From NCBI RefSeq assembly GCF_013348805.1, contig NZ_CP054690.1, positions 5,456,001-5,520,000 on the forward strand: 64,000 nucleotides of DNA. Reading direction: 5' to 3'. This DNA comes from Rhodococcus sp. W8901. GTDB taxonomy: Bacteria > Actinomycetota > Actinomycetes > Mycobacteriales > Mycobacteriaceae. The notes under the pieces were generated by a model. The model had not been told where the DNA came from, searched no databases, and saw only the letters and a program-made list of their open reading frames with translations. Below are positions 1 to 64,000 of the stretch, piece after piece. Position numbers and translations under genes: made by a program. Within the stretch, counting starts at the first letter, position 1. Each line of letters begins with the position of its first letter.

Positions 1-922
1 GTTCCGCCAACGACGTCGGCCCGCCCAGGCTCGCGACGAGGTCGTGGACGCCGGCGGCGGCGTCCGGCACCCGCATCACCTGGGCGATCCGGCGCATCAC
101 GTCCTGCGCGGCGGGCGCGTTGTACGCCATCGCATACGGAAGGATCACCGTGTGCATCTGCGAGTGCGGCAGATCGAAACCGCCGCCGAGTGCATGACAG
201 AGCTTGTGATGCACCCCCATTCCGACCGCGGCCAGGCAGCTACCCGACAGCCAGGCCGCCTGCAACAGCTCACCGCGGCCATCGAGGTCCGACGGATCTG
301 CCATCACCTTCGGCAGGCCCTGCGTGATCCCGCGAATCGCCTCGAGGGCGAGCTGATCGGTCACCGGATTGGCCTCCGGCGCGTACAGTGCCTCTACCGC
401 GTGCGCCATCGCGTTGATCGCGCTGGTCAACGTGATCGCTGGGGGCAGACCGACGGTGAGATCCACGTCGTAGACCACCGTCTCCGGCAGGATGTCCGCC
501 GACGACCGGGTCGTCTTCACGCCGTTCTCGGTCTCGCCGAGCACCGGTGTGACCTCGGACCCGGCATAGGTGGTGGGGATGATCACCTGGTCGTAGCCGG
601 CCCGCACCGCGAGTGCCTTCGACAGACCCGTCGTGGATCCGCCGCCCACCGACACGACGCAGTCGACGTCGTGGGCGCGGGCCGAGGCCAGCGCCTCCTC
701 GGTGACCTGTGTGGGGGTGTGCATCGCGGCCCCGTCGAAACGGGCGACGAGCAGATCGCCGAGTGCCCGAGCGACTTCGGTGGCCGGCTCGGCCACATCA
801 TGGCCGGTGAGCAGCAGCACTCGGCTGCGCCCCAGCCGCAGAACCTCGTCAGCGACGGTTCGGCTCGTACCGCTTCCGAACACCACTCGCGACGGCTGTG
901 CGTTGTAGGTGAAGGTTTTCAT
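1..922 (-). CDS. Maleylacetate reductase (partial, 3' end outside window)
   Basis: Iron-containing-alcohol-dehydrogenase superfamily protein, best read as maleylacetate reductase, which reduces maleylacetate to 3-oxoadipate in (chloro)catechol, hydroxyquinol or resorcinol degradation. The visible 307 residues start MKTFTYNAQPSRVVFGSG. They carry the dinucleotide-binding stretch VSVGGGSTTGLSKAL (about residues 95-110), AMAHAVEALYAP, and the family's GVHHKLCHALGG segment. The family is about 350 residues, so roughly the last 45 lie beyond the window edge. ATG at 922 is the first good start. The AraC gene upstream is on the same strand, with direct repeats between the two. The ring-cleavage partner genes are not visible and probably lie to the left. 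Confidence 0.88.
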   Translation of the reverse strand, partial: MKTFTYNAQPSRVVFGSGTSRTVADEVLRLGRSRVLLLTGHDVAEPATEVARALGDLLVARFDGAAMHTPTQVTEEALASARAHDVDCVVSVGGGSTTGLSKALAVRAGYDQVIIPTTYAGSEVTPVLGETENGVKTTRSSADILPETVVYDVDLTVGLPPAITLTSAINAMAHAVEALYAPEANPVTDQLALEAIRGITQGLPKVMADPSDLDGRGELLQAAWLSGSCLAAVGMGVHHKLCHALGGGFDLPHSQMHTVILPYAMAYNAPAAQDVMRRIAQVMRVPDAAAGVHDLVASLGGPTSLAE

Positions 923-944
923 ATTCGCCGCTCTCACATTCCAC

Positions 945-967
945 GTCACACGTTGCGTAAGTCACAC
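945..967 (-). promoter_or_regulatory. Direct repeat GTGTGAC x2, candidate AraC-type operator
   Basis: On the reverse strand GTGTGAC occurs at 967-961 and again at 951-945, 16 bases apart, and a weaker TGTGA lies at 938-934. The array ends 23 bases upstream of the maleylacetate reductase ATG. AraC-family activators typically bind direct repeats spaced about one and a half helical turns next to the -35 region, and an AraC gene lies immediately upstream. The repeats are seen; the assignment is inferred. Confidence 0.4.
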
Positions 968-1065
968 ACCGATGTCGATGATGGACGCCCGGCGGCCGAG
1001 TCGTCCTGCACGATCCGCGCATCGGCAGGCACGAAACGTGCATGCCGAACCCGAGAAAGGCCGGC

Positions 1066-1947
1066 TCAGCCCGCGCGGCGAACCTGCGCGGGCGTGGTGC
1101 CCAACTGAGCCCGCATCGTGCGGGTCAGGTGTTCCTGGTGCGAGAACCCGCAGTCGACCGCGATCTGGGCGATCGGGTGGTCCCCCGTCCGCAGCTCCCG
1201 TGCTGCCTGCTCCACCCGCAGCCGCACCAGGTACCGGTGGGGTGTCATCCCCGTCGCAGCCTTGAACTGCCGGGTGAGCTGGCTGGTGCTCAGCGCAACG
1301 GCACCGGCCAGCTCGGACAACGGAATAGGCTCCGCCAGGCGATGTTTCATCAAATCGATGACAGCAGAGACACTGCTACGGGTCGATCTGCCGCCTGCCG
1401 CCGGTCCATCCGCCGCGGCCCGGCATCGTCCGGCGCCGTACCGGTGCACCAGGTGCACGGCGAGCATCGTCACCAGATGGTCGGCGTACGTCCGTGCGGA
1501 CGGGTGCCAGTCACGCAGTGTGGCGTCCATCGACCGCACCAGTTGCTCGAGCATCGGATCGTGGACGCCGATATGCGGTTCCAACTCGACCGGTCGCCCG
1601 TCCGCGGCCTCCTCGAGCAACGCGGCATCCAGGTTCGCGTGAATGGTGTCGAGGTCCGCACCGAGTTCGACGGTCAACTCCTGGCCGGCCGGATGGACGA
1701 AGAAGCCCCCGGCCGGCACCGTCGTCCGCTGGGCGGCACCACCACGCCCGCGGACGACGTCGACGGGTCCACCGAGATGCAGGATCAGCAGGTGCGAACG
1801 CGCCCCGTCGAATGCACCCCGGTAGGGCCGTTCCGCCTGGGTGGAGACATACGCACCGGACCATCCACGACCCGCGCTGGTCCGGCGTGGATGCACCCAT
1901 GGCTGCCGGAGGATTCCTACGGTGTCGTCGAGTCCCAGCTCGACCAT
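1066..1947 (-). CDS. AraC-family transcriptional regulator
   Basis: 293-residue regulator with a non-conserved N-terminal sensing half and a C-terminal AraC double helix-turn-helix (about residues 190-290). Typical signatures are LSELAGAVALSTSQLTRQFK, GMTPHRYLVRLRVEQAARE and IAQIAVDCGFSHQEHLTR. I chose the ATG at 1947 over the upstream in-frame start at 1986 because AAGGAG sits five bases before it. It lies 143 bases upstream of, and in the same direction as, maleylacetate reductase, so it probably activates that catabolic gene. The effector is unknown. Confidence 0.88.
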   Translation of the reverse strand: MVELGLDDTVGILRQPWVHPRRTSAGRGWSGAYVSTQAERPYRGAFDGARSHLLILHLGGPVDVVRGRGGAAQRTTVPAGGFFVHPAGQELTVELGADLDTIHANLDAALLEEAADGRPVELEPHIGVHDPMLEQLVRSMDATLRDWHPSARTYADHLVTMLAVHLVHRYGAGRCRAAADGPAAGGRSTRSSVSAVIDLMKHRLAEPIPLSELAGAVALSTSQLTRQFKAATGMTPHRYLVRLRVEQAARELRTGDHPIAQIAVDCGFSHQEHLTRTMRAQLGTTPAQVRRAG

Positions 1948-2026
1948 GCCGGCTCCTTCCCGCCGCCACCGTCCGGGCACGCACACGACCGGGGCGATCT
2001 CACTGCGATCGCACCATGGTAGCGAG

Positions 2027-2498
2027 CTACCCGCGTGGCTTCCCGATCCCGAAATGCATCAGATCCTCGCCCACGACGAGGTTGCCGGTGAAGTCGGTCC
2101 GCGCCTTCTCGTCACCCAGACCGGTCGGTGGCTCGATGTCCGCAACATCGAAGATCTCCCGCAAATCCTGCTTGGCGTTGTCGCGCATCCGATCATTGAT
2201 GTCGGTGGCATACGCCTCGAGCAGCTTGCGGGTCGAGGCGGCGGTACCGGGCGTCGGGGATTCGGAGCACCAACACTTCCGGCTGCACGTCCCGGTCCCT
2301 GAAAATCAGGTGTAGCGCACCGTGATTCTCGGGGCCGAGCACCCTGATCGGCTTCTTCGGACCGTTGTACCCGTTGCGCCAGGACAGGATCAGGAGGTTC
2401 GGGTAGTCGACCGTAGCGTCGGAGTGATGGTGGCTGAGGAACCAGCGTTTCCTGGACCTGGTCGTGGCGAACCGCATCGGGTGAACGAGCATCGACAC
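2027..2498 (-). pseudogene. MBL-fold metallo-hydrolase remnant (truncated and frameshifted)
   Basis: Two reverse-strand frames together read as the middle of a metallo-beta-lactamase-fold hydrolase. The first (from 2498) has FLSHHHSDATVDYPNLLILS, clearly the metal-binding HxHxDH region, but the expected second His after Asp is Ala. Around position 2250 the frame shifts, and the neighbouring frame continues with RKLLEAYATDINDRMRDNAK and ends GIGKPRG at a TAG (2027-2029). The N-terminal ~70 residues and the downstream metal ligands are missing. Truncation, frameshift and loss of a ligand all indicate a dead gene. It sits directly behind pepN. Confidence 0.7.
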
Positions 2499-2501
2499 CC
2501 G

Positions 2502-4997
2502 TCAACACCACGTCGCCCGGATCCGGAGATCCCGGGCGAGGTGGTCGCGCTGTTCGGTGACCAGTCGGCACAGTGCGCCCGGTGCATCAACGTTCGCGGC
2601 GAGCCACGAATCCACCGAATCGACCGAATCGGACGCCGGGAAGAGCCCGAGGACGATCCGGCGGGCGATCTCGATGCTGCGCTGCGCCCACACCCCGCGG
2701 ATCGCCGCGAAGTAGGCGTCGTCGTAGCCGGCGATCAGGTCGCGGCGCTCGCCCGCCCGGAATCCGGCGATGACGGCGTCGAGGTGGTCGTTGCTCAGCG
2801 CCGTGTCCTCGAGCGCCGACGCCCAGGCCCGCGCCTTGACCTCCGGGTCCGGGCGGGCGGCGAGCGCACGCAGTTGGGCGGTCCGCCCGGACGCGGTGTC
2901 GTCGCGCGCCAGTTCGACGTCCAGCGTCTCCGGGTCGGCGTGCCCGGTCGCGGACAGCGCCGTCCACAGCGCCCAGCGCAGGTCCGGATCCAACCGGAGC
3001 CCGTCCGGGCCCGGCCGGCCGCCGTCGAGGATCGCACGGATGTCGGCCGCGTGGCGGTCGTCGACAACTGCTGCGGCCGCAGCCGCACGGGCCCATGCCA
3101 GCTGTCCACCCGAGCCTGATTCGGCTTCCTGCATTGCCGTCCAGCAGGTTTCGAGCCACTCGCGCCGCCAGCGGTCCCGCGCCTCGGTGGGCAGGTAGTG
3201 GCCGATCGCGAACGACGCGTTCGCCAGGACCGCGGTCAGCAGCGCCATGTTCGGCTCGGACGGCGCGAACGCGCGTGCCATCGTCAGGTACCGCTCGGGG
3301 GCGAGTTCGCCGTCGCGGGTGGCGTTCCACAGCGCCGACCAGATGAGGCCCCTGGCCAGCGGGTCGACGACCCGGTCCAGCGAGCGCTCGACCGTCGCGA
3401 GCGAGCCGGCATCGAGACGCACCTTCGCGTACGTGAGGTCGCCGTCGTTGAGCAGCCGGAGCGTCGCGGGGGACAGGTCGACCGGTGTCCGCTCGGCGAC
3501 CACGTCCAGCTCCACGCGATCACGTCGAACCAGGTCACCGGCGTCGTCGAAGTCGTAGAGCCCGACGGCCAGGCGGTGCGGCCTCGGATCGCTCTGCACG
3601 ATCTCGTACCCGCGCACGTCGTCGCCGCCCTCGAGGGTGAGGGTGGAGACGCCGGTGGTCTGCAGCCACGCCTGCGCCCACGCGCCCAGGTCACGGCCCG
3701 AGGACGCCGACAACTCCGCCAGGAGGTCGGCCAGCGTGGTGTTGCCGAAGGCATGCTCGCGGAAGTACCGCCGGGAACCCTCGAAGAACGCGTCGCGCCC
3801 GACATAGGCGACCAACTGCTTGAGGACGCTCGCGCCCTTGGCGTACGTGATGCCGTCGAAGTTCAGTTTCGCCGCCTCCAGGTCGACGATGTCGGCGACG
3901 ATCGGGTGCGTCGTCGGCAGCTGGTCCTGCGAGTACGCCCACGCCTTCCTCCGGTTCGCGAACGCGACCCACGCGTCGGTCCACTCGGTGGCCTCCACGC
4001 TCGCGAGGGCGCCCATGAAGTCGGCGAACGACTCCTTGAGCCACAGGTCGTCCCACCACACCATCGTCACCAGATCGCCGAACCACATGTGGGCCATCTC
4101 GTGCAGGATCGTGTTGGCCCGGCCCTCGTACTGCGCGGCCGTTGCGGCGCCGCGGAAGACGTAGGCCTCCGTGAACGTGACGCAGCCGGGATTCTCCATC
4201 GCGCCCAGGTTGTATTCGGGCACGAACACCTGGTCGTACTTGCCCCACGGATACGGATAGTCGAAGTGTTCGGCGAAGAAGTCCAGCCCCTGCTTCGTCA
4301 CCTCGACGATCGCGTCGGCGTCGAGGTACTGCGCCAGCGACGCCCGGCACAGCACCCCGATCGGGACGGTGAGATCGTCTCGGCTCCAGATGGATTCGAC
4401 ACGATGATACGGACCCGCGACGATCGCGGTGATGTACGTGGAGATGGGCAGTGTGGGGGAGAACTCGACGACCTGACGGGTGTCGTCGACGTGGTGGAGT
4501 GCCGCCGGGCGGTTGGACACCACCTCCCAACCCGCGGGGGCGGTGACGACAAACGTGAACGGCGCCTTCATGTCCGGCTGCTCGAAGCACGCGAACACGC
4601 GTCGCGCGTCCGACGGCTCGTACTGTGTGTACAGGTAGGTCCGGCCGTCGACGGGGTCGTGGAATCGGTGCAGCCCCTCCCCGGACCGGCTGTACGCGCC
4701 GACCGCGGCGATCACCACGGTGTTCGATGCACGCAATCCACGCAGAGCGATACGGGCACCGTCGAACTCGATGTCCACGGCTTCGCCGTTGACGGTCACC
4801 GATCGAACCTCGGGACCGAGGAAGTCGATCCACGTCTCGGACGTGCCGGAGTCGAACTCGACGGTCGTCGACGTCGCGAAGCCCGGCTCGGAATTGTCAG
4901 GCGCACCGGATATGTCGAGTTCGACGCGGTAGGAAAGGACGGTCACGGCTGCCGAACGCGCGGCGGTCTCGGCACGGGTCAGGTTCGCAGTACTCAC
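2502..4997 (-). CDS. pepN: Aminopeptidase N (M1 zinc metallopeptidase)
   Basis: 831-residue cytosolic M1 aminopeptidase that removes N-terminal residues from peptides during protein turnover. The N-terminal beta domain is followed by the exopeptidase motif GAMEN (about residues 264-268) and the zinc site HEMAH (about 299-303), with the third ligand Glu in WLKESFADFMG. The long helical C-terminal ERAP1-like domain is intact, and the length matches actinobacterial PepN (about 830-860). I use the GTG at 4997 (VSTANLTRAE) because the conserved protein begins there; the in-frame upstream start at 5051 adds 18 residues unlike the family. It is divergent from the SRPBCC gene at 5068. Confidence 0.95.
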   Translation of the reverse strand: MSTANLTRAETAARSAAVTVLSYRVELDISGAPDNSEPGFATSTTVEFDSGTSETWIDFLGPEVRSVTVNGEAVDIEFDGARIALRGLRASNTVVIAAVGAYSRSGEGLHRFHDPVDGRTYLYTQYEPSDARRVFACFEQPDMKAPFTFVVTAPAGWEVVSNRPAALHHVDDTRQVVEFSPTLPISTYITAIVAGPYHRVESIWSRDDLTVPIGVLCRASLAQYLDADAIVEVTKQGLDFFAEHFDYPYPWGKYDQVFVPEYNLGAMENPGCVTFTEAYVFRGAATAAQYEGRANTILHEMAHMWFGDLVTMVWWDDLWLKESFADFMGALASVEATEWTDAWVAFANRRKAWAYSQDQLPTTHPIVADIVDLEAAKLNFDGITYAKGASVLKQLVAYVGRDAFFEGSRRYFREHAFGNTTLADLLAELSASSGRDLGAWAQAWLQTTGVSTLTLEGGDDVRGYEIVQSDPRPHRLAVGLYDFDDAGDLVRRDRVELDVVAERTPVDLSPATLRLLNDGDLTYAKVRLDAGSLATVERSLDRVVDPLARGLIWSALWNATRDGELAPERYLTMARAFAPSEPNMALLTAVLANASFAIGHYLPTEARDRWRREWLETCWTAMQEAESGSGGQLAWARAAAAAAVVDDRHAADIRAILDGGRPGPDGLRLDPDLRWALWTALSATGHADPETLDVELARDDTASGRTAQLRALAARPDPEVKARAWASALEDTALSNDHLDAVIAGFRAGERRDLIAGYDDAYFAAIRGVWAQRSIEIARRIVLGLFPASDSVDSVDSWLAANVDAPGALCRLVTEQRDHLARDLRIRATWC

Positions 4998-5067
4998 GCC
5001 CCGATCCTGCCAGCCGCGAGTAGAGTTCGACTCATCTCCGGGTAACCACACCGAACGGGGTTACGAC

Positions 5068-5508
5068 ATGTCGAGACGTTTCGAAGGAACGACCGTGGTC
5101 GACCGTCCCATCGACGAGGTGTTCCAGTTCCTCGCCGTCGGCGTCAACGATCCGAAGTTCAGCCCTCGGGTGCAGAAGATCGAGCAGCCGACCGACGGCC
5201 CGCCGGGCGTCGGCACCGTCTTCGTCAGCACGGTCAAGGACGCCGGGATGACCAGTCAGCGCGAGTTCGAACTCACCGAGTTCGAGCCGCCGCGACGACT
5301 GCGCTGGGCGGAGCGGTCCAAGAACTCCGTCACCGCGGTGGAGGGTGGATACGACCTCGAACCCAACGGAGGCGGGACGAAGCTGACGGTCTTCAACGTG
5401 CTGGAGGGGCACGGGATCGGCAAGCTCATCGCGCCCCTCGCGCTGCGGGCGGCACGAAAGGACGCTCCCGACTTCGCCTTACGGATCAAGTCCGCGATCG
5501 AGGGCTGA
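5068..5508 (+). CDS. SRPBCC-fold protein (polyketide cyclase/dehydrase-like)
   Basis: 146 residues with the features of a START/Bet v1-like (SRPBCC) small-ligand-binding fold: an N-terminal strand RRFEGTTVVDRPIDEVFQFL, a central EFEPPRRLRWAE turn, and a C-terminal helix from about residue 110. No catalytic residue can be assigned. Homologues in actinobacteria are mostly uncharacterised lipid- or hydrophobe-binding proteins. It stands alone, divergent from pepN and 98 bases before the enoyl-CoA hydratase-like gene. Confidence 0.8.
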   Translation: MSRRFEGTTVVDRPIDEVFQFLAVGVNDPKFSPRVQKIEQPTDGPPGVGTVFVSTVKDAGMTSQREFELTEFEPPRRLRWAERSKNSVTAVEGGYDLEPNGGGTKLTVFNVLEGHGIGKLIAPLALRAARKDAPDFALRIKSAIEG

Positions 5509-5606
5509 TTCATCGATTCGCGCCGGAGCCTCGCCGCGTGGCCGGGCTCGATGCGGCCTTTCCGGGTAGCATCGGGCATTGCGACCCGATATGACGGAGA
5601 GGCACG

Positions 5607-6386
5607 ATGAACGACGTCGTCAGAATCGAGATAGACCCGGAAACCGGCATCGGCACCATTGTGCTGGATCAGCCGGACCAACGGAATCCACTGTCCACCA
5701 ACATGATGCGACAGGTCACCGCAGCACTGCGGGAGATGGCCGACGACGATACCGTCCGGGCGGTCGTGTTGAGTGCGGTCGGCCCGGCGTTTTCCGCCGG
5801 ACACGACCTGTCCGAGATGATCGACCGTACCCTCGAGGACGAGCGGGAGGTCTTCGAGGTGTGCACGGCGATGATGGACACCCTGCAGGCGATTCCGCAG
5901 CCGGTGATCGCCGCGGTGCAGGGACCGGCGATCGCTGCCGGCTGCCAACTGGCCGCGTCGTGCGATCTGGTGGTGGCGTCGTCGAACGCGGTGTTCGGAA
6001 CCCCGGGTGTGCGGATCGGGCTGTTCTGTTCCACCCCCATGGTTGCGCTCAGCCGATCGGTGGGCCGCAAGCGCGCGATGCAGATGCTGCTCACCGGCGA
6101 GACGATCGACGCCGACACCGCCGCCGACTGGGGCCTGGTGAACGTCGTGGTCGCACCCGACGAACTGCAGTCTCGGGTGCGGGACCTGGCCTCGAAGATC
6201 GCCGAATCCAGCCCGCTGACCCTCGCCATCGGCAAGCAGGCGTTCTACCGGCAGATCGACCTGCCGCAGGACGAGGCGTACGAACTGATGGCCGAGACGA
6301 TGGCCACCAACGCGGTCACCTGCGACGCACAGGAGGGTATGAGCGCGTTTCTCGAGAAGCGAAAGCCGTTGTGGAAGGGCAAATGA
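5607..6386 (+). CDS. Enoyl-CoA hydratase/isomerase family protein lacking catalytic glutamates
   Basis: 259-residue crotonase-fold protein. The oxyanion-hole regions are present (SAGHDLSEM around residue 70; AAGCQLAASCDLVVAS around 112). However, the two glutamates used by true hydratases are replaced: Gln in AGCQL, and Gly in FGTPGVRIGLF. This pattern resembles the ECHDC3-like group rather than fatty-acid hydratases. The start ATG follows GGAGAGG. The CoA substrate and reaction cannot be named, and simple 2-enoyl-CoA hydration is unlikely. It is monocistronic, followed by mIHF with its own leader. Confidence 0.85.
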   Translation: MNDVVRIEIDPETGIGTIVLDQPDQRNPLSTNMMRQVTAALREMADDDTVRAVVLSAVGPAFSAGHDLSEMIDRTLEDEREVFEVCTAMMDTLQAIPQPVIAAVQGPAIAAGCQLAASCDLVVASSNAVFGTPGVRIGLFCSTPMVALSRSVGRKRAMQMLLTGETIDADTAADWGLVNVVVAPDELQSRVRDLASKIAESSPLTLAIGKQAFYRQIDLPQDEAYELMAETMATNAVTCDAQEGMSAFLEKRKPLWKGK

Positions 6387-6494
6387 GACGAATAGCCACG
6401 GCTTTTCGACACGCGGGGCCCACTTGACGCGCGCTGCGGCGATTCCCGTTCTAGCCTGAACTTCATCCGGGTTCCGTGAGAGAGAGGCACATCA

Positions 6495-6806
6495 ATGGCA
6501 TTGCCCACCTTGACCCCCGAACAGCGCGCTGCAGCACTGGAGAAGGCTGCCGCGTCCCGCAAGGCGCGGTCCGAACTGAGAGAAGATCTCAAGTCGGGCA
6601 AGCTCACCCTGGTGGAAGTTCTCGACAAGGCGGATACCGACGAACTCGTCGGTAAGACGAAGGTGCTCTACCTGCTCGAATCCCTGCCCAAGGTGGGGAA
6701 GATCAAGGCCCGCGACATCGCCGAGTCCGTCGGCATCGCCGAGACTCGACGTGTCTCCGGCCTGGGCGCCCGTCAGCGCGCCGACCTGATCGCCAAGCTC
6801 AGCTGA
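6495..6806 (+). CDS. mihF: Integration host factor, actinobacterial type (mIHF)
   Basis: 103-residue basic DNA-binding protein of the mycobacterial/Streptomyces IHF family, which bends DNA and shapes the nucleoid. It is unrelated to E. coli IHF. Recognisable are the N-terminal helix LTPEQRAAALEKAAASRKAR, LKSGKLTLVEVL, and the helix-two-turn-helix LPKVGKIKARDIAESVGI ending LGARQRADLIAKL. The length matches the family. In most actinobacteria this gene sits next to gmk, but here its neighbours are an enoyl-CoA hydratase-like gene and a UBP protein, so it may be an additional copy. A perfect terminator hairpin follows. Confidence 0.93.
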   Translation: MALPTLTPEQRAAALEKAAASRKARSELREDLKSGKLTLVEVLDKADTDELVGKTKVLYLLESLPKVGKIKARDIAESVGIAETRRVSGLGARQRADLIAKLS

Positions 6807-6816
6807 CACAGTTCTC

Positions 6817-6852
6817 CGCGTCGGCCCGCACCCCACGGTGCGGGCCGACGCG
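6817..6852. terminator. Strong hairpin terminator after mihF
   Basis: Sixteen-base perfect inverted repeat (6817-6832 with 6837-6852) with a CCAC loop, beginning 10 bases after the mihF stop. There is no U-tract, which is common for actinobacterial terminators. It can serve both strands. Confidence 0.75.
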
Positions 6853-6880
6853 GCTGTAGCAGGACTGAGCACGGACGGAC

Positions 6881-6985
6881 TCAGCGCGCCAACAGCATTC
6901 GCGCAATGGCGAACTGTTCGTCCGCCAAGCGCCGTTCGCCGTGCTTGCACTGCGCCGCGACCAGCGCGTCGGGGATCTCGATCAC
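6881..6985 (-). CDS. Possible 34-residue leaderless small ORF
   Basis: A short reverse-strand frame starts with GTG at 6985 and encodes VIEIPDALVAAQ through MLLAR (34 residues). A TAGAAT hexamer ends seven bases before the GTG, the arrangement expected for a leaderless actinobacterial transcript, but I see no convincing -35. The mIHF terminator lies beyond its stop. I do not recognise the peptide, and chance cannot be excluded. Confidence 0.25.
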   Translation of the reverse strand: MIEIPDALVAAQCKHGERRLADEQFAIARMLLAR

Positions 6986-7032
6986 CCCGCCGATTCTACG
7001 AAGGTCGCGAGCCGGCCGGATTTCGTCCGATC

Positions 7033-7380
7033 TCAGTGCAGGCGGTCCGCCCAGTCCTCCGGTACCCGCTCGCGTGGTCCCGGAACCGTCTGTTCGCTCG
7101 GATGGCTCTGCGGCGGAGCCAGTTCCGGACCCTCGGCGAAGCCCTGCGTCCGGTAGTCCCAGAACCAGTCCTCACCGGGCTCGAAGCTCCGGATGATCGG
7201 GTGTCCGGACGCCGCCGCGTGCGCGCTCGCGTGCTGCGCGGGGGAGGAGTCGCAGCAGCCGACGTGCCCGCAGGCGGCGCAGCGGCGCAGGTGGAACCAC
7301 CACCCGCCGGCCGCGTCGCACTCGGCGCAGCCCGTTCCACTGGGCGTCGCGGCGGGATCGATCTCCGGTGTCTCGGTCAT
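7033..7380 (-). CDS. UBP-type zinc-finger protein
   Basis: 115 residues containing a zf-UBP domain, the fold that in eukaryotic deubiquitinases binds the free ubiquitin C-terminus. Zinc ligands are visible in CAECDAAGGWW, CAACGHVGCCDSSP, HASAHAAASGHP, then the family's RSFEPGEDWFWDY. I start at the ATG at 7380 (MTETPEIDP); upstream in-frame codons read as non-coding. Bacteria of this group have no ubiquitin, so the ligand is unknown. The gene is divergent (173-base gap) from a flavin monooxygenase. A second family member is at 51526-51858. Confidence 0.88.
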   Translation of the reverse strand: MTETPEIDPAATPSGTGCAECDAAGGWWFHLRRCAACGHVGCCDSSPAQHASAHAAASGHPIIRSFEPGEDWFWDYRTQGFAEGPELAPPQSHPSEQTVPGPRERVPEDWADRLH

Positions 7381-7553
7381 GTGTCGTGCCTCCTCGGCCG
7401 GGCGTCGGTGTGGTCGACGTGGACACCATTGTTCGCCGCGCCCGGCACCGCGTCGAGTGAATCGGACCGCGGATTTTGCTGGCACACCGCGCGACTGTCG
7501 GGCTACGGTGCATTACAGACGTGGTTTCACCAGTGCCAGCATCGGGAGGACCC

Positions 7554-9098
7554 ATGGGCCCCGAACGCCCCACCGGTTCCGCGACGAGCCGCGGCACCGC
7601 ACCCGAACACGTCGACGTCCTCATCGTCGGCGCCGGGCTGTCGGGAATCGGCGTCGCCAGCCGACTCCATCGGACACAGCCGGACCGCACCTTCGCGATC
7701 CTCGAGGCCCGCGCCGTGTCCGGCGGCACGTGGGACCTGTTCAGGTACCCGGGTGTCCGCTCCGACTCCGATATCCAGACCTACGGGTACGACTTCAAGC
7801 CGTGGAAGGGCCGCGCGGCGCTGGCACCCGCGGCAGACATCCTCGACTACATCCGCGACACCGCACGCGAGTACGACGTGGAACGTCATATCTGCTACGG
7901 CCACAAGGTGATCCGTGCCGACTGGTCGTCGACGGACGCCCGCTGGACGGTCACCGCACGGCGCGACGACACCGGCGAGATCGTGACATTCACGGCCGAC
8001 TGGTTCTTCTGCGCCAGCGGCTACTACAACTACGACCGGGGCTACACACCGGTGTTTCCCGGTGCCGACCGGTTCACCGGCCGGATCGTGCATCCGCAGG
8101 CCTGGCCCGAAGACCTCGACTACGCCGGCAAGCGGGTGGTGGTGATCGGTTCCGGGGCCACCGCCGTCACCCTGATCCCGGCGATGGCCGACGCCACCGC
8201 GCACGTCACGATGCTGCAGCGCTCGCCGTCCTACGTCATCGCGCTCCCCGAAGAGGACACGGTGTCCAGCATGCTTCGCCGGGTGCTGGGAGACGAGCGG
8301 GGCTACCGGCTGGCCCGCAAGAAGAACACCATGCTGAACTTCCGGGTCTACAAGCTCGCCCGCCGCTTCCCCAAACAGGCGCGGGCGATCATCCGCCGGC
8401 TCAATGTCCGGCTCCTACCGTCCGGTTTCGACGTCGACACCCACTTCAACCCCACCTACGATCCGTGGTACCAGCGCCTGTGCGTCGTCCCCGGCGGCGA
8501 CCTGTTCAAGACGATCTCCAGGGGCAAGGCTTCGGTGGTCACCGACACCATCGAGACGTTCACCGAGAACGGCATCGCGCTGGTGTCCGGGAAGCATCTC
8601 GACGCGGACATCATCATCACCGCAACCGGACTCGACCTGCTCATCCTCGGCGGCATCGAGATCCACCTGGACGGCGAACCGATCGACATCACGAAGCGGC
8701 TCACGTTCAAAGGCACGATGCTCTCGGACGTTCCCAATTTCTCGTTCGCCTTCGGCTACCTCAACGGGCCGTGGACACTCAAGCTCGATCTGGTCGCCGA
8801 CTACCTGTGCCGACTGCTCGACGAGATGGATCGGCGGGGTGCCCAGATTGTCGTCGCGCACAATACGGAACCGGCCATCGAGACCCGGCCCCAGTTCGAC
8901 TTCACGTCCGGGTATATCCAGCGGGGCCTGGACCTGTTTCCGCGGACCGGCACCAAGGAGCCCTGGAGCCTGCCGATGGACTACTACAAGGACGTCGTCT
9001 CGCTTCGGGACACCCCGATCGACGACGGCACCCTGACGTTCTCGCGGGTCGAGCCGACGCCGACGAGATCGGACGACGACCTCGTCAGCCCCGACTGA
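7554..9098 (+). CDS. Flavin-containing monooxygenase, Baeyer-Villiger / EthA type
   Basis: 514-residue FAD/NADPH monooxygenase. The FAD-binding Rossmann motif VLIVGAGLSGIG is near the N-terminus (about residues 22-33), SGGTWDLFRYPGVRSDSD follows, then the Baeyer-Villiger fingerprint FTGRIVHPQAWP, directly before the NADPH-binding VVVIGSGATAVT. The sequence resembles EthA-like enzymes, which oxidise ketones to esters and also activate thioamide drugs. The ATG at 7554 is chosen because GGGAGGA lies just upstream; the longer frame from 7476 lacks similarity. It is convergent with the AIM24 gene. Confidence 0.92.
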   Translation: MGPERPTGSATSRGTAPEHVDVLIVGAGLSGIGVASRLHRTQPDRTFAILEARAVSGGTWDLFRYPGVRSDSDIQTYGYDFKPWKGRAALAPAADILDYIRDTAREYDVERHICYGHKVIRADWSSTDARWTVTARRDDTGEIVTFTADWFFCASGYYNYDRGYTPVFPGADRFTGRIVHPQAWPEDLDYAGKRVVVIGSGATAVTLIPAMADATAHVTMLQRSPSYVIALPEEDTVSSMLRRVLGDERGYRLARKKNTMLNFRVYKLARRFPKQARAIIRRLNVRLLPSGFDVDTHFNPTYDPWYQRLCVVPGGDLFKTISRGKASVVTDTIETFTENGIALVSGKHLDADIIITATGLDLLILGGIEIHLDGEPIDITKRLTFKGTMLSDVPNFSFAFGYLNGPWTLKLDLVADYLCRLLDEMDRRGAQIVVAHNTEPAIETRPQFDFTSGYIQRGLDLFPRTGTKEPWSLPMDYYKDVVSLRDTPIDDGTLTFSRVEPTPTRSDDDLVSPD

Positions 9099-9107
9099 CC
9101 CTCACCC

Positions 9108-9806
9108 TCAGTTGCTGTTACTGCTACTGGTGGTCGTGGTGCTCGACGGCATCCGGGCCCGGAGCCAGTCGACCAGGTCCGTCGCGCTACGGGTCTGCAT
9201 CCAGACCCGACCCGGACCGGTGAACTCGGTGACGATGCCCTCGCCACCGAGAATCATCGACTTCCACCCACCGGCCTTGCGGATGCGGTACTGGACGGTC
9301 TCGTCGAACGCGACGACGTGACCGGAGTCGAGTGTCATCGTCTCCCCCGCCGCGAGCGTCACCGACCGGATGGCGCCGTAGCTGGACAGCAGGATCTCGC
9401 CGTTTCCGCTGCACCGCAACAGAACGAGCCCCGCGCCGCTGAAGAACCCCTTGCTGCCGCCCCATTTGGAGTCGACGTCGACGGTCGCGTCGGAGGCGAG
9501 CCAGCAGCCGGACTGGACGAGCAGCGCGGTCCCTTCGTCGACGGTGGTTTCGACCAGGTCGCCCGGGAGTGCGCCGGCGACGCCCACGACACCACCCCGT
9601 TCACTGCTGAAGTCGTTGACGAAGAAGCTCGAGCCGCCCAGGGAGCGGCGGAGTCCCTTCAGGAAGCCGCCCCGCGTCGACGTGGTGATCGCGATGTCAC
9701 CCCGCATCATCGCCATCGCCCCGGCCTCGACGCGGACCGATCCACCGGCGGGGACACTGATCTCGGCGAACGCGAACGCGGGCCCACAACTTATCTCGGT
9801 CTTCAT
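9108..9806 (-). CDS. AIM24 / TIGR00266 family protein
   Basis: 232-residue all-beta protein of the AIM24 (TIGR00266) family. It has repeated Gly-rich beta hairpins such as AGAMAMMRGDI and LVQSGCWLASD, then GFFSGAGLVLLRCSGNGEI and LDSGHVVAFDETVQYRI. No signal peptide or catalytic motif is visible, and the biochemical role of the bacterial family is not established. The final 14 residues are a low-complexity Ser/Thr/Asn tail. It is convergent with the monooxygenase, nine bases away. Confidence 0.87.
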   Translation of the reverse strand: MKTEISCGPAFAFAEISVPAGGSVRVEAGAMAMMRGDIAITTSTRGGFLKGLRRSLGGSSFFVNDFSSERGGVVGVAGALPGDLVETTVDEGTALLVQSGCWLASDATVDVDSKWGGSKGFFSGAGLVLLRCSGNGEILLSSYGAIRSVTLAAGETMTLDSGHVVAFDETVQYRIRKAGGWKSMILGGEGIVTEFTGPGRVWMQTRSATDLVDWLRARMPSSTTTTSSSNSN

Positions 9807-9954
9807 GGCTTCCTTCTCGAAAGGTAGAAAGTCGAATATCGGGCAGGGACGTCACGGTACCGGGGTTCAGCGGCCCGGAGCCGCCTTCGACACGGGAGAT
9901 CCCGCACCCGGCGCGGTACGCTCGAGACGGCACCCGCGAGGACATGGGAGCGTC

Positions 9955-12306
9955 ATGGTGGATACGGCGTCCGAGGCACCGTCCCGGCGACGCGAACGTG
10001 TGCACCGCCTCAAGGAATTCGCGCTACTGGCGGTCACCCTCACCGCGCTGATCGCCGGCGCGATCGCGTGGCTGCTCGGTGCCGACAACGTGGCCGACAA
10101 GTGTTGGATCGCCGGGACAGTAATCGCGATCGCGCCCGCTGCCTGGTGGGTGATCGACGCGCTCCGACGGGGGCGGATGGGCGTAGACCTACTCGCGGTG
10201 TTGTCCCTGATCGGCACGCTGCTGGTCGGCGAGTATCTCGCGGGCGCACTGATCAGCGTCATGCTCGCGACGGGGCAGGCGCTCGATGCCGCCGCCGAAC
10301 GCCGCGCCACGAAGGATCTGCGATCGCTGCTCGACCACGCGCCCCGCACCGCCCGCCGACGAACCGGCGACCACGTCGAGGCGATCCCACTCGACGACGT
10401 CCTCGCCGACGACAACCTGGTGGTCGGACCGGGGGAGGTGGTGCCCGTCGACGGGTGGATCACGTCCGGTTCCGCCGTGCTCGACGAATCCGTCCTCACC
10501 GGAGAACCGCTCGCCGTCGAGCGGCGTCGCGGCGAGGCAGTGCGGAGCGGAATCGTCAATGCAGGAACCGCTTTCGAGATGCAGGCGCACACGACCGCCG
10601 ACCAGAGCACCTACGCCGGCATCGTCCGCCTGGCCCGCGACGCCGCCGCCGAGAGCGCCCCCGTCGTACGGGTGGCCGACCGCATCGCGGCCTGGTTCCT
10701 GCCGCTCGCGCTCGCAATCGCTGGTTCCGCCTGGCTGTTCAGCGGTTCGGCCACCCGCGCTGTCGCGGTGCTGGTGGTCGCGACGCCGTGTCCACTGCTA
10801 CTGGCCGCGCCCGTCGCGATCGTCTCCGGACTGTCCCGAGCGTCCCGTCTGGGTGTGGTGATTCGCAGCGGCGGCGCCCTCGAGAACCTCGGACATGCCA
10901 CGACACTGGTGATGGACAAGACCGGAACCCTTACCACCGGTCGCCCCACCGGCACGGACGTGCTCATCGCGCCCGGCGGCGATGCCACCGACGTGTTGCG
11001 ACTGGCCGCGTCCGCCGACCAACTGTCACCGCACGTACTGGCCGACGCCATCGTGCAGGAAGCGAAGATGCGCGGGCTCGCACTGACATTGCCCACCGAC
11101 GTGGCGGAGGAGGCCGGGACCGGCGTGAGCGCGACCGTCGACGGCCGACGGGTCACCGTCGGCACCCTCAGCTTGCCCGACGATGCACCGGCGTGGGCAC
11201 GTGCCGCCCACAGTCGGGCCGTGCTCGACGGCGCCGCGGTTGCCTGGGTCACCGTCGACGGCGATCTCGCGGGCGCCGTCCTGCTGGTTGATCCCGTTCG
11301 CCGGGACGCGTCCCGCACCCTGCGGCGCCTGCGCTCGGCCGGACTGAACCGGCTCGTCATGCTCACCGGGGATCGGCGCGAACCCGCGGAGGAGATCGGC
11401 TCAGTCCTCGGTCTGGACGCCGTCCACGCCGAACAGACACCCGCCGACAAGGTGGCCGGGGTCCGGGCGGAGCGGGCATCGGCGGTGACCGTCATGGTCG
11501 GCGACGGCGTCAACGACGCCCCGGCCCTCGCGGCCGCCACCGTCGGCGTCGCGATGGGGGCGCGGGGCTCGACGGCAACGTCGGAGGCCGCGGACGTCGT
11601 GCTCACCACCGATCGACTCGACCGCCTGGCCGATGCGATGGCCATCGCCCGCCGCTCCCGGCGCATCGCCGTGCAGAGCGCGGCAGTGGGGATGGGGCTG
11701 TCGTTGGTGGCCATGGGATTTGCCGCGTTCGGATTCCTGCCGCCCGCGGCGGGTGCGCTGCTGCAGGAGGGTATCGACGTGGCCGTGATCCTCAACGCAT
11801 TACGCGCGCTGCGGGGCGACCGGAACCAGGAGATTCTCCTTCCCGACGACACCGAGGCAATGCTGCACCGGTTCTCGGCCGAGCACGACGAACTGCGCGA
11901 CCAGCTGGCCATCCTGCGCGACACGGCGCAACTACTCGTCGGTGGCAACCTCGCGGCCGCATATCCCGCCCTGCGTCGGGTCGACACCTTCCTGTTCGGC
12001 ACGCTGCTCCCGCACGAGCAGGCGGAGGACCGCGAACTGTACCCGGCGCTCGCCACCCCGCTGGGCACAGCAGAGGCGACCGCGACGATGAGCCGCATGC
12101 ATGCCGAGATCGACCGGCTCGCGCGACGCCTGCGCACCCACCTCACCCGCGCCGATGCGGCCGGCCGGATCGACCCCGATCAGGTCGACGACCTCCTCGC
12201 CTGCCTGTACGGGCTGCACGCGCTGCTGCAGCTGCACTTCGTGCAGGAGGAGGAGAACTACTTCACTCTCGCGCCCGAATCGGATTCCGCGCCCCGGGAC
12301 CGCTGA
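9955..12306 (+). CDS. P1B-type (TPC motif) metal ATPase with C-terminal hemerythrin domain
   Basis: 783-residue membrane ATPase. Membrane helices lie at about 22-43, 50-70, 78-110, 245-262 and 268-292, plus two near 575-615. The ion-path motif is TPCP (277-280), and the cytosolic core has LTGEP (~181), DKTGTLT (phosphorylated Asp ~321) and GDGVND (~516). There is no N-terminal heavy-metal domain. After the last helix a hemerythrin four-helix domain (about 636-775) has spaced ligands: HRFSAEHDEL, HEQAEDRELYP, HAEID, and HALLQLHFVQEEENYF. TPC plus hemerythrin matches the P1B-5 subclass, linked to nickel/iron export; the metal here is inferred. ATG 9955 is used; the longer frame overlaps the AIM24 gene. 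Confidence 0.92.
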   Translation: MVDTASEAPSRRRERVHRLKEFALLAVTLTALIAGAIAWLLGADNVADKCWIAGTVIAIAPAAWWVIDALRRGRMGVDLLAVLSLIGTLLVGEYLAGALISVMLATGQALDAAAERRATKDLRSLLDHAPRTARRRTGDHVEAIPLDDVLADDNLVVGPGEVVPVDGWITSGSAVLDESVLTGEPLAVERRRGEAVRSGIVNAGTAFEMQAHTTADQSTYAGIVRLARDAAAESAPVVRVADRIAAWFLPLALAIAGSAWLFSGSATRAVAVLVVATPCPLLLAAPVAIVSGLSRASRLGVVIRSGGALENLGHATTLVMDKTGTLTTGRPTGTDVLIAPGGDATDVLRLAASADQLSPHVLADAIVQEAKMRGLALTLPTDVAEEAGTGVSATVDGRRVTVGTLSLPDDAPAWARAAHSRAVLDGAAVAWVTVDGDLAGAVLLVDPVRRDASRTLRRLRSAGLNRLVMLTGDRREPAEEIGSVLGLDAVHAEQTPADKVAGVRAERASAVTVMVGDGVNDAPALAAATVGVAMGARGSTATSEAADVVLTTDRLDRLADAMAIARRSRRIAVQSAAVGMGLSLVAMGFAAFGFLPPAAGALLQEGIDVAVILNALRALRGDRNQEILLPDDTEAMLHRFSAEHDELRDQLAILRDTAQLLVGGNLAAAYPALRRVDTFLFGTLLPHEQAEDRELYPALATPLGTAEATATMSRMHAEIDRLARRLRTHLTRADAAGRIDPDQVDDLLACLYGLHALLQLHFVQEEENYFTLAPESDSAPRDR

Positions 12307-12490
12307 GGGGCGTCCCCGAGCGGGATCGCGCCAAACCCCCTTCCGGGGCGGCCCCCGTGGGGGACCCACCCGGCACGGGGCAAATCCCCCTACGCCGTCG
12401 AACGAACCGGCACTAGCGTTCGAGTTGTCGCTCGGCCGGCCGGGCGGCGATACCGTGGCCCTCCGGACCCCCGACCTGGCGGACCACGGC

Positions 12491-12529
12491 CGGGCGGTGG
12501 CGTCGGATCCATCCCGATGCCACCGCCCG
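12491..12529. terminator. Inverted repeat, probable terminator hairpin
   Basis: Perfect 11-base arms (12491-12501 and 12519-12529) around a 17-base loop, extendable with one mismatch. It lies 185 bases after the ATPase gene and well upstream of the next operon, so it may end read-through from the ATPase. It could equally be an RNA structure of another kind. Confidence 0.45.
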
Positions 12530-12931
12530 GGCCCAGAATCCGGGTCTCCGACACGCCAGCTCGAGGTTGCATCCCCGTCACCGGCTGGCTTACAGTGCAC
12601 CTGCGCGCCCCTCACGGGGCTTCCTGCAACCCTGTCGATATCGGGTCTGCTTGTAGCGCTGTCACATTGACGCATGCGCGTGTGGCGATCGTTGCTCCCG
12701 TGCCGGGACCCGACGACGCCCGGCCCCATACGGTGCGCGCAGGCGTTATCCCACGAACCCGGCTCGGCCGATCCCGTCCGCTTCACGGCGGGTGTGCCGC
12801 GTCGCAGTGACCACCGGGTGGGCAGTCTGACCCCCGACTCAGGCAGGCCCGCCCGGTGGTCGCATCTACCGGTGGAACCCCACCGTTCCGGTGCCTCCGG
12901 CCGGATCGCCTCGAGATGCCGGCTACGTGCC

Positions 12932-12969
12932 GTTCTGGTAAGGAACTGGGAGCGCTAGTTCAACAGAAC
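12932..12969. promoter_or_regulatory. Nested inverted repeats before the SDR operon
   Basis: GTTCTG (12932-12937) is mirrored by CAGAAC (12964-12969). Inside it GAACT (12943-12947) is mirrored by AGTTC (12957-12961) around an AGCGCT core. The element ends 15 bases before the TTG start of the SDR gene and overlaps the expected promoter/leader region. It is a candidate operator; the regulator is unknown. Confidence 0.35.
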
Positions 12970-12983
12970 AGAGGGGAAGTTCT

Positions 12984-13808
12984 TTGGGGTACTTCGATCG
13001 TCGCGTCGTGGCCGTGACGGGAGCCGGTTCGGGAATCGGTCGCGAATTGTCGACCAGGTTGGCCGACGGGGGTGCGGTGTTGGCCCTGTCCGGGGACGCC
13101 GAAGGTCCGTTGAAGGAGACTGCGGACCTGTGCGACCGGGCCGGGGCCCGGGTATCCGCGTCGGTTGTCGATGTCACCGATCGGGCCGCGGTCCACGCCT
13201 TCGCCGCCGAGACCGCGAGCCGCTTCGGTGGTGTCGACATCGTGATCAACAATGCCGGAATCCTATACACCGGTGAGGTTCTGGCTTCGGACTACGCCGA
13301 CATCGAACGGGTGATGGACGTCGACTTCTGGGGCGTCGTCAACGGCACGAAGGCGTTCCTCCCGTACGTGGTCGAGTCGGACCGCGGTCATGTGGTGAAT
13401 CTGTCCTCGGCATTCGGGTTGATGGCGGCGCCCGGGTACTCCGCCTACAACGCCGCGAAGTTCGCGGTCCGCGGGTTCACGGAGTCGCTGCGTCAGGAGA
13501 TGGAACTCGGCGGCCATTCGGTGAAGGTGACGTGCGTGTACCCGGGTGGCGTCCGGACCGGCATCGCGCGGACCGCGAGCGCCGCCGCCGGGGTGGACGT
13601 TCGCGAGGTCGCCGACTCGTTCGATCGGCGAATCGCTCGCACCGACCCCGCCGAGGCCGCGCGCACGATTCTGCGGGGTGTCGAACAGGGGCGTGCGCGG
13701 GTGCTCGTCGGCCCGGACGCGAAGGTGGTGGACGCGGTGACCCGGATCCTGGGTCCGGCGTACCAGTGGTTGCTGCCGGCCGCGAAGCGTCGGGGGCTGC
13801 GGAAATGA
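12984..13808 (+). CDS. Short-chain dehydrogenase/reductase
   Basis: 274-residue classical SDR. It has NAD(P)-binding TGAGSGIG near residue 12, NNAG in the core, the catalytic Ser in NLSSAFG, and the YxxxK pair in YSAYNAAK. A C-terminal extension after about residue 245 is typical of 'SDR family' alcohol dehydrogenases in rhodococci. The start is a TTG preceded by AGGGGAAG. It heads an operon: its stop overlaps the next gene (ATGA), followed by aldehyde and alcohol dehydrogenases. This suggests oxidation of an alcohol/aldehyde/ketone series; the substrate is unknown. Confidence 0.9.
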   Translation: MGYFDRRVVAVTGAGSGIGRELSTRLADGGAVLALSGDAEGPLKETADLCDRAGARVSASVVDVTDRAAVHAFAAETASRFGGVDIVINNAGILYTGEVLASDYADIERVMDVDFWGVVNGTKAFLPYVVESDRGHVVNLSSAFGLMAAPGYSAYNAAKFAVRGFTESLRQEMELGGHSVKVTCVYPGGVRTGIARTASAAAGVDVREVADSFDRRIARTDPAEAARTILRGVEQGRARVLVGPDAKVVDAVTRILGPAYQWLLPAAKRRGLRK

Positions 13809-14842
13809 CCACGGATTGGCTGCTGATCAGCACCTTCGGCGGACAGGAGCCGTCACTGATCGGGGTGGGGTCGTCCCCGAAACCCTTCGTGCCGCTGGGC
13901 CGGCACTTCAAGGGCCGACGGAGCCAACCGAACAGGGCCCTCGACGACGTGCAGAACGCTCTGCTCGAGATCATGGCCGACCCCGAGCATCGGCGGATCG
14001 ACCGGGAGTCGGAGGACGGCCGCAAACGCATCCTCGCGGAGCCGCTGCTCAATTCCGAGTCCCGCCTCCACGGCGTCTACTTCTGGCGGGGAGACACCGA
14101 CGAGGCACCACCGCCGCGGGACCCGGCGGGCGCGTGGCACTTCAATCTGACGGCAGGCAAGGCCAGCGGCAGCGACGACCTCTTCGACCTGTACGGCGTC
14201 GCACCCGAGGACCGTCGCAGCGAGGCCGCGCTGGCGGGCGCCTTCACCCGGCTGGTGACGAACCGCGACGAGGGCGAGGCGCTGGCCAAGATCGTGCAGT
14301 CGGAACCGGGCACGGAGCACCAGGCGGTGTGGAAGGTACGCCGCGACGACGACGAGGAACGCGCCGCACACTTCTCGTGCCGGATGCTCGAGGAGAAGCC
14401 CGATCCTGCCGGGGAACGGCGCGAGGTCATCCTTCGCGGGATCACCCACGACATCGGCCCGGCAGGCGAGGTCCCGGCCGCGCCGCCACCGGTCATCCTC
14501 GAGCATCGGGTGCTCGACGCCGTGCTGACGCCCGGCGAATACCTCGCCTACGTCGACCTGAAACGCCTCGCGCTCATCAAGTGGCGCAGCGAGCCGATGC
14601 CGGGGGTGGCCTGGGAAAATGCCGTCGGGGAGCCGGAGCCCGCCATGCATCCGTCCGATGTGCCGCTCGCGCAGAAGATGGCCAAGGATCTCGCCTACCG
14701 GAAGGTCGAAGGCATCCTGCGGTTCCGCGGACTCGACGGGGACTGGAAACCCCTGCACCTGTCGGTCGCACTGATGGCGTTCGACGAGTCCACCCACGGC
14801 GGACTCGTCACCGTCACGGAGGCGCCCACCCCGCAGAACTGA
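13805..14842 (+). CDS. PAS/GAF-like sensor-type protein of unknown function
   Basis: 345 residues, starting MTTDWLLISTFGG with an ATG that overlaps the SDR stop (ATGA), which implies translational coupling. The central part (AWHFNLTAGKASGSDDLFDL, then VSPEDR-like and TRLVTNRDEGEALAKIV segments) looks like a PAS-type fold. A second region (HRVLDAVLTPGEYLAYVDLK onwards) may be another. There is no kinase, HTH or cyclase output domain. Such stand-alone proteins occur beside dehydrogenases in actinobacteria. A ligand-sensing or scaffolding role for this operon is only inferred. Confidence 0.65.
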   Translation: MTTDWLLISTFGGQEPSLIGVGSSPKPFVPLGRHFKGRRSQPNRALDDVQNALLEIMADPEHRRIDRESEDGRKRILAEPLLNSESRLHGVYFWRGDTDEAPPPRDPAGAWHFNLTAGKASGSDDLFDLYGVAPEDRRSEAALAGAFTRLVTNRDEGEALAKIVQSEPGTEHQAVWKVRRDDDEERAAHFSCRMLEEKPDPAGERREVILRGITHDIGPAGEVPAAPPPVILEHRVLDAVLTPGEYLAYVDLKRLALIKWRSEPMPGVAWENAVGEPEPAMHPSDVPLAQKMAKDLAYRKVEGILRFRGLDGDWKPLHLSVALMAFDESTHGGLVTVTEAPTPQN

Positions 14843-14937
14843 AATACGTCTTTCGGTCAGTGAAAGACCGGTCGTGGGCGACATCGCGGCCCGGCAACGT
14901 GGAAGGCATCCATGTGCTGCGACTGCGAGGAGCGACC

Positions 14938-16398
14938 GTGACGAGTCTGTTGAACAAGCCGGTGTGGGAATCCCGAATCTTCACCGGCGAATGGGTGGCC
15001 GGCGGTGAGGACCGTGTCGTGGTCGAACCCGCGACCGGGAAGCAACTCACCACCGTCGGGACGGCCACCCCCGACGATGTCGCGGCGGCCGCCACCGGCG
15101 CCACGGCGGCACAGAAGGCCTGGGCCGCGCGTCCGTACACCGAGCGCGCGGCCGTCCTCCGTCGAGCCGGGCAGCTGTTCGAGCAGTACGCCGAGGAGAT
15201 CGGCGAGTGGATCGTCCGCGAAGGCGGCAGCATCCGGGCGAAGGCCGAGACCGAGACGCACACCGCCGCTGAGGAGTGCTACAACGCGGCGGCGCTCGCG
15301 GCGCATCCCGTCGGCGAGGTGCTGCGCTCCGAGCAGCCGCGGCTGAGCTTCTCGCGCCGCGTCCCGGTGGGCACCGTCGGTGTCATCGCCCCGTTCAACT
15401 TTCCGCTGATCCTGTCGATCCGCGCCGTCGCGCCGGCACTCGCCCTGGGCAACTCGGTGATCCTCAAGCCGGACCCGCGCACCGCGATCTGCGGTGGCGT
15501 CGTCCTGGCCCGGATCTTCGAGGAGGCCGGGCTTCCGGCCGGTGTCCTCAGCATGCTGCCCGGTGGTGCGGACGCCGGCGAGGCGGTCGTGGTCCACCCC
15601 AGCGTGCGGGTCATCGCGTTCACCGGTTCGACGCGTGCCGGACGCGCGGTCGGTGAACTGGCGGGCCGCCACCTCAAGCGCGCCCACCTGGAACTCGGCG
15701 GCAACAATGCCCTCATCGTCATGGACGACGTCGACCTGGAGAAGGCCGTCTCGGTGGGCGCCTTCGGCTCGTACATGCATCAGGGACAGATCTGCATGGC
15801 CACCGGCCGACAGCTGGTGCACGAGAGCATCGTCGGTGACTACACCGCACTGCTCGCCGAACACGCCGAGCGGCTGCCCGTCGGAGATCCGTTCACCGGC
15901 GAGGTGGCGATGGGGCCGATCATCGATGCGCGGCAACGTGATCAGATCCACGCCCTCGTGTCGGACAGCATCGCGGCCGGAGCACGGCTGGCGGCCGGCG
16001 GAACCTACGAGGACCTCTTCTACCGTCCGACGGTCCTCGCCGACACCCCGCGGACGGCGCCCGCCTTCGTCAACGAGGTCTTCGGCCCCGTCGCCCCCGT
16101 CACCTCCTTCGCGACCGTCGAAGAAGCCGTGGCCGTCGCCAACGACTCGGAATACGCACTGTCCCTGGGAATCCTGACCGGCGATGCGATGAAGGGCCTC
16201 GAGATCGCCCAGCAGATCCCCACCGGCCTGGTCCACATCAACGATCAGACGGTCGGCGACGAGGCCGTCGTCCCGTTCGGCGGACTCGCATCGTCCGGCA
16301 ACGGCGGCCGCGTCGGCGGTATCGGCGCCAACCTCGACGCCTTCACCGAGACGCAGTGGGTGACGGCGCAGAGCGCGCTGCCGATCTACCCGTTCTGA
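14938..16398 (+). CDS. Aldehyde dehydrogenase (benzaldehyde dehydrogenase-like)
   Basis: 486-residue NAD(P)-dependent aldehyde dehydrogenase. It has PFNFPLILSIRAVAPALALG around 150, the coenzyme motif FTGSTRAGRAVG, the catalytic-base region HLELGGNNALIV, and the active-site Cys in HQGQICMATGR. The sequence is of the vanillin/benzaldehyde dehydrogenase type, oxidising an (aromatic) aldehyde to the acid. The GTG at 14938 is preceded by GAGGAG. A zinc alcohol dehydrogenase follows after 25 bases, so the pair would convert alcohol to aldehyde to acid. Confidence 0.92.
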   Translation: MTSLLNKPVWESRIFTGEWVAGGEDRVVVEPATGKQLTTVGTATPDDVAAAATGATAAQKAWAARPYTERAAVLRRAGQLFEQYAEEIGEWIVREGGSIRAKAETETHTAAEECYNAAALAAHPVGEVLRSEQPRLSFSRRVPVGTVGVIAPFNFPLILSIRAVAPALALGNSVILKPDPRTAICGGVVLARIFEEAGLPAGVLSMLPGGADAGEAVVVHPSVRVIAFTGSTRAGRAVGELAGRHLKRAHLELGGNNALIVMDDVDLEKAVSVGAFGSYMHQGQICMATGRQLVHESIVGDYTALLAEHAERLPVGDPFTGEVAMGPIIDARQRDQIHALVSDSIAAGARLAAGGTYEDLFYRPTVLADTPRTAPAFVNEVFGPVAPVTSFATVEEAVAVANDSEYALSLGILTGDAMKGLEIAQQIPTGLVHINDQTVGDEAVVPFGGLASSGNGGRVGGIGANLDAFTETQWVTAQSALPIYPF

Positions 16399-16423
16399 TC
16401 CGCCGAATCCGCAGGAGCACAAC

Positions 16424-17533
16424 ATGGTCAACACAGCTCGCGCCGCCATTGTCGACAGCATCGGTGCACCCTTCACGATCGGCGAGGTCACCCTCGACGC
16501 GCCCCGGGCCGACGAGGTCCTGGTCCGGATCGTCGCCGCCGGGGTCTGCGGCACCGACCTGGGTGTCCAGGCCGGGCACATCCCCTTCCCGCTCCCCGGG
16601 GTGCTGGGACACGAGGGCGCCGGGATCGTCGAAGAGGTGGGCAGCGCGGTCACCAGCGTCAAGCCGGGCGACAAGGTGCTGCTGTCGTTCACCAGCTGCG
16701 GCGAATGCCGCAACTGCCGCACGGCACACCCCGCGTACTGCCAGGAGTTCCTGCCGCGCAACCTCGTCGGCGGACGGCGCGCCGACGGCAGCACCACGGT
16801 CCGGCGCGGCGACGAGGAGATCAACGGGCACTTCTTCGCCCAATCCTCTTTCTCCACATACGCGTTGGCCGACGAACGCGGCGTCACCAAGGTCTCCGAT
16901 TCGGCGGACCTGGGCCTGCTGGCGCCGCTGGGTTGCGGAATCCAGACCGGCGCCGGGGCCGTACTCAACATCCTCACACCCGAACCCGGCTCCACTCTGG
17001 CCGTTTTCGGAGTGGGTGCGGTGGGAATGGCTGCCGTCATGGCGGCAGCCCTCACCGGCGCCGAGCGAATCGTCGCCGTCGACATCGTGCCGTCACGACT
17101 CGAGCTGGCCCGGGAACTGGGCGCGACGGACGTGATCAACTCGAAGGAGGCGGATCCGGCCGCCGAACTCGACCGGATCAGCGGGGGACTGGGCATCGAC
17201 TACGCGATCGACGCCACCGGCAACGTGCGGGTGCTCGAGACCGCGATCAACTGCCTCGCGCCGCTGGGCACGGTGGCGGCCATCGGCGCCCCGGCGGCCG
17301 GCGCGACGGTCCCCGTCGACGTCAACTACCTGCTGAACGGTCGACGTTTCATCGGTGTCACCGAGGGTGATTCGGTGCCGCAGGTGTTTCTCCCCGCCCT
17401 GGTGAAGCTGATCGAGCAGGGACGCTTCCCGCTGGACAAGCTCGTCGAGTACTACCGGTTCGAGGACATCAACGACGCCGCGCAGGGCATCAGGGACGGA
17501 AGCGTGTTGAAGCCCGTGCTGCTGTTCGACTGA
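16424..17533 (+). CDS. Zinc-dependent alcohol dehydrogenase (aryl/benzyl alcohol type)
   Basis: 369-residue medium-chain dehydrogenase. Catalytic zinc ligands are in AAGVCGTDLG (Cys), GVLGHEGAG (His-Glu), and the later GCG of APLGCGIQTGAG. Structural zinc Cys residues lie in CGECRNCRTAHPAYC (four Cys), and the NAD-binding motif is FGVGAVGMAAV. The pattern LGCGIQTGAG is typical of aryl-alcohol dehydrogenases such as XylB-like enzymes. It oxidises an alcohol to the aldehyde used by the preceding dehydrogenase. It is the last gene of the SDR-led operon. Confidence 0.92.
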   Translation: MVNTARAAIVDSIGAPFTIGEVTLDAPRADEVLVRIVAAGVCGTDLGVQAGHIPFPLPGVLGHEGAGIVEEVGSAVTSVKPGDKVLLSFTSCGECRNCRTAHPAYCQEFLPRNLVGGRRADGSTTVRRGDEEINGHFFAQSSFSTYALADERGVTKVSDSADLGLLAPLGCGIQTGAGAVLNILTPEPGSTLAVFGVGAVGMAAVMAAALTGAERIVAVDIVPSRLELARELGATDVINSKEADPAAELDRISGGLGIDYAIDATGNVRVLETAINCLAPLGTVAAIGAPAAGATVPVDVNYLLNGRRFIGVTEGDSVPQVFLPALVKLIEQGRFPLDKLVEYYRFEDINDAAQGIRDGSVLKPVLLFD

Positions 17534-17635
17534 GCGTCCGGCGGGCGTGTCTGCCCGGAAAGATGATCCCTCCTCGAGAGGATCGTCCGGGGGCGGTCGG
17601 CAGCGGGTCGAGGCCGGGAACTCGGAGGGTGGAAC

Positions 17636-18292
17636 ATGCGGCGGATCGTCGGGCGCCTCGTCGGCTGGTCGGCGGTACTGGTCGCGATGGCCGGTGTGCT
17701 CGTGCTGGGGTCCGCGGGGTGGGTGGCGGTCGCCGCGTCCGGGCACATGTACGACGTCCGCGACGCGCCGGACGCGCCCGTCGTGATCGTCCTCGGCTCG
17801 CAGGTCCGGGACGGGAAACCGATGAAGTTCCTGGCCGGACGGCTCGACGCCGCCGTCCGACTGATGGAGGACGGCAGGGCCCGCGCCGTCCTTGTGTCCG
17901 GTGACGCGAACGGCCGCTCCGGCAACGAGATCGCGGCCATGACCGAGTACCTCGTGGACGCCGGTGTCGATCCCGCGCGGATCGTGGGCGACGGCTACGG
18001 CCTCGACACGTACGACACCTGCGCGCGGGCGGTGCGGACGTACGGGGTGACGAAGGCACTCATCGTCAGCCAGGGCCTACACGTGTCCCGCGCGGTGGCG
18101 CTGTGCCGCGACGCCGGCATCGACACCGACGGCGTAGAGGCCGAGTGCGAGTGCAACCGGCTCGCCGTCGTGCGGAACTACGCGCGGGAGTGGCTGGCGC
18201 GACCCAAGGCGGTGCTCGATCTGCTGTCGGGGCGGGACCCGGCGGTGGTGTCGCCGCCGGACGGTTCGCTCGCCACCGCAGTGGATCGGTGA
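17636..18292 (+). CDS. SanA/YdcF-like DUF218 membrane-anchored protein
   Basis: 218 residues with one N-terminal membrane helix (about 7-33) and an outward DUF218 domain: PVVIVLGSQVRDGKPMKFLA, VLVSGDANG, and ALIVSQGLHVSRAVALC. In E. coli, SanA and ElyC of this family affect envelope integrity and vancomycin exclusion; the molecular activity is unsettled. The start ATG follows GGTGGAAC, with weak SD complementarity. It is monocistronic between the dehydrogenase operon and trpB. Confidence 0.87.
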   Translation: MRRIVGRLVGWSAVLVAMAGVLVLGSAGWVAVAASGHMYDVRDAPDAPVVIVLGSQVRDGKPMKFLAGRLDAAVRLMEDGRARAVLVSGDANGRSGNEIAAMTEYLVDAGVDPARIVGDGYGLDTYDTCARAVRTYGVTKALIVSQGLHVSRAVALCRDAGIDTDGVEAECECNRLAVVRNYAREWLARPKAVLDLLSGRDPAVVSPPDGSLATAVDR

Positions 18293-18353
18293 CCGCTCGG
18301 CACCGTCCGCGGTGTCCGGTGCGGCGGGACCCGATCTCACCCCGTGCTAAATT

Positions 18354-18371
18354 GTTCTAGAACACTAGAAC
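18354..18371. promoter_or_regulatory. Perfect palindrome upstream of trpB, candidate GntR operator
   Basis: GTTCTAG (18354-18360), spacer AACA, CTAGAAC (18365-18371). It sits 18 bases before the GTG and 42 bases before the ATG considered as trpB starts, so it overlaps the promoter/leader. The operon's third gene is a GntR/HutC repressor, a family that binds short palindromes of this size and usually controls its own operon. Confidence 0.6.
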
Positions 18372-18412
18372 GATTATGGAAATCGGAGGTGGGTGCGACG
18401 GCTACGACACTG

Positions 18413-19582
18413 ATGGGGGACCCCGGACCGTCCGGAAGGTTCGGCCGCTTCGGTGGGCGCTACGTCCCCGAGGCGCTCGTGCCTGCGTGTCGAGCAGTCG
18501 AAGCAGGCTTCCGTGACGCGTGGGCCGACCCGGAGTTCCGGGCGGAGCTCGGTTCACTGCTGGCCGAGTACTGCGGGCGACCGACACCGGTCATGCGGGC
18601 GCGACGACTGTCCGAGGAACTCGGCGTCCGCGTCCTGCTCAAGCGCGAGGATCTCAACCACACCGGCAGCCACAAGCTGAACAATGCGCTGGGTCAGGCA
18701 CTCCTCGCTCGACGGATGGGCAGGCGTGAACTCGTGGCGGAGACCGGCGCCGGTCAGCACGGTGTCGCGACTGCCACGGCCGCAGCACTGTTCGGCATGA
18801 AGTGCACCGTATACATGGGCGAGGTCGACATGGCCCGGCAAGAGCTGAACGTCTACCGGATGGAAACGCTCGGTGCGCAGGTGATTCCGGTCCGATCCGG
18901 CGCCAGGACATTGAAAGACGCCACCAGCGAGGCCTTTCGGTACTGGGTGACCCGGGCGGACGAGAGCCACTACTGCCTCGGCTCGGTGCTGGGGCCGCAC
19001 CCCTACCCGTGGATCGTCCGCGAGTTCCAGTCCGTGATCGGGATCGAGGCCGCGGCGCAGTGCGCGCAGTTGCTCGGCGGCGGCACCCCCGACGTCGTCG
19101 TGGCCTGCGTCGGCGGTGGATCGAACGCGGCAGGCACCTTCGCCGGGTTCGCGTCGTCGGACGCGCGGCTGGTCGGCGTCGAGGGTGCGGGCGGTGCCGG
19201 TGCCACCGACGGCACCCTGGGCGTGCTGCACGGCTCGATGTCGCTGTATCTGCAGGACGATGCCGGCCAGGTACTCGAGGCGCATTCCGTCGCCGCCGGT
19301 CTCGACTATCCGGGGCTGGGACCCGAACACGCCCACCTCGCCGAACTCGGTCGCGCGGACTACGTGACCGTCACCGACGATCAGGTCCTCGCCGCCGCCG
19401 GGCAGCTCGCGCGGCTCGAAGGCATCTTCCCCGCACTGGAATCCGCGCATGCGCTCGCCTGGGTGGCGGAGGCCGCCCGCGACCGACAGTTCGCCCCGGA
19501 CACCACTGTGCTGGTCACCGTGTCCGGCCGCGGCGACAAGGATGCCGAACAAGTCAGGAGACTCGACCGTGAGCGTGCTTGA
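18413..19582 (+). CDS. trpB: Tryptophan synthase beta chain
   Basis: 389-residue PLP enzyme joining indole and serine to make tryptophan. It has the N-terminal FGRFGGRYVPEALVPA, the PLP lysine in HTGSHKLNN, the catalytic Glu in AETGAGQHGVATATAAA, the phosphate-binding loop CVGGGSNAAG, and the late LARLEGIFPALESAHALAW. This is TrpB1 type, able to pair with TrpA. ATG 18413 is used; GTG 18389 (in frame, adjacent to GGAG) is an alternative. It overlaps trpA by 14 bases. No trpE, trpD or trpC gene is nearby, so this is not the standard biosynthetic operon. Confidence 0.92.
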   Translation: MGDPGPSGRFGRFGGRYVPEALVPACRAVEAGFRDAWADPEFRAELGSLLAEYCGRPTPVMRARRLSEELGVRVLLKREDLNHTGSHKLNNALGQALLARRMGRRELVAETGAGQHGVATATAAALFGMKCTVYMGEVDMARQELNVYRMETLGAQVIPVRSGARTLKDATSEAFRYWVTRADESHYCLGSVLGPHPYPWIVREFQSVIGIEAAAQCAQLLGGGTPDVVVACVGGGSNAAGTFAGFASSDARLVGVEGAGGAGATDGTLGVLHGSMSLYLQDDAGQVLEAHSVAAGLDYPGLGPEHAHLAELGRADYVTVTDDQVLAAAGQLARLEGIFPALESAHALAWVAEAARDRQFAPDTTVLVTVSGRGDKDAEQVRRLDRERA

Positions 19583-20348
19583 GACGACCCTCCGCCAGGT
19601 CCGCGACAACGGCTCGAAGTGCCTGATCGGCTATGTCATGGGCGGAATCCGAACGGACTGGGCCGATCTCGTGCGGGCCATGATCGACGGGGGCGCCGAC
19701 GCCGTCGAGATCGGACTGCCGTTCTCGGACCCGATGCTGGACGGTTCGGTGATCCAGCGTGCATCCGTCACCGCGTTGGAGCAGGGCGCCCGGGTGGAGG
19801 GCATCCTCGACGACCTTCCCGACGTGACCGCGCCGCTGATCACGATGACCTACAGCAACCACCTCGTGTCCCGCGGGCTCGGGCAGTACCTGGACACGAT
19901 TGCGGCGGCCGGAATCAGTGGATCCATCGTCGCCGATCTGCCGTTCGAGGAATCGGCGGACTATCTCGCTGCGGCCGAGGCGGCGGGTGTGTCCCCGGTG
20001 CTGATGTCGGCTCCGTCCACGCCGATGGAGACGGCACGGCGAATCGTCGGAGCCAGTGGTGGATTCGTCTATGCAATGGGCGCCATGGCGCCGACAGGGA
20101 CGTATCGGACCGCCGGCGAGGACGGATGGGCGTTCGCGCAGCGCCTCCGCTCGACCGACGGCCTGCCGGTCGTGATCGGGTTCGGCATCGACACGCCCGA
20201 ACGAGCCGCCCGTGCGGCTCGGCAGTCCGACGGAGTCGTGGTCGCGTCGGCACTGATGGACCCGGTGCTCGCGGGCGCCGGCGCGGCGTCGATCATGGGA
20301 ACCGTCCAAGCCTTCCGCCAACGACTCGACGAGGCAGCAATTCCGTGA
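19569..20348 (+). CDS. trpA: Tryptophan synthase alpha chain
   Basis: 259-residue TIM-barrel lyase that releases indole from indole-3-glycerol phosphate. Both catalytic acids are present in AVEIGLPFSDPMLDG (Glu49 and Asp60 equivalents), and the phosphate-binding end is GFGIDTPERA. Two departures from the consensus: MTYSNHL where most TrpA have YYNP/YSNP, and APTGTYR in loop 6. The GTG start at 19569 follows AGGAG and lies inside the trpB end, giving tight coupling. Its stop overlaps the gntR start (GTGA). Confidence 0.9.
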   Translation: MSVLETTLRQVRDNGSKCLIGYVMGGIRTDWADLVRAMIDGGADAVEIGLPFSDPMLDGSVIQRASVTALEQGARVEGILDDLPDVTAPLITMTYSNHLVSRGLGQYLDTIAAAGISGSIVADLPFEESADYLAAAEAAGVSPVLMSAPSTPMETARRIVGASGGFVYAMGAMAPTGTYRTAGEDGWAFAQRLRSTDGLPVVIGFGIDTPERAARAARQSDGVVVASALMDPVLAGAGAASIMGTVQAFRQRLDEAAIP

Positions 20349-21112
20349 CCAGGCACTCTCGACTGCCCAAGTATCTGGCTATCTACGACGACCTGCGGGC
20401 CAGGATCGACACCGGGGAATGGCAGGCGGACGACGCACTGCCCCCGCAACGCGAGCTCGCGGCCTCCTACGGCGTGACGATCATGACCCTCCGCCAGGCG
20501 TTGCAACTGTTGGAGAACGACGGGCTGATCGAATCGCGTCCCGGGGCGGGCACTTTCCCGGCGAGCAAGCGGTACACCTACAACCTGCTCCACCTGTCGG
20601 GATTCGCAGACGATCTCCGGGCGCAGGGCGCCAAGGTCGAGACGCACATCCTCGGGTCGTCGCGGGAGACTCCACCGTCCGATGTCGCGCGGGCCCTGCA
20701 GCTCGGGCCGACCGAGCAGGTGCTCGTCGTCACGCGTCACCGCGTGATCGACACGCACCCTTCCGTGCTCCAGCATTCCTACATCCCCTGGAGCACGGGC
20801 ATCTCCCCGGACGAACTGGTCGACGCGTCGCTCTATCAGGTTCTCGCACAACACGGTTACCCGGTCGCGTCGGCCAACGAGTCGATCACCGTCACCACGC
20901 TCGGTGCCGCCGAAGCCGAACTGCTGGCCCGCCCGGAACACAGCCCGGCCATGCTCAGTCACCGAACGAACGTCACCGAGGACGGCACCCCCGTCCTGCA
21001 CGACACCGCGTTGATCCCGTCCGACATCGCCGAACTCCACATCGACCGCGGTCCCCAACAGATCCGAGTGACGTACCGGATCAACGATCGGGGCGGCCGC
21101 ACCGCTCGGTGA
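20345..21112 (+). CDS. GntR-family regulator, HutC subfamily (UTRA domain)
   Basis: 255 residues. The N-terminal winged helix (LPKYLAIYDDLRARIDTGEW, LPPQRELAASYGVTIMTLRQ, ending SRPGAGTF) is followed by a UTRA effector domain (about 90-250) with LGPTEQVLVVTRHRVI and HSYIPWSTG. GTG start overlaps the trpA stop. Its place as the third gene of trpB-trpA-gntR and the palindrome upstream of trpB suggest an autoregulatory repressor relieved by a small ligand, perhaps an indole or amino-acid compound. This is unlike known trp control in actinobacteria. Confidence 0.92.
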   Translation: MTRHSRLPKYLAIYDDLRARIDTGEWQADDALPPQRELAASYGVTIMTLRQALQLLENDGLIESRPGAGTFPASKRYTYNLLHLSGFADDLRAQGAKVETHILGSSRETPPSDVARALQLGPTEQVLVVTRHRVIDTHPSVLQHSYIPWSTGISPDELVDASLYQVLAQHGYPVASANESITVTTLGAAEAELLARPEHSPAMLSHRTNVTEDGTPVLHDTALIPSDIAELHIDRGPQQIRVTYRINDRGGRTAR

Positions 21113-21121
21113 GCGGTGCGG
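21097..21121. terminator. Bidirectional terminator between gntR and the cutinase-like gene
   Basis: Perfect 11-base arms (21097-21107 and 21111-21121) with a GGT loop. It overlaps the last codons of gntR and ends nine bases before the stop of the convergent cutinase-like gene. Confidence 0.75.
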
Positions 21122-21129
21122 CTCGCGCC

Positions 21130-22818
21130 CTACCCGGCGGGCCGGGGTGCCGGGGTGGTGGTGGTGGTCGGCGTCGGCTTGGTCGTGGTGGCGACCGTCG
21201 AGGACGTGGATGCGGCAGCGTCCGGGGAAGCGGCCGGCGACGGCGTCGGCGTCGTGGCGACCTCGGTCGACGAAGCCACGGCCGGCGACGTGGCGGGGAC
21301 CGTCGTCTCCGTGGCGCTCTGCGCCGCGGACTCGGAGGGAACCGCGGACTCCGACGGGGAAGCGGTCGGAGTCTGCGGCACCGCTGAACCCGTCGGCTCG
21401 GCCGACGATTCTGTGGTGGTGGCCGCCAGCTCGGTGAGGGCGTCGGCCAGTTCGGTCGCGGTCGGCTTCGCCGCCGGGTCGACCGGCTTTCCGTTCTGCG
21501 CCTGCTTGGCCAGGTACGTCAGCCACGCGGCGGCGTACTCGGCGGACGTCAACGGCTTGCCGTTCGCGCCGTCGGCGTCGCGCCAGTAGTCGAAGTGGTG
21601 GCCGATGTCCGGGGCCAGGGTCATCTGGTACGGATCACTCAGGATCACCGGGATGGTGTTCTGGTTCGTCACGATCAGCCCGACGATCTCCTTGAACACC
21701 TTCTGCGGCAGGTACGCCAGCGGCGACATCTCGTCGGTGGAGATCGAGCTGACGTCCTTCGGGGTCTGCGTCGTCGACTCGCCCGGCACGTAGTCGGGGT
21801 CCGACACCTTCAGCAGGACGTCCAGGAAGGTCTCGTCGCTCCGCATCCAGTTCGGCTGCGACTGGATGTTCAGGAAGGCGTCGTATCCGATGCGGCCCAG
21901 AACGACTGCGATGTCCTGACCGGTGGCCGGCGTGAGGCCCTCGCCTTCGAGCCGATCGACGTTGATCTGCCTGCCCACGTTGACCACGAGCTGCAACAGC
22001 GAGATGTTCTGGGGTGCAGCGCAAGTAAAGTCGCCGTCGGAGCAGAAGGACGCGACCTTGCCGCCCAGCGCACCGAAGTCGTCGTCGCCGGTGTTCGGGA
22101 GGACACCCTGACCCGGCACCGGGGTCTTGCCGTTCTGGTACTTCGTGTCGAAGCCGTCCGGGTTGCCGAACGGGTTCTTCGCACCGGGGAACGGGCCCTG
22201 CCCCGCCCCGCGGCCCGCATCGGCGAAGATGACGACGCCGACGACGTTGGACGGGTCGACGATCCCGTAGCCCTGGTCGGCGTCGGGTTCCTGGTGACCG
22301 ATGTTCATCGCGACCCGGCGAGCGACGTCGGCGCCCTCGCTGTATCCGACGATCGAGAACTTGGTGTCGGGGCACGACACGCGGATGGCCCGCATCACCG
22401 ATTCGGTGTTCGCCACACCGGCGGCGACGGCGTCGTCGTAGCTGGCCATGTTCGCGGGATAGGCGATGTACAGCGCGGCGTACGCGTCGCGATCCACGAC
22501 GCCGTTCGGCGCGTTGATGACCTGGTCGATCCGTCCACTGCTGTAGTCGTCCGACAGGGCCGCGGGGAGCTCGTTTCCGTCGGGATCGACCAGCATCTTC
22601 GTGGTGCCCGCCACCGGGGTGTCGCTGCGGCCGGCGATCGAGACGGTCACCATGTCGCGGCACTCCGTCGTCGACGCCGTGAGCTGGGTGTCCACCGTGC
22701 TCGGTGGCGGGGACGACAACGCCCACGTGAGCGCGACGACGACCGCCACACCCAGCGCCGCCGGCGTCGTCACCCGCGCAGCCATTCGATGTCGCGCAAA
22801 GAATCCGCGAATTGTCAT
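21130..22818 (-). CDS. Secreted cutinase-family hydrolase with Ser/Thr/Pro-rich tail
   Basis: 562 residues. An N-terminal export signal (hydrophobic stretch about 17-36) leads into a cutinase-like alpha/beta hydrolase domain with the nucleophile elbow GYSEGA (about residue 157) and disulphide-type cysteines (TECRDM, RVSCPDT, ASFCSDGDFTCAAP). The catalytic His is probably in DIGHHFDYW. The last ~110 residues are an almost pure Ser/Thr/Pro/Ala/Glu linker ending in a Thr run, as in cell-wall-spanning or glycosylated proteins. Mycobacterial relatives hydrolyse lipid or trehalose-mycolate esters; the substrate here is unknown. It is divergent from the mannosyltransferase. Confidence 0.85.
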   Translation of the reverse strand: MTIRGFFARHRMAARVTTPAALGVAVVVALTWALSSPPPSTVDTQLTASTTECRDMVTVSIAGRSDTPVAGTTKMLVDPDGNELPAALSDDYSSGRIDQVINAPNGVVDRDAYAALYIAYPANMASYDDAVAAGVANTESVMRAIRVSCPDTKFSIVGYSEGADVARRVAMNIGHQEPDADQGYGIVDPSNVVGVVIFADAGRGAGQGPFPGAKNPFGNPDGFDTKYQNGKTPVPGQGVLPNTGDDDFGALGGKVASFCSDGDFTCAAPQNISLLQLVVNVGRQINVDRLEGEGLTPATGQDIAVVLGRIGYDAFLNIQSQPNWMRSDETFLDVLLKVSDPDYVPGESTTQTPKDVSSISTDEMSPLAYLPQKVFKEIVGLIVTNQNTIPVILSDPYQMTLAPDIGHHFDYWRDADGANGKPLTSAEYAAAWLTYLAKQAQNGKPVDPAAKPTATELADALTELAATTTESSAEPTGSAVPQTPTASPSESAVPSESAAQSATETTVPATSPAVASSTEVATTPTPSPAASPDAAASTSSTVATTTKPTPTTTTTPAPRPAG

Positions 22819-23052
22819 GTCAACTCCCCTATCCCGACCTCACCAAGACACATGCAGGTCGACCCCCCCGAACCGCACGTCACGTCATGACAGACGTCGG
22901 TCTCCGGGGCGGAGACGTTACAGCGCGGACCGGCCGCCACCCGACCGCCCGGTCACCAGGATCGGATTTACCGCGGTTCGGTCGGTTGGCTACCTTTGTC
23001 TCGATCGCCTCGGCAGCGAGGCCGAGGCGGCGTCCGGGGGAGGGACACAGCC

Positions 23053-24354
23053 ATGCACGGCGCAACCAGGAATCCGAGTGCTCGTCGACCGTTCCCGCGA
23101 GGGGGCCCGACGACGGCTGCCCTCGCCTTCCTCGCGCTGGCGGCCGCGGTGCTCTTGTTCAGCCTGGTCGACCCGAGGGAGCCCATGATCGGCATCCTGG
23201 CCGGCGGCGCCGACCTGGATGTCTACCGCGACGGTGCGCGGCACGTCATGGAGGGTCTGCCGCTCTACACCGAACCGGTGATCCACGGCCTGCTCTACAC
23301 CTACACGCCGTTCTCGACGCTGATGTTCATCCCGTTCGGGTTCCTTCCGGGCGGCATTGACAAGTACATCTGGATGGGCGCCAACGTGCTCCTGCTGGTG
23401 GCGATCGTCGCGTTGTGCTGGCGGATGCTGGGATACCTCGTCACCCGCCGCGTCATCGCCGTCTCGGCACTGCTGGCGGTGGCCTGCGCGTTCCTCGAAC
23501 CGGTCCGCACGACCCTGTTCTACGGCCAGATCAACCTGGTCCTGATGGCACTGGTGCTGTGGGACGTCTCGCGCGGCGAGAACAGCAAGCTCAAGGGCGT
23601 CGGTGTCGGTATCGCCGCCGGGATCAAGCTGACGCCGGCGTACTTCGTCCTCTACTACCTGGTGCTGCGCCGGTGGCGGGCCGCAGCGGTCGCGGCGGCC
23701 ACCTTCGTCGTGACCTTCGTCGGAAGCTGGGTCGTGCTCCCGAAGGACTCGTGGCAGTACTGGACCGAGACGTTCTTCGATTCCACGCGCATCGCGGACG
23801 ACTCGCATCCCGCCAACCAGTCGTTGCGCGGCGCGATCACGCGCCTGGCCGGGGGACCGGTGCCCACGTGGGTGTGGCTGCTGTGCGCCGCGGCCGTCGT
23901 CGCCGTCAGCATGTGGGTGGTGGTCCGACTCCACCGCGGCGGCGAGCGTCTCCTCGCGGTCACCGTCGCCGGACTGACCGCGGCGGTGGTCTCCCCGTTC
24001 ACCTGGAGCCACCACTGGGTGTGGTTCGTGCCGCTGATGGTCTACCTCGTGCACCGGGCCCTGACGAACGCGTGGTGGTGGGCGAGCGTGATCGCGCTGT
24101 TCGGTATCGCCGGATCGTGGGCCTACCGCTTCCCCGACGACACCGTGGTCGTCGGGCTGTACCTGTTCCCGCCCAACTGGATCGCCTGGGACATCGTCGT
24201 GAACCTGTACGTGCTGATCTACGCGGCCGTCCTGATCGGCGCGGCGGTCGTCGCGTTCCGCGGCAGTGCCCCGACCCCGCCGGATCGCACGCTTGCCGAG
24301 ACGCCGACGCCGGACATCACGACGAACTCGCCTGATCCCGAGCCGGTTTCGTAG
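23053..24354 (+). CDS. GT87-family polyprenol-phosphomannose mannosyltransferase
   Basis: 433-residue GT-C-fold integral membrane enzyme with about ten predicted helices. The first periplasmic loop carries the acidic motif GGADLDVYRDGA, followed by LPLYTEPV and TYTPFSTLMFIPF. Later come FYGQINLVLMALVLWD, GIKLTPAYFVLYYLV and SPFTWSHHWVWF. This matches the DUF2029/GT87 alpha-1,2-mannosyltransferases acting on phosphatidylinositol mannosides, lipomannan or arabinomannan in mycolate bacteria. I start at ATG 23053; the extension to 22996 is Arg-rich and unlike the family. The exact acceptor is not determinable. Confidence 0.88.
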   Translation: MHGATRNPSARRPFPRGGPTTAALAFLALAAAVLLFSLVDPREPMIGILAGGADLDVYRDGARHVMEGLPLYTEPVIHGLLYTYTPFSTLMFIPFGFLPGGIDKYIWMGANVLLLVAIVALCWRMLGYLVTRRVIAVSALLAVACAFLEPVRTTLFYGQINLVLMALVLWDVSRGENSKLKGVGVGIAAGIKLTPAYFVLYYLVLRRWRAAAVAAATFVVTFVGSWVVLPKDSWQYWTETFFDSTRIADDSHPANQSLRGAITRLAGGPVPTWVWLLCAAAVVAVSMWVVVRLHRGGERLLAVTVAGLTAAVVSPFTWSHHWVWFVPLMVYLVHRALTNAWWWASVIALFGIAGSWAYRFPDDTVVVGLYLFPPNWIAWDIVVNLYVLIYAAVLIGAAVVAFRGSAPTPPDRTLAETPTPDITTNSPDPEPVS

Positions 24355-24369
24355 CAGCGAGCCCAGCGC

Positions 24370-24870
24370 TCAGCCGTCGAGGGTGATCACCTTCCCGAGC
24401 TTCGTGAGATCGGCGGGCTCACCGCTCGTGCCGCTGTCCATACCTTCGCCGGTCTGCGCATCGACGATCAGCATCAACACCCCAGTCACCGTCGGGGGCA
24501 GATCGACACCGCTCGGACGGTGCTGCCAGGCTGTCGAGAACGTGCCGTGGGCCTGGATCATGTAAGCGGCTGTATCGTCGAAGCCTTCGGCACCGACGAG
24601 TCCGTTGGCCGCGGATCTGGTCGTCAGGACGGCCTCGATTCGCGTCGGATCGTTCTCGCCGAGTCGTGAGGCGGCACCGGTGGCGATCGCGCGCAGTTGA
24701 TCGTCACTGATCGTCGTCCGCGCCTGTGCGGTCGACGGCGGAGCCAGGGACGTGGACAAAGTTGCGACAGCCGACGAGTCGGCGCTGCAGCCTGCCAGCA
24801 CCAGGGCCGACACGGCAGCCGTTGCGATCGACAGTGTGCGTCTGAGGCGGTGCCTTCGATCGGTACGCAT
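24370..24870 (-). CDS. Putative lipoprotein
   Basis: 166 residues. A basic N-terminus (MRTDRRHRLRR) and hydrophobic stretch end in the lipobox LVLAGC (Cys about residue 25), so it should be lipid-anchored outside the membrane. The mature part has an alpha/beta pattern with no family I recognise. ATG 24870 is chosen over 24954 because the signal peptide begins there. It is convergent with the mannosyltransferase and downstream of the ECF42 sigma gene in the same direction. Confidence 0.75.
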   Translation of the reverse strand: MRTDRRHRLRRTLSIATAAVSALVLAGCSADSSAVATLSTSLAPPSTAQARTTISDDQLRAIATGAASRLGENDPTRIEAVLTTRSAANGLVGAEGFDDTAAYMIQAHGTFSTAWQHRPSGVDLPPTVTGVLMLIVDAQTGEGMDSGTSGEPADLTKLGKVITLDG

Positions 24871-24950
24871 GGGGACGAGCGTATCGGCACTGCAAGGGAG
24901 TCTGGACAAATTGAGAAGAAGGCATTCTCGATGACTGACCGCTGATCCGC

Positions 24951-26252
24951 TCACTCATGTCGGCCGGGAAGCGCCGCCGCCTTGTCCAGCAGGATCTTTC
25001 GCTCGCGCTGGTTGCCGGTCAGTTCGGCGGCCGCCTCGAACTCGATGCGCGCCTCCCGGTTCCGGCCGAGCCTGGCGAGGAGTTCGCCGCGCGTCGCGGG
25101 CAGCAGCCGATAGCCGGCGAGCCGCCCGCCGTCGACCAGATCGTCGATGATCCGCAGCGCCGCAGCGGGGCCCGACGCCATCGAGACCGCCGCCGCGCGA
25201 TTGAGGTCGACCACGGGCGACGGTGCCAGACGACCGAGCGCCTCGTAGAGCAGCACGATCCGGTCCCAGTCGGTGTCGTCGACGGACGGCGCGACCGCGT
25301 GACACTCGGCGATCGCCGCCTGCAACGCGTAGGCGCCGCGGCCGCGTCCGATCGCGTCGGCCCGGGCGAGCGCGGCGCGTCCCCGGATGATGGCGCCGTG
25401 GTCCCACCGGCGACGATCCTGGTCGGCGAGCAGCACCGGGTCGCCGTCGGCATCGAGCCGCGCCGGGAAGCGCGCCGCCGTCAGCTCCATGAGCGCCACC
25501 AGCCCGTGCACGTCCGGCTCGTGCGGGAGGAGCTCGGCCAGAACGCGTCCGAGGCGGACGGCCTCGCGGCTGAGCTCCGGACGCATCCACTCGTCACCCG
25601 CGCTCGACGCGTGCCCCTCGTTGAACACGAGATACAGCACACCGAGGACGGCGCCGAGCCGGTCACCGAACTCGGACCGCGGCGGCACCTCGAACGGCAC
25701 CTTGGCGGCGGCGAGCGTCTTCTTCGCGCGGACGATCCGCTGCTGCACGGTGGCGGTCGACGCGAGGAACGCGCGCGCGATCTCCTCGCTCGACAGGCCG
25801 CCGACGACCTTGAGGGTCAGCGCAACCTGCGCCTCCCTCGACAGCACCGGATGGCACGACACGAACAGCAGCCGGAGCACGTCGTCGTCGATCCGGTCCG
25901 GATCCCACGGCAGCTCGTCCGATGTCGCGGCGGTTTCCTCGGTCTCGAGGTTGCGTGCGATGGTGGCGACGCGGTCGTGGTAGCGCTCCTGGCGCCGCCA
26001 ACCGTCGATCGCCTTGCGTTTCGCGACGGTGGTGAGCCAGGCCCCGGGGTTGGCCGGAACACCGGTCTGTGGCCACTGCGCGAGCGCGTCGACGAGGGCC
26101 TCCTGCGCGAGATCCTCGGCCAGGCCGAAATCGCCGACGGTACGAATGAGCGTGGCGACGATGCGCGCCGACTCGATGCGCCACACGGCCGCGACGGAGC
26201 GCCGCGCGGACTCGATCGGGTCCGGGCGGTGCTCCGTCGGCGTGGCGGGCAT
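24951..26252 (-). CDS. ECF42-type RNA polymerase sigma factor with TPR-like C-terminus
   Basis: 433 residues, about twice the usual ECF length. Sigma region 2 (IVATLIRTVGDFGLAEDLAQ, PGAWLTTVAKRKAIDGWRRQ) and region 4 (LSREAQVALTLKVVGGLSSE, STATVQQRIVRAKKTLA) are followed by a ~240-residue helical TPR-like extension with VLYLVFNEGH, LDRNRA-like and GNQRERKILLDKAAAL segments. A DGPF-domain partner immediately upstream is the hallmark of group ECF42. There is no anti-sigma gene; control is thought to involve the C-terminal extension. ATG 26252 leaves a 4-base gap to the DGPF stop. Confidence 0.92.
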   Translation of the reverse strand: MPATPTEHRPDPIESARRSVAAVWRIESARIVATLIRTVGDFGLAEDLAQEALVDALAQWPQTGVPANPGAWLTTVAKRKAIDGWRRQERYHDRVATIARNLETEETAATSDELPWDPDRIDDDVLRLLFVSCHPVLSREAQVALTLKVVGGLSSEEIARAFLASTATVQQRIVRAKKTLAAAKVPFEVPPRSEFGDRLGAVLGVLYLVFNEGHASSAGDEWMRPELSREAVRLGRVLAELLPHEPDVHGLVALMELTAARFPARLDADGDPVLLADQDRRRWDHGAIIRGRAALARADAIGRGRGAYALQAAIAECHAVAPSVDDTDWDRIVLLYEALGRLAPSPVVDLNRAAAVSMASGPAAALRIIDDLVDGGRLAGYRLLPATRGELLARLGRNREARIEFEAAAELTGNQRERKILLDKAAALPGRHE

Positions 26253-26256
26253 CCGG

Positions 26257-26679
26257 CTACGCGTTGCGGTTCTCGAGTTCCTCACGCCAGCCGTCTTCCT
26301 TCTGGATCCACTCGTTGTCCTGCGGGAAGTCCTCGGGCCCGGTCACCCGGCGCACCTCGATCTTCGCCCCCGGGCCCAGCGGAACCCGCTTGGCCCACTC
26401 GGCCGCCTCCTCCTTGGACGCAACCTCGAGGATCCAGAACCCGTTGAACAGTTCCTTGGTCTCCCCGTAGGGACCGTCGGTGACGAGCGGTGTGTCGCCG
26501 GAGAAGTCGACGACGAACCCCTCCTCGGCGTCGGACAGGCCCTCCCCGGCCAGCAGCACGCCCGCCTTCATCAGGGCCTCGTTGAACTTGCCCATCTGCT
26601 CGATGACCTGCTCGAACGGGACTTCCTTGTATGCCTCGACAGCCTCGTCGGTGGCGCGCATGATCAGCATGTACTTCAT
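26257..26679 (-). CDS. DGPF / YCII-related domain protein
   Basis: 140 residues starting MKYMLIMRATDEAVEAYKEV, with LVTDGPYGETKELFNGFWIL giving the DGPF-type motif, and LGPGAKIEVRRVTGPEDFP near the end. The fold is a small ferredoxin-like YCII-related domain of unknown activity. Members are the standard partners and targets of ECF42 sigma factors. ATG 26679 follows GAAGGAG. It is co-transcribed with the sigma gene, with an ECF42-like promoter upstream. Confidence 0.9.
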   Translation of the reverse strand: MKYMLIMRATDEAVEAYKEVPFEQVIEQMGKFNEALMKAGVLLAGEGLSDAEEGFVVDFSGDTPLVTDGPYGETKELFNGFWILEVASKEEAAEWAKRVPLGPGAKIEVRRVTGPEDFPQDNEWIQKEDGWREELENRNA

Positions 26680-26727
26680 CGGTTCGCTCCTTCGTCGGGG
26701 TCGCGTTTCGACCCTCTCATCCAGGAC

Positions 26728-26754
26728 GTCGAACGGGAAGACGCCAGATCGACA
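26728..26754 (-). promoter_or_regulatory. ECF42-type promoter upstream of the DGPF gene
   Basis: Reverse strand reads TGTCGA (26754-26749), 17 bases, then CGAC (26731-26728), 48 bases before the DGPF ATG. This agrees with the published ECF42 pattern of TGTCGA at -35 and CG(A/T)C at -10, so the operon is probably autoregulated. Confidence 0.6.
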
Positions 26755-26803
26755 AGGTCCGCGAATCAATTTTCGGAAGGCTGTTCGGCGAGCGTGACGT
26801 ACA

Positions 26804-27229
26804 TCAGCTCGGCGCGAAGCCGCCGACATCCATCGAGATCCAGATCATTGCCAAGAACCCACCGAAGCCCATGAAAGACAAGGCCAGCGACACCGCGAAG
26901 GGCCGCGCGAGCCGCCACACCCACAGCGCCGCGACGCATGCGAACACCAGGAGCGGCGGCACGAGCCACGTCACCCAGTACATCGCGGTCGGCCCGGGTT
27001 CACCCGGACGTCGTTGGTTCGTCGGCACCGGCGACAGTTCGGGGACGTCGAGCGCATGCTGCAGCGCGACCACCGCCGGGCCGAGGCAGAAGAACGCCAC
27101 ACACGCCCCCACCAGCAGGCCCAACGGGACACCGATCCCGAACGCGAGATCCCAGGCCGTATGCGGTTCGGATCGCTCCTCGTCATCGGCGGCGGGGCCG
27201 GTGCGGGGTTGCTCTCGCCCGTCGGACAT
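26804..27229 (-). CDS. Small integral membrane protein
   Basis: 141 residues with a polar, charged N-terminus (about 1-25) and three predicted membrane helices (about 30-55, 83-105, 108-130), ending ISMDVGGFAPS. No conserved motif is recognised. It is likely a hypothetical inner-membrane protein. It is transcribed in the same direction as the FGE-like gene upstream, 57 bases apart. Confidence 0.6.
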   Translation of the reverse strand: MSDGREQPRTGPAADDEERSEPHTAWDLAFGIGVPLGLLVGACVAFFCLGPAVVALQHALDVPELSPVPTNQRRPGEPGPTAMYWVTWLVPPLLVFACVAALWVWRLARPFAVSLALSFMGFGGFLAMIWISMDVGGFAPS

Positions 27230-27286
27230 GTAGGCAGTGTTCCACCGTCGATCGGGGTTCGTTACCGATCCGAAGGATCGGACGGG

Positions 27287-27946
27287 CTACCCGCGCGCGA
27301 TCCGGAACCCGACGTCGTCGATGCGGTACGTGGGGTGGCTGCGCCGACGCACCGACGCCCGGCAACTCCAGTGCGCGTCCGCCCACCCGCCGCCGCGCAG
27401 CACCCGATAGCTGCCGTACACCTCCGGATCGTAGAGATCCCAGCACCACTCCCAGACGTTGCCGAGCATGTCGTGCAGACCCCATCCGTTCGGCAGCTTT
27501 CCGCACACGTCGTGCGGGCGCCCGTCGGAGTTGTCGCCGTACCAGGCGATCTCGCCCAGCTGCCCGTACCGCGGTCCGCTCGTTCCGGCCCGGCAGGCGC
27601 GCTCCCATTCGGCCTCGGTCGGCAGCCGATAGCCGTCGGACCCGGCGTCCCACCCGACGTGGTCGCCGGCGACCCGGTAGGCGGCGGTGAGGCCGGCGCG
27701 CGCGGAAAGCTTGTTGCAGAACAGGATCGCGTCGAACCACGACACGCCCTCCACCGGGCGACGGGGATTCCGCGACGCGCCCGGCCACTCGCCGGTGACG
27801 TCGGCGTACTCGGCCTGTGTCACCGCGCCGACCCCGATCGCGAAGCCCCCCACCTCGACACACCAACTGCTACTCGTCCGCCGATCCGACAGTGTCACCT
27901 GGCCTGCCGGTACCGCGGCCAGCTCGGGAAAAGCTAACGGCTCCAT
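27287..27946 (-). CDS. Formylglycine-generating-enzyme-like (SUMF1 fold) protein
   Basis: 219 residues with the FGE/SUMF1 domain: VTQAEYADVTG, PVEGVSWFDAILFCNKLS, RLPTEAEWERACRAG, GLHDMLGNVWEWCWDLY and VLRGGGWADAHWSCRASVRR. True formylglycine generators have two nearby catalytic cysteines in the last block; here only one Cys (WSCRASVR) is present, and no type I sulfatase lies in the window. It may therefore be a non-FGE member, such as a hydroxylase- or EgtB-like paralogue. Start ATG 27946 (MEPLAFPELAAVPAG). Confidence 0.83.
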   Translation of the reverse strand: MEPLAFPELAAVPAGQVTLSDRRTSSSWCVEVGGFAIGVGAVTQAEYADVTGEWPGASRNPRRPVEGVSWFDAILFCNKLSARAGLTAAYRVAGDHVGWDAGSDGYRLPTEAEWERACRAGTSGPRYGQLGEIAWYGDNSDGRPHDVCGKLPNGWGLHDMLGNVWEWCWDLYDPEVYGSYRVLRGGGWADAHWSCRASVRRRSHPTYRIDDVGFRIARG

Positions 27947-28057
27947 GGTTGATCGACACTACCGATTTCCTTCGACCTCAGGTCGGACTACCGTGCGCAC
28001 GATCGACCGATTGGGACCGCCACCACGATCGTCGAGCCGACCCCGTCGGGCGACAGA

Positions 28058-28086
28058 TTGGCAATGGCACGGAACTGCGCTAAAGT
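28058..28086 (+). promoter_or_regulatory. SigA-type promoter for the ABC-F leader
   Basis: TTGGCA (28058-28063), a 17-base spacer, and TAAAGT (28081-28086). The ATG of a 23-codon ORF begins eight bases later, so transcription would start at or next to that ATG (leaderless). Confidence 0.55.
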
Positions 28087-28094
28087 GCTCTGCC

Positions 28095-28166
28095 ATGTAT
28101 GTCCAGCCAGCCAAGAAGGCCCGTGAGCGGCTGCATGCGGGCTTGGTCTGGATCGAGAGAGGCTAG
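28095..28166 (+). CDS. Leader peptide ORF (23 residues) upstream of ABC-F gene
   Basis: ATG to TAG, encoding MYVQPAKKARERLHAGLVW then IERG. It begins right at the predicted transcription start and ends 254 bases before the ABC-F gene. An unusual pyrimidine run (CTCCTCCTCC) and a hairpin follow its stop. Antibiotic-responsive ABC-F genes in actinobacteria are often controlled by ribosome stalling on such upstream ORFs. The role here is inferred from arrangement only. Confidence 0.45.
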   Translation: MYVQPAKKARERLHAGLVWIERG

Positions 28167-28199
28167 GCTCCTCCTCCGCCGCCTACAGGTTCGGCTTCC

Positions 28200-28364
28200 G
28201 TCCACGGGTTCAGCTTCGTGGACGTGATATTCCGCGAATCTATCGTTCACATCAGGATCAATCCCGATGTGCCATCTCTTTCATCGACTACACGCGCAGT
28301 TTTCGAGTCGGGCCCGAGGCCATTTCCATTCGGGTCGGCCGGATTCGCAGTTTCGGACTCGAAA
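28200..28364 (+). promoter_or_regulatory. Structured leader between uORF and ABC-F gene (possible attenuator)
   Basis: Two inverted repeats. GTCCACG (28200-28206) pairs with CGTGGAC (28217-28223) around a 10-base loop. TTTCGAGTC (28301-28309) pairs perfectly with GACTCGAAA (28356-28364), enclosing an inner CCCGA/TCGGG pair. The arrangement could form alternative terminator/anti-terminator structures. There is no gene in 28167-28420. Confidence 0.4.
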
Positions 28365-28420
28365 CGATGCCTGTGAAGTCGATCCGCTCTGTCTAATTTC
28401 TGATTACTGGGAGAACACTT

Positions 28421-30052
<1,632 letters not shown>

Positions 30053-30101
30053 TCCGCAACGAAGGATCGATCCGGAAGGGCTGTACGCCAGGCAATTTGG
30101 A

Positions 30102-30464
30102 TCATGTCGGTGGCAGGCCCACGACAAAGTCGTGGGCCTCGCGCGCGGCATGACGCCATGTGGTCAGAGTGCCGTCGAGGTCGTCGTCGTCGACCGGGAA
30201 GGCCACCCATTCCTTCATGGTTCGTTTGCCCATCGTGACTTCCTGAGCGGCCCCCGCGCGGAGGATCTCCTCGGCGCGGGGGCGCGGGAGCTTGACGATC
30301 AGGCGACGGTCGCGGCCGAGGAACGCGAAGATCTTGCCGTCGACTCGCAGGCCCGGGCTGCGGAACATCGTGCCGAACTCGACGGCGGGTTCGCGGAGGA
30401 AGTCGGCAGCAAGCTCGTCGAGGAGTGCGCGTGCCGGGTCGGCGGGATCAGTTTCGTCACGCAT
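30102..30464 (-). CDS. TfoX/Sxy N-terminal-domain protein
   Basis: 120 residues. EFGTMFRSPGLRVDGKIFAF and LIVKLPRPRAEEILRAG match the TfoX N-terminal-like fold (glycine-rich, 'MFG' type), and TMKEWVAFPVDDDDL lies near the end. In Proteobacteria the full-length protein controls competence; these short actinobacterial versions are uncharacterised. ATG 30464 (MRDETDPADPARALL) is chosen over the extended frame from 30566. Confidence 0.78.
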   Translation of the reverse strand: MRDETDPADPARALLDELAADFLREPAVEFGTMFRSPGLRVDGKIFAFLGRDRRLIVKLPRPRAEEILRAGAAQEVTMGKRTMKEWVAFPVDDDDLDGTLTTWRHAAREAHDFVVGLPPT

Positions 30465-30543
30465 GCCGCTCTCCTGCAGGGTGGTTCGGAAACAGGACCC
30501 GGTGTCGACGACGGCGAACTGGTGCGGCCGATGTGGATCCGTC

Positions 30544-31080
30544 TCAGCTGCTGCTACCGAAGACACCGGAGGGTGGGTCGACCGGGTAGGCCGCGACGTT
30601 CATGATCACCGAGCCTTCACACGGGCCACTCTCGATGTCGGTACGCCACGAACCGGTCAGCGTGCCGTCTCGTTGCGGGGTGTAGATCGCCACCGAGGAC
30701 GCCGGCGCCCACACCTTGGGCACGCCCTCGCCCTGCCAGCAGTCCCATTGCCAGTCGTAGTGATGAACCCAACTTGTCCCGTCCCAGGTGTACTGCGGGG
30801 GTTGGGGCAGTGTCGGATTGGCGGGCGTGGGCCCGTCGGTCACGGTGGCCACGCAGGTTCCGCCCGAACAACTCGTCTCGAACGTGTAGGTATCGGCGAA
30901 GTCGGGCTCCCATTGCCGCGCCGCCAGACTCGTCCCGGTCTTCGTCGCGGCGAAGCGCTTCACCGAGTAATCACCGGACCAGGACGGCTGCGCCGCGCCC
31001 GCAGACGAGGCGCCTGCGGGCGCGGCCCCGACAACCAGCCAGGTAGCGATCAACGCAACTGCCAGCAGTGCTTTTCGCAT
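30544..31080 (-). CDS. Secreted protein of unknown function
   Basis: 178 residues. A clear signal peptide (MRKALLAVALIATWLVVGAA, cleavage about PAGA-SS near 24) precedes a mature domain rich in Trp/Tyr, with cysteines in TSCSGGTCVATV, WDCW and GPCEG that could form two disulphides. Repeated beta-strand-like segments suggest a compact beta fold. Similar small exported proteins occur widely in mycobacteria and rhodococci without known function. Confidence 0.75.
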   Translation of the reverse strand: MRKALLAVALIATWLVVGAAPAGASSAGAAQPSWSGDYSVKRFAATKTGTSLAARQWEPDFADTYTFETSCSGGTCVATVTDGPTPANPTLPQPPQYTWDGTSWVHHYDWQWDCWQGEGVPKVWAPASSVAIYTPQRDGTLTGSWRTDIESGPCEGSVIMNVAAYPVDPPSGVFGSSS

Positions 31081-31144
31081 AGGCGAATCGAAACACGCCG
31101 GCCGGCCGCGTGGTCACCGAACGCCGAATTGTCCGGCGCCGTGG

Positions 31145-33535
<2,391 letters not shown>

Positions 33536-33599
33536 CGTCTCTCCCTCTGTGTCGGGCCGCCGTCGCGGCCACCGTGCCTGCGTCCGACCGACCGCGGCG

Positions 33600-34229
33600 T
33601 CATGCGGACGTGGTCTCCCACTCGAACCCGTCCGGGTCGGTGAAGGGTGCGGCTTCGCTACCGACGACGATACGGTGCGATCCGGTCCCGTCCGGGGAGA
33701 CGCCGGCGTCCTTCGCGAGCGCGCGGCGCCCGTAGAGCGCCAGCTTGACCTGCGAATCCGGTGCCGCGAACTCGACGTACTTGCGTCCGAAGCTCTTCGC
33801 CACCTCCAGCCCGCGGTCGACGTAGAACTGTCTGCTCGCCTTGACGTCCTCGACACCGAGCAGCAGCACGACGTCGTCGATCTGCCGGGTGGCGGGGCCG
33901 GTGTTCTTCTTCGACGACGTCGCCACCTTCCAGATCGCGCCGTCCGGGGCCTGCACGACGCCGCCGTAGCCCCAGAAGCCCTTCTTGGCGGGCTTCAGCG
34001 TGGTGGCGCCGCCGTCGAGGGCGGCCCCCACGAACGCGTCGACGATGTTCGGCTGCGACACCACGAGCGAGAGGGTGTAGCCGCGGAACCCGGCCGTCGG
34101 CGCCTCCGCCGCGCGGACGCCCACGCGATCGCCGACGCCGAAGGCGGCGTAGAACGCCTCGGCGGCCGTGGGGTCGGGTACTTCCAGGATGAGGGACGCG
34201 ATGGTGGTCGGTGACTTGGAAGTGGTCAT
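33600..34229 (-). CDS. Glyoxalase/bleomycin-resistance (VOC) protein, two-module
   Basis: 209 residues with two consecutive beta-alpha-beta-beta-beta modules: IASLILEVPDPTAAEAFYAA and QIDDVVLLLGVEDVKASRQF, the latter ending FTDPDGFEWE. Metal ligands are not all evident, so it could be a binding protein or an enzyme. Start ATG 34229, one base after the stop of the preceding VOC gene, so the two are translationally coupled. VOC proteins next to UvrA-like ATPases suggest a drug- or electrophile-defence unit. Confidence 0.85.
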   Translation of the reverse strand: MTTSKSPTTIASLILEVPDPTAAEAFYAAFGVGDRVGVRAAEAPTAGFRGYTLSLVVSQPNIVDAFVGAALDGGATTLKPAKKGFWGYGGVVQAPDGAIWKVATSSKKNTGPATRQIDDVVLLLGVEDVKASRQFYVDRGLEVAKSFGRKYVEFAAPDSQVKLALYGRRALAKDAGVSPDGTGSHRIVVGSEAAPFTDPDGFEWETTSA

Positions 34230-34230
34230 G

Positions 34231-34641
34231 TCAACGCACCTCGTTGATTCGGAGCAGGTTGCCCGCGGGGTCCCGGACGGCGCAGTCCCGGATGCCGTAC
34301 GGCTGGTCGATCGGCTCCTGGACGATGTCGGCGCCACCGGCCTCGAGCTTCGCGAAGGTTGCGTCGAGGTCGGGGGTGGCCAGGGTCAGGATTGCGTACG
34401 TCCCCTTCGCCATCATCTCGGTGATGGTGCGGCGCTCGTCGTCGGTGATGCCGGGATCGGCGGCCGGGGGATGCAGGACGAGGGACGTGCCGGGCTGATC
34501 CGGGTGGCCGACGGTGATCCAGTACATCCCGTTGTAGCCGACCTCCTTTCGGACCTCGAATCCGAGCAGGTCGCGGTAGAAGGCCAATGAGGCCTCGTGG
34601 TCGGTGTGCGGCAGGAAGGCTGAGTGAATGGTGATGTCCAT
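34231..34641 (-). CDS. VOC-family protein (glyoxalase fold)
   Basis: 136 residues starting MDITIHSAFLPHTDHEASLA. Features are FYRDLLGFEVRKEVGYNGMY, LVLHPPAADPGITD and the C-terminal DCAVRDPAGNLLRINE with the usual Glu ligand. It is a single-chain two-module glyoxalase/dioxygenase fold; no substrate can be assigned. It lies five bases behind the AraC gene and one base before the next VOC gene, inside one operon. Confidence 0.85.
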   Translation of the reverse strand: MDITIHSAFLPHTDHEASLAFYRDLLGFEVRKEVGYNGMYWITVGHPDQPGTSLVLHPPAADPGITDDERRTITEMMAKGTYAILTLATPDLDATFAKLEAGGADIVQEPIDQPYGIRDCAVRDPAGNLLRINEVR

Positions 34642-34646
34642 GGCAG

Positions 34647-35093
34647 TCACGCTAAATGCGGTGCGCGGGTCGGCGCTTCTCGATTCCTGATCGGTCTGGT
34701 CACCTGCTTCGTGACGCACGACGGCATCTCCTCGGCCGAGCGCGCCTGATCCCGGTAGACGCTGGGCGGGACACCGACCAGCTCGGTGAATCGGGTGCTG
34801 AAGGTGCCCAGCGACGAGCAGCCGACCGCGAAACAGACCTCGGTGACGCTGAGGTCGCCACGGCGCAGCAGTGCCATCGCGCGCTCGATGCGTCGCGTCA
34901 TCAGATAGGCGTACGGCGACTCGCCGTACGCGAGGCGGAACTGCCGGCTCAGATGACCGGCCGAGACGTTCACGCCGCGGGCGAGCGCCTCGACGTCCAG
35001 CGGTTGCGCGTACTCCCGATCCATCCGGTCGCGAACACGGCGCAGCAACGCGAGGTCACGCAGGCGCTGCGCTTCGTCAGGTCTGCTGGTCAC
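34647..35093 (-). CDS. AraC-family regulator (HTH domain only)
   Basis: 148 residues, essentially only the AraC DNA-binding domain: LDVEALARGVNVSAGHLSRQ, MTRRIERAMALLRRGDLS, and VCFAVGCSSLGTFSTRFTEL. Short versions like this are typical partners of glyoxalase-type genes. GTG 35093 (VTSRPDEAQRLRDL) is preferred; the longer frame to 35279 overlaps the divergent AhpD-like promoter. It heads the VOC-VOC-UvrA-like operon and presumably regulates it. Confidence 0.88.
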   Translation of the reverse strand: MTSRPDEAQRLRDLALLRRVRDRMDREYAQPLDVEALARGVNVSAGHLSRQFRLAYGESPYAYLMTRRIERAMALLRRGDLSVTEVCFAVGCSSLGTFSTRFTELVGVPPSVYRDQARSAEEMPSCVTKQVTRPIRNREAPTRAPHLA

Positions 35094-35179
35094 CTGCGCG
35101 ATCGTCCCGCGTCGTACCGGAGTTGTCCAGCGCTGCGGGCCGCCGACCCGCTCCTCGAGCCCACGAATTTGCGGTCGGG

Positions 35180-35206
35180 TGTCACATCCGGCCCCCGGCC
35201 GGTGTC
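35180..35206 (+). promoter_or_regulatory. ECF41-type promoter upstream of the AhpD-like gene
   Basis: TGTCACA (35180-35186), 16 bases, then TGTC (35203-35206), 36 bases before the ATG. The published ECF41 consensus is TGTCACA-N16-CGTC, so only one base differs, and an ECF41 gene is the second gene of the operon. Confidence 0.6.
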
Positions 35207-35241
35207 TCCATGCCGAGAGCAAACAACCGCAAGGAGGAATC

Positions 35242-35814
35242 ATGGCTACCAGAATCCCGAAAGCAGAGTTGACCGGCATCTACGGCGCGGTGGTCAAGCG
35301 GATGTCCCGCAAGATGCTCGGCGACGTCGCCGAACCGGTCGAGGTGACGTGGCACAACCGGAAAGTGCTGAACTTCAGTTTCACCGTCGGCCGCAAAGCG
35401 CAGAAATGGGACCAGTGTGACGAGAACCTGAAGTCGTTCGCCCACATGGCGGTGGCCAGCCTCGTCGGCTGCAGCTTCTGCCTGGACTTCGGCTACTTCC
35501 ACGCCCACAACGAGGGACTCGATCTGACCAAGGCACGCGAGGTGCCGCGCTGGCGCGAGTCGGACGTGTTCACACCGCTCGAACGCGACGTCATGGAATA
35601 CGCCGAGGCGATGACCCAGACCCCGCCGACGGTGACCGACGAGATGTCCGCCCGGCTGCTCGAGCAACTCGGTGCACCCGCACTCGTGGAGCTGACCGCT
35701 TTCATCGCGGTGGCGAACCTGATGACCCGCACCAACACCGCGTTCGGCATCGAGTCGCAGGGCTTGTCGGCCACCTGTGGTCTCGAGCCGCTCGCCGTAC
35801 GCTCGACGACATGA
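35242..35814 (+). CDS. Carboxymuconolactone decarboxylase/AhpD-like protein
   Basis: 190 residues of the AhpD-like fold with the redox-type motif GCSFCLDFGYFH (Cys-x-x-Cys plus downstream His) near residue 75, typical of alkyl-hydroperoxidase-like disulphide chemistry. ATG 35242 follows AAGGAGG. Its stop overlaps the ECF41 sigma start (ATGA). CMD proteins are one of the three standard partner types of ECF41 sigma factors, so it is very likely the sigma factor's main target. Confidence 0.9.
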   Translation: MATRIPKAELTGIYGAVVKRMSRKMLGDVAEPVEVTWHNRKVLNFSFTVGRKAQKWDQCDENLKSFAHMAVASLVGCSFCLDFGYFHAHNEGLDLTKAREVPRWRESDVFTPLERDVMEYAEAMTQTPPTVTDEMSARLLEQLGAPALVELTAFIAVANLMTRTNTAFGIESQGLSATCGLEPLAVRSTT

Positions 35815-36674
35815 CCGACGACCCGTTCGTCACCCACCGCAGCCTGCTCTTCACCGTCGCCTACGAGATGCTCGGCTCCGCGGCCGACGCCGAGGACGTG
35901 GTCCAGGAGACCTGGCTGCGGTGGGCCGAGGTCGATCGGGCCGAGGTGCACGATCCCCGCGCCTATCTGGTCCGGATCGTCACCCGCCAGGCGTTGAACC
36001 GGCTCCGGTCGGTGTCGCGCCGCCGGGAGGAGTACGTCGGGGAATGGCTGCCCGAACCTCTGCTCACGACGCCTGATGTGGCCGACGACGTCGAGCTGGC
36101 CGAGAACGTCTCGATCGCGATGCTCACCGTGCTCGAGACCCTCCGTCCGGTCGAGCGGGCGGTGTTCGTGCTGCACGAGGTGTTCGAGACGCCGTACCAG
36201 GAGATCGCCGAGGTGGTGGGCAAGACCCCGGCCGCGGTCCGGCAGATCGCGCACCGTGCCCGCGAGCACGTCGGTGCGCGGCGGCCGCGGATGCAGGTCG
36301 ACCGGGACCAACAGCAGGCGGCGGTCGAGAGGTTCCTCGCCGCCGTCTCGAACGGCGACGTGCAGGCACTGATGGAGGTGCTCGCCCCGGACGTGGTGGT
36401 GATCGCCGACGGCGGTGGCATCGCGACGGCGGCACGGAAGCCGATCGTCGGGGCCCGACGGGTGTCGGCGTTCCTGGCCCGCGCCGCGACGTTCCCGGAC
36501 TTCGTGACCGCGCCGACGTACTACAACGGCATGCCGGGAATCCGGATCGACGTCGGCGGCGAGGCCACCGCGGTGAGCGTGGTGGTCGAGGACGGCCGGA
36601 TCAGCCGGGTGTACGCAATCCGCAACCCGCACAAGCTGGGCTGGCTGGACAGGCCGGCGGAACTGCGGCGGTGA
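35811..36674 (+). CDS. ECF41-type sigma factor (SigJ-like) with SnoaL-like C-terminal domain
   Basis: 287 residues. Sigma region 2 (TVAYEMLGSAADAEDVVQET, PRAYLVRIVTRQALNRLRS), the group-specific linker motif WLPEPL, and region 4 (LRPVERAVFVLHEVFETPYQ, TPAAVRQIAHRAREHV) precede a ~100-residue NTF2/SnoaL-like domain. That domain carries the DGGG motif and the terminal NPHKL, both ECF41 hallmarks. The C-terminal domain substitutes for an anti-sigma factor in this group. It is translationally coupled to the AhpD-like gene and abuts the convergent DUF389 gene. Confidence 0.93.
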   Translation: MTDDPFVTHRSLLFTVAYEMLGSAADAEDVVQETWLRWAEVDRAEVHDPRAYLVRIVTRQALNRLRSVSRRREEYVGEWLPEPLLTTPDVADDVELAENVSIAMLTVLETLRPVERAVFVLHEVFETPYQEIAEVVGKTPAAVRQIAHRAREHVGARRPRMQVDRDQQQAAVERFLAAVSNGDVQALMEVLAPDVVVIADGGGIATAARKPIVGARRVSAFLARAATFPDFVTAPTYYNGMPGIRIDVGGEATAVSVVVEDGRISRVYAIRNPHKLGWLDRPAELRR

Positions 36675-37658
36675 CTACTCGGCGACGATGCGGGCACCGA
36701 CGGTGTGATCGACCCGCAACGACGGTTCCCAGGGGACGATCGAGTCGACCGCCGCCTGCAGTTCGCTGATCGGGGGAAGATCCTGGGGACCGAGCACCGC
36801 CACCGTCGCGGTGTCACCGTGCCAGACGACGTCGGTCACGTGCGCGCCGGGCACATCCGCCAGCCATCGCTCGCCGGCCTCGGCGATCTGCTGTGCCCAC
36901 AGCGACGACAGGGTGTTCGCGACCATCGGCACCGCCACGACGACCATGCCCAGCGCGAGGGCAAGGTAGGCGCCACCGCGCTTACCGGCGCCCCATCCCG
37001 CTTCGGTGGAATACCCGGCGACGACGAGAACGCCTGTGGCGGTGATGACCAACGCCAGGACGTTCGACAGGAACAGGACCAGGGCGCCCATCGCCAGGGA
37101 CGGCGCACCGGACCCGAGGCAGACCCCCACGACGGCCAGCGGCGGGACGAGGGAGATCGCGATGGCCACCCCCGGCAACACGTCGCCGACATCGCGCCGC
37201 GCGACCGCGATCGCCCCGACCAGACCGGTCGCCAACGCGGCCGTCAGATCGGACAGTTTCGGTGACGTCCGTCCGAGGACCTGCGAGTTCGCCAGCACAT
37301 CAGTGGAATTGGGGAGCAACTGAGCGAACAGTGCACCCACGACGACGACCAGCACCGCTCCGAGCACCACGATCATCAGGCTGTGCCCGATCAGCCGGGC
37401 ACGACCGGTGGCGATACCCAACCCGACGCCGAGGATCGGCGTCGACAGTGGGGCGACGATCATCGCGCCGATCACCGTCGCGGTGGAGTCGCCCACCACA
37501 CCGGCGACCGCGATCAGCCCGGCGAGGGTCAACATCGTCCAGAACGCCGACGCCTTGGCGCTCCGGTCGCCGACCGTCAGATCGAGGCGTTCGTCCAATT
37601 CGGGCAGAGGACGGCGTTGAGTATCGGGGATCAGCATCCGGATCCGTCTCTCTCCCAC
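36675..37658 (-). CDS. DUF389 integral membrane protein
   Basis: 327 residues. After a short hydrophilic N-terminus come about seven membrane helices, including DSTATVIGAMIVAPLSTPIL, GHSLMIVVLGAVLVVVVGAL, DVLPGVAIAISLVPPLAVVG and LVLFLSNVLALVITATGVLV. A soluble C-terminal domain of about 90 residues follows. This is the DUF389 (TIGR00341-like) family of unknown function. The frame begins with GTG 37658 right after a stop; ATG 37637 has the better upstream purine run and may be the true start. Confidence 0.87.
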   Translation of the reverse strand: MGERRIRMLIPDTQRRPLPELDERLDLTVGDRSAKASAFWTMLTLAGLIAVAGVVGDSTATVIGAMIVAPLSTPILGVGLGIATGRARLIGHSLMIVVLGAVLVVVVGALFAQLLPNSTDVLANSQVLGRTSPKLSDLTAALATGLVGAIAVARRDVGDVLPGVAIAISLVPPLAVVGVCLGSGAPSLAMGALVLFLSNVLALVITATGVLVVAGYSTEAGWGAGKRGGAYLALALGMVVVAVPMVANTLSSLWAQQIAEAGERWLADVPGAHVTDVVWHGDTATVAVLGPQDLPPISELQAAVDSIVPWEPSLRVDHTVGARIVAE

Positions 37659-37798
37659 GGGCTACTGCTGCGCCGGTGGCCCGAGGAGGACCCCGCATCG
37701 CCGGCGCAGCACTGCCGATGACTCATTCCGGTGTGACGATCGCGAAGTGCTTGTCACCCGGATCCAGCACCGCCGCCAGTCGAGTGAGAACCGATGCG

Positions 37799-39619
37799 TC
37801 ACCGCTGATCTCGATCCCGGCGTCCGCGAGGCCGTCGGCCGACAGCCCCCCCCAGCGCGAGCGCCGGCAGCGCCCGTCGGGTCGTGGTCAGGATCGCGTC
37901 CGCCGAGCCCGGCTGGGGCCGGTTGCTGTAGGTGAGGACGCCGTTGGCGAGCCGCAGCCGGTATCGCTCGTCGACGTCGGTGAGCGCGATGTCGATCGAC
38001 AGCTTCACGTCCCACGCCCGCGGTCCGTCGATCTGGATGGCCATGGCGTCGAACAGCATGTCCGGGGTCAGCTGGGCGATGACGTCCGGTGCGGCGGTTT
38101 CGGTCGGCGTCCCGAACTTTCCCTCGCGAAGCTCGGTGACCGCGGAGAGGTACCAGCTGCGCCAGGTGCCGTTCTCGGCGCCGTAGCCGAGCTGCTCGTA
38201 GGTGTCGGCAAGCAGGTCCCGGGCCTTCGCGTGGTCCGGTTGCGCGAAGATCACGTGGTTGACCACCTGCGCCACCCAGCGGTAGTCGCCGGCGGCGAAC
38301 GACTCACGCGCCTTCGCGACGACCGCGTCCGCGCCGCCCATGAAGTCGACGTAACGCTTCGACTGCTCGACCGGGGTGTGCTCCCACAGGCTCGCCGGGT
38401 TGCCGTCGAACCACCCGATGTAGCGCTGGTAGATCGCCTTGACGTTGTGGCTGACCGACCCGTAATAGCCGCGCGCGCTCCACGCGTTCTCGAGGGACGG
38501 GGGCAGTTGGAGCTGCTCGGCGATCTCGGGCCCGGTCAAGCCCTTGTTGATCATGCGCAACGTCTGGTCGTGCACATAGGCATAGAGGTCGCGCTGGGTG
38601 GACAGGAAGTCCACGACCCGGTCCTTGCCCCACGTGGGCCAGTGGTGGGAGGCGAACACGACCTCGACGTCGTCGCCGAACAGGTCGATGGTCTCGGTCA
38701 GGTAGCCGGCCCAGCCGTGCGGGTCTCGGACGACCGCACCGCGCAGCGTCAGCAGGTTGTGGAAGTTGTGCGTGGCGTCCTCGGCCGCGCACAACGCCTT
38801 GAAACCGGGGAAGTAGATGAGCATCTCCGACGGCGCCTCCGTATCGGGCGCCATCTGGAAGACCATCCGGACACCGTCGACGGTCTCCTCCTGGCCGGTG
38901 GTGGTGACGATGTCCGTCGGCGGGATGAGGGTGACGGTCCCGGTGGAGGTGGTCTGACCCAATCCGGCACCGACCTGGCCCTGCGGCCCGCGAGCGAGCG
39001 CGGCGCCGTACATGTAGCCGGCACGGCGACCCATCGCGATGCCCGCGTACACGTTCTCGGAGATGGCGTGTTCGGTGAACCCTTCCGGGGCAAAGATCTT
39101 CACCCTGCCGGAGTCGACGTCCTCCTGCGACACGAAACCCCGGACGCCGCCGAAGTGGTCGACGTGGGAATGGGTGTACACGATCGCCTTCACCGGACGG
39201 TTGCCACGGTGCTCGCGGTAGAGCTCGAGAGCCGCGCGGCCGGTCTCCTCGGAGAGGAGGGTGTCGACGACGACCACGCCTTCGTCACCCTCGACGAATG
39301 TGGTGTTCGACAGGTCCATGCCGCGCACCTGGTAGATACCCGGGACCACTTCGAACAGACCGTCGATCGCGTTGAGCTTGGACTGCCGCCACAGGCTCGG
39401 GTTCACGGTGTCCGGAGCGTCGCCCTCGAGAAAGGCGTAGGTGTCGTTGTCCCACAGGACCGTTCCGTCCTCCGCCGTGACCGCGTTCGGTTCGCGGCGG
39501 GCGACGAGCCCGCGAGTGGCGTCGTCGAAATCCTGCGTATCGGAGAAGGGAAGGCTCTCAAGCAGCTCCTTCTGCTGGCGAATGATGGACTCGGATGCCG
39601 AATTCGATGTCATAGCCAT
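37799..39619 (-). CDS. Alkylsulfatase (MBL-fold, SdsA-like), C-terminus frameshifted
   Basis: 606 residues as sequenced. A zinc-dependent linear alkyl-sulfatase with YTHSHVDHFGG (binuclear zinc site, about residue 155), AAEDATHNFHN, SHHWPTWG and a C-terminal SCP2-like lipid-binding domain. It would release sulphate and an alcohol from surfactants such as dodecyl sulphate. At a G8 tract (37846-37853) the frame changes and ends after AVGRRPRGRRDRDQR. Removing one G restores a natural tail (LSADGLADAGIEISGD through KHFAIVTPE) ending at 37723. ATG 39613 is an alternative start. Confidence 0.87.
   Translation of the reverse strand: MAMTSNSASESIIRQQKELLESLPFSDTQDFDDATRGLVARREPNAVTAEDGTVLWDNDTYAFLEGDAPDTVNPSLWRQSKLNAIDGLFEVVPGIYQVRGMDLSNTTFVEGDEGVVVVDTLLSEETGRAALELYREHRGNRPVKAIVYTHSHVDHFGGVRGFVSQEDVDSGRVKIFAPEGFTEHAISENVYAGIAMGRRAGYMYGAALARGPQGQVGAGLGQTTSTGTVTLIPPTDIVTTTGQEETVDGVRMVFQMAPDTEAPSEMLIYFPGFKALCAAEDATHNFHNLLTLRGAVVRDPHGWAGYLTETIDLFGDDVEVVFASHHWPTWGKDRVVDFLSTQRDLYAYVHDQTLRMINKGLTGPEIAEQLQLPPSLENAWSARGYYGSVSHNVKAIYQRYIGWFDGNPASLWEHTPVEQSKRYVDFMGGADAVVAKARESFAAGDYRWVAQVVNHVIFAQPDHAKARDLLADTYEQLGYGAENGTWRSWYLSAVTELREGKFGTPTETAAPDVIAQLTPDMLFDAMAIQIDGPRAWDVKLSIDIALTDVDERYRLRLANGVLTYSNRPQPGSADAILTTTRRALPALALGGAVGRRPRGRRDRDQR
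37846..37853 (-). other. G8 homopolymer at the alkylsulfatase frameshift
   Basis: Eight consecutive C on the + strand (G on the coding strand). Seven would keep the SCP2-like tail in frame to the stop at 37723-37725. This may be slipped-strand variation, an inactivating mutation with little effect, or a sequencing error. Confidence 0.7.
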
Positions 39620-39853
39620 GTCGGCAGTGTGGGACGCCCCGCGCCCGTCCGCCTCACCTGGGATGGGTGAAGAGTAGCTCCCCGATGGGGACAGGTGCGG
39701 CGACCGGATTCCCCGCCGGTTCTGCCGACAGACGGGACGGCACCGCGCTGAACCGTTTCCTGGCGCAAGCCGCCATCGGATGTCCGCTGACCGTTCACGG
39801 CTCCAATCCGCGGGGCAGCTCGGGCCGCTGACCGGATCGGCATCCGGACGGAA
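39620..39853. other. Intergenic region, alkylsulfatase promoter side
   Basis: No gene. A short inverted repeat TCACC (39654-39658) / GGTGA (39666-39670) with a seven-base spacer lies about 35 bases before the alkylsulfatase start and could be an operator. The remainder shows nothing I can identify. Confidence 0.35.
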
Positions 39854-40318
39854 CTACCGGCGACGCTCGTCGGTGCCGGCGACCTTGCCGGTGCTGATCG
39901 CGAGACGGTTCCAGGTGTTGATCGTCAAGATCAGGGCGAGGACGTGGGCGAGCTCCGCGTCGTCGAACTGCGCCGCGGCCTGCGCGTACACCTCGTCCGG
40001 CACGCCGCCGGCGATTCGGGTGACGGCCTCGGTCAGCGCGAGCGCGGCCTGTTCCCGTGCGGAGAAGTAGTGCCTCGCCTCACGCCAGACCGCAATCATG
40101 TGCAGGCGCATCTCGTCTTCGCCAGCCTTACGCGCGTCGCTCACATGCATGTAGAGGCAGTAGGCGCAGCCGTTGAGCTGTGACGAACGGATCTGGATCA
40201 GCTCGACCAGCGTGGGGTCGAGGCCCTCGCGGGCAGCGGCATCGAAGCCGATCAGCGCCTTGAACGCCTTCGGGGCGGCGGCGGCGAAGGTGACTCGGGG
40301 TGCGGTGGTGTTGGTCAT
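39854..40318 (-). CDS. AhpD-like carboxymuconolactone decarboxylase family protein
   Basis: 154 residues with the peroxidase-type motif NGCAYCLYMHVSDARKAG (Cys-x-x-Cys-x3-His) near residue 55 and VWREARHYFSAREQAALALT, as in the alkylhydroperoxidase AhpD core family. ATG 40318 (MTNTTAPRVTF) is chosen; the longer frame to 40384 crosses the divergent MocR start. It is divergent from MocR (46-base gap), a very common pairing in actinobacteria and Proteobacteria. Confidence 0.9.
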   Translation of the reverse strand: MTNTTAPRVTFAAAAPKAFKALIGFDAAAREGLDPTLVELIQIRSSQLNGCAYCLYMHVSDARKAGEDEMRLHMIAVWREARHYFSAREQAALALTEAVTRIAGGVPDEVYAQAAAQFDDAELAHVLALILTINTWNRLAISTGKVAGTDERRR

Positions 40319-40364
40319 GATCACTAATCTAGGGATCAATAGACCACCCGAGAGGTGCATTTCG
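40319..40364. promoter_or_regulatory. Shared regulatory region between AhpD-like and MocR genes
   Basis: The 46 bases between the two divergent starts are AT-richer than their surroundings and contain CTAATCTAG and GGATCAATAG motifs. MocR proteins normally bind repeats in exactly this position, so both promoters and the operator should lie here. The exact half-sites are not certain. Confidence 0.4.
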
Positions 40365-41783
40365 ATGTCGAAATCATGGGTCAATGTTGCCGAACGTCTA
40401 GGTTCCGATCTGCATCTGGAACTGTGCGGAACCGGTTCGCGCCGAGCCGCTCTCGGCCGGGCACTGCGCGGGGCGATCCAGGACGGGCGGCTGGCCCCGG
40501 GAACCCGACTGCCTCCCTATCGGTCGCTCGCGGCCGACCTCGGCATCGCACGGAACACGGTCGCCGCCACCTACTCCGAACTGGTCGCCGAGGGTTGGCT
40601 GACCGCCCGGCAGGGTTCGGGCACCCGGGTCGCCGAGCGCACCGCACCCGTTGCACGACCGCGTGTACCGACGAAGCCGTCCCCCGGCCCCGCCACGCCG
40701 GTGCACAACCTCCTGCAGGGGCAGCCGGACACCTCGTCGTTCCCGAGGAGGGCGTGGATGGGGTCGACCCGCCGGGCGCTCACCGCCGCACCCAACAGCG
40801 CCTTCGGCCCGGGCGACCCCCAGGGTCGGATCGAGTTGCGAACCGCGCTCGCCGACTATCTCGCCCGCGTCAGGGGAGTGCGCACCGGCCCGGAGTGCAT
40901 CGTGATCTGCGCGGGCTTCTCCGACGCATTGCGCCTGCTGTTCGGTGGTGGTGTGCTGCGGGGCCCCCTCGCGGTCGAGGCGTACGGCCTGGCCTTCCAC
41001 CGCGCACTGCTGGCGGCCGACGGTGTCCGGACCGTACCACTCGGGCTCGACGAACATGGCTCCAGAACAACGGAACTGGCGGATCATCGCGCCGTTCGCT
41101 CGGTGCTGCTCACCCCGGCTCACCAGTTCCCGCTCGGTGGTCCCCTCGATCCGGCGCGGCGCCACGCGGCGGTCGAATGGGCGCGGGGGCGGGGTGGGGT
41201 GGTGATCGAGGACGACTACGACGGCGAGTTCCGGTACGACCGCGAACCGATCGGTGCGGTCCAGGCCCTCGAGCCGGACCACGTCCTCTACGTCGGGTCG
41301 GCCAGTAAAAGCCTCTCGACCGCGGTGCGACTGGGCTGGATGGTGCTGCCGGAACGGCTGATCGACCCCGTCCTGGCGGTGAAGGGCCGGCGGGAACGCT
41401 GGACCGGCGTGGTCGACCAACTCACGTTCGCCGACCTGATCAGCTCCGGGGCATACGACCGGCACGTCAGGCAGATGCGTCAGCGCTACCGCGACCGCCG
41501 CAACCGCCTGGCCGCCGCACTTGCCGAGCACGCACCGCACATCGAACCCGCCGGCATCGCCGCGGGACTGCATGCGGTGCTGCGACTTCCGCCCGGCACC
41601 GAAGCCTCGGCGGTGAAGGCCGCCGCGTGGCAGGGCATCGCACTCGACGGTCTCGCGGACTACCGCCATCCCGACGCCGCGCCCGTTTTCGACGGCCTCG
41701 TCGTCGGCTACGCGGCGCCGTCGGACCACGCCTTCGCCGCCGCACTGGCCGCACTGTGCCAGATCCTGCCGCCGGCACCGTGA
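40365..41783 (+). CDS. MocR/PdxR-family regulator (GntR HTH + aminotransferase domain)
   Basis: 472 residues. N-terminal GntR winged helix (ALRGAIQDGRLAPGTRLPPY, LGIARNTVAATYSELVAEG, ARQGSGTRV), a flexible linker, then a fold-type I aminotransferase-like domain with the PLP lysine in SASKSLSTAVRLGW (about residue 314). These regulators bind PLP or PLP-aldimines and control neighbouring genes. ATG 40365 is used because the HTH begins soon after; it is divergent from the AhpD-like gene, its likely target. Confidence 0.92.
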   Translation: MSKSWVNVAERLGSDLHLELCGTGSRRAALGRALRGAIQDGRLAPGTRLPPYRSLAADLGIARNTVAATYSELVAEGWLTARQGSGTRVAERTAPVARPRVPTKPSPGPATPVHNLLQGQPDTSSFPRRAWMGSTRRALTAAPNSAFGPGDPQGRIELRTALADYLARVRGVRTGPECIVICAGFSDALRLLFGGGVLRGPLAVEAYGLAFHRALLAADGVRTVPLGLDEHGSRTTELADHRAVRSVLLTPAHQFPLGGPLDPARRHAAVEWARGRGGVVIEDDYDGEFRYDREPIGAVQALEPDHVLYVGSASKSLSTAVRLGWMVLPERLIDPVLAVKGRRERWTGVVDQLTFADLISSGAYDRHVRQMRQRYRDRRNRLAAALAEHAPHIEPAGIAAGLHAVLRLPPGTEASAVKAAAWQGIALDGLADYRHPDAAPVFDGLVVGYAAPSDHAFAAALAALCQILPPAP

Positions 41784-41863
41784 ATCCCCGGCCGGATCGT
41801 GCGACGTCAGGCGCCTTCGGATACCGCCGAGACACACAGTGCCGCTGCGTGTTCCGTTGTGGT

Positions 41864-42568
41864 TCAGACCCGGTCGTGTAGGGGCGATGGAGTCTTGGTG
41901 GCGCGGTATGCGTCTCCGCTCCGGGTGGGTCGCCAGAGGCGCCAGTGTTTCGCGGACAGCCGGAACGGGAGATGGCCTTGCAGATGACGAGCGCCGGGGG
42001 ACAGCCGTTCGTCGGCGGGCAGGTTGAGCCACACGGAGAGCGAGGATGCTGCGGTACCGAGGGTGGCGCGTAGGCCGGAGGCGCCCAGACGCCGGCCGTA
42101 CCCGTCCACGGCGAAGTGGCCGAAGGCGTCGGGCGTGATGTCGGAGTAGGGGGCGCCGGTGTCCGGGTCGACGAGGCGCACGGGCGTGCTGCAGGTCAGC
42201 GCGGCCAGGGACCGTCCGTGGGTCGTGACCTCGGGACCGACGTCGATGAGCGCCTCGAGCGCGTGGCTGACGAATTCGGGTGGGACGTTCCATTCCGTGT
42301 GGGTTTGCGCGCGGTAGCGGGGACCGCCGAAGCACTCGGTGGCGAGCGCTACCGCCCGCGCGGTCGGCGCGGGCGGTCCGCCCGCAGAGATCTCGAACGC
42401 CCACGCTGCCGGCGACACCGGTTCGGTGCAGGCGCCGACGAAGCTCTGGAGGCGCTGGAATGCCTCGTCGGGGCGCTTGGCGCGAAGCGAGTGCGCACCG
42501 CCCGCCGCCGCGGGCAGTCCGTCGTAGGTCACCACGTGTGGGGACGTGATGTCCGGTGTCCGCGCCAT
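41864..42568 (-). CDS. Hypothetical protein
   Basis: 234 residues beginning MARTPDITSPHVVTYDGLPA; coding-like composition and a sensible start at 42568. No signal peptide, membrane helix or motif that I recognise. Segments such as TEWNVPPEFVSHALEALIDV and YGRRLGASGLRATLGTAASS suggest a globular cytosolic protein. It is divergent from the acidic protein at 42681 and convergent with mocR. Confidence 0.6.
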   Translation of the reverse strand: MARTPDITSPHVVTYDGLPAAAGGAHSLRAKRPDEAFQRLQSFVGACTEPVSPAAWAFEISAGGPPAPTARAVALATECFGGPRYRAQTHTEWNVPPEFVSHALEALIDVGPEVTTHGRSLAALTCSTPVRLVDPDTGAPYSDITPDAFGHFAVDGYGRRLGASGLRATLGTAASSLSVWLNLPADERLSPGARHLQGHLPFRLSAKHWRLWRPTRSGDAYRATKTPSPLHDRV

Positions 42569-42680
42569 GCGCCCATCGTAGGTGTCCGATTTCTGGAGCC
42601 CCTGACCGTGCTCGTTGCGGCCGAGGGAGTCTTGAACCATGGTGGAACAGCGATCGCTCGAGGAACGCACACGGAGAGGC

Positions 42681-43214
42681 ATGGACCTGATGGATCCGAT
42701 TGAGCTGCTCAGGGACGAGATCGCCGAGAGCGGTCTGTTGACAGCACCATTCGCCGACGACGGAATCGTCATCGGCGCTGCGAGAGTGCCTGCCGCCGGA
42801 ACGGACGTCACTGTGAACGTCGATCCCGAACTCGAGGACAGGTCGGGCCTGGACACCGGCGTGCTCCTTGCTGCCGTCGAACGAGTGCTGACGATCGCGC
42901 CCGCGCGATGGGATCAGGTCGTCGACTCCGTCGCCAACGAGATCGAGGACGCGGTCGGCGATCAGAGCGTGATCGAAGCAACCGACTTGCGCGACGACCT
43001 GACCCTCAGATCCGTCGCGGTGCTCCACGACGCGGTCCTGCTCTCCTTCATCGCGCCGAAGCAGTTCCCCGACAGCTGGATCCGGACCCAGCTCGACGAG
43101 GATCTCGACGTCGACGACGTTGTCGTCGAGGAGATGGACGAGAACTACGAGGTCGTCGAGTTCGAGTCGCTCGACGACCTCATGGACCACCTGAGTTCGG
43201 CCGAAGACCGCTAG
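42681..43214 (+). CDS. Acidic hypothetical protein next to the IS element
   Basis: 177 residues, strongly acidic, with clusters of Asp/Glu in the last third (DEDLDVDDVVVEEMDENYEV). The start at ATG 42681 has a good GGAGAGG; the in-frame GTG/ATG at 42639 is weaker. The fold looks alpha/beta (LLRDEIAESGLL, VTVNVDPELEDRSG, VLLSFIAPKQFPDSWIR), and I know no function. Its stop lies two bases before an IS701-family insertion, so the gene is intact but its terminator is split. Confidence 0.65.
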   Translation: MDLMDPIELLRDEIAESGLLTAPFADDGIVIGAARVPAAGTDVTVNVDPELEDRSGLDTGVLLAAVERVLTIAPARWDQVVDSVANEIEDAVGDQSVIEATDLRDDLTLRSVAVLHDAVLLSFIAPKQFPDSWIRTQLDEDLDVDDVVVEEMDENYEVVEFESLDDLMDHLSSAEDR

Positions 43215-43215
43215 A

Positions 43216-43219
43216 CTAG
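43216..43219. repeat. Target-site duplication CTAG (left copy; right copy 44569-44572)
   Basis: CTAG directly abuts the left terminal inverted repeat, and an identical CTAG abuts the right one at 44569-44572. A four-base YTAR duplication is characteristic of IS701-family insertion. Confidence 0.7.
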
Positions 43220-43262
43220 TACTGCAACGGCACTTGCTTGACAGGTGGTCGATACTTGTTGA

Positions 43263-44396
43263 GTGGTTGTCGATATGGTTGCTGCGGAGCTGGATACGTT
43301 GCATGAGCGGGTGTCTGGCCGGTTTGCGCGGGCGGAGCCACGCAGCCGGGTGCGTGAGTATGTCTCGGGTTTGGTTGCGGGTCTGGAACGGAAGAACGGG
43401 TGGACGCTGGCCGAGCGCGCCGGTGAGGTGAGCCCGGACGGGATGCAGCGGCTGTTGCGGCGGGCGGACTGGGACGTCGACGGGGTCCGTGATGATGTCC
43501 GTGATTACGCGGTCGAGCGCCTCGGCGACCGCTCGGGGGTGTTGATCGTCGACGACACCGGTTTCCTGAAGAAGGGCACCCGCTCGGCCGGGGTGCAGCG
43601 CCAGTACTCGGGCACCGCGGGCCGGGTGGAGAACTGCCAGATCGGGGTGTTCCTCGCCTACGCCTCGAGTGCCGGCCACTCGTTGATCGACCGGGAGCTC
43701 TACCTACCCGAATCCTGGACTTGCGATCGGGCCCGGTGCCGCGCCGCGGGAATCGACGACGAGGTGGAGTTCGCGACCAAACCCACACTGGCGCAGCACA
43801 TGATCGAACGAGCACTTCACGCGCAGGTTCCGTTCTCCTGGGTCACCGCCGACGAGGCGTACGGTCAGGTGAAGTACCTGCGGGCCTGGCTCGAGGAACG
43901 GGACGTGTCGTATGTGCTGGCCACCCGGCGCAACGACGACGTGTTCACCACCGACGGCCGCACCGGCCGCGCCGATCACCTGATCGAGGAGGTCCCCGCG
44001 AAGCAATGGCGCCGTATCTCCGCCGGCAACGGCGCCCACGGGCCGCGCGAGTATTCCTGGGCGCGGGTCCCGATCCGGATCACCCGGGCGCCCGGGCGTG
44101 GGCACTGGCTCCTCGCACGCCGGTCCCTCTCCGATCCGACCCAGATCGCGTACTACATCTGTGCCGGGCCGCGCCGCACCACGCTCACTGAACTCGCCGC
44201 CGTCGCCGGGTCCCGGTGGCGGGTCGAGGAATGCTTCCAACAAGCCAAAAACGAGGCCGGCCTCGACCAGTACCAGGTTCGCACCTACCGCGCCTGGTAC
44301 GCCCACACCACCCTGTCGATGCTCGCCCTCGCTTGGCTTGCCGGCACGAAAACCGAAGCAGCAAAAGGGGAACCGGAACACACGATCAGGGCATGA
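43263..44396 (+). CDS. IS701-family transposase, main part
   Basis: 377 residues of a DDE transposase. The first acidic residue is in GVLIVDDTGFLKKG (about residue 95), the second in PFSWVTADEAYG (about 195) and the third (Glu) in GSRWRVEECFQQAKNEAGLD (about 330). The GTG at 43263 is the frame start. The frame stops with TGA at 44394-44396, about 50 residues short of family length. The missing tail is in the next frame with an overlapping ATG (ATGA), so expression needs a frameshift or coupling, or the element is inactive. Confidence 0.82.
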   Translation: MVVDMVAAELDTLHERVSGRFARAEPRSRVREYVSGLVAGLERKNGWTLAERAGEVSPDGMQRLLRRADWDVDGVRDDVRDYAVERLGDRSGVLIVDDTGFLKKGTRSAGVQRQYSGTAGRVENCQIGVFLAYASSAGHSLIDRELYLPESWTCDRARCRAAGIDDEVEFATKPTLAQHMIERALHAQVPFSWVTADEAYGQVKYLRAWLEERDVSYVLATRRNDDVFTTDGRTGRADHLIEEVPAKQWRRISAGNGAHGPREYSWARVPIRITRAPGRGHWLLARRSLSDPTQIAYYICAGPRRTTLTELAAVAGSRWRVEECFQQAKNEAGLDQYQVRTYRAWYAHTTLSMLALAWLAGTKTEAAKGEPEHTIRA

Positions 44397-44554
44397 TCGC
44401 GTATACGGTACCCGAGATCCGCCGCCTGCTCGTGCATCTAATCCTCCGACACGCCCACCCCGATGGCCACGTCTGGTCCTGGTCACGCTGGCGACGACGC
44501 CGACAACACCAGGCCCGCACCTGCCACTACCGAACCCGCGGACACCCGCTATAA
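44393..44554 (+). CDS. IS701-family transposase, C-terminal part in shifted frame
   Basis: 53 residues from an ATG overlapping the preceding stop. MIAYTVPEIRRLLVHLIL and WSWSRWRRRRQHQARTCHYR are the usual C-terminal end of IS701-type transposases. It is therefore the continuation of the preceding frame, not an independent protein. The stop lies inside the right inverted repeat. Confidence 0.6.
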   Translation: MIAYTVPEIRRLLVHLILRHAHPDGHVWSWSRWRRRRQHQARTCHYRTRGHPL

Positions 44555-44597
44555 GTGCCGTTGCAGTACTAGTCCTCTCAGCGGTCTGTATCTGGCT

Positions 44598-44628
44598 GAG
44601 ATCCCTCACGAAATAGGAGACACGCCCT
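44598..44628. repeat. Imperfect direct repeat, copy 1 (copy 2 at 45304-45335)
   Basis: GAGATCCCTCAC followed by AGGAGACACGCCCT here, and GAGATCACTCAC followed by AGGAGACGCGCCCT at 45304-45335, about 700 bases apart in the same orientation. They bracket the DUF4259 gene and the LRV fragment. On the minus strand copy 1 overlaps the DUF4259 stop. They may be scars of an earlier insertion or duplication. Confidence 0.4.
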
Positions 44629-44983
44629 CGTCGCCCTCGCCGTCGAGGCGGGCCTCGAGTTCCGCGATCTCCGCGCGAACGGCCTCGATGACCTCGGGGT
44701 CGTCTTCCCAGAGCTCACGGAACTCCGACTCCGGCTCGATCATCTCGGTGAGCAGCTCGACCCCCCGTTCGAGGTGACCGTCGAGGCGCTCGAGATCGCC
44801 GGGCCACACCATGCTGTGCCCGAGCACAGCGAGCAGGTAGCACGCGGCGCGCACCCGATCGTAATCGTCGTCGTGTTCGAGGGCATCGCCGATGCGTGCA
44901 TCGATGTCGATGCCAACGAAGACGTCTCCGAACCAGTCGGCCGCCGCATCGTTGTGCCACGGCGCGCTTCCCCATGCTCCCAC
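44606..44983 (-). CDS. DUF4259-domain protein
   Basis: 125 residues starting (GTG) MGAWGSAPWHNDAAADWFGD, the classic DUF4259 opening, and continuing with ALEHDDDYDRVRAACYLLAV and an acidic helical end. The start follows GAAGGG eight bases upstream. The family is of unknown function and often occurs near toxin/immunity-like or mobile regions. It is convergent with the acidic protein, with the IS between. Confidence 0.82.
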   Translation of the reverse strand: MGAWGSAPWHNDAAADWFGDVFVGIDIDARIGDALEHDDDYDRVRAACYLLAVLGHSMVWPGDLERLDGHLERGVELLTEMIEPESEFRELWEDDPEVIEAVRAEIAELEARLDGEGDEGVSPIS

Positions 44984-45025
44984 GCGTTTCGCCCTTCGTC
45001 TCGCCCGGCGGATCCGGCCCGCGTG

Positions 45026-45265
45026 TCACATCCTATTGTTTCTTGTGCACGGGCCCAGTCTGGCCGCGTAATCGGTTGGCATCCCGCCGTCGCCGAACTC
45101 CACGCCCTCGCGCTCGAGCCGCTTCCGAGCTGCCTGGTGCACCACCCCGCGGCGGCGCGGATCGGGCTCGAGCAGCCCGACCACTGTGCTCCGCGTGGCG
45201 TTCGGATGCTCGGCAACCGCGATCCGCACGCTCCAGAACCGGTCGGCGGCGAAGCGCTCGAGCAC
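45026..45265 (-). pseudogene. Fragment of a leucine-rich-repeat-variant (LRV/HEAT-like) protein
   Basis: 79 residues: VLERFAADRFWSVRIAVAEH then NATRSTVVGLLEPDP and HQAARKRLER, matching the ~25-residue LRV repeat pattern (ALxxHPxxPxxxLxxLAxDPxxxVR). Coding similarity (ALNPDASAAV) extends upstream of the GTG into sequence that soon hits a stop. So this is the tail of a once longer repeat protein. Confidence 0.5.
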
Positions 45266-45360
45266 CGCCGCGCTCGCGTCGGGGTTCAGCGCCGCTCTGC
45301 CGCGAGATCACTCACACATACAGGAGACGCGCCCTAGCCGGCTCCGCACACGGTCGCCGG

Positions 45361-46302
45361 CTACGACCCGTCCGGCGTCGTCGCCCAGGACGGGCGCCAG
45401 GTCGCCTCCGGAAGCGGCGCCAGGCTTCCGAAGTGGTCGATGATCTTCCGCAGCCCGGGATGCGGATTCGACCTCGGGAGGATGAGCGAGAGTGGGTACG
45501 CGAGTGTCGGATTCACGATCGGTATGCGGCGTAGGTCGTGGTTCGTCGGCCAGATGTACCGGTCGCGTGACCCGACAAGAGTGGCCACGTCGGCGGAGTC
45601 CGCGAGGGTGTCCAAGAGTACCTCGTCGCCGAAGTGCGGGCCGGCGGCGTCGATGCTGAGGTCGAATTCGGTGACGAGCTGGTCGTAGAACACCGCCCAT
45701 TCGGTGCGCGGCGCGATACCCGGTACCCAGATCCGATGCCGGTGCAGCTGCGGTGGCGTCAGTCTTCGTGCGGCAGCGAGAGGATGCCTCGGGCCGACGA
45801 GGAGTTCCAGCGGGGAGTCGAACGCGTGGATCATCTGCACATCGCGCGGCAACGTTGCGGGATCGGTGACCGAGCGGAACGAGGCGTCGATCTCGCCGGC
45901 TTCGACGGCGGCCACCGCCACGCGGGGGTCGTTGACCTTGAGGGTCACCACGTCGAGATCGACGTCAGGATGCGACCGCCAATAGTCGTGCAGGATGACT
46001 GCCTGCGCGGATCGCAGGCCGAGGACGTCGATCCGAAGGGCCCGCGAGCCCGGCCTGACCGCGGCGACGGCGCGCTCGACCCCCGTGACGATGCTTCGTG
46101 CATGCGGGAGGAACGCCTGTCCGTCGAGTGTCAGCTCGACCCCGCGGGCGGTACGCGTGAACAGCCGGACCTCCAGCTCCCGCTCCAGGGCCGCAATCCG
46201 TTTCGAGACGGCCTGTTGCGTCACGCCCAGCTCGTTGGCCGCGTGTTGCAGCTGTCCGAGCTCGGCCGCCCGGACGAACGATCGCACTGCCTCGGTATCC
46301 AT
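45361..46302 (-). CDS. LysR-family transcriptional regulator
   Basis: 313 residues. N-terminal LTTR winged helix (VRSFVRAAELGQLQHAANEL, GVTQQAVSKRIAALERELEV, RLFTRTARGVELT) and a periplasmic-binding-protein-like effector domain (about 90-300). ATG 46302 is the natural start. It is divergent from an MFS transporter gene, the usual LysR/target arrangement, and a palindrome lies 21 bases upstream of its start. The effector may be the compound exported by the transporter. Confidence 0.92.
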   Translation of the reverse strand: MDTEAVRSFVRAAELGQLQHAANELGVTQQAVSKRIAALERELEVRLFTRTARGVELTLDGQAFLPHARSIVTGVERAVAAVRPGSRALRIDVLGLRSAQAVILHDYWRSHPDVDLDVVTLKVNDPRVAVAAVEAGEIDASFRSVTDPATLPRDVQMIHAFDSPLELLVGPRHPLAAARRLTPPQLHRHRIWVPGIAPRTEWAVFYDQLVTEFDLSIDAAGPHFGDEVLLDTLADSADVATLVGSRDRYIWPTNHDLRRIPIVNPTLAYPLSLILPRSNPHPGLRKIIDHFGSLAPLPEATWRPSWATTPDGS

Positions 46303-46322
46303 CGGCCCAGCGTAAGCATGTC

Positions 46323-46335
46323 CAACCGATGGTTG
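46323..46335. promoter_or_regulatory. Palindrome CAACC-GAT-GGTTG, candidate LysR site
   Basis: Perfect five-base arms in the LysR-MFS divergent region, 21 bases from the LysR start. CAGTTGTT also occurs twice (46352-46359 and 46406-46413) toward the transporter. This fits a LysR recognition/activation-site arrangement. Confidence 0.4.
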
Positions 46336-46426
46336 TGGCGCGCCGGAGAACCAGTTGTTTGATCCAGCACCGACAGGGCTGATGTGATCCGGCAGACCAA
46401 AGCATCAGTTGTTGCGAAGGAGTCGC

Positions 46427-47686
46427 ATGCGCGTGCAATCGGGGCGCAGCTTCGGCTGGCTGTGGGCGTCCTACGCCGTCAGCACATACGGCACGTGGAT
46501 CGCGTTCGGAGCGTTCCCGCTCATCGCGGTGCAAGTGCTGCACTCGCCGGCATTCGCCGTCTCGCTCCTCGAGGCGGCCGGGCTCACCGTCGCGGCGATC
46601 GTGGCCGTCCCGCTCGGGCCGTGGGTCGAACACCGGGCCAAACGGCCGGTGATGATCGCGACGGACCTGGCCCGGTTCCTCGCGATGGCGAGCGTTCCGG
46701 TCGCGTACTTCCTCGGCCTACTGACCTACGGCCAACTGCTGGTCGTCTCGGTCGTCTCCGGCACCTCGAGCATCGTCTTCACCGCCGCCTCCGGCGCGTA
46801 CCTCAAACACCTCGTCCACAGAGATCAACTTCTTGTGGCGAACGGAAGATTCGAAGGCACGAGCTGGGTAGCGACCGCGGCAGGGCCACCCCTCGGCGGA
46901 GCGCTCGTCGGGCTTCTCGGCCCGGTCGTCACCGTCGCCGCCGACGCCCTCAGCTTTCTGCTGTCGGCCCTCGGGATCCTCCGTATCCGCGGCGACGACG
47001 TCGCGGCCCCCCGCACCGCGGCCACCGGATTGCGCGCCACCGACCTCCTGGACGGCTGGCGGTTCATCCTCCACGACCGCGCGCTGCGGCGCCTGTTCCT
47101 CAACTCGATCCTGGTCAGCGGCCTGATCATGGCCACCGTCCCACTCCTGGCCGTCCTCCTGCTGGGCGAATACCACTTCCCGGCCTGGCAATACGGTCTC
47201 GCCTTCGGCGTCCCGGCACTCGGCGGGTTCGTGGGTGCCCGCCTTTCCGCGCGCCTCGTCGCCCGCTACGGCCGGCACCGGGTCATGATCGTCTCCGGCT
47301 GGTTGCGCTCGATCTTCCCGCTCGGCCTCGCCGCCGTCCAACCCGGCATCGCCGGACTCCTCACGGTGATCGTCGTCGAGGGCCTGCTGATCACCTGCAT
47401 GGGCATCTTCAACCCCGTCAGCGCGACAGAACGCCTGCAGCGCACCCCCGCCGGTCACGCCGCTCGGGTCCTCACCGCCTGGAGTGTCAGCAGCAAACTC
47501 CTCCAGGCCTCCCTGATGGCGATCTGGGGCGTCCTCGCGACACTCACCAACCCGCTCGCGGCGATCACCATGTCCGGCGTTCTCCTGCTCGCGACCCCGC
47601 TCCTGCTGCCCACAAGGGCACACATGACCGAACCCGAACCCGAACCCGAGGCCGCCGCGCCGGCCGAAGACGTCCGGGCCGCATGA
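46427..47686 (+). CDS. Major facilitator superfamily efflux transporter
   Basis: 419 residues with about 12 predicted membrane helices and a hydrophilic Glu/Pro-rich tail (TEPEPEPEAAAPAEDVRAA). The layout is MFS_3/enterobactin-exporter-like: WLWASYAVSTYGTWIAFGAF, VPLGPWVEHRAKRPVMIATD (loop 2-3 motif), and VGARLSARLVARYGRHRVMI (loop 8-9). ATG 46427 follows GAAGGAG. It is probably drug or metabolite efflux controlled by the divergent LysR. Confidence 0.9.
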   Translation: MRVQSGRSFGWLWASYAVSTYGTWIAFGAFPLIAVQVLHSPAFAVSLLEAAGLTVAAIVAVPLGPWVEHRAKRPVMIATDLARFLAMASVPVAYFLGLLTYGQLLVVSVVSGTSSIVFTAASGAYLKHLVHRDQLLVANGRFEGTSWVATAAGPPLGGALVGLLGPVVTVAADALSFLLSALGILRIRGDDVAAPRTAATGLRATDLLDGWRFILHDRALRRLFLNSILVSGLIMATVPLLAVLLLGEYHFPAWQYGLAFGVPALGGFVGARLSARLVARYGRHRVMIVSGWLRSIFPLGLAAVQPGIAGLLTVIVVEGLLITCMGIFNPVSATERLQRTPAGHAARVLTAWSVSSKLLQASLMAIWGVLATLTNPLAAITMSGVLLLATPLLLPTRAHMTEPEPEPEAAAPAEDVRAA

Positions 47687-47687
47687 C

Positions 47688-48167
47688 TCACCCTTCCGAC
47701 GTCGGTGTGTCCGTCCCACTCGTGCCGTGGTTGCGCGCTTCGATGGCCTCGACGGACTTCTTCAACTGCTTCCCCAGGACGCGGGAACCGAAGGCGCCGA
47801 GCACGACCGCGAGAAGCCGCCCTCGCAGATTCTTGCCGTCGCGGACCACGACCACGTCCACGTCGGTCTCACCGGTGGGCTCCTGAGTGAGGGTGTACAC
47901 GTGGCCCGAGGCCCCACCCCACAGGTTGGAGTCCGTCGTCGTCATCACGACACGATGGGGATCGGTCCAGTCGTAGTGCAGGCGTTCCCAGATGCCGCTC
48001 GAACCCTCGGTGACGTCGGCATCGTGCGGGCCTTCGCTGTGCACCTCGAGGTAGTTGTCGGCGCTGTTTCCGAACAGTTCACCGCGGCCCGGCCCGAAAT
48101 CGGTGAGACCGGCAAGGAACTCCTCCGGCGTCGCGGCGGTCTTCTCGTGGAGATGGATCGTTGTCAT
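47688..48167 (-). CDS. SRPBCC-fold protein
   Basis: 159 residues: TTIHLHEKTAATPEEFLAGL, then WERLHYDWTDPHRVVMTTTD and GHVYTLTQEPTGETDVDVVV, ending in a basic helix KNLRGRLLAVVLGAFGSRVL. It is a Bet v1-like ligand-binding fold without recognisable catalytic residues. It is convergent with the MFS gene (one-base gap) and divergent from the flavoprotein response regulator. Confidence 0.75.
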   Translation of the reverse strand: MTTIHLHEKTAATPEEFLAGLTDFGPGRGELFGNSADNYLEVHSEGPHDADVTEGSSGIWERLHYDWTDPHRVVMTTTDSNLWGGASGHVYTLTQEPTGETDVDVVVVRDGKNLRGRLLAVVLGAFGSRVLGKQLKKSVEAIEARNHGTSGTDTPTSEG

Positions 48168-48389
48168 GGCGCATCCCTCGACACTCGGGTGATCCGCTCC
48201 GGTCCCGGAGACCGGGGCGGTGATCTATCCAGCACACCACTCGCGCGGACGTCACGGAAGAGGACTGGTCGGAACCCCGGGACGGGCCGGGCTCCGAGCG
48301 ACGCTCCCGAGCACACGGGCCGACACCGTTCCCACAACTGCGGCATACTCGGAACTGGCGGCTGAACGGCGGCCGCAAATGGGAGAACG

Positions 48390-50048
48390 ATGGCACAGCC
48401 GGCAATTCTCAGCGTCGACGACGATCCGAGCGTCTCCCGCGCCATTGTCCGGGATCTGCGCCGCCGCTACGGCGAGAAGTATCGGATCATCCGGGCAGAG
48501 TCCGGCGCCGAGGCCCTGGCCGCGCTCAAGGAGATCAAGCTGCGCGGCGACCCGGTCGCGGTCCTGCTGGCCGACTACCGGATGCCGGGTATGAGCGGTA
48601 TCGAGTTCCTCGAACAGGGCATGGACCTGTACCCGGCGGCGAGGCGGGTGCTGCTCACCGCCTATGCCGACACCGATGCGGCGATCGACGCGATCAACGT
48701 CGTCGATCTCGACCATTACCTGCTCAAGCCGTGGGATCCGCCCGAGGAAAAGCTGTACCCGGTACTCGACGCCCTGCTCGACGCCTGGGTGACGTCCGAC
48801 CGCAAGCCGGTGACCGAGACCAAGGTGGTCGGGTACCGGTGGTCGGCGCGGTCCTCGGAGGTGCGCGAGTTCCTGGCCCGTAACCAGCTCCCGTACCGGT
48901 GGTACATGTCCGATGAACCGGAGGGTGAGCGCCTGCTCGAGGCCGCGGGCGCCGACGGTATGCGGCTGCCGGTGGTGATCACCTCCGACGGTCAGGCGCT
49001 GGTGGAGCCGACCGATTCGGAGCTGGCGCACCACGTCGGACTCGCCACCGTCCCCGCGTCGGACTTCTACGACCTCGTCGTCATCGGCGGTGGGCCGGCC
49101 GGGCTCGGTGCGGCGGTGTACGGGGCGTCGGAGGGCCTGCGCACCGTGTTGATCGAGCGCACCGCCACCGGCGGGCAGGCCGGGCAGAGTTCGCGGATCG
49201 AGAACTATCTCGGCTTCCCGGACGGACTGTCCGGCGCCCAGCTGGCCGACCGGGCGCGCAGGCAGGCCGCCAAGTTCGGCGCCGAGGTGATCACCACCCG
49301 TGACGTCGTCGCGCTGGAGGTGAACGGGTCTGCGCGCACCGTCCGGTTCGCCGACGGGGCCACGCTGGACGCACACACCGTCATCCTCGCGACGGGGGTG
49401 TCGTATCGGCAGCTGTCGGCACCCGGGCTGAACGAGTTCACCGGCCGCGGTGTGTACTACGGCTCGGCGGTGACGGAGGCCGCGCGCTGCAGCGACCAGG
49501 ACGTGTACGTGGTCGGCGGAGCGAACTCCGCGGGGCAGGCGGCGGTCTACCTCGCCCGGGGCGCCCGGTCGGTGACCATCCTGGTGCGTTCGGGCTCGCT
49601 GGACGACTCCATGTCGCACTACCTGATCCAGCAGATCCGACAGCATCCGAGGATCACGGTCCGGACGTGCTCGGAAGTGGTCGGCGCAGAAGGCGACGAC
49701 CACCTGGAGCGGATCACTCTGCGCGACAACACCACTGGCCGCACCGAATCTGTCGACGCGCAGTGGCTCTTCCTGTTCATCGGGGCCGCGCCGCGCACGG
49801 ACTGGCTCGACGGCGTCGTGGTGCGCGACGCGGACGGATACGTCGTCTCCGGACCGGACCTGGTGGTCGACGGCAAACGGCCGCGCGGCTGGGAACTCGA
49901 GCGCCTGCCGCACCAGTTGGAGACCAACGTGCCCGGGGTCTTCGCGGCGGGGGACGTGCGCTCCGACTCCGCGAAACGGGTGGCGTCGGCAGTGGGAGAG
50001 GGAGCTATGGCAGTGATGCTCGTCCATCGATACCTGGCCAAGCCGTGA
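48390..50048 (+). CDS. Response-regulator / thioredoxin-reductase-like fusion flavoprotein
   Basis: 552 residues in three parts. (1) A receiver domain, about 4-125: acidic pair in SVDDDPSVS, phospho-acceptor Asp in LADYRMPGMSG, Thr in LLTAYAD, Lys in LLKPWD. (2) A glutaredoxin/thioredoxin-like segment, about 140-215 (SSEVREFLARNQLPYRWYMS, LPVVITSDGQALVEP), with no cysteine. (3) A thioredoxin-reductase-like FAD/NAD domain: VVIGGGPAGLGAA, ATGGQAGQSSRIENYLGFPD, VVGGANSAGQAA, GVFAAGDVR. The CxxC that defines thioredoxin reductase is absent (AARCSDQ has one Cys). It is probably a redox- or NAD(P)H-sensing signalling flavoprotein. It overlaps the kinase start (GTGA). Confidence 0.9.
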   Translation: MAQPAILSVDDDPSVSRAIVRDLRRRYGEKYRIIRAESGAEALAALKEIKLRGDPVAVLLADYRMPGMSGIEFLEQGMDLYPAARRVLLTAYADTDAAIDAINVVDLDHYLLKPWDPPEEKLYPVLDALLDAWVTSDRKPVTETKVVGYRWSARSSEVREFLARNQLPYRWYMSDEPEGERLLEAAGADGMRLPVVITSDGQALVEPTDSELAHHVGLATVPASDFYDLVVIGGGPAGLGAAVYGASEGLRTVLIERTATGGQAGQSSRIENYLGFPDGLSGAQLADRARRQAAKFGAEVITTRDVVALEVNGSARTVRFADGATLDAHTVILATGVSYRQLSAPGLNEFTGRGVYYGSAVTEAARCSDQDVYVVGGANSAGQAAVYLARGARSVTILVRSGSLDDSMSHYLIQQIRQHPRITVRTCSEVVGAEGDDHLERITLRDNTTGRTESVDAQWLFLFIGAAPRTDWLDGVVVRDADGYVVSGPDLVVDGKRPRGWELERLPHQLETNVPGVFAAGDVRSDSAKRVASAVGEGAMAVMLVHRYLAKP

Positions 50049-51484
50049 ACGCCGGGCCGGCGTGCACGCCGGAGGAACTGCGGACGCTCTTCCTCTTCGA
50101 GAAGCTCGACGACGATCAACTCGAGCAGCTGTGCCGCGCCGGGCGCATCGAGGTGATCGAGCCGGGCCCGGTGTACCGCGAGGGCGCCCCGGCGACCTGC
50201 TTCTATGTGCTCATCGAGGGGGAGGTGGTGCTCACGAAACTGTCCGGCGGCCAGGACGTGGAGATGGTGCGAACCTCGCACCGCGGCGCGTATTCGGGCG
50301 CGTGGACCGCCTACATGGGCGACCGGGTGCCGCAGGTCTACGGCACGTCGATGACCGTGCCCGAGCGCTCCACCTTCTTCGTCCTGGACGCCGACGATTT
50401 CGCCCGTTTCATGGCGGAATGGTTCCCGATGGCGCTTCATCTGCTCGAGGGGCTGTTCTTCGGCAACCAGAGCTCCCGCGAGATCATCGCCCAGCGTGAG
50501 CGACTGCTCGCCCTGGGCTCCCTGTCCGCCGGGCTGACGCACGAGCTGAACAACCCGGCAGCGGCCGCGGTCCGGGCGACGGCGTCGCTCCGAGACCGGG
50601 TCGCCGGCATGCGACACAAGCTGGGAATCATCGCCTCCGGGGCCTACGAGCCGGCAACCCTCAACGCGCTCATCAGAATTCAGGAAGAGGCGGTGGACCT
50701 GGTCGCCAAGGCTCCGGTGCTGAGCCCACTCGAGGAATCGGACCGCGAGGACGCGCTCGGCGGGTGGCTGGAGGATCACGGCATCGCCGGCGGCTGGAAT
50801 CTCGCGCCGAGCTTCGTGCAGGCCGGGCTCGACGTCGCCTGGCTCGAGCGGGTCGCCGCGGAGGTCGAGCCGTCGATCCTCGGCGGCGCAGTCAACTGGC
50901 TGAACTACACCATCGAGTCCGAGTTGCTGATGGACGAGATCGCGGACTCCACCGCCCGGATCACCGCCCTCGTCGGCGCAGCGAAGCAGTACTCACAGAT
51001 GGACCGAGCCCCGTTTCAAGTCTCGGATGTACACGAATTGCTCGACAGCACACTGGTCATGCTCAGCCGGAAGATCGGCGGCGGCAGCGGCATCGAAGTG
51101 GTCAAGAGCTACGACCGCGCCCTGCCGCCCGTTCCTGCGTACGCTGCCGAACTCAACCAGGTCTGGACCAATCTCATCGACAACGCCGTCAGTGCCATGG
51201 ACGGCCGCGGCACCCTCACCATCCGCACCTACCGGGACGGCGACTGCCTGGCCGTGGCAATCGGAGACACCGGCCCGGGCATCCCCGAGGATATCCGCGG
51301 CCGCATCTTCGAGCCGTTCTTCACGACGAAACCGGTCGGTGAGGGCACCGGGCTCGGACTCGACATCTCGTGGCGGATCGTCGACAAACATCGGGGCGAC
51401 ATCCGCGTGGAATCACAGCCGGGGCATACCGAATTCGTGGTCCGCCTTCCGCTGGCCGGTCCGGAGGGAGATCACGATGGATGA
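50045..51484 (+). CDS. Histidine kinase with N-terminal cyclic-nucleotide-binding-type domain
   Basis: 479-residue soluble kinase. A cNMP-binding fold (about 10-130; LFLFEKLDDDQLEQLCRAGR, FYVLIEGEVVLTKLSGGQDV) is followed by a dimerisation helix with the phospho-acceptor in LTHELNNPAAAA (His166). The ATPase domain has the N box NLIDNAVSAM, G1 GDTGPGIP, F box IFEPFFTTK and G2 GEGTGLGLDIS. There are no membrane helices. GTG 50045 overlaps the upstream stop, coupling it to the receiver/flavoprotein, its obvious phosphotransfer partner. Confidence 0.92.
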   Translation: MNAGPACTPEELRTLFLFEKLDDDQLEQLCRAGRIEVIEPGPVYREGAPATCFYVLIEGEVVLTKLSGGQDVEMVRTSHRGAYSGAWTAYMGDRVPQVYGTSMTVPERSTFFVLDADDFARFMAEWFPMALHLLEGLFFGNQSSREIIAQRERLLALGSLSAGLTHELNNPAAAAVRATASLRDRVAGMRHKLGIIASGAYEPATLNALIRIQEEAVDLVAKAPVLSPLEESDREDALGGWLEDHGIAGGWNLAPSFVQAGLDVAWLERVAAEVEPSILGGAVNWLNYTIESELLMDEIADSTARITALVGAAKQYSQMDRAPFQVSDVHELLDSTLVMLSRKIGGGSGIEVVKSYDRALPPVPAYAAELNQVWTNLIDNAVSAMDGRGTLTIRTYRDGDCLAVAIGDTGPGIPEDIRGRIFEPFFTTKPVGEGTGLGLDISWRIVDKHRGDIRVESQPGHTEFVVRLPLAGPEGDHDG

Positions 51485-51525
51485 TCTCGTCGGACTCGAG
51501 GCTCCGCCGCGGTAGGCGTCCGGCG

Positions 51526-51858
51526 TCAACCCATCTCGGCGTGCCGGTAGCACCAACGCCACGCCTCGCCCGGCTCGTGCGATCGCATGACGGGGTGTCC
51601 CGTCTGCTCGAAATGCGCAGTCGCGTGCCGGTGGGGGCTCGAGTCGCAGCATCCGACGTGCCCGCAGGTGAGGCAGAGCCGCAGGTGCGCCCAGTTCTGT
51701 TCGCCGAGCGCCTCGCATTCCTCACAGAGGCCGGGCGTGCGCGGCTCCGGGTCCGGTCCGGTGGCCGCCGCGAGTTCGTCGCAGGGTCCGGCCGCAGCCG
51801 GACCCGGGGATCCGACACCAATGTGGTCAGCCGCGCGTCGGAGAACTCTCTTCATCAC
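51526..51858 (-). CDS. UBP-type zinc-finger protein (second copy)
   Basis: 110 residues. Zinc ligands are in CEECEALGEQNWAHL, CLTCGHVGCCDSSP, HRHATAHFEQTGHP, with RSHEPGEAWRWCYRH closing the domain. The core is nearly the same as the protein at 7033-7380, with a different N-terminus (about 40 Pro/Ala-rich residues). It is encoded on the opposite strand between the kinase and the antiporter, so it is not in their operon but sits inside the locus. The ligand is unknown in bacteria without ubiquitin. Confidence 0.88.
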   Translation of the reverse strand: MMKRVLRRAADHIGVGSPGPAAAGPCDELAAATGPDPEPRTPGLCEECEALGEQNWAHLRLCLTCGHVGCCDSSPHRHATAHFEQTGHPVMRSHEPGEAWRWCYRHAEMG

Positions 51859-51914
51859 CTCCCATCCTGCATGCTGCAGGGTGGGATATCTACACCCGAC
51901 CGCAGGAGGACGCC

Positions 51915-53513
51915 GTGAACGTGGCCCTGCTCGCCGTCGCGGTGGCGGCGCTGCTCACCGCCGCCGTCGCACGACGCCTGAACTGGTCGGCGCCGCTGTT
52001 GCTGGTCCCGGTCGGACTGGCCGGGTCGCAGATCCCCGGACTCCCCGACACTGCGTTCGACCCCGATCTCGTGTTGTTCGCGGTACTGCCGCCGCTGCTC
52101 TACTCGGCCGCACTCGACAGTTCCTCGCTTGCGCTGCGCCGCAATGCGCGCGCGATCGGGCTGCTCGCAATCGGGCTGCCGCTCGCCACCACCGCCGTTG
52201 TCGGGGTGGTCGCGTACCTCACCATTCCCCAGTTTCCCCTCGCCGCCGCGCTGGTGCTCGGGGCGGTCGTCGCGCCGCCGGATGCGGTGTCCGCCAGCGC
52301 GATCGGACGACGCCTCGGCCTACCCCGCCGGATCATGACCCTGCTCGGCGGCGAGAGCCTGCTCAACGACGCGACCGCGCTCACCGCCTACCGTGTCGCG
52401 CTCGCCGCAGCGGTCGGCACCGGCGTGACCCTGCTGGAGGGGGCGCGCACCTTCCTCGGTGCCGCGATCGGCGGCACGCTGATCGGCCTCGGGGTAGGGA
52501 TCGTCGTCGCCGCGATCCGGTCCCGGCTCGCGGATCCGGTGATGGAGAGCGCGATCGGGCTACTCGTCCCCTTCGTCGCATACCTGGCGGCCGAGCAGGT
52601 GCACAGCTCCGGGGTGATCGCGGTCGTAGTCGCCGGCCTGTATCTGGGCCAGCGGTCGACCCGCGCCGGCTACGCGACCCGCTTGCAGGACACCGCGGTG
52701 TGGAAGGCCGTCGACGTCGTCCTCGAATCGTTCGTCTTCCTACTGATCGGGCTGCAGTTGCCGAGCGTGGTGCAGGGACTCCACGGCCGCAGTGTGGCCG
52801 AAGTCGTCGGCGCCTCCCTTGCCGTGCTCGTCGCGGTGATCGCCGTCCGGTTGCTGTGGGTCTACCCCGCGACCTACCTCCCCCGGCTGCTGTCCGCGCG
52901 GATCCGCGAGCGGGAGCCGGCGCCGCCTCCCCGAGGGGTGTTCGTGGTCGCATGGTCCGGCATGCGCGGTGTGGTCTCGCTGGCCGCGGCGTTCGCGATC
53001 CCGCTGACCGTCAATTCGGGAGGCCCCTTCCCTGGACGCGACATGATCCTGTTCATCACCTTCGCTGTCGTGGTCGGCACCCTGCTCCTGCACGGCTTGA
53101 CCCTGCCGTGGCTGATCACCCGGTGGGGAGTCGACAACGAAGAAGAACGCCGCAAGGACGCGCTGGCACTGGCCGCCGCGCAGGACAAGGCAGCACGCGC
53201 CGCAACGGAGGTTCTCGACAGCCTGGTCGCGAACGCCGACGGGGACCCCGCCGCCGTCCGCGAGCGGGCCGCGGAGATCCTGCGCACCTGGAGCGAGCAC
53301 CGCGCCCACGCCGCGTGGGAACGGCTCGGGCGCAGCGAGGCCGAGTTGGGGGAGAGCCCGTCCGCCGCGTTCCGCGCGCTGCGCCTGCAGATGCTCGAGA
53401 CCGAGCGGAACGTCTTCCTCGCAGAGCGCGACAGCGGACGAATAGACGACGAGGTACTGCGACAGGTGCTGCGCGAACTCGACCTCGAGGAGGCAACCCT
53501 CAACCGGGAGTGA
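51915..53513 (+). CDS. Na+/H+ antiporter (CPA1 family)
   Basis: 532 residues with about 12 membrane helices. Conserved CPA1 motifs are FAVLPPLLYSAALD, VAPPDAVSASAIGRRLGLPR (ion-site Asp), GGESLLNDATALTAY and WSGMRGVVSLAAAFAIPL. After about residue 400 comes a ~130-residue hydrophilic, helical regulatory tail (ALALAAAQDKAARAATEVLD onwards). GTG 51915 follows AGGAGGACGCC. It exchanges cytoplasmic Na+ (or K+) for H+. The position beside a redox-type two-component pair suggests coupling of ion/pH balance to that signal. Confidence 0.92.
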   Translation: MNVALLAVAVAALLTAAVARRLNWSAPLLLVPVGLAGSQIPGLPDTAFDPDLVLFAVLPPLLYSAALDSSSLALRRNARAIGLLAIGLPLATTAVVGVVAYLTIPQFPLAAALVLGAVVAPPDAVSASAIGRRLGLPRRIMTLLGGESLLNDATALTAYRVALAAAVGTGVTLLEGARTFLGAAIGGTLIGLGVGIVVAAIRSRLADPVMESAIGLLVPFVAYLAAEQVHSSGVIAVVVAGLYLGQRSTRAGYATRLQDTAVWKAVDVVLESFVFLLIGLQLPSVVQGLHGRSVAEVVGASLAVLVAVIAVRLLWVYPATYLPRLLSARIREREPAPPPRGVFVVAWSGMRGVVSLAAAFAIPLTVNSGGPFPGRDMILFITFAVVVGTLLLHGLTLPWLITRWGVDNEEERRKDALALAAAQDKAARAATEVLDSLVANADGDPAAVRERAAEILRTWSEHRAHAAWERLGRSEAELGESPSAAFRALRLQMLETERNVFLAERDSGRIDDEVLRQVLRELDLEEATLNRE

Positions 53514-53532
53514 GCCGTTGTGGGGCGACTCG

Positions 53533-54480
53533 TCAGCGCCCTGCGGTGGACGTCACGAAATCGGTGTCCGCACGGCGCAACACGGCATTGCATGCGTTGC
53601 AGGTGTACTGGGGTTCGAGCAGGTGCTCGCCCGCGCTGTGCACGATGGTCAGGCCGGACCGTCCATTCTCGGACAGATGCCGCGCCGCCCACGCGTTGAG
53701 TGCGGCGAACACGGGAAAGAAGTCGAGGCTCTTGGGCGTGGTGCGGTACTCCTGCCGTCGCGCGCCGTCCACGATCGGCGCGCGGACCAGCATCCCGTTG
53801 TCGATGAAATACGCGAGGCGGTCGGTCAGGGTGACCGGCGAGATCGATCCGAGCCGGTCCTGCAAGTCGCCGAATCGGCGGTTGCCCTCGAGTAGGGCGG
53901 CGAGCAGGAAGGTCGACCAGCGATCGGCGAGCACACTGGTGGAGTCCATCCCCGACGCGTCACCCTTCGCCGTGCGCCGGGACCGGCGGTCGGCGACGTC
54001 GACGAGGAGCGGCGCATCGACCTCGGTCCGCACGTCGCGGGCCGTCACCCCGATCGCCTGGCACCCGCCGCACCCGAACACCGGGGTGATGACGTGCCCG
54101 CACGTCAGGTGGCGAAGTTGTGTGGTCGGTTGGGCGGGTGCCCACGGCGCCCAGTGGCGGTCCCAGCTCCACAACGCGACGAAGACTTGCCACAGGTCGC
54201 CGCCGAGATCGGTGAGACGGTATTCGTTACGCGGCGGCGCGGTCGAGTACGGATGCGCGTCGAGGATCCCGTCGTCGATCAGCCGACCCAGGCGATGCGA
54301 GAGGACTGCGTCCGAGATCCCGAGCTGGTCACGCAGTTGCGCAAAGCGCTCGACACCGGCGAAGACGGCCCGCATGATCTGCAGATTCCATCTGTCACCC
54401 ACGATGAGCAGAGCGCGCCCCAGCGCGGACGACGCCGGGTCGGCCGGTGGCTCCGCGGGGCGCGGCGGGACGGTGGACAT
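53533..54480 (-). CDS. Tandem HxlR-family regulator with zinc-ribbon-like motifs
   Basis: 315 residues made of two HxlR winged-helix modules. Module 1 has LGRALLIVGDRWNLQIMRAV and GISDAVLSHRLGRLIDDGIL; module 2 has VLADRWSTFLLAALLEGNRR and SPVTLTDRLAYFIDNGML. After module 1 comes H-x2-C-x9-C-x2-C (HLTCGHVITPVFGCGGC); module 2 ends with a simpler CNAC. The start is uncertain: ATG 54480, 54489/54492, or 54546 right next to an inverted repeat. It is convergent with the antiporter and divergent from the thiolase it probably represses. Confidence 0.85.
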   Translation of the reverse strand: MSTVPPRPAEPPADPASSALGRALLIVGDRWNLQIMRAVFAGVERFAQLRDQLGISDAVLSHRLGRLIDDGILDAHPYSTAPPRNEYRLTDLGGDLWQVFVALWSWDRHWAPWAPAQPTTQLRHLTCGHVITPVFGCGGCQAIGVTARDVRTEVDAPLLVDVADRRSRRTAKGDASGMDSTSVLADRWSTFLLAALLEGNRRFGDLQDRLGSISPVTLTDRLAYFIDNGMLVRAPIVDGARRQEYRTTPKSLDFFPVFAALNAWAARHLSENGRSGLTIVHSAGEHLLEPQYTCNACNAVLRRADTDFVTSTAGR

Positions 54481-54549
54481 GCCGTCCATCATCGCAAACA
54501 GCGTCGGTCCGGGCGCAGTGGCGTTGCACCCCACCTCTCCACACATTCA

Positions 54550-54566
54550 ACTTCTCATCGAGAAGT
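54550..54566. promoter_or_regulatory. Perfect palindrome, candidate HxlR operator
   Basis: ACTTCTC (54550-54556), ATC, GAGAAGT (54560-54566) in the HxlR-thiolase divergent region. Size and symmetry suit an HxlR dimer site. Confidence 0.55.
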
Positions 54567-54681
54567 GATTCGTTCGACAGGAGACACCCCCCGATGGGGA
54601 TCTCATTGCCATTGGTCGTTACCTGCATTGCACTGCTGCATGATTCACCAGAGCCACTGCCGGTTCCAGTAACTCTGCATC

Positions 54682-54710
54682 TTGTAGTGATGGCGGCGCG
54701 AGGCTAGCCT
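54682..54710 (+). promoter_or_regulatory. Possible promoter for the thiolase gene
   Basis: TTGTAG (54682-54687), 17-base spacer, TAGCCT (54705-54710), leaving a leader of about 165 bases. This is the best match in the 54547-54884 gap, which has no gene. Apart from this and the palindrome I see nothing else there. Confidence 0.3.
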
Positions 54711-54884
54711 GAGATGCGACGCCGGCGCGCGTCGACACCCGAGCGTGCCGAGATCGGCTACCGGTCCACCGGCGGCGATATCCACCGGCCTCGCCGTGGA
54801 CCTGGCCGGGCGCCCATCCCATCCACGCGTCGTGCGGCATCACCCGCCGCCTTCCCCGAACCCGACGACAACAAGGACGAACAG

Positions 54885-56123
54885 ATGACGAACCCCGTGT
54901 ACGTGCTCGGAGGAGCCCAGACCGACTTCGCCAGGAACTGGTCGAAAGAAGGGCTCGGCCTGGTCGACATGTTTGCCGAGACCGTGCCCGCCGCCCTGGC
55001 GGACGCACGGGTCGACGACCACGAGGTCGGTGTCGTGCACGTGAGCAACCTCGCCGGAGAACTCTTCGCAGGCCAGGCCCAGCTCGGCGGCATGGTGGTT
55101 GCGGCCGTGCCGGGACTCGACGGCCTACCGAGTACACGGCACGAGGCAGCGTGTGCCTCCGGCAGCACGGCGGTACTCGCCGCGTGTGCGGACATCGAGT
55201 CCGGCCGATACGACGTGGCGCTGGTGGTCGGGGTCGAGCTGATGCGCAATGTGCCCGCACAGACGGCCGCCGAATATCTGGGTACCGCGGCGTGGGCGGG
55301 GCGGGAGGCTCTGGGTGTGAAGTATCCGTGGCCCGCGCTCTTCGCCGACATCGCGCAGGAGTACGAACGGCGCTACGGCCTCGATCATGCGCATCTCGGA
55401 CGGTTCGCCGAGATCGCGTTCGACAACGGATCCCGCAATGGTCTTGCGCAGACCCGGGATTGGGACTTCCCGGCGGGATCCTTCGACGAGAACGAGGAGG
55501 TGAACCCCATCGTGGAGGGGATGCTCCGCAAGACCGACTGCGGGCGCATCACCGACGGCGGTGCCGCCGTGGTGCTGGCCGGGCCGAGGTTTGCGCAGGC
55601 GTGGGCGCAGCGGACCGGAGCCGACCTGGACCAAGAGGCCACGATCGCCGGATTCGGTCACCGCACCGCGACCCTGCTGCTCGCGGACAAGCTCGCCCAG
55701 AGCGCCGACCAGGATTACCTCTTCCCGCACCTGCGCGGAGCCGTCGAGGACGCCTACCGGCGCGCGGGGATCGCGGGGGTAGGCGACCTGGACGTCGCCG
55801 AGATCCACGACTGCTTCACCATCAACGGGCTGGTCACACTCGAGCACATCGGCCTGGCGGACCCGGGCAAGGGCGGCGAGGTGGTGATGGACGGCTCGAT
55901 CGAACGCGGCGGACGGCTACCGGTGAACCCCAGCGGCGGACTGATGTCGCACGGGCACCCGGTCGGTGCCACCGGCGTCCGGATGGTGCTCGACTCGGCG
56001 CGGCAGGTCACCGGTCGGGCCGGAAACCACCAGGTAGACGACGCCCGACGCGCCCTCACCGTCAACATCGGTGGATCGTTCACGACGGCGGTGTCCACGG
56101 TCGTCATCCGAGGCACCCGGTGA
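54885..56123 (+). CDS. Thiolase-family acetyl-CoA acetyltransferase (SCP-x-like)
   Basis: 412 residues. Nucleophilic Cys90 lies in HEAACASGST, followed by IHDCFTINGLVTLEHIGL and GGLMSHGHPVGATGVRM (catalytic His). The sequence is of the SCP2/SCP-x-type thiolases used for branched, steroid or aromatic side-chain CoA thioesters rather than FadA. It cleaves (or condenses) 3-oxoacyl-CoA. ATG 54885 follows AAGGACGA. It faces the oxygenase operon across a double terminator and is divergent from an HxlR regulator. Confidence 0.9.
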   Translation: MTNPVYVLGGAQTDFARNWSKEGLGLVDMFAETVPAALADARVDDHEVGVVHVSNLAGELFAGQAQLGGMVVAAVPGLDGLPSTRHEAACASGSTAVLAACADIESGRYDVALVVGVELMRNVPAQTAAEYLGTAAWAGREALGVKYPWPALFADIAQEYERRYGLDHAHLGRFAEIAFDNGSRNGLAQTRDWDFPAGSFDENEEVNPIVEGMLRKTDCGRITDGGAAVVLAGPRFAQAWAQRTGADLDQEATIAGFGHRTATLLLADKLAQSADQDYLFPHLRGAVEDAYRRAGIAGVGDLDVAEIHDCFTINGLVTLEHIGLADPGKGGEVVMDGSIERGGRLPVNPSGGLMSHGHPVGATGVRMVLDSARQVTGRAGNHQVDDARRALTVNIGGSFTTAVSTVVIRGTR

Positions 56124-56173
56124 CCGTCATCCGCGCCACCCGGGTGCCCGTGTAGCCCACAGACGACGAAAGC

Positions 56174-56213
56174 CTCCTGGGCGAAGCGGCTTTCGGACCG
56201 CCTCGCCCAGGAG
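56174..56213. terminator. Terminator hairpin 1 between thiolase and oxygenase genes
   Basis: Perfect 11-base arms (56174-56184 and 56203-56213), 18-base loop, 50 bases after the thiolase stop. Confidence 0.7.
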
Positions 56214-56220
56214 ACCTTCG

Positions 56221-56259
56221 AACCGTCCCTCGGCCCGCACCGCGGACCGAGGGACGGTT
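56221..56259. terminator. Terminator hairpin 2, followed by a pyrimidine tract
   Basis: Perfect 13-base arms (56221-56233 and 56247-56259) and then TCTCT on the + strand. It ends three bases before the oxygenase stop, so it can end both convergent operons. Confidence 0.75.
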
Positions 56260-56262
56260 TCT

Positions 56263-57744
56263 CTACGTACGGGCCTCGGCCAGCTGATCGGCGCGCACCC
56301 AGGTGGCATGGAAGCCGGACGGCACCCGGCGCGGCAACAGCACCCGAGCGATCGGTCCCGCCGCGACATCCTCGGCGTCGAAGATGTTGATCTCGCCTCG
56401 GTCCTCGGCCTCGTCGTTGACGAAGCAGACCAGGTAGCCGTCGGTCTCTCCCGTCGATCCGTCACGCGGCGCGAAGGGGGCCTCCGAACCCCAACGCCCG
56501 GAACCGAACTTGTGCTCTTCCTTGGTGCCCGTCTGCGAGTCGAAGCGCACGAGCCCGTCGAAGAGCAGGGTCGGTTCGTTCCCGAGACTCATGTTGTACG
56601 AGTACCGGTGCGAGCGGCCCATGACCCGCGAATCCACGCTGGGGAACTCGATGTTGGCGTTGTCGAGTTCGGTCTCGATGGTGGCGCCGGTGCGCAGGTT
56701 GAAGCGGTACCGGTAGAGCTGTGCATCGAGCCGCATGTACGCGAGCATGTTCGACAGCGGCGAGGCGAAGGTCGTCTGGTGCTGAGGGTTCTTCACCCGG
56801 CACACGTCCATGATGATCTCGTCGCCCTCTTCCCACGAATTGACGACGTGGTAGATGTAGCAGGGCTTCACCTCGAACCAGCGCACGTCGCTGCCGTTTC
56901 CGTGACGAGGAATGACCGCGAATCGAGCGGGCAGCTCCTGATCGTAGAAGATCCGGTACTTGCCGGCCCGGCGCGCATCGTGGTCCTGCACCAGCGGCAG
57001 GTCCATGAGGATCGAGTAGTTGGCGGTGATCCCGATGTCGTGCGGAAGTCGCGGACCCGGCAGATCGATCTGCGTGAGGTGCGTCTGACGACCATCGGCG
57101 CCGATGATGCCGTAGCGCAGGAAGTCCTGGTCGGGCCCGTAGTCGAACCAGATCAGCTCGCCGGTGGCCTCGTCGACCTTGGGGTGCGCCATCATGTCGC
57201 CCGCGAAGGTACCCAGGAAGTCCTGCGCACCGAGTGTTTCCAGGGACAGCGGGTCCACGCTGTAGGGCGTTCCACAGAGGTACCACGTCGCCAGGACCTG
57301 ACCGCGGTGGTAGATGACGTCGGTGTTGGCGGAATCCTTGATCCCGAGGCCGTGTCCGTTGCCCCACGGATTGTCCTTCGGGTTCTCCATGAGTCCGGTC
57401 CACAGGGCGCGGCCCGCATCGGACTCCTCGTGGAACGCCTTGGTCCGAACGTACCGGTTGCGGTACCGCACCTTCCCGTTCTCGAAGTGCGCGGCGTGAA
57501 TCATGCCGTCGCCGTCGAACATGTGATAGCGGCCCGGCGCCGCGAACTGCCGGTTCGGGCCGTTGCGGAGGTACACACCGTTGAGGTCCTTGGGGATCTC
57601 ACCGATGACGGTGAGATCGTCCAGGGTGAGTTCGTCGTCGACGGGCGCGAACACTCCGAGGGTGTACGGATTGTCGTCGGTGGCGTCGACCGGGCGAGCG
57701 ACGGCAATGGGGTCGCCGTTCGCGCGGGGCTGGGTGGAAGTCAT
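56263..57744 (-). CDS. Carotenoid-oxygenase family dioxygenase (carotenoid/stilbene/phenylpropene cleaving)
   Basis: 493-residue non-haem iron enzyme of the CCO/lignostilbene dioxygenase family, which cleaves conjugated C=C bonds to two carbonyls. The four iron histidines are in DMMAHPKVD, LPHDIGITAN, YIYHVVNSWEEGD and SGFHATWV. The N-terminal GEIPKDLNGVYLRNGPN and GRYHMFDGDGMIHA are family-typical. Start ATG 57744, two bases after the thioesterase gene. Its companions handle CoA thioesters and an aldehyde, favouring stilbene, isoeugenol-type or apocarotenoid substrates. It is the last gene of the operon. Confidence 0.9.
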   Translation of the reverse strand: MTSTQPRANGDPIAVARPVDATDDNPYTLGVFAPVDDELTLDDLTVIGEIPKDLNGVYLRNGPNRQFAAPGRYHMFDGDGMIHAAHFENGKVRYRNRYVRTKAFHEESDAGRALWTGLMENPKDNPWGNGHGLGIKDSANTDVIYHRGQVLATWYLCGTPYSVDPLSLETLGAQDFLGTFAGDMMAHPKVDEATGELIWFDYGPDQDFLRYGIIGADGRQTHLTQIDLPGPRLPHDIGITANYSILMDLPLVQDHDARRAGKYRIFYDQELPARFAVIPRHGNGSDVRWFEVKPCYIYHVVNSWEEGDEIIMDVCRVKNPQHQTTFASPLSNMLAYMRLDAQLYRYRFNLRTGATIETELDNANIEFPSVDSRVMGRSHRYSYNMSLGNEPTLLFDGLVRFDSQTGTKEEHKFGSGRWGSEAPFAPRDGSTGETDGYLVCFVNDEAEDRGEINIFDAEDVAAGPIARVLLPRRVPSGFHATWVRADQLAEART

Positions 57745-57746
57745 GC

Positions 57747-58274
57747 CTACTCCGCTTCGGTGGTGTCGAGGATTGATCGAGTGGATGAATGCTGTTGCGG
57801 CGCCGAGGGGTAGATCACCAGCTGAGTGCAGCGGAAGAGCGCGATCGGATTCCCGGCGCCGTCGCGGACGGTGGCGTCCCATACCTGGGTGCGCCGTCCG
57901 CCGTGTACGAGCGACGCCGTCACGGTGACCGTCCCGGACCGCGCGGTGCCGAGATAGTTGGTCTTGAGTTCGAGTGTGGTGAATCCGGACGCCTCGGCGG
58001 GTAACGCCAGCCGTGCGCCGACACCGCACACCGTGTCGGCCAAGGCCACGACGGTGGCCGCGTGCAGGTATCCGTTCGGCGCCAGCAACTCCTCGCGAAC
58101 CGACAGTTCGCCGGTGACCGCAGCGGCCGACGCCGCGAGGATGCGCATTCCGACCAGGCCGGGGAATCGCCCCTCGAGCATCGCGGTCATCTCGTCGGCG
58201 ATGTGGCCGCCGGACCCGGTCGGCGTCTCGCGCGGCCGCCCGACCGGCGCGCCGTCGCCATCTGGTGATCCCAT
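57747..58274 (-). CDS. Hotdog-fold acyl-CoA thioesterase (PaaI-like)
   Basis: 175 residues. Hotdog signatures are LVGMRILAASAAAVTGEL, APNGYLHAATVVALADTVCG (with the helix His/Asp) and GFTTLELKTNYLGTARSGTV. It hydrolyses acyl- or aryl-CoA to free acid and CoA. ATG 58274 lies two bases after the ligase stop, and its own stop is two bases before the oxygenase start. Probably recycles CoA or removes dead-end thioesters in the pathway. Confidence 0.87.
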   Translation of the reverse strand: MGSPDGDGAPVGRPRETPTGSGGHIADEMTAMLEGRFPGLVGMRILAASAAAVTGELSVREELLAPNGYLHAATVVALADTVCGVGARLALPAEASGFTTLELKTNYLGTARSGTVTVTASLVHGGRRTQVWDATVRDGAGNPIALFRCTQLVIYPSAPQQHSSTRSILDTTEAE

Positions 58275-58276
58275 GG

Positions 58277-60016
58277 TCAGCCGACCTTCGCGACCTCGCC
58301 GCGAATGTCGCGGCGCTGCAGCTTTCCGACCGGGTTCCGGGGGAGCTGCTCGACCGTGACGAGCCGCTCCGGCAGCTTGAACGACGCGACGTCCTTGGCC
58401 CGCAGGAATTCGACCAGATCCTCGAGCACGACATCGTCCCCGTCCTTGGGAACGACCACCGCGCAGCACTTCTCACCGAGGACGTCATCGTGGTATCCGA
58501 CGATCGCCACGTCAGCGACGGCGGGGTGGTCGATGAGAATCCCCTCGATCTCGGCCGGAGCGATGTTCATCCCGCCGCGGATGATGATCTCCTTGCTCCG
58601 GTCGACGAACTTGAGGTACTCGCCGTTGTCACCGCACAGCTCGAATATGTCCCCGCTGCAGAGGTATCCGTCCTCGTCGAACGGGCTCGACGCCGCGGTT
58701 CCCTCGAGATAGCCGGCGAAGATCGTGGGTCCCTTCAGCCGGAGCTCGCCGCGCCCACCGACCGCCGTGACCTGTTCGCCCGTCGCCAGATCCACCAGGC
58801 GCACCGAGGTGCGCTCGGCCACGCCGGTGGCCCAGGACCTCTCCGATGAGCCGTAGTTCGGCAGGTACTCGGCACGGATCAGCGGGTCCGGCGTGTCCGA
58901 CGGGGCCCCGAGCATGCACACGCCCTCGTTCGAGCCGAAGAAGTTGAGCACCTCGACACCGAGCGAGTACTGCCAGTCGCGCACCACGCCGGGGGGAAGC
59001 GGGGCGCCGCCCGACCCCACCCGCCGGAGCGCGGACAGGTCGTATGCGGTCCGAAGGTCCTCTCGCTGCAACAGCATGGTGAGAATCGCCGGCGGCATGC
59101 TGGTGTGGGTGACGCGATAGCGCTGGAGCTGATCGAGGTAGACGGCGAGGTCCAGCGGGTGGTGGTGGACCACGTGACCGCCGCCGAGCAGCCACGGCAG
59201 CAGCGAGGTCGCGAACCCGGCCATGTTGACCATCGGGAACGGGTTGAGCATGACGGACGCCTCGTCCGTCTCCAGACCGTCCTGAACCGCCTGCCCGACC
59301 GCGATCCAGTCACCGTGACACCGGGGTACGCCCTTGGGCGCGGCCTCGGTGCCGCTGGTCCAGCAGATCGTGATGCAGTCGTTCACCGATCGGGGCAGGG
59401 CCGCGTAGGCACGCCGCACGGCATCGACCGATTCGTCGGTGGCGGGGGCAGCGTCCAGCGGCCGCCCGCGATTCGACGCCGGCGGGCCGAAGGTGAACAC
59501 GGTGTGCAGGGAGGGCACCTCGCCGATCAGGCTGAGCGCCTCGTCGGACGGCGTCCGGTCGCCCAGGCTGTTGACGGTGACAACCGCTACCGCCGAGGCG
59601 GATTCGACGATCCGGGTCAATTCGTACCGTCGGTACGAGGCAGGCATCGGGGCCGCGATCGCTCCGAGGCGCCACAGCGCGAAGTAGGTCGCGGTCAGGG
59701 CGACGGAGTTGGGCATCAACACCGCCACGACATCTCCGGGACCGATTCCCGACTCGTGCAGCTTGGCAGCCAGGTCGTCGACGCGGGCGTCGAGTTCCTG
59801 CCAGGTGAGTGCGTCCGGCTCGATCCCGCACAGCACGGGCAGGTTCGTCGGATCGGTCACCGCCGGGGCGTCGCCGCGACTCCGGATCTGGTTGTCGAGG
59901 AGATCCAGCACGGTCAGCGGCGACCACCAGCCGTGTTCGAGGTAGTCGTCGACACGGCTATCGGGATGGCACGGGCGTAAACGGTTGGCGGCGTGGCCTT
60001 CCGAGATGACGTTCAT
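58277..60016 (-). CDS. AMP-dependent acyl/aryl-CoA ligase
   Basis: 579-residue ANL-superfamily synthetase. It has the P-loop-type TICWTSGTEAAPKGVPR, EVLNFFGSNEGVCMLGAP (A5), GYLCSGDIFELCGDNGEYLK (A7-A8), SKEIIIRGGMNIAPAEIE and the acyl-transfer lysine in NPVGKLQRRDI. It activates a carboxylic acid (aromatic, cinnamate-like or medium-chain) with ATP and CoA. ATG 60016 follows GAAAGGACG; 35 bases separate it from the thiolase gene. Confidence 0.92.
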   Translation of the reverse strand: MNVISEGHAANRLRPCHPDSRVDDYLEHGWWSPLTVLDLLDNQIRSRGDAPAVTDPTNLPVLCGIEPDALTWQELDARVDDLAAKLHESGIGPGDVVAVLMPNSVALTATYFALWRLGAIAAPMPASYRRYELTRIVESASAVAVVTVNSLGDRTPSDEALSLIGEVPSLHTVFTFGPPASNRGRPLDAAPATDESVDAVRRAYAALPRSVNDCITICWTSGTEAAPKGVPRCHGDWIAVGQAVQDGLETDEASVMLNPFPMVNMAGFATSLLPWLLGGGHVVHHHPLDLAVYLDQLQRYRVTHTSMPPAILTMLLQREDLRTAYDLSALRRVGSGGAPLPPGVVRDWQYSLGVEVLNFFGSNEGVCMLGAPSDTPDPLIRAEYLPNYGSSERSWATGVAERTSVRLVDLATGEQVTAVGGRGELRLKGPTIFAGYLEGTAASSPFDEDGYLCSGDIFELCGDNGEYLKFVDRSKEIIIRGGMNIAPAEIEGILIDHPAVADVAIVGYHDDVLGEKCCAVVVPKDGDDVVLEDLVEFLRAKDVASFKLPERLVTVEQLPRNPVGKLQRRDIRGEVAKVG

Positions 60017-60051
60017 GGCGTCCTTTCGGGCAGTGGTCTGGGGGCAGAGGG

Positions 60052-61248
60052 TCAGCGGAGTCGGCGGACGACGACGGCGGCACCGAGCCCGAGCGCCGCC
60101 GGGATGGTCACCAGGGCGTACTCGCCATCGACGCGGGAGAGCTGGTCCAGGGCGTTGACGAGGAGGGCGCCACCGCCGGCGCCCAGCGGATGGCCGGTGG
60201 CGAGCGATCCACCGAGCGGGTTGACCTTGTTCGGATCGAGCCCCAGCTCCCGGGTCATCACCAGGGCGGACGCGGCGAAGGACTCGTTCGCCTCGATCAC
60301 GTCGAGCTGTCCGGCGGTGATGCCCGCGTTCGCGAGGGCACGCCTGGAGGCGGCGACCGATGCTGTCAGCAGCGGCGAGCGCACGGCGGCCTGGGCGACG
60401 CCCACCACCTCCGCGATCGGCTCGCGGCCGATCCGATCGCGCGCGGCTGATGACCCGAAGACCGCCATCGCCGCACCGTCCGCCATCTGCGGGGCGGTGG
60501 CGGCGGTGTGCAGTCCGCCATCGGGACGCCGGACGGCGGGCAGGCGCAGCGCCACCCTGCTCCACGACGGATCCTCCCCGAAGAGGGTGGCGAGTTCGCC
60601 GAGGGACTCGAGACTGATGTCGGGTCGGGGTCCCTCGTCCGACTCGAGGATCGTCGTGGCGCCCGAGCGGACCGGAATCACCGACCGGGACAGCGGGGCC
60701 GCGGCGGCACGCTGGTGCGAGGTCACCGCGTAGGCGTCGAGATCCGTTCGGGTCAAACCATATTCGGCTGCCGTGAGATCGGCGGAGACCCCGATGGTCA
60801 CGTAGCCCGTGCGGTCGCCGAGCTCCTCGTCGGAGACGAACGCCGGCCGGTCCGAGAGCATCGGTACCCGCGACATCGACTCGACGCCGCCGGCGACGAC
60901 GATGTCGGCGATGCCGGACGCCACCTTGGCCGAGGCGGACTCGATCGCGTCCAGTCCCGAGCAGCACAGCCGGGAGACCACCCCGGCGCCGACCTGGTCC
61001 GGCCAACCCGCCCAGAGCACGGCGGTGCGGGCGACGTTGCCGCCCTGTTCACCGACGGCCGTACTGGTGCCGACGATGACGTCGTCGACGGTGTCGGCGG
61101 GAAGCCCCCGTTCCTGCAGGGCGGTGAGCAACTGGGCGAGAAGTTCGTGCGCGGGTACGTCGGCGAACGTGCCGCCCTGACGCCGGACCCGAGCCTTCGG
61201 CGTGCGGACCGCGTCGTAGATGTAGACGCCGGATGAGAACTGGGACAT
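60052..61248 (-). CDS. Thiolase-family protein lacking the second catalytic cysteine
   Basis: 398 residues of degradative-thiolase layout. Nucleophile Cys95 is in SRLCCSGLDA; EANESFAASALVM and GGSLATGHPLGAGGGALL supply the Asn/His elements. The C-terminal C-x-G motif (usually LCVGGGMG) reads TIPAALGLG, so the general-base Cys is replaced by Pro. Activity in the normal thiolysis direction is therefore doubtful; it may do decarboxylation, condensation or another Claisen-type step. ATG 61248 is two bases after the PaaN-like stop. Confidence 0.9.
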   Translation of the reverse strand: MSQFSSGVYIYDAVRTPKARVRRQGGTFADVPAHELLAQLLTALQERGLPADTVDDVIVGTSTAVGEQGGNVARTAVLWAGWPDQVGAGVVSRLCCSGLDAIESASAKVASGIADIVVAGGVESMSRVPMLSDRPAFVSDEELGDRTGYVTIGVSADLTAAEYGLTRTDLDAYAVTSHQRAAAAPLSRSVIPVRSGATTILESDEGPRPDISLESLGELATLFGEDPSWSRVALRLPAVRRPDGGLHTAATAPQMADGAAMAVFGSSAARDRIGREPIAEVVGVAQAAVRSPLLTASVAASRRALANAGITAGQLDVIEANESFAASALVMTRELGLDPNKVNPLGGSLATGHPLGAGGGALLVNALDQLSRVDGEYALVTIPAALGLGAAVVVRRLR

Positions 61249-61250
61249 GG

Positions 61251-62912
61251 TCACTCGCCCCCGACCTGGCGGCGATCCTGGACGATGCGGAATCGCCCGG
61301 CGACGAAGGACTCGTCGGTGAGGGTCGCGTTGCCCGCCGGGTTGAGGCCGGTGACGTGGTAGTCGCTGTAGGCGGCCGCGAACTGCATGGGCATCGAGGA
61401 CACCAGATTCGCCGACAGGGAGGCCCCGGCATCGGCGTACGCGTCGGCCACCTCGTCGACGACGGCGTCGTCGGTGCAGTAGAGGTACGAGCTGATCGCG
61501 CCATGGCTGCGGACGCTCGCGGTCGCGTGCTCCACCGCGGACGCGGTGTCGGCGCAATCGACGAGGAATGCGACCGGGCCGAACTGTTCACCGTCGGGGA
61601 GGGTTGCGCCCCGGCGCGGGTCGACCCGGATGACCAGCGGAGTCACCGCCCGGGCCTGGGGGTAGTCCGGATGGGCGTACGGCACCGGCCTGCGGAGCAG
61701 AGTCCCGTTGGCCTCGGCCGCGTCGGCGAGCGCGGTGATCGAGTGCAGCGTCGCGTCGGACTGCAGCGCCCCGCAGACCGCCCCGGCGCGGCGGGGCGCG
61801 CCGGCGAGGTCGTCGATCGCGGACAGGAGGGCCTCGACGACGTCGTCTCGGGCGATCACGCCGTCGTCGGTGAGCACCCCCGCGTCGGGGATGTAGATGT
61901 TCTGGGGTGTGGTGCACATCTGGCCGCTGAAGAGCGAGAGACCGCCGGCGAGCGTGCGCATGGCCGCCGACAGGTCGGAAACGGAATCGAGGACAACGGT
62001 GTTGACGCCCGCGGTCTCGGTGAACACCAGGGTGTTCGGGAGGTTCTGTTCCAGCCACGACCCGAACGTGGGGCTGCCGGTGAAGTCGACGATCCGCACC
62101 TCGGGGCTGGTCGCCAGCTTCACCGCGACGGGGGCGTCCGCGGTGTCGACGACGAGCTGGACGGCGTCGGCCGGCAGCTGCGCCTCGGCCAGCACCTCGC
62201 GCATCACACCCACCGCGAGCGCGGTCGCGAGCACCGAGCGGGGGTGCGGTTTGACGAGGACCGGATTTCCCGTCGCGAGGTTGGCGAGGATGGCCGGGTA
62301 GGCGTTCCAGGCCGGGAACGAGGCGCAGGCGACGACGAGTGCGGTGCCGAGCGGCCGGGCGCGGAATCGCTTCTGCAGGGTCACGTCCGACTTGCCGAAT
62401 CTCTGCTGCCACGTCACGTGTTCGGGGACCCGGGTCATGGCCGACCAGGCCATCGCCACTGCCTCCAGGCCACGGTCGAGTGCGTTGGTTCCGCTACCAC
62501 TGCAGGCCATGTTGAGGCTCTGTCCGGTGGTGTGCGAGGTGACGGCCGCAAACTCCTGGCCGCGGCGGTGAATCCGGTGCAGAGCCTCGAGGCACACGCC
62601 GACCCGCAGCTCGACACCTGCGTCGCGGAGGGCGGCGGCGGTGGCGGCCGCGCCCTCGAGCGCTTCGTCCACGGACGGCGCGCTGTAGGTGACGTTGAGC
62701 GCCTTCCCGGTGTACGGCGATACCTCGTCGGCGGTGATCACCGAGTCGGTGGGAGACGAAAGCTTCAGGGTGGCACCGTCATAGGCGCCGACGAGGACGT
62801 CGGACTGCGCGGCGTCGGGCGGGGCGATGGGCGCATATCCGGTCCACGCGGCGCGGGTGCGGTTGGCCTCCGCCGCGGCCTGCAGCAGTTCGAGGTGGGA
62901 TTCGAAGAACAT
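61251..62912 (-). CDS. PaaN-like aldehyde dehydrogenase family protein
   Basis: 553 residues, longer than ordinary ALDHs and matching the PaaN family (phenylacetic-acid degradation-associated, TIGR02288-like). N-terminal MFFESHLELLQAAAEANRTR, a proline-rich cap (EVSPYTGKAL), VVACASFPAWNAYPAILANL, VDFTGSPTFGSWLEQNLPNT, catalytic Glu in FTETAGVN and catalytic Cys in SGQMCTTPQN. It probably oxidises a semialdehyde or aryl aldehyde, perhaps the product of the oxygenase in the same operon. ATG 62912 is preferred to the TTG at 62933. First gene of the five-gene operon. Confidence 0.85.
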   Translation of the reverse strand: MFFESHLELLQAAAEANRTRAAWTGYAPIAPPDAAQSDVLVGAYDGATLKLSSPTDSVITADEVSPYTGKALNVTYSAPSVDEALEGAAATAAALRDAGVELRVGVCLEALHRIHRRGQEFAAVTSHTTGQSLNMACSGSGTNALDRGLEAVAMAWSAMTRVPEHVTWQQRFGKSDVTLQKRFRARPLGTALVVACASFPAWNAYPAILANLATGNPVLVKPHPRSVLATALAVGVMREVLAEAQLPADAVQLVVDTADAPVAVKLATSPEVRIVDFTGSPTFGSWLEQNLPNTLVFTETAGVNTVVLDSVSDLSAAMRTLAGGLSLFSGQMCTTPQNIYIPDAGVLTDDGVIARDDVVEALLSAIDDLAGAPRRAGAVCGALQSDATLHSITALADAAEANGTLLRRPVPYAHPDYPQARAVTPLVIRVDPRRGATLPDGEQFGPVAFLVDCADTASAVEHATASVRSHGAISSYLYCTDDAVVDEVADAYADAGASLSANLVSSMPMQFAAAYSDYHVTGLNPAGNATLTDESFVAGRFRIVQDRRQVGGE

Positions 62913-63003
62913 GGGCGCTCGTTCCTGTGTCAACAGAGTTGTGGCGATCAGTCAGTCATCGGGGTGGGGCCCCTCCGCCGAGGGCAGCCGCCCCACCTTG
63001 ACC

Positions 63004-63026
63004 GAAGTAACTACTGTTATTGAAGT
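63004..63026. promoter_or_regulatory. Near-palindrome before the PaaN-like operon, candidate HxlR operator
   Basis: AGTAAC (63006-63011), TACT, GTTATT (63016-63021), one mismatch from perfect, flanked by direct GAAGT repeats (63004-63008 and 63022-63026). It lies in an AT-rich patch about 95 bases upstream of the operon's first ATG. The GAAGT half also occurs in the palindrome at 54550-54566. Confidence 0.45.
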
Positions 63027-63095
63027 GAACCAGCACACAGCATGGGTTGTCAACGGTCGACCACGTCGAACCGCTCGATGGAGAGGGCGCTGCGT

Positions 63096-64000
63096 CTAGC
63101 GCGGGAGCTGAGTGCCGAACGGAAAGGGTTCGAAGCGCACGGACGTGCGCTCCAGCCTGGCCTCGCACCCGCGGCAGCGCAGTGCCGGGAGCAGCCAGGA
63201 GCCACAGTCGCGGTGGCGGAGCTTCGGGCCGAGTGGGAGCTCGTCGGGATGCGCGACCTGTGTCCACGACAGCAGGAACGCAAAGATCGGGAACAGCCCT
63301 CGGCCGCGCGGGGTCAACACGTAGTCGCGACCGGTGCCGTGTTCGCTCCGGGTGAGTATCTGCACCTCGGACAACCGCACCAGTCGCTCGGTGAGCGTCG
63401 TCGGCGAGATCTTCAGGATCGACTGGAACTCGCCGAATCGGCGAACCCCCGACAGTGCCAAGCCCGTGACAAGGGCGCTCCAGCGGTCACCGATCGCCTC
63501 CATGACCTCGGTGAACTGCAGGTCGGCCCGGCTCACCGACGGGGCATTGCGGGTCGATCGCCGGCGCCCGCTCCGGGCCACGAGCACCAGCGATTCGGGG
63601 TCCAGTTCGAGTTGCGCGTCCCGCGTGCCCACGGCGCCGTCGCAGTGCCGGCACATCAACGCCGGTGGCCCCCGGTGGCCGCAGTCGATGTGCACCAACT
63701 CGGGTTGCAGCAGCCCCTCCGGGGACCACTCGCGCTGCCAGGCCCAGACGCTGGCCAGGATCTCCCACGTCGCCATGCCGAGTTCGGTCAGGAGGTAGTC
63801 GTGGCGGTCGCCGCCGTCCTGTTGCGGCCGGCGCTCCATCAGCCCGGCCTCTACCAGCGCGTTCAGTCGGGCCGTCAGCATGGCCGGTGGAGCGCCGGTA
63901 CGGTCGATCCACTGGCTGAAGCGCCGCACATGATCGACGAAGGCCTCGCGCAGGATGGCGAGAGTCAGCCGGTCACCGAGCAGGTCGATCGTCTGGGCAA
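63096..64000 (-). CDS. Tandem HxlR-family regulator with two zinc-ribbon-like motifs (partial, 5' end outside window)
   Basis: Visible part ~301 residues, open at the window edge. Module 1 (DLLGDRLTLAILREAF, RLNALVEAGLMERRP) and module 2 (VMEAIGDRWSALVTGLALSG, SPTTLTERLVRLSEVQILTR) are HxlR winged helices. Each is followed by the same pattern H-x2-C-x9-C-x2-C (HIDCGHRGPPALMCRHC and HRDCGSWLLPALRCRGC). It is a paralogue of the regulator at 53533-54480. It is transcribed toward the PaaN-like operon, 183 bases away, and probably controls it through the repeat at 63004-63026. Confidence 0.85.
   Translation of the reverse strand, partial: AQTIDLLGDRLTLAILREAFVDHVRRFSQWIDRTGAPPAMLTARLNALVEAGLMERRPQQDGGDRHDYLLTELGMATWEILASVWAWQREWSPEGLLQPELVHIDCGHRGPPALMCRHCDGAVGTRDAQLELDPESLVLVARSGRRRSTRNAPSVSRADLQFTEVMEAIGDRWSALVTGLALSGVRRFGEFQSILKISPTTLTERLVRLSEVQILTRSEHGTGRDYVLTPRGRGLFPIFAFLLSWTQVAHPDELPLGPKLRHRDCGSWLLPALRCRGCEARLERTSVRFEPFPFGTQLPR

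Follow-up and report, generated by a model that had tools for sequence, protein, structure and literature searches.

Bacterial ZF-UBP proteins were reportedly predicted by Burroughs, Iyer and Aravind, in 2011, to act in a cyclic nucleotide-dependent redox system; in the parts of the open-licence literature available to us, we found nothing on this system beyond mentions of the 2011 paper (Mol BioSyst 7:2261, doi 10.1039/c1mb05061c) in reference lists. The gene families reported for that system are found together at the locus studied here. The placement of a ZF-UBP gene beside TrxR-like and cNMP genes, which we take to be the defining feature of the system, is found more widely: a flavoprotein is present in 20 of the 89 stretches around UBP genes that we compared, and near 26 of the 86 UBP places in the bacterial family of the source organism. 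Our locus differs from the 2011 system, as reported, in that the kinase in the window (the 64,000 nucleotides of Rhodococcus sp. W8901 analysed here) lacks the canonical cyclic-nucleotide contact residues, and in that the local UBP protein is of an antiporter-associated type. A second close relative is a single protein, a CPA1 antiporter with a C-terminal zf-UBP domain (in L060 and in Deinococcus, WP_239051178.1, annotated as a cation:proton antiporter). This protein has the same two domains as the UBP and antiporter pair of the window, but the window pair is encoded by two divergent genes.

We find that all four genes of the block (Table 1) are real and that they belong to two modules, each conserved independently of the other. 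We think it fairly probable (roughly 0.6) that these modules were joined here recently and that both make use of a zf-UBP protein: one would be a kinase-switched flavoprotein and the other a UBP-regulated antiporter. The parts named in the original prediction are largely as described. P0001 (552 amino acids; Pfam Response_reg and Pyr_redox_2) does combine a receiver with glutaredoxin-like and TrxR-like parts; its gene does overlap by GTGA that of a kinase with cNMP and HATPase domains; and both families said to follow the kinase, UBP and CPA1, are present. The prediction missed, however, the orientation of the UBP gene: it is encoded on the minus strand, converging with the kinase gene and diverging from the antiporter gene. 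Thus, the block is not a single transcript. A second zf-UBP gene in the window, of the type that relatives carry with this kinase, had also been overlooked. Rfam at gathering scores and ARAGORN gave no matches in the window.

Table 1. Features of the four-gene block and its relatives within the window
Feature	Positions	Strand	Evidence
Flavoprotein P0001: receiver, cysteine-free glutaredoxin fold, TrxR-like FAD/NAD(P) domain	48390-50048	+	Pfam, profile and alignment
Kinase P0002: CRP/cNMP-like domain, His166, HATPase domain; soluble-looking; GTG start	50045-51484	+	Pfam, alignment
12-codon ORF (MDDLVGLEAPPR*), probably what is left of the start of an A-type UBP gene	51477-51515	+	Comparison with L217
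Cassette of ~3.26 kb: flavoprotein, kinase and vestige (boundaries accurate to a few bases)	48263-51525	+	Missing at the corresponding site of L223 (G330) and L224 (G353)
zf-UBP protein P0003, B-type; begins with ATG at 51855, going by conservation in L219 and L221	51526-51855	-	Pfam, profile, tree
CPA1 Na+/H+ antiporter P0004, with GTG as start codon; diverges from the UBP gene	51915-53513	+	Pfam, TIGR00831
Second zf-UBP gene, long-tailed A-type	7033-7485	-	Open frame; true start probably inside

The receiver of P0001 is recognised by Pfam at 52.7 bits and has D10, D11, D62, T90 and K113 all in place, as expected for a response regulator. Its output is, as predicted, an FAD/NAD(P)H redox domain and not DNA binding. 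The middle segment (residues 138-222) contains no cysteine and has a glutaredoxin fold by sequence profile, with glutaredoxin 2lqo as its best PDB match (E 2.4e-9), again as predicted; Pfam alone gave only a sub-threshold match to GST_N_2. The glutaredoxin active-site cysteine is absent from P0001, in which S152 and S155 occupy the active-site places; cysteine is found there in 2 and 7 of the 107 flavoproteins, respectively. Loss of the CxxC from the TrxR-like domain itself had escaped notice: none of the 107 members of the flavoprotein family has the redox CxxC at the TrxR place (in five, a CxxC occurs at another place in the open frame), and the source genome's own TrxB carries CATC. With both CxxC sites gone, P0001 is no ordinary thioredoxin reductase. 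It shares with the low-molecular-weight thioredoxin reductases of TIGR01292 the general order of the domains as well as the motifs for FAD and NAD(P), but differs from them in the missing CxxC, the fused receiver and a score below the cut-off (227.1 versus 343.45), and we rejected its assignment as a thioredoxin-disulfide reductase.

Retention of the FAD and NAD(P) motifs with loss of the catalytic cysteines might also be expected of a sensor, with the TrxR-like domain reading the redox state of NAD(P)H or flavin, to be reported or reset by the receiver and kinase. We regard this as unlikely, because the N-terminal domain of these flavoproteins is input-like, being an intact receiver in 62 of the 107 and a cNMP domain in place of the receiver in 27 (Pfam-confirmed in L131 and L125), which fits an effector better.

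P0002 has a phospho-acceptor His within HELNNP and the N and G boxes of the HATPase domain, as expected for a histidine kinase; Pfam gave no HisKA match in this protein. The phospho-acceptor His is kept in 72/72 rows of the kinase alignment (the window kinase being counted twice). The cNMP domain is over threshold (PF00027, 30.2 bits versus a cut-off of 27.5). In the alignment, judged by eye, the canonical cyclic-nucleotide contact motif, which we take to be the Glu and Arg of the phosphate-binding cassette, is missing from the window kinase and present in L124, L129 and L093; the contact residues are lost in this kinase lineage and kept in others.

The proposal that the kinase and receiver form a two-component pair is strengthened by the genome comparison. 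Of the 62 flavoproteins with an intact receiver, 59 have a kinase within 6 kb, against none of the 11 with a degenerate receiver (some of which may be other domains), and the kinase, where there is one, shares the strand of the flavoprotein (60/60). From this co-loss of kinase and receiver site, P0002 and P0001 look like a cognate kinase/receiver pair. Under the junction reading, control would run from the kinase, which, with its CRP-like sensor domain, would phosphorylate D62 of the neighbouring flavoprotein, and phosphotransfer would switch the NAD(P)H:FAD oxidoreductase domain, itself without the disulfide-reductase CxxC. If this is true, the output of the two-component system would be a flavin enzyme without redox cysteines instead of a transcription factor.

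The zf-UBP domain of P0003 scores 49.1 bits to PF02148 (cut-off 22.7), and C39, C42, C56, C59, C64, H72, H76 and H82, presumably zinc sites, are invariant in 22 aligned sequences. Its closest solved relative is the RPA1320-type bacterial zf-UBP protein (PDB 2ida, E 7.6e-25), listed as a hypothetical protein; the two have the CC pair in common, but the N-terminal part of P0003 is longer, and its N-terminal CxH has lost the His. In a tree of UBP proteins (72 columns; 68 of 128 inner branches poorly supported), P0003 falls with the partners of antiporters (support 99), and the UBP encoded at 7033 falls with the partners of kinases (support 95). P0003 is of the antiporter type, and on profile and tree we rejected it as the kinase's own partner.

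The original prediction also suggested that the UBP protein may recognise the C-terminal peptide tail of a partner, but recognition in the manner of ubiquitin is not backed by the sequence. HDAC6 and USP49 align CG-R in the UBP stretch where the bacterial proteins carry CC and an acidic or Asn residue, and the eukaryotic relatives compared have Cys-Gly or Cys-Gly-like pairs at the place of the bacterial CC. The vicinal CC pair is present in 131/132 bacterial UBP proteins, and the residue that follows is D, N or E, likewise in 131/132. The Arg at the CG-R place, which we take to be the residue that binds the ubiquitin C-terminus, was not found in P0003 or in the bacterial UBP alignment. The 13 aligned flavoproteins have no shared Gly-Gly C-terminus, and the UBP domain adjoins these genes also in phyla that are not known to have Pup. 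Thus, although the domain family is common to these proteins and eukaryotic zf-UBP, and aromatic residues near the UBP C-terminus are conserved, we consider it highly improbable that the protein reads a ubiquitin-like tail, such as that of a Pup-like protein.

Module 1 is the receiver flavoprotein and kinase, often with a UBP of its own, and is found in eight phyla; module 2 is UBP and antiporter, either as a divergent pair or as a single fused protein. P0004 is placed in the CPA1 Na+/H+ antiporter family by its score to TIGR00831 (323.5 versus a cut-off of 279.6). Among the 86 UBP places in the family, 26 are near a flavoprotein and 35 adjoin an antiporter or are fused to one, both far more than the ~0.1 expected by chance, and 28 are near neither; these counts are uncorrected for relatedness. 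No UBP lies within 4 kb of nine of the family's 30 close flavoproteins (seven of these have one elsewhere), a UBP is shown at only 24 of the 80 named flavoprotein loci, and the antiporter has no adjoining UBP at 46 of the family's 81 antiporter places. UBP is also fused to a kinase (L129) and to antiporters (L060 and Deinococcus). In this form, and not as a single module, the original reading is supported: adjacency and gene fusion tie zf-UBP both to the flavoprotein module and to CPA1 antiporters. These natural fusions point to testable partners of the zinc finger, and the two modules suggest concrete bacterial roles for a domain familiar from ubiquitin biology.

Among the 81 genomes sampled from the family, the four genes occur together only in this genus (3/5 of its genomes), and no P0004-like antiporter of at least 45 bits is found at the 80 flavoprotein loci kept for comparison; a separate four-family cluster does occur in L049 and L062, of a distant actinobacterial lineage (2 of the 89 stretches). 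One conserved four-gene operon is rejected for the family sample, but with L049 and L062 the original prediction's refuting condition, a neighbourhood confined to this genus, does not cleanly apply. That the four genes are nevertheless one redox/ion signalling module, in which the output of the kinase and flavoprotein controls the antiporter via UBP, seems improbable to us. The independent cluster, the ~88% DNA identity over 5.2 kb of the block in L219 and L221, and the fusion of UBP to the kinase in some relatives and to the antiporter in others would fit such a module, but the opposite strand of the UBP gene, the lack of the block in the other genera of the family sample and the 80 loci without the antiporter argue against it. 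Diadenylate cyclase was rejected as a general fifth member, as it is present at 4 loci only (L053, L056, L058 and L100, from one group; Pfam DAC was run on L053 only); the one DAC match of the source genome is at C1:797387, far from the window.

The confinement of the four genes to this genus within the family sample is best explained by insertion of the cassette, which is missing at this site in two relatives, and we infer insertion and not repeated loss. The 12-codon ORF after the kinase, compared with the start of the L217 UBP protein (MSDIEGIDLQVPPSG), is likely a vestige of the kinase-type UBP gene that follows the kinase in relatives. Under the junction reading, the usual A-type UBP of module 1 would have been reduced here to this vestige, with a UBP of that type ~41-44 kb away. 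In module 2, the B-type UBP, fused to the antiporter C-terminus in relatives, would be a regulatory partner of the antiporter, perhaps as a protein-binding adaptor.

The cassette may, however, have landed beside the UBP/antiporter pair by chance, leaving the redox switch and antiporter functionally unlinked in this genus, and to this we give somewhat less than even odds. It agrees with the restriction of the block to three genomes among the 81, with the separate positions of the modules in G363 and with the antiporter-free flavoprotein loci, but not readily with the proximity of the four families in the distant L049 and L062 or with the use of the same rare domain family by both modules. Any communication of the two modules here is conjectural. 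In one such reading, zf-UBP would be an interchangeable adaptor linking redox state with ion transport: a UBP thiol would be the target of the phospho-controlled flavin enzyme, or be read by it, Na+/H+ exchange would be set by UBP bound at the antiporter tail, and in this genus the cassette insertion would have wired both together. We find this quite unlikely; it draws on the lack of active-site cysteines in both redox domains of P0001 and the vicinal CC of bacterial UBP. Genomes of this genus and of its neighbours have the modules joined, have them apart, or lack module 1, and so provide a ready comparison set.

The original prediction had joined a flavoprotein, a kinase, a zf-UBP protein and an antiporter in one redox/ion signalling module, and the four genes were found where it had placed them. 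The flavoprotein and kinase genes overlap by GTGA, with the flavoprotein TGA at 50046-50048 and the kinase GTG at 50045. The zf-UBP gene lies on the minus strand, divergent from the antiporter gene, and the block therefore comprises at least two transcription units. The zf-UBP start codon is most likely the ATG at 51855, since two relatives (L219 and L221) keep the protein from that Met; the antiporter GTG lies 59 bp beyond the zf-UBP start. Adjoining the antiporter, on the opposite strand, is a gene for a regulator protein in which Pfam finds two HxlR-type matches.

Coordinates of the genes, flavoprotein domains and other features in the window
Feature	Position	Strand	Remarks
Flavoprotein (P0001)	48390-50048	+	
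Receiver	flavoprotein residues 6-118		D10, D11, D62, T90, K113 present
Glutaredoxin-like segment	flavoprotein residues 138-222		profile match
TrxR-like domain	flavoprotein residues 227-549		FAD and NAD(P) motifs retained
Kinase (P0002)	50045-51484	+	
Short (B-type) zf-UBP (P0003)	51526-51855	-	
CPA1 antiporter (P0004)	51915-53513	+	
HxlR-type regulator	53533-54546	-	
Cassette segment	48263-51525		~3.26 kb
DDE transposase ORF	43263-44396		Pfam DDE_5
Long-tailed (A-type) zf-UBP	7033-7485	-	
A-type zf-UBP/FMO-like pair	7033-9098		divergent
P-type ATPase	9640-12303		

The flavoprotein has lost the active-site cysteines of both of its redox domains, as judged from 107 distinct flavoproteins collected from the stretches around zf-UBP genes and from the best 80 of at least 148 relatives. 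A profile of 32 of the glutaredoxin-like segments matched a glutaredoxin (2lqo) at E 2.4e-9, and the window flavoprotein has Ser at both active-site places. In the collection, the first place is Ser in 80/107 and Cys in 2/107, and the second is Ser or Thr in 83/107 and Cys in 7/107. At the TrxR place CxxC is absent from all 107, and five have one elsewhere in the open frame; the ordinary TrxB of the same genome, unlike the flavoprotein, has CATC. The TrxR model scores the flavoprotein at 227, below the cut-off of 343. By motif, the protein would be an NAD(P)H:flavin oxidoreductase without a thiol relay.

By alignment, the N-terminal part of these flavoproteins is a receiver in 73, a cNMP domain in 27 and neither in 7. 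The receiver Asp and Lys are both retained in 62 of the 73 and one or the other is lost in 11, some of which may be another domain. A family kinase lies within 6 kb of 59 of the 62 intact receivers versus none of the 11 degenerate ones (Fisher p ~1e-10, relatedness of sequences ignored), and the three intact receivers lacking a kinase (L156, L175 and L179) are all close to one end of the retrieved stretch. In a second count, a kinase stands beside 60 of 71 receiver-type flavoproteins, always on the same strand (60/60), downstream in 52 and upstream in 8, and in 50 of the 52 downstream cases it starts at -16 to +65 bp. Among the best 80 of at least 148 relatives, the retrieved flank holds a family kinase at 39 named loci, spread over Actinomycetota, Cyanobacteriota, Pseudomonadota, Chloroflexota, Bacteroidota, Gemmatimonadota, Acidobacteriota and Verrucomicrobiota (phyla assigned from record titles).

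The phospho-acceptor His is present in all 72 kinase rows, with the window kinase counted twice. The CRP-like domain in the window kinase lineage is missing the usual Glu/Arg contacts, which are present, for example, in L124, L129 and L093, and its ligand is therefore probably not a cyclic nucleotide. A cNMP-type domain occurs in two settings, on the kinase or in one protein with the flavin domain, and a common role in control of the flavin domain would fit both. The sensor domain of the window kinase also has a Cys at residue 52 (ATCFYV; 33/72 rows), possibly a redox-sensing residue.

The zf-UBP genes have two recurrent neighbours, flavoproteins and antiporters. Across the phylum, 68 of 296 genomes carry zf-UBP, at 92 places in total; the 89 stretches retrieved for the 90 places outside the window hold a flavoprotein in 20, a kinase in 15, a P0004-like antiporter in 16 (four of them fused to UBP as a single protein) and all four in 2. 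At the 86 UBP places of 81 family genomes, a flavoprotein lies within 4 kb in 26 and an antiporter within 1 kb in 35 (20 divergent pairs and 15 fusions), versus chance expectations of ~0.1 and ~0.07 places for an assumed mean genome of 4.7 Mb; three places are near both and 28 near neither. Some counts speak against a tight association: 9 of 30 close flavoproteins lack a UBP within 4 kb, with UBP elsewhere in 7 of those 9 genomes, and 46 of 81 antiporter places in family genomes have no UBP beside them. Family-blind neighbour clustering recovered UBP at 93 loci, flavoprotein at 91, kinase at 63, antiporter at 20 and the next cluster at 7, the UBP and flavoprotein counts being inflated by the way loci were collected. 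UBP is also fused to a kinase (L129) and to an antiporter (L060), and on a Deinococcus plasmid a UBP match lies in frame within a gene annotated as cation:proton antiporter. Among the best 80 of at least 148 flavoprotein relatives, the retrieved flanks hold UBP at 24 loci and an antiporter of at least 45 bits at none.

The UBP proteins themselves are of two types. The long-tailed A-type (39 of 132 sequences) includes the kinase partners from Streptomyces, Nocardia and relatives, and all 39 lack the WCY cysteine as well as the N-terminal CxH; the short type keeps the former in 93/93 and the latter in 80/93. Type does not simply follow partner, because kinase partners of other lineages are short. 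In the tree, the short window UBP clusters with antiporter partners (SH-aLRT 99, six-row set) and the A-type window UBP with kinase partners (support 95; 19 rows, including 11 kinase partners). The latter gene forms a divergent pair with a gene for an FMO-like flavin monooxygenase, in surroundings kept across the genus (L220, L222 and L236).

Comparison of related genomes suggests how the block arose. G363, G302, G347 and G330 belong to the genus. In G363, flavoprotein-kinase-UBP(A) and UBP(B)/antiporter are on different contigs; the window block recurs in G302 and G347 at ~88% DNA identity across 5.2 kb. In G330, where a close flavoprotein was not found in the genome, and in G353, from another genus, the upstream neighbour directly adjoins UBP(B)/antiporter and the cassette segment is missing. 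A 12-codon ORF 3' of the window kinase, MDDLVGLEAPPR, resembles the beginning of UBP(A) in G363, MSDIEGIDLQVPPSG. The simplest account is that a cassette carrying flavoprotein, kinase and a truncated UBP(A) was inserted beside UBP(B)/antiporter; that G330 and G353 each underwent a precise loss is a less simple explanation. The transposase ORF lies ~4 kb before the cassette and may be unrelated to the insertion.

In L049 and L062, which come from a single distant family of the phylum, all four families do cluster, with the flavoprotein, three kinases, UBP and the antiporter encoded on the same strand (in L049 an MFS gene separates the kinases from UBP), so the combined module originally predicted is possible. 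In one actinobacterial group, diadenylate cyclase-like genes lie near kinases or UBP/antiporter (L053 3972-4562, with a Pfam DAC match; L056 1272-1877; L058 3-548; L100 5716-6306), and c-di-AMP may be relevant to ion control in this group.

In the most likely mechanism, the ligand of the CRP-like domain would trigger kinase autophosphorylation, and phosphorylation of D62 would change the activity of the NAD(P)H:FAD domain; UBP would recruit a partner protein and, where that partner is the antiporter, would act as a cytoplasmic regulatory subunit. With both active-site cysteine motifs missing from the flavoprotein itself, the CC pair found in 131 of 132 UBP sequences is the leading candidate for a redox contact.

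No study of a ZF-UBP/flavoprotein/kinase/antiporter system was found among the open-licence papers searched; a 2011 study reportedly predicted a bacterial ZF-UBP redox system. Public records name the parts FAD-dependent oxidoreductase, ATP-binding protein, UBP-type zinc finger domain-containing protein, cyclic nucleotide-binding domain-containing thioredoxin-disulfide reductase and cation:proton antiporter. Elsewhere in the window, a P-type ATPase carries a hemerythrin domain at its C-terminus (Pfam), a fusion that is, to our knowledge, unusual.
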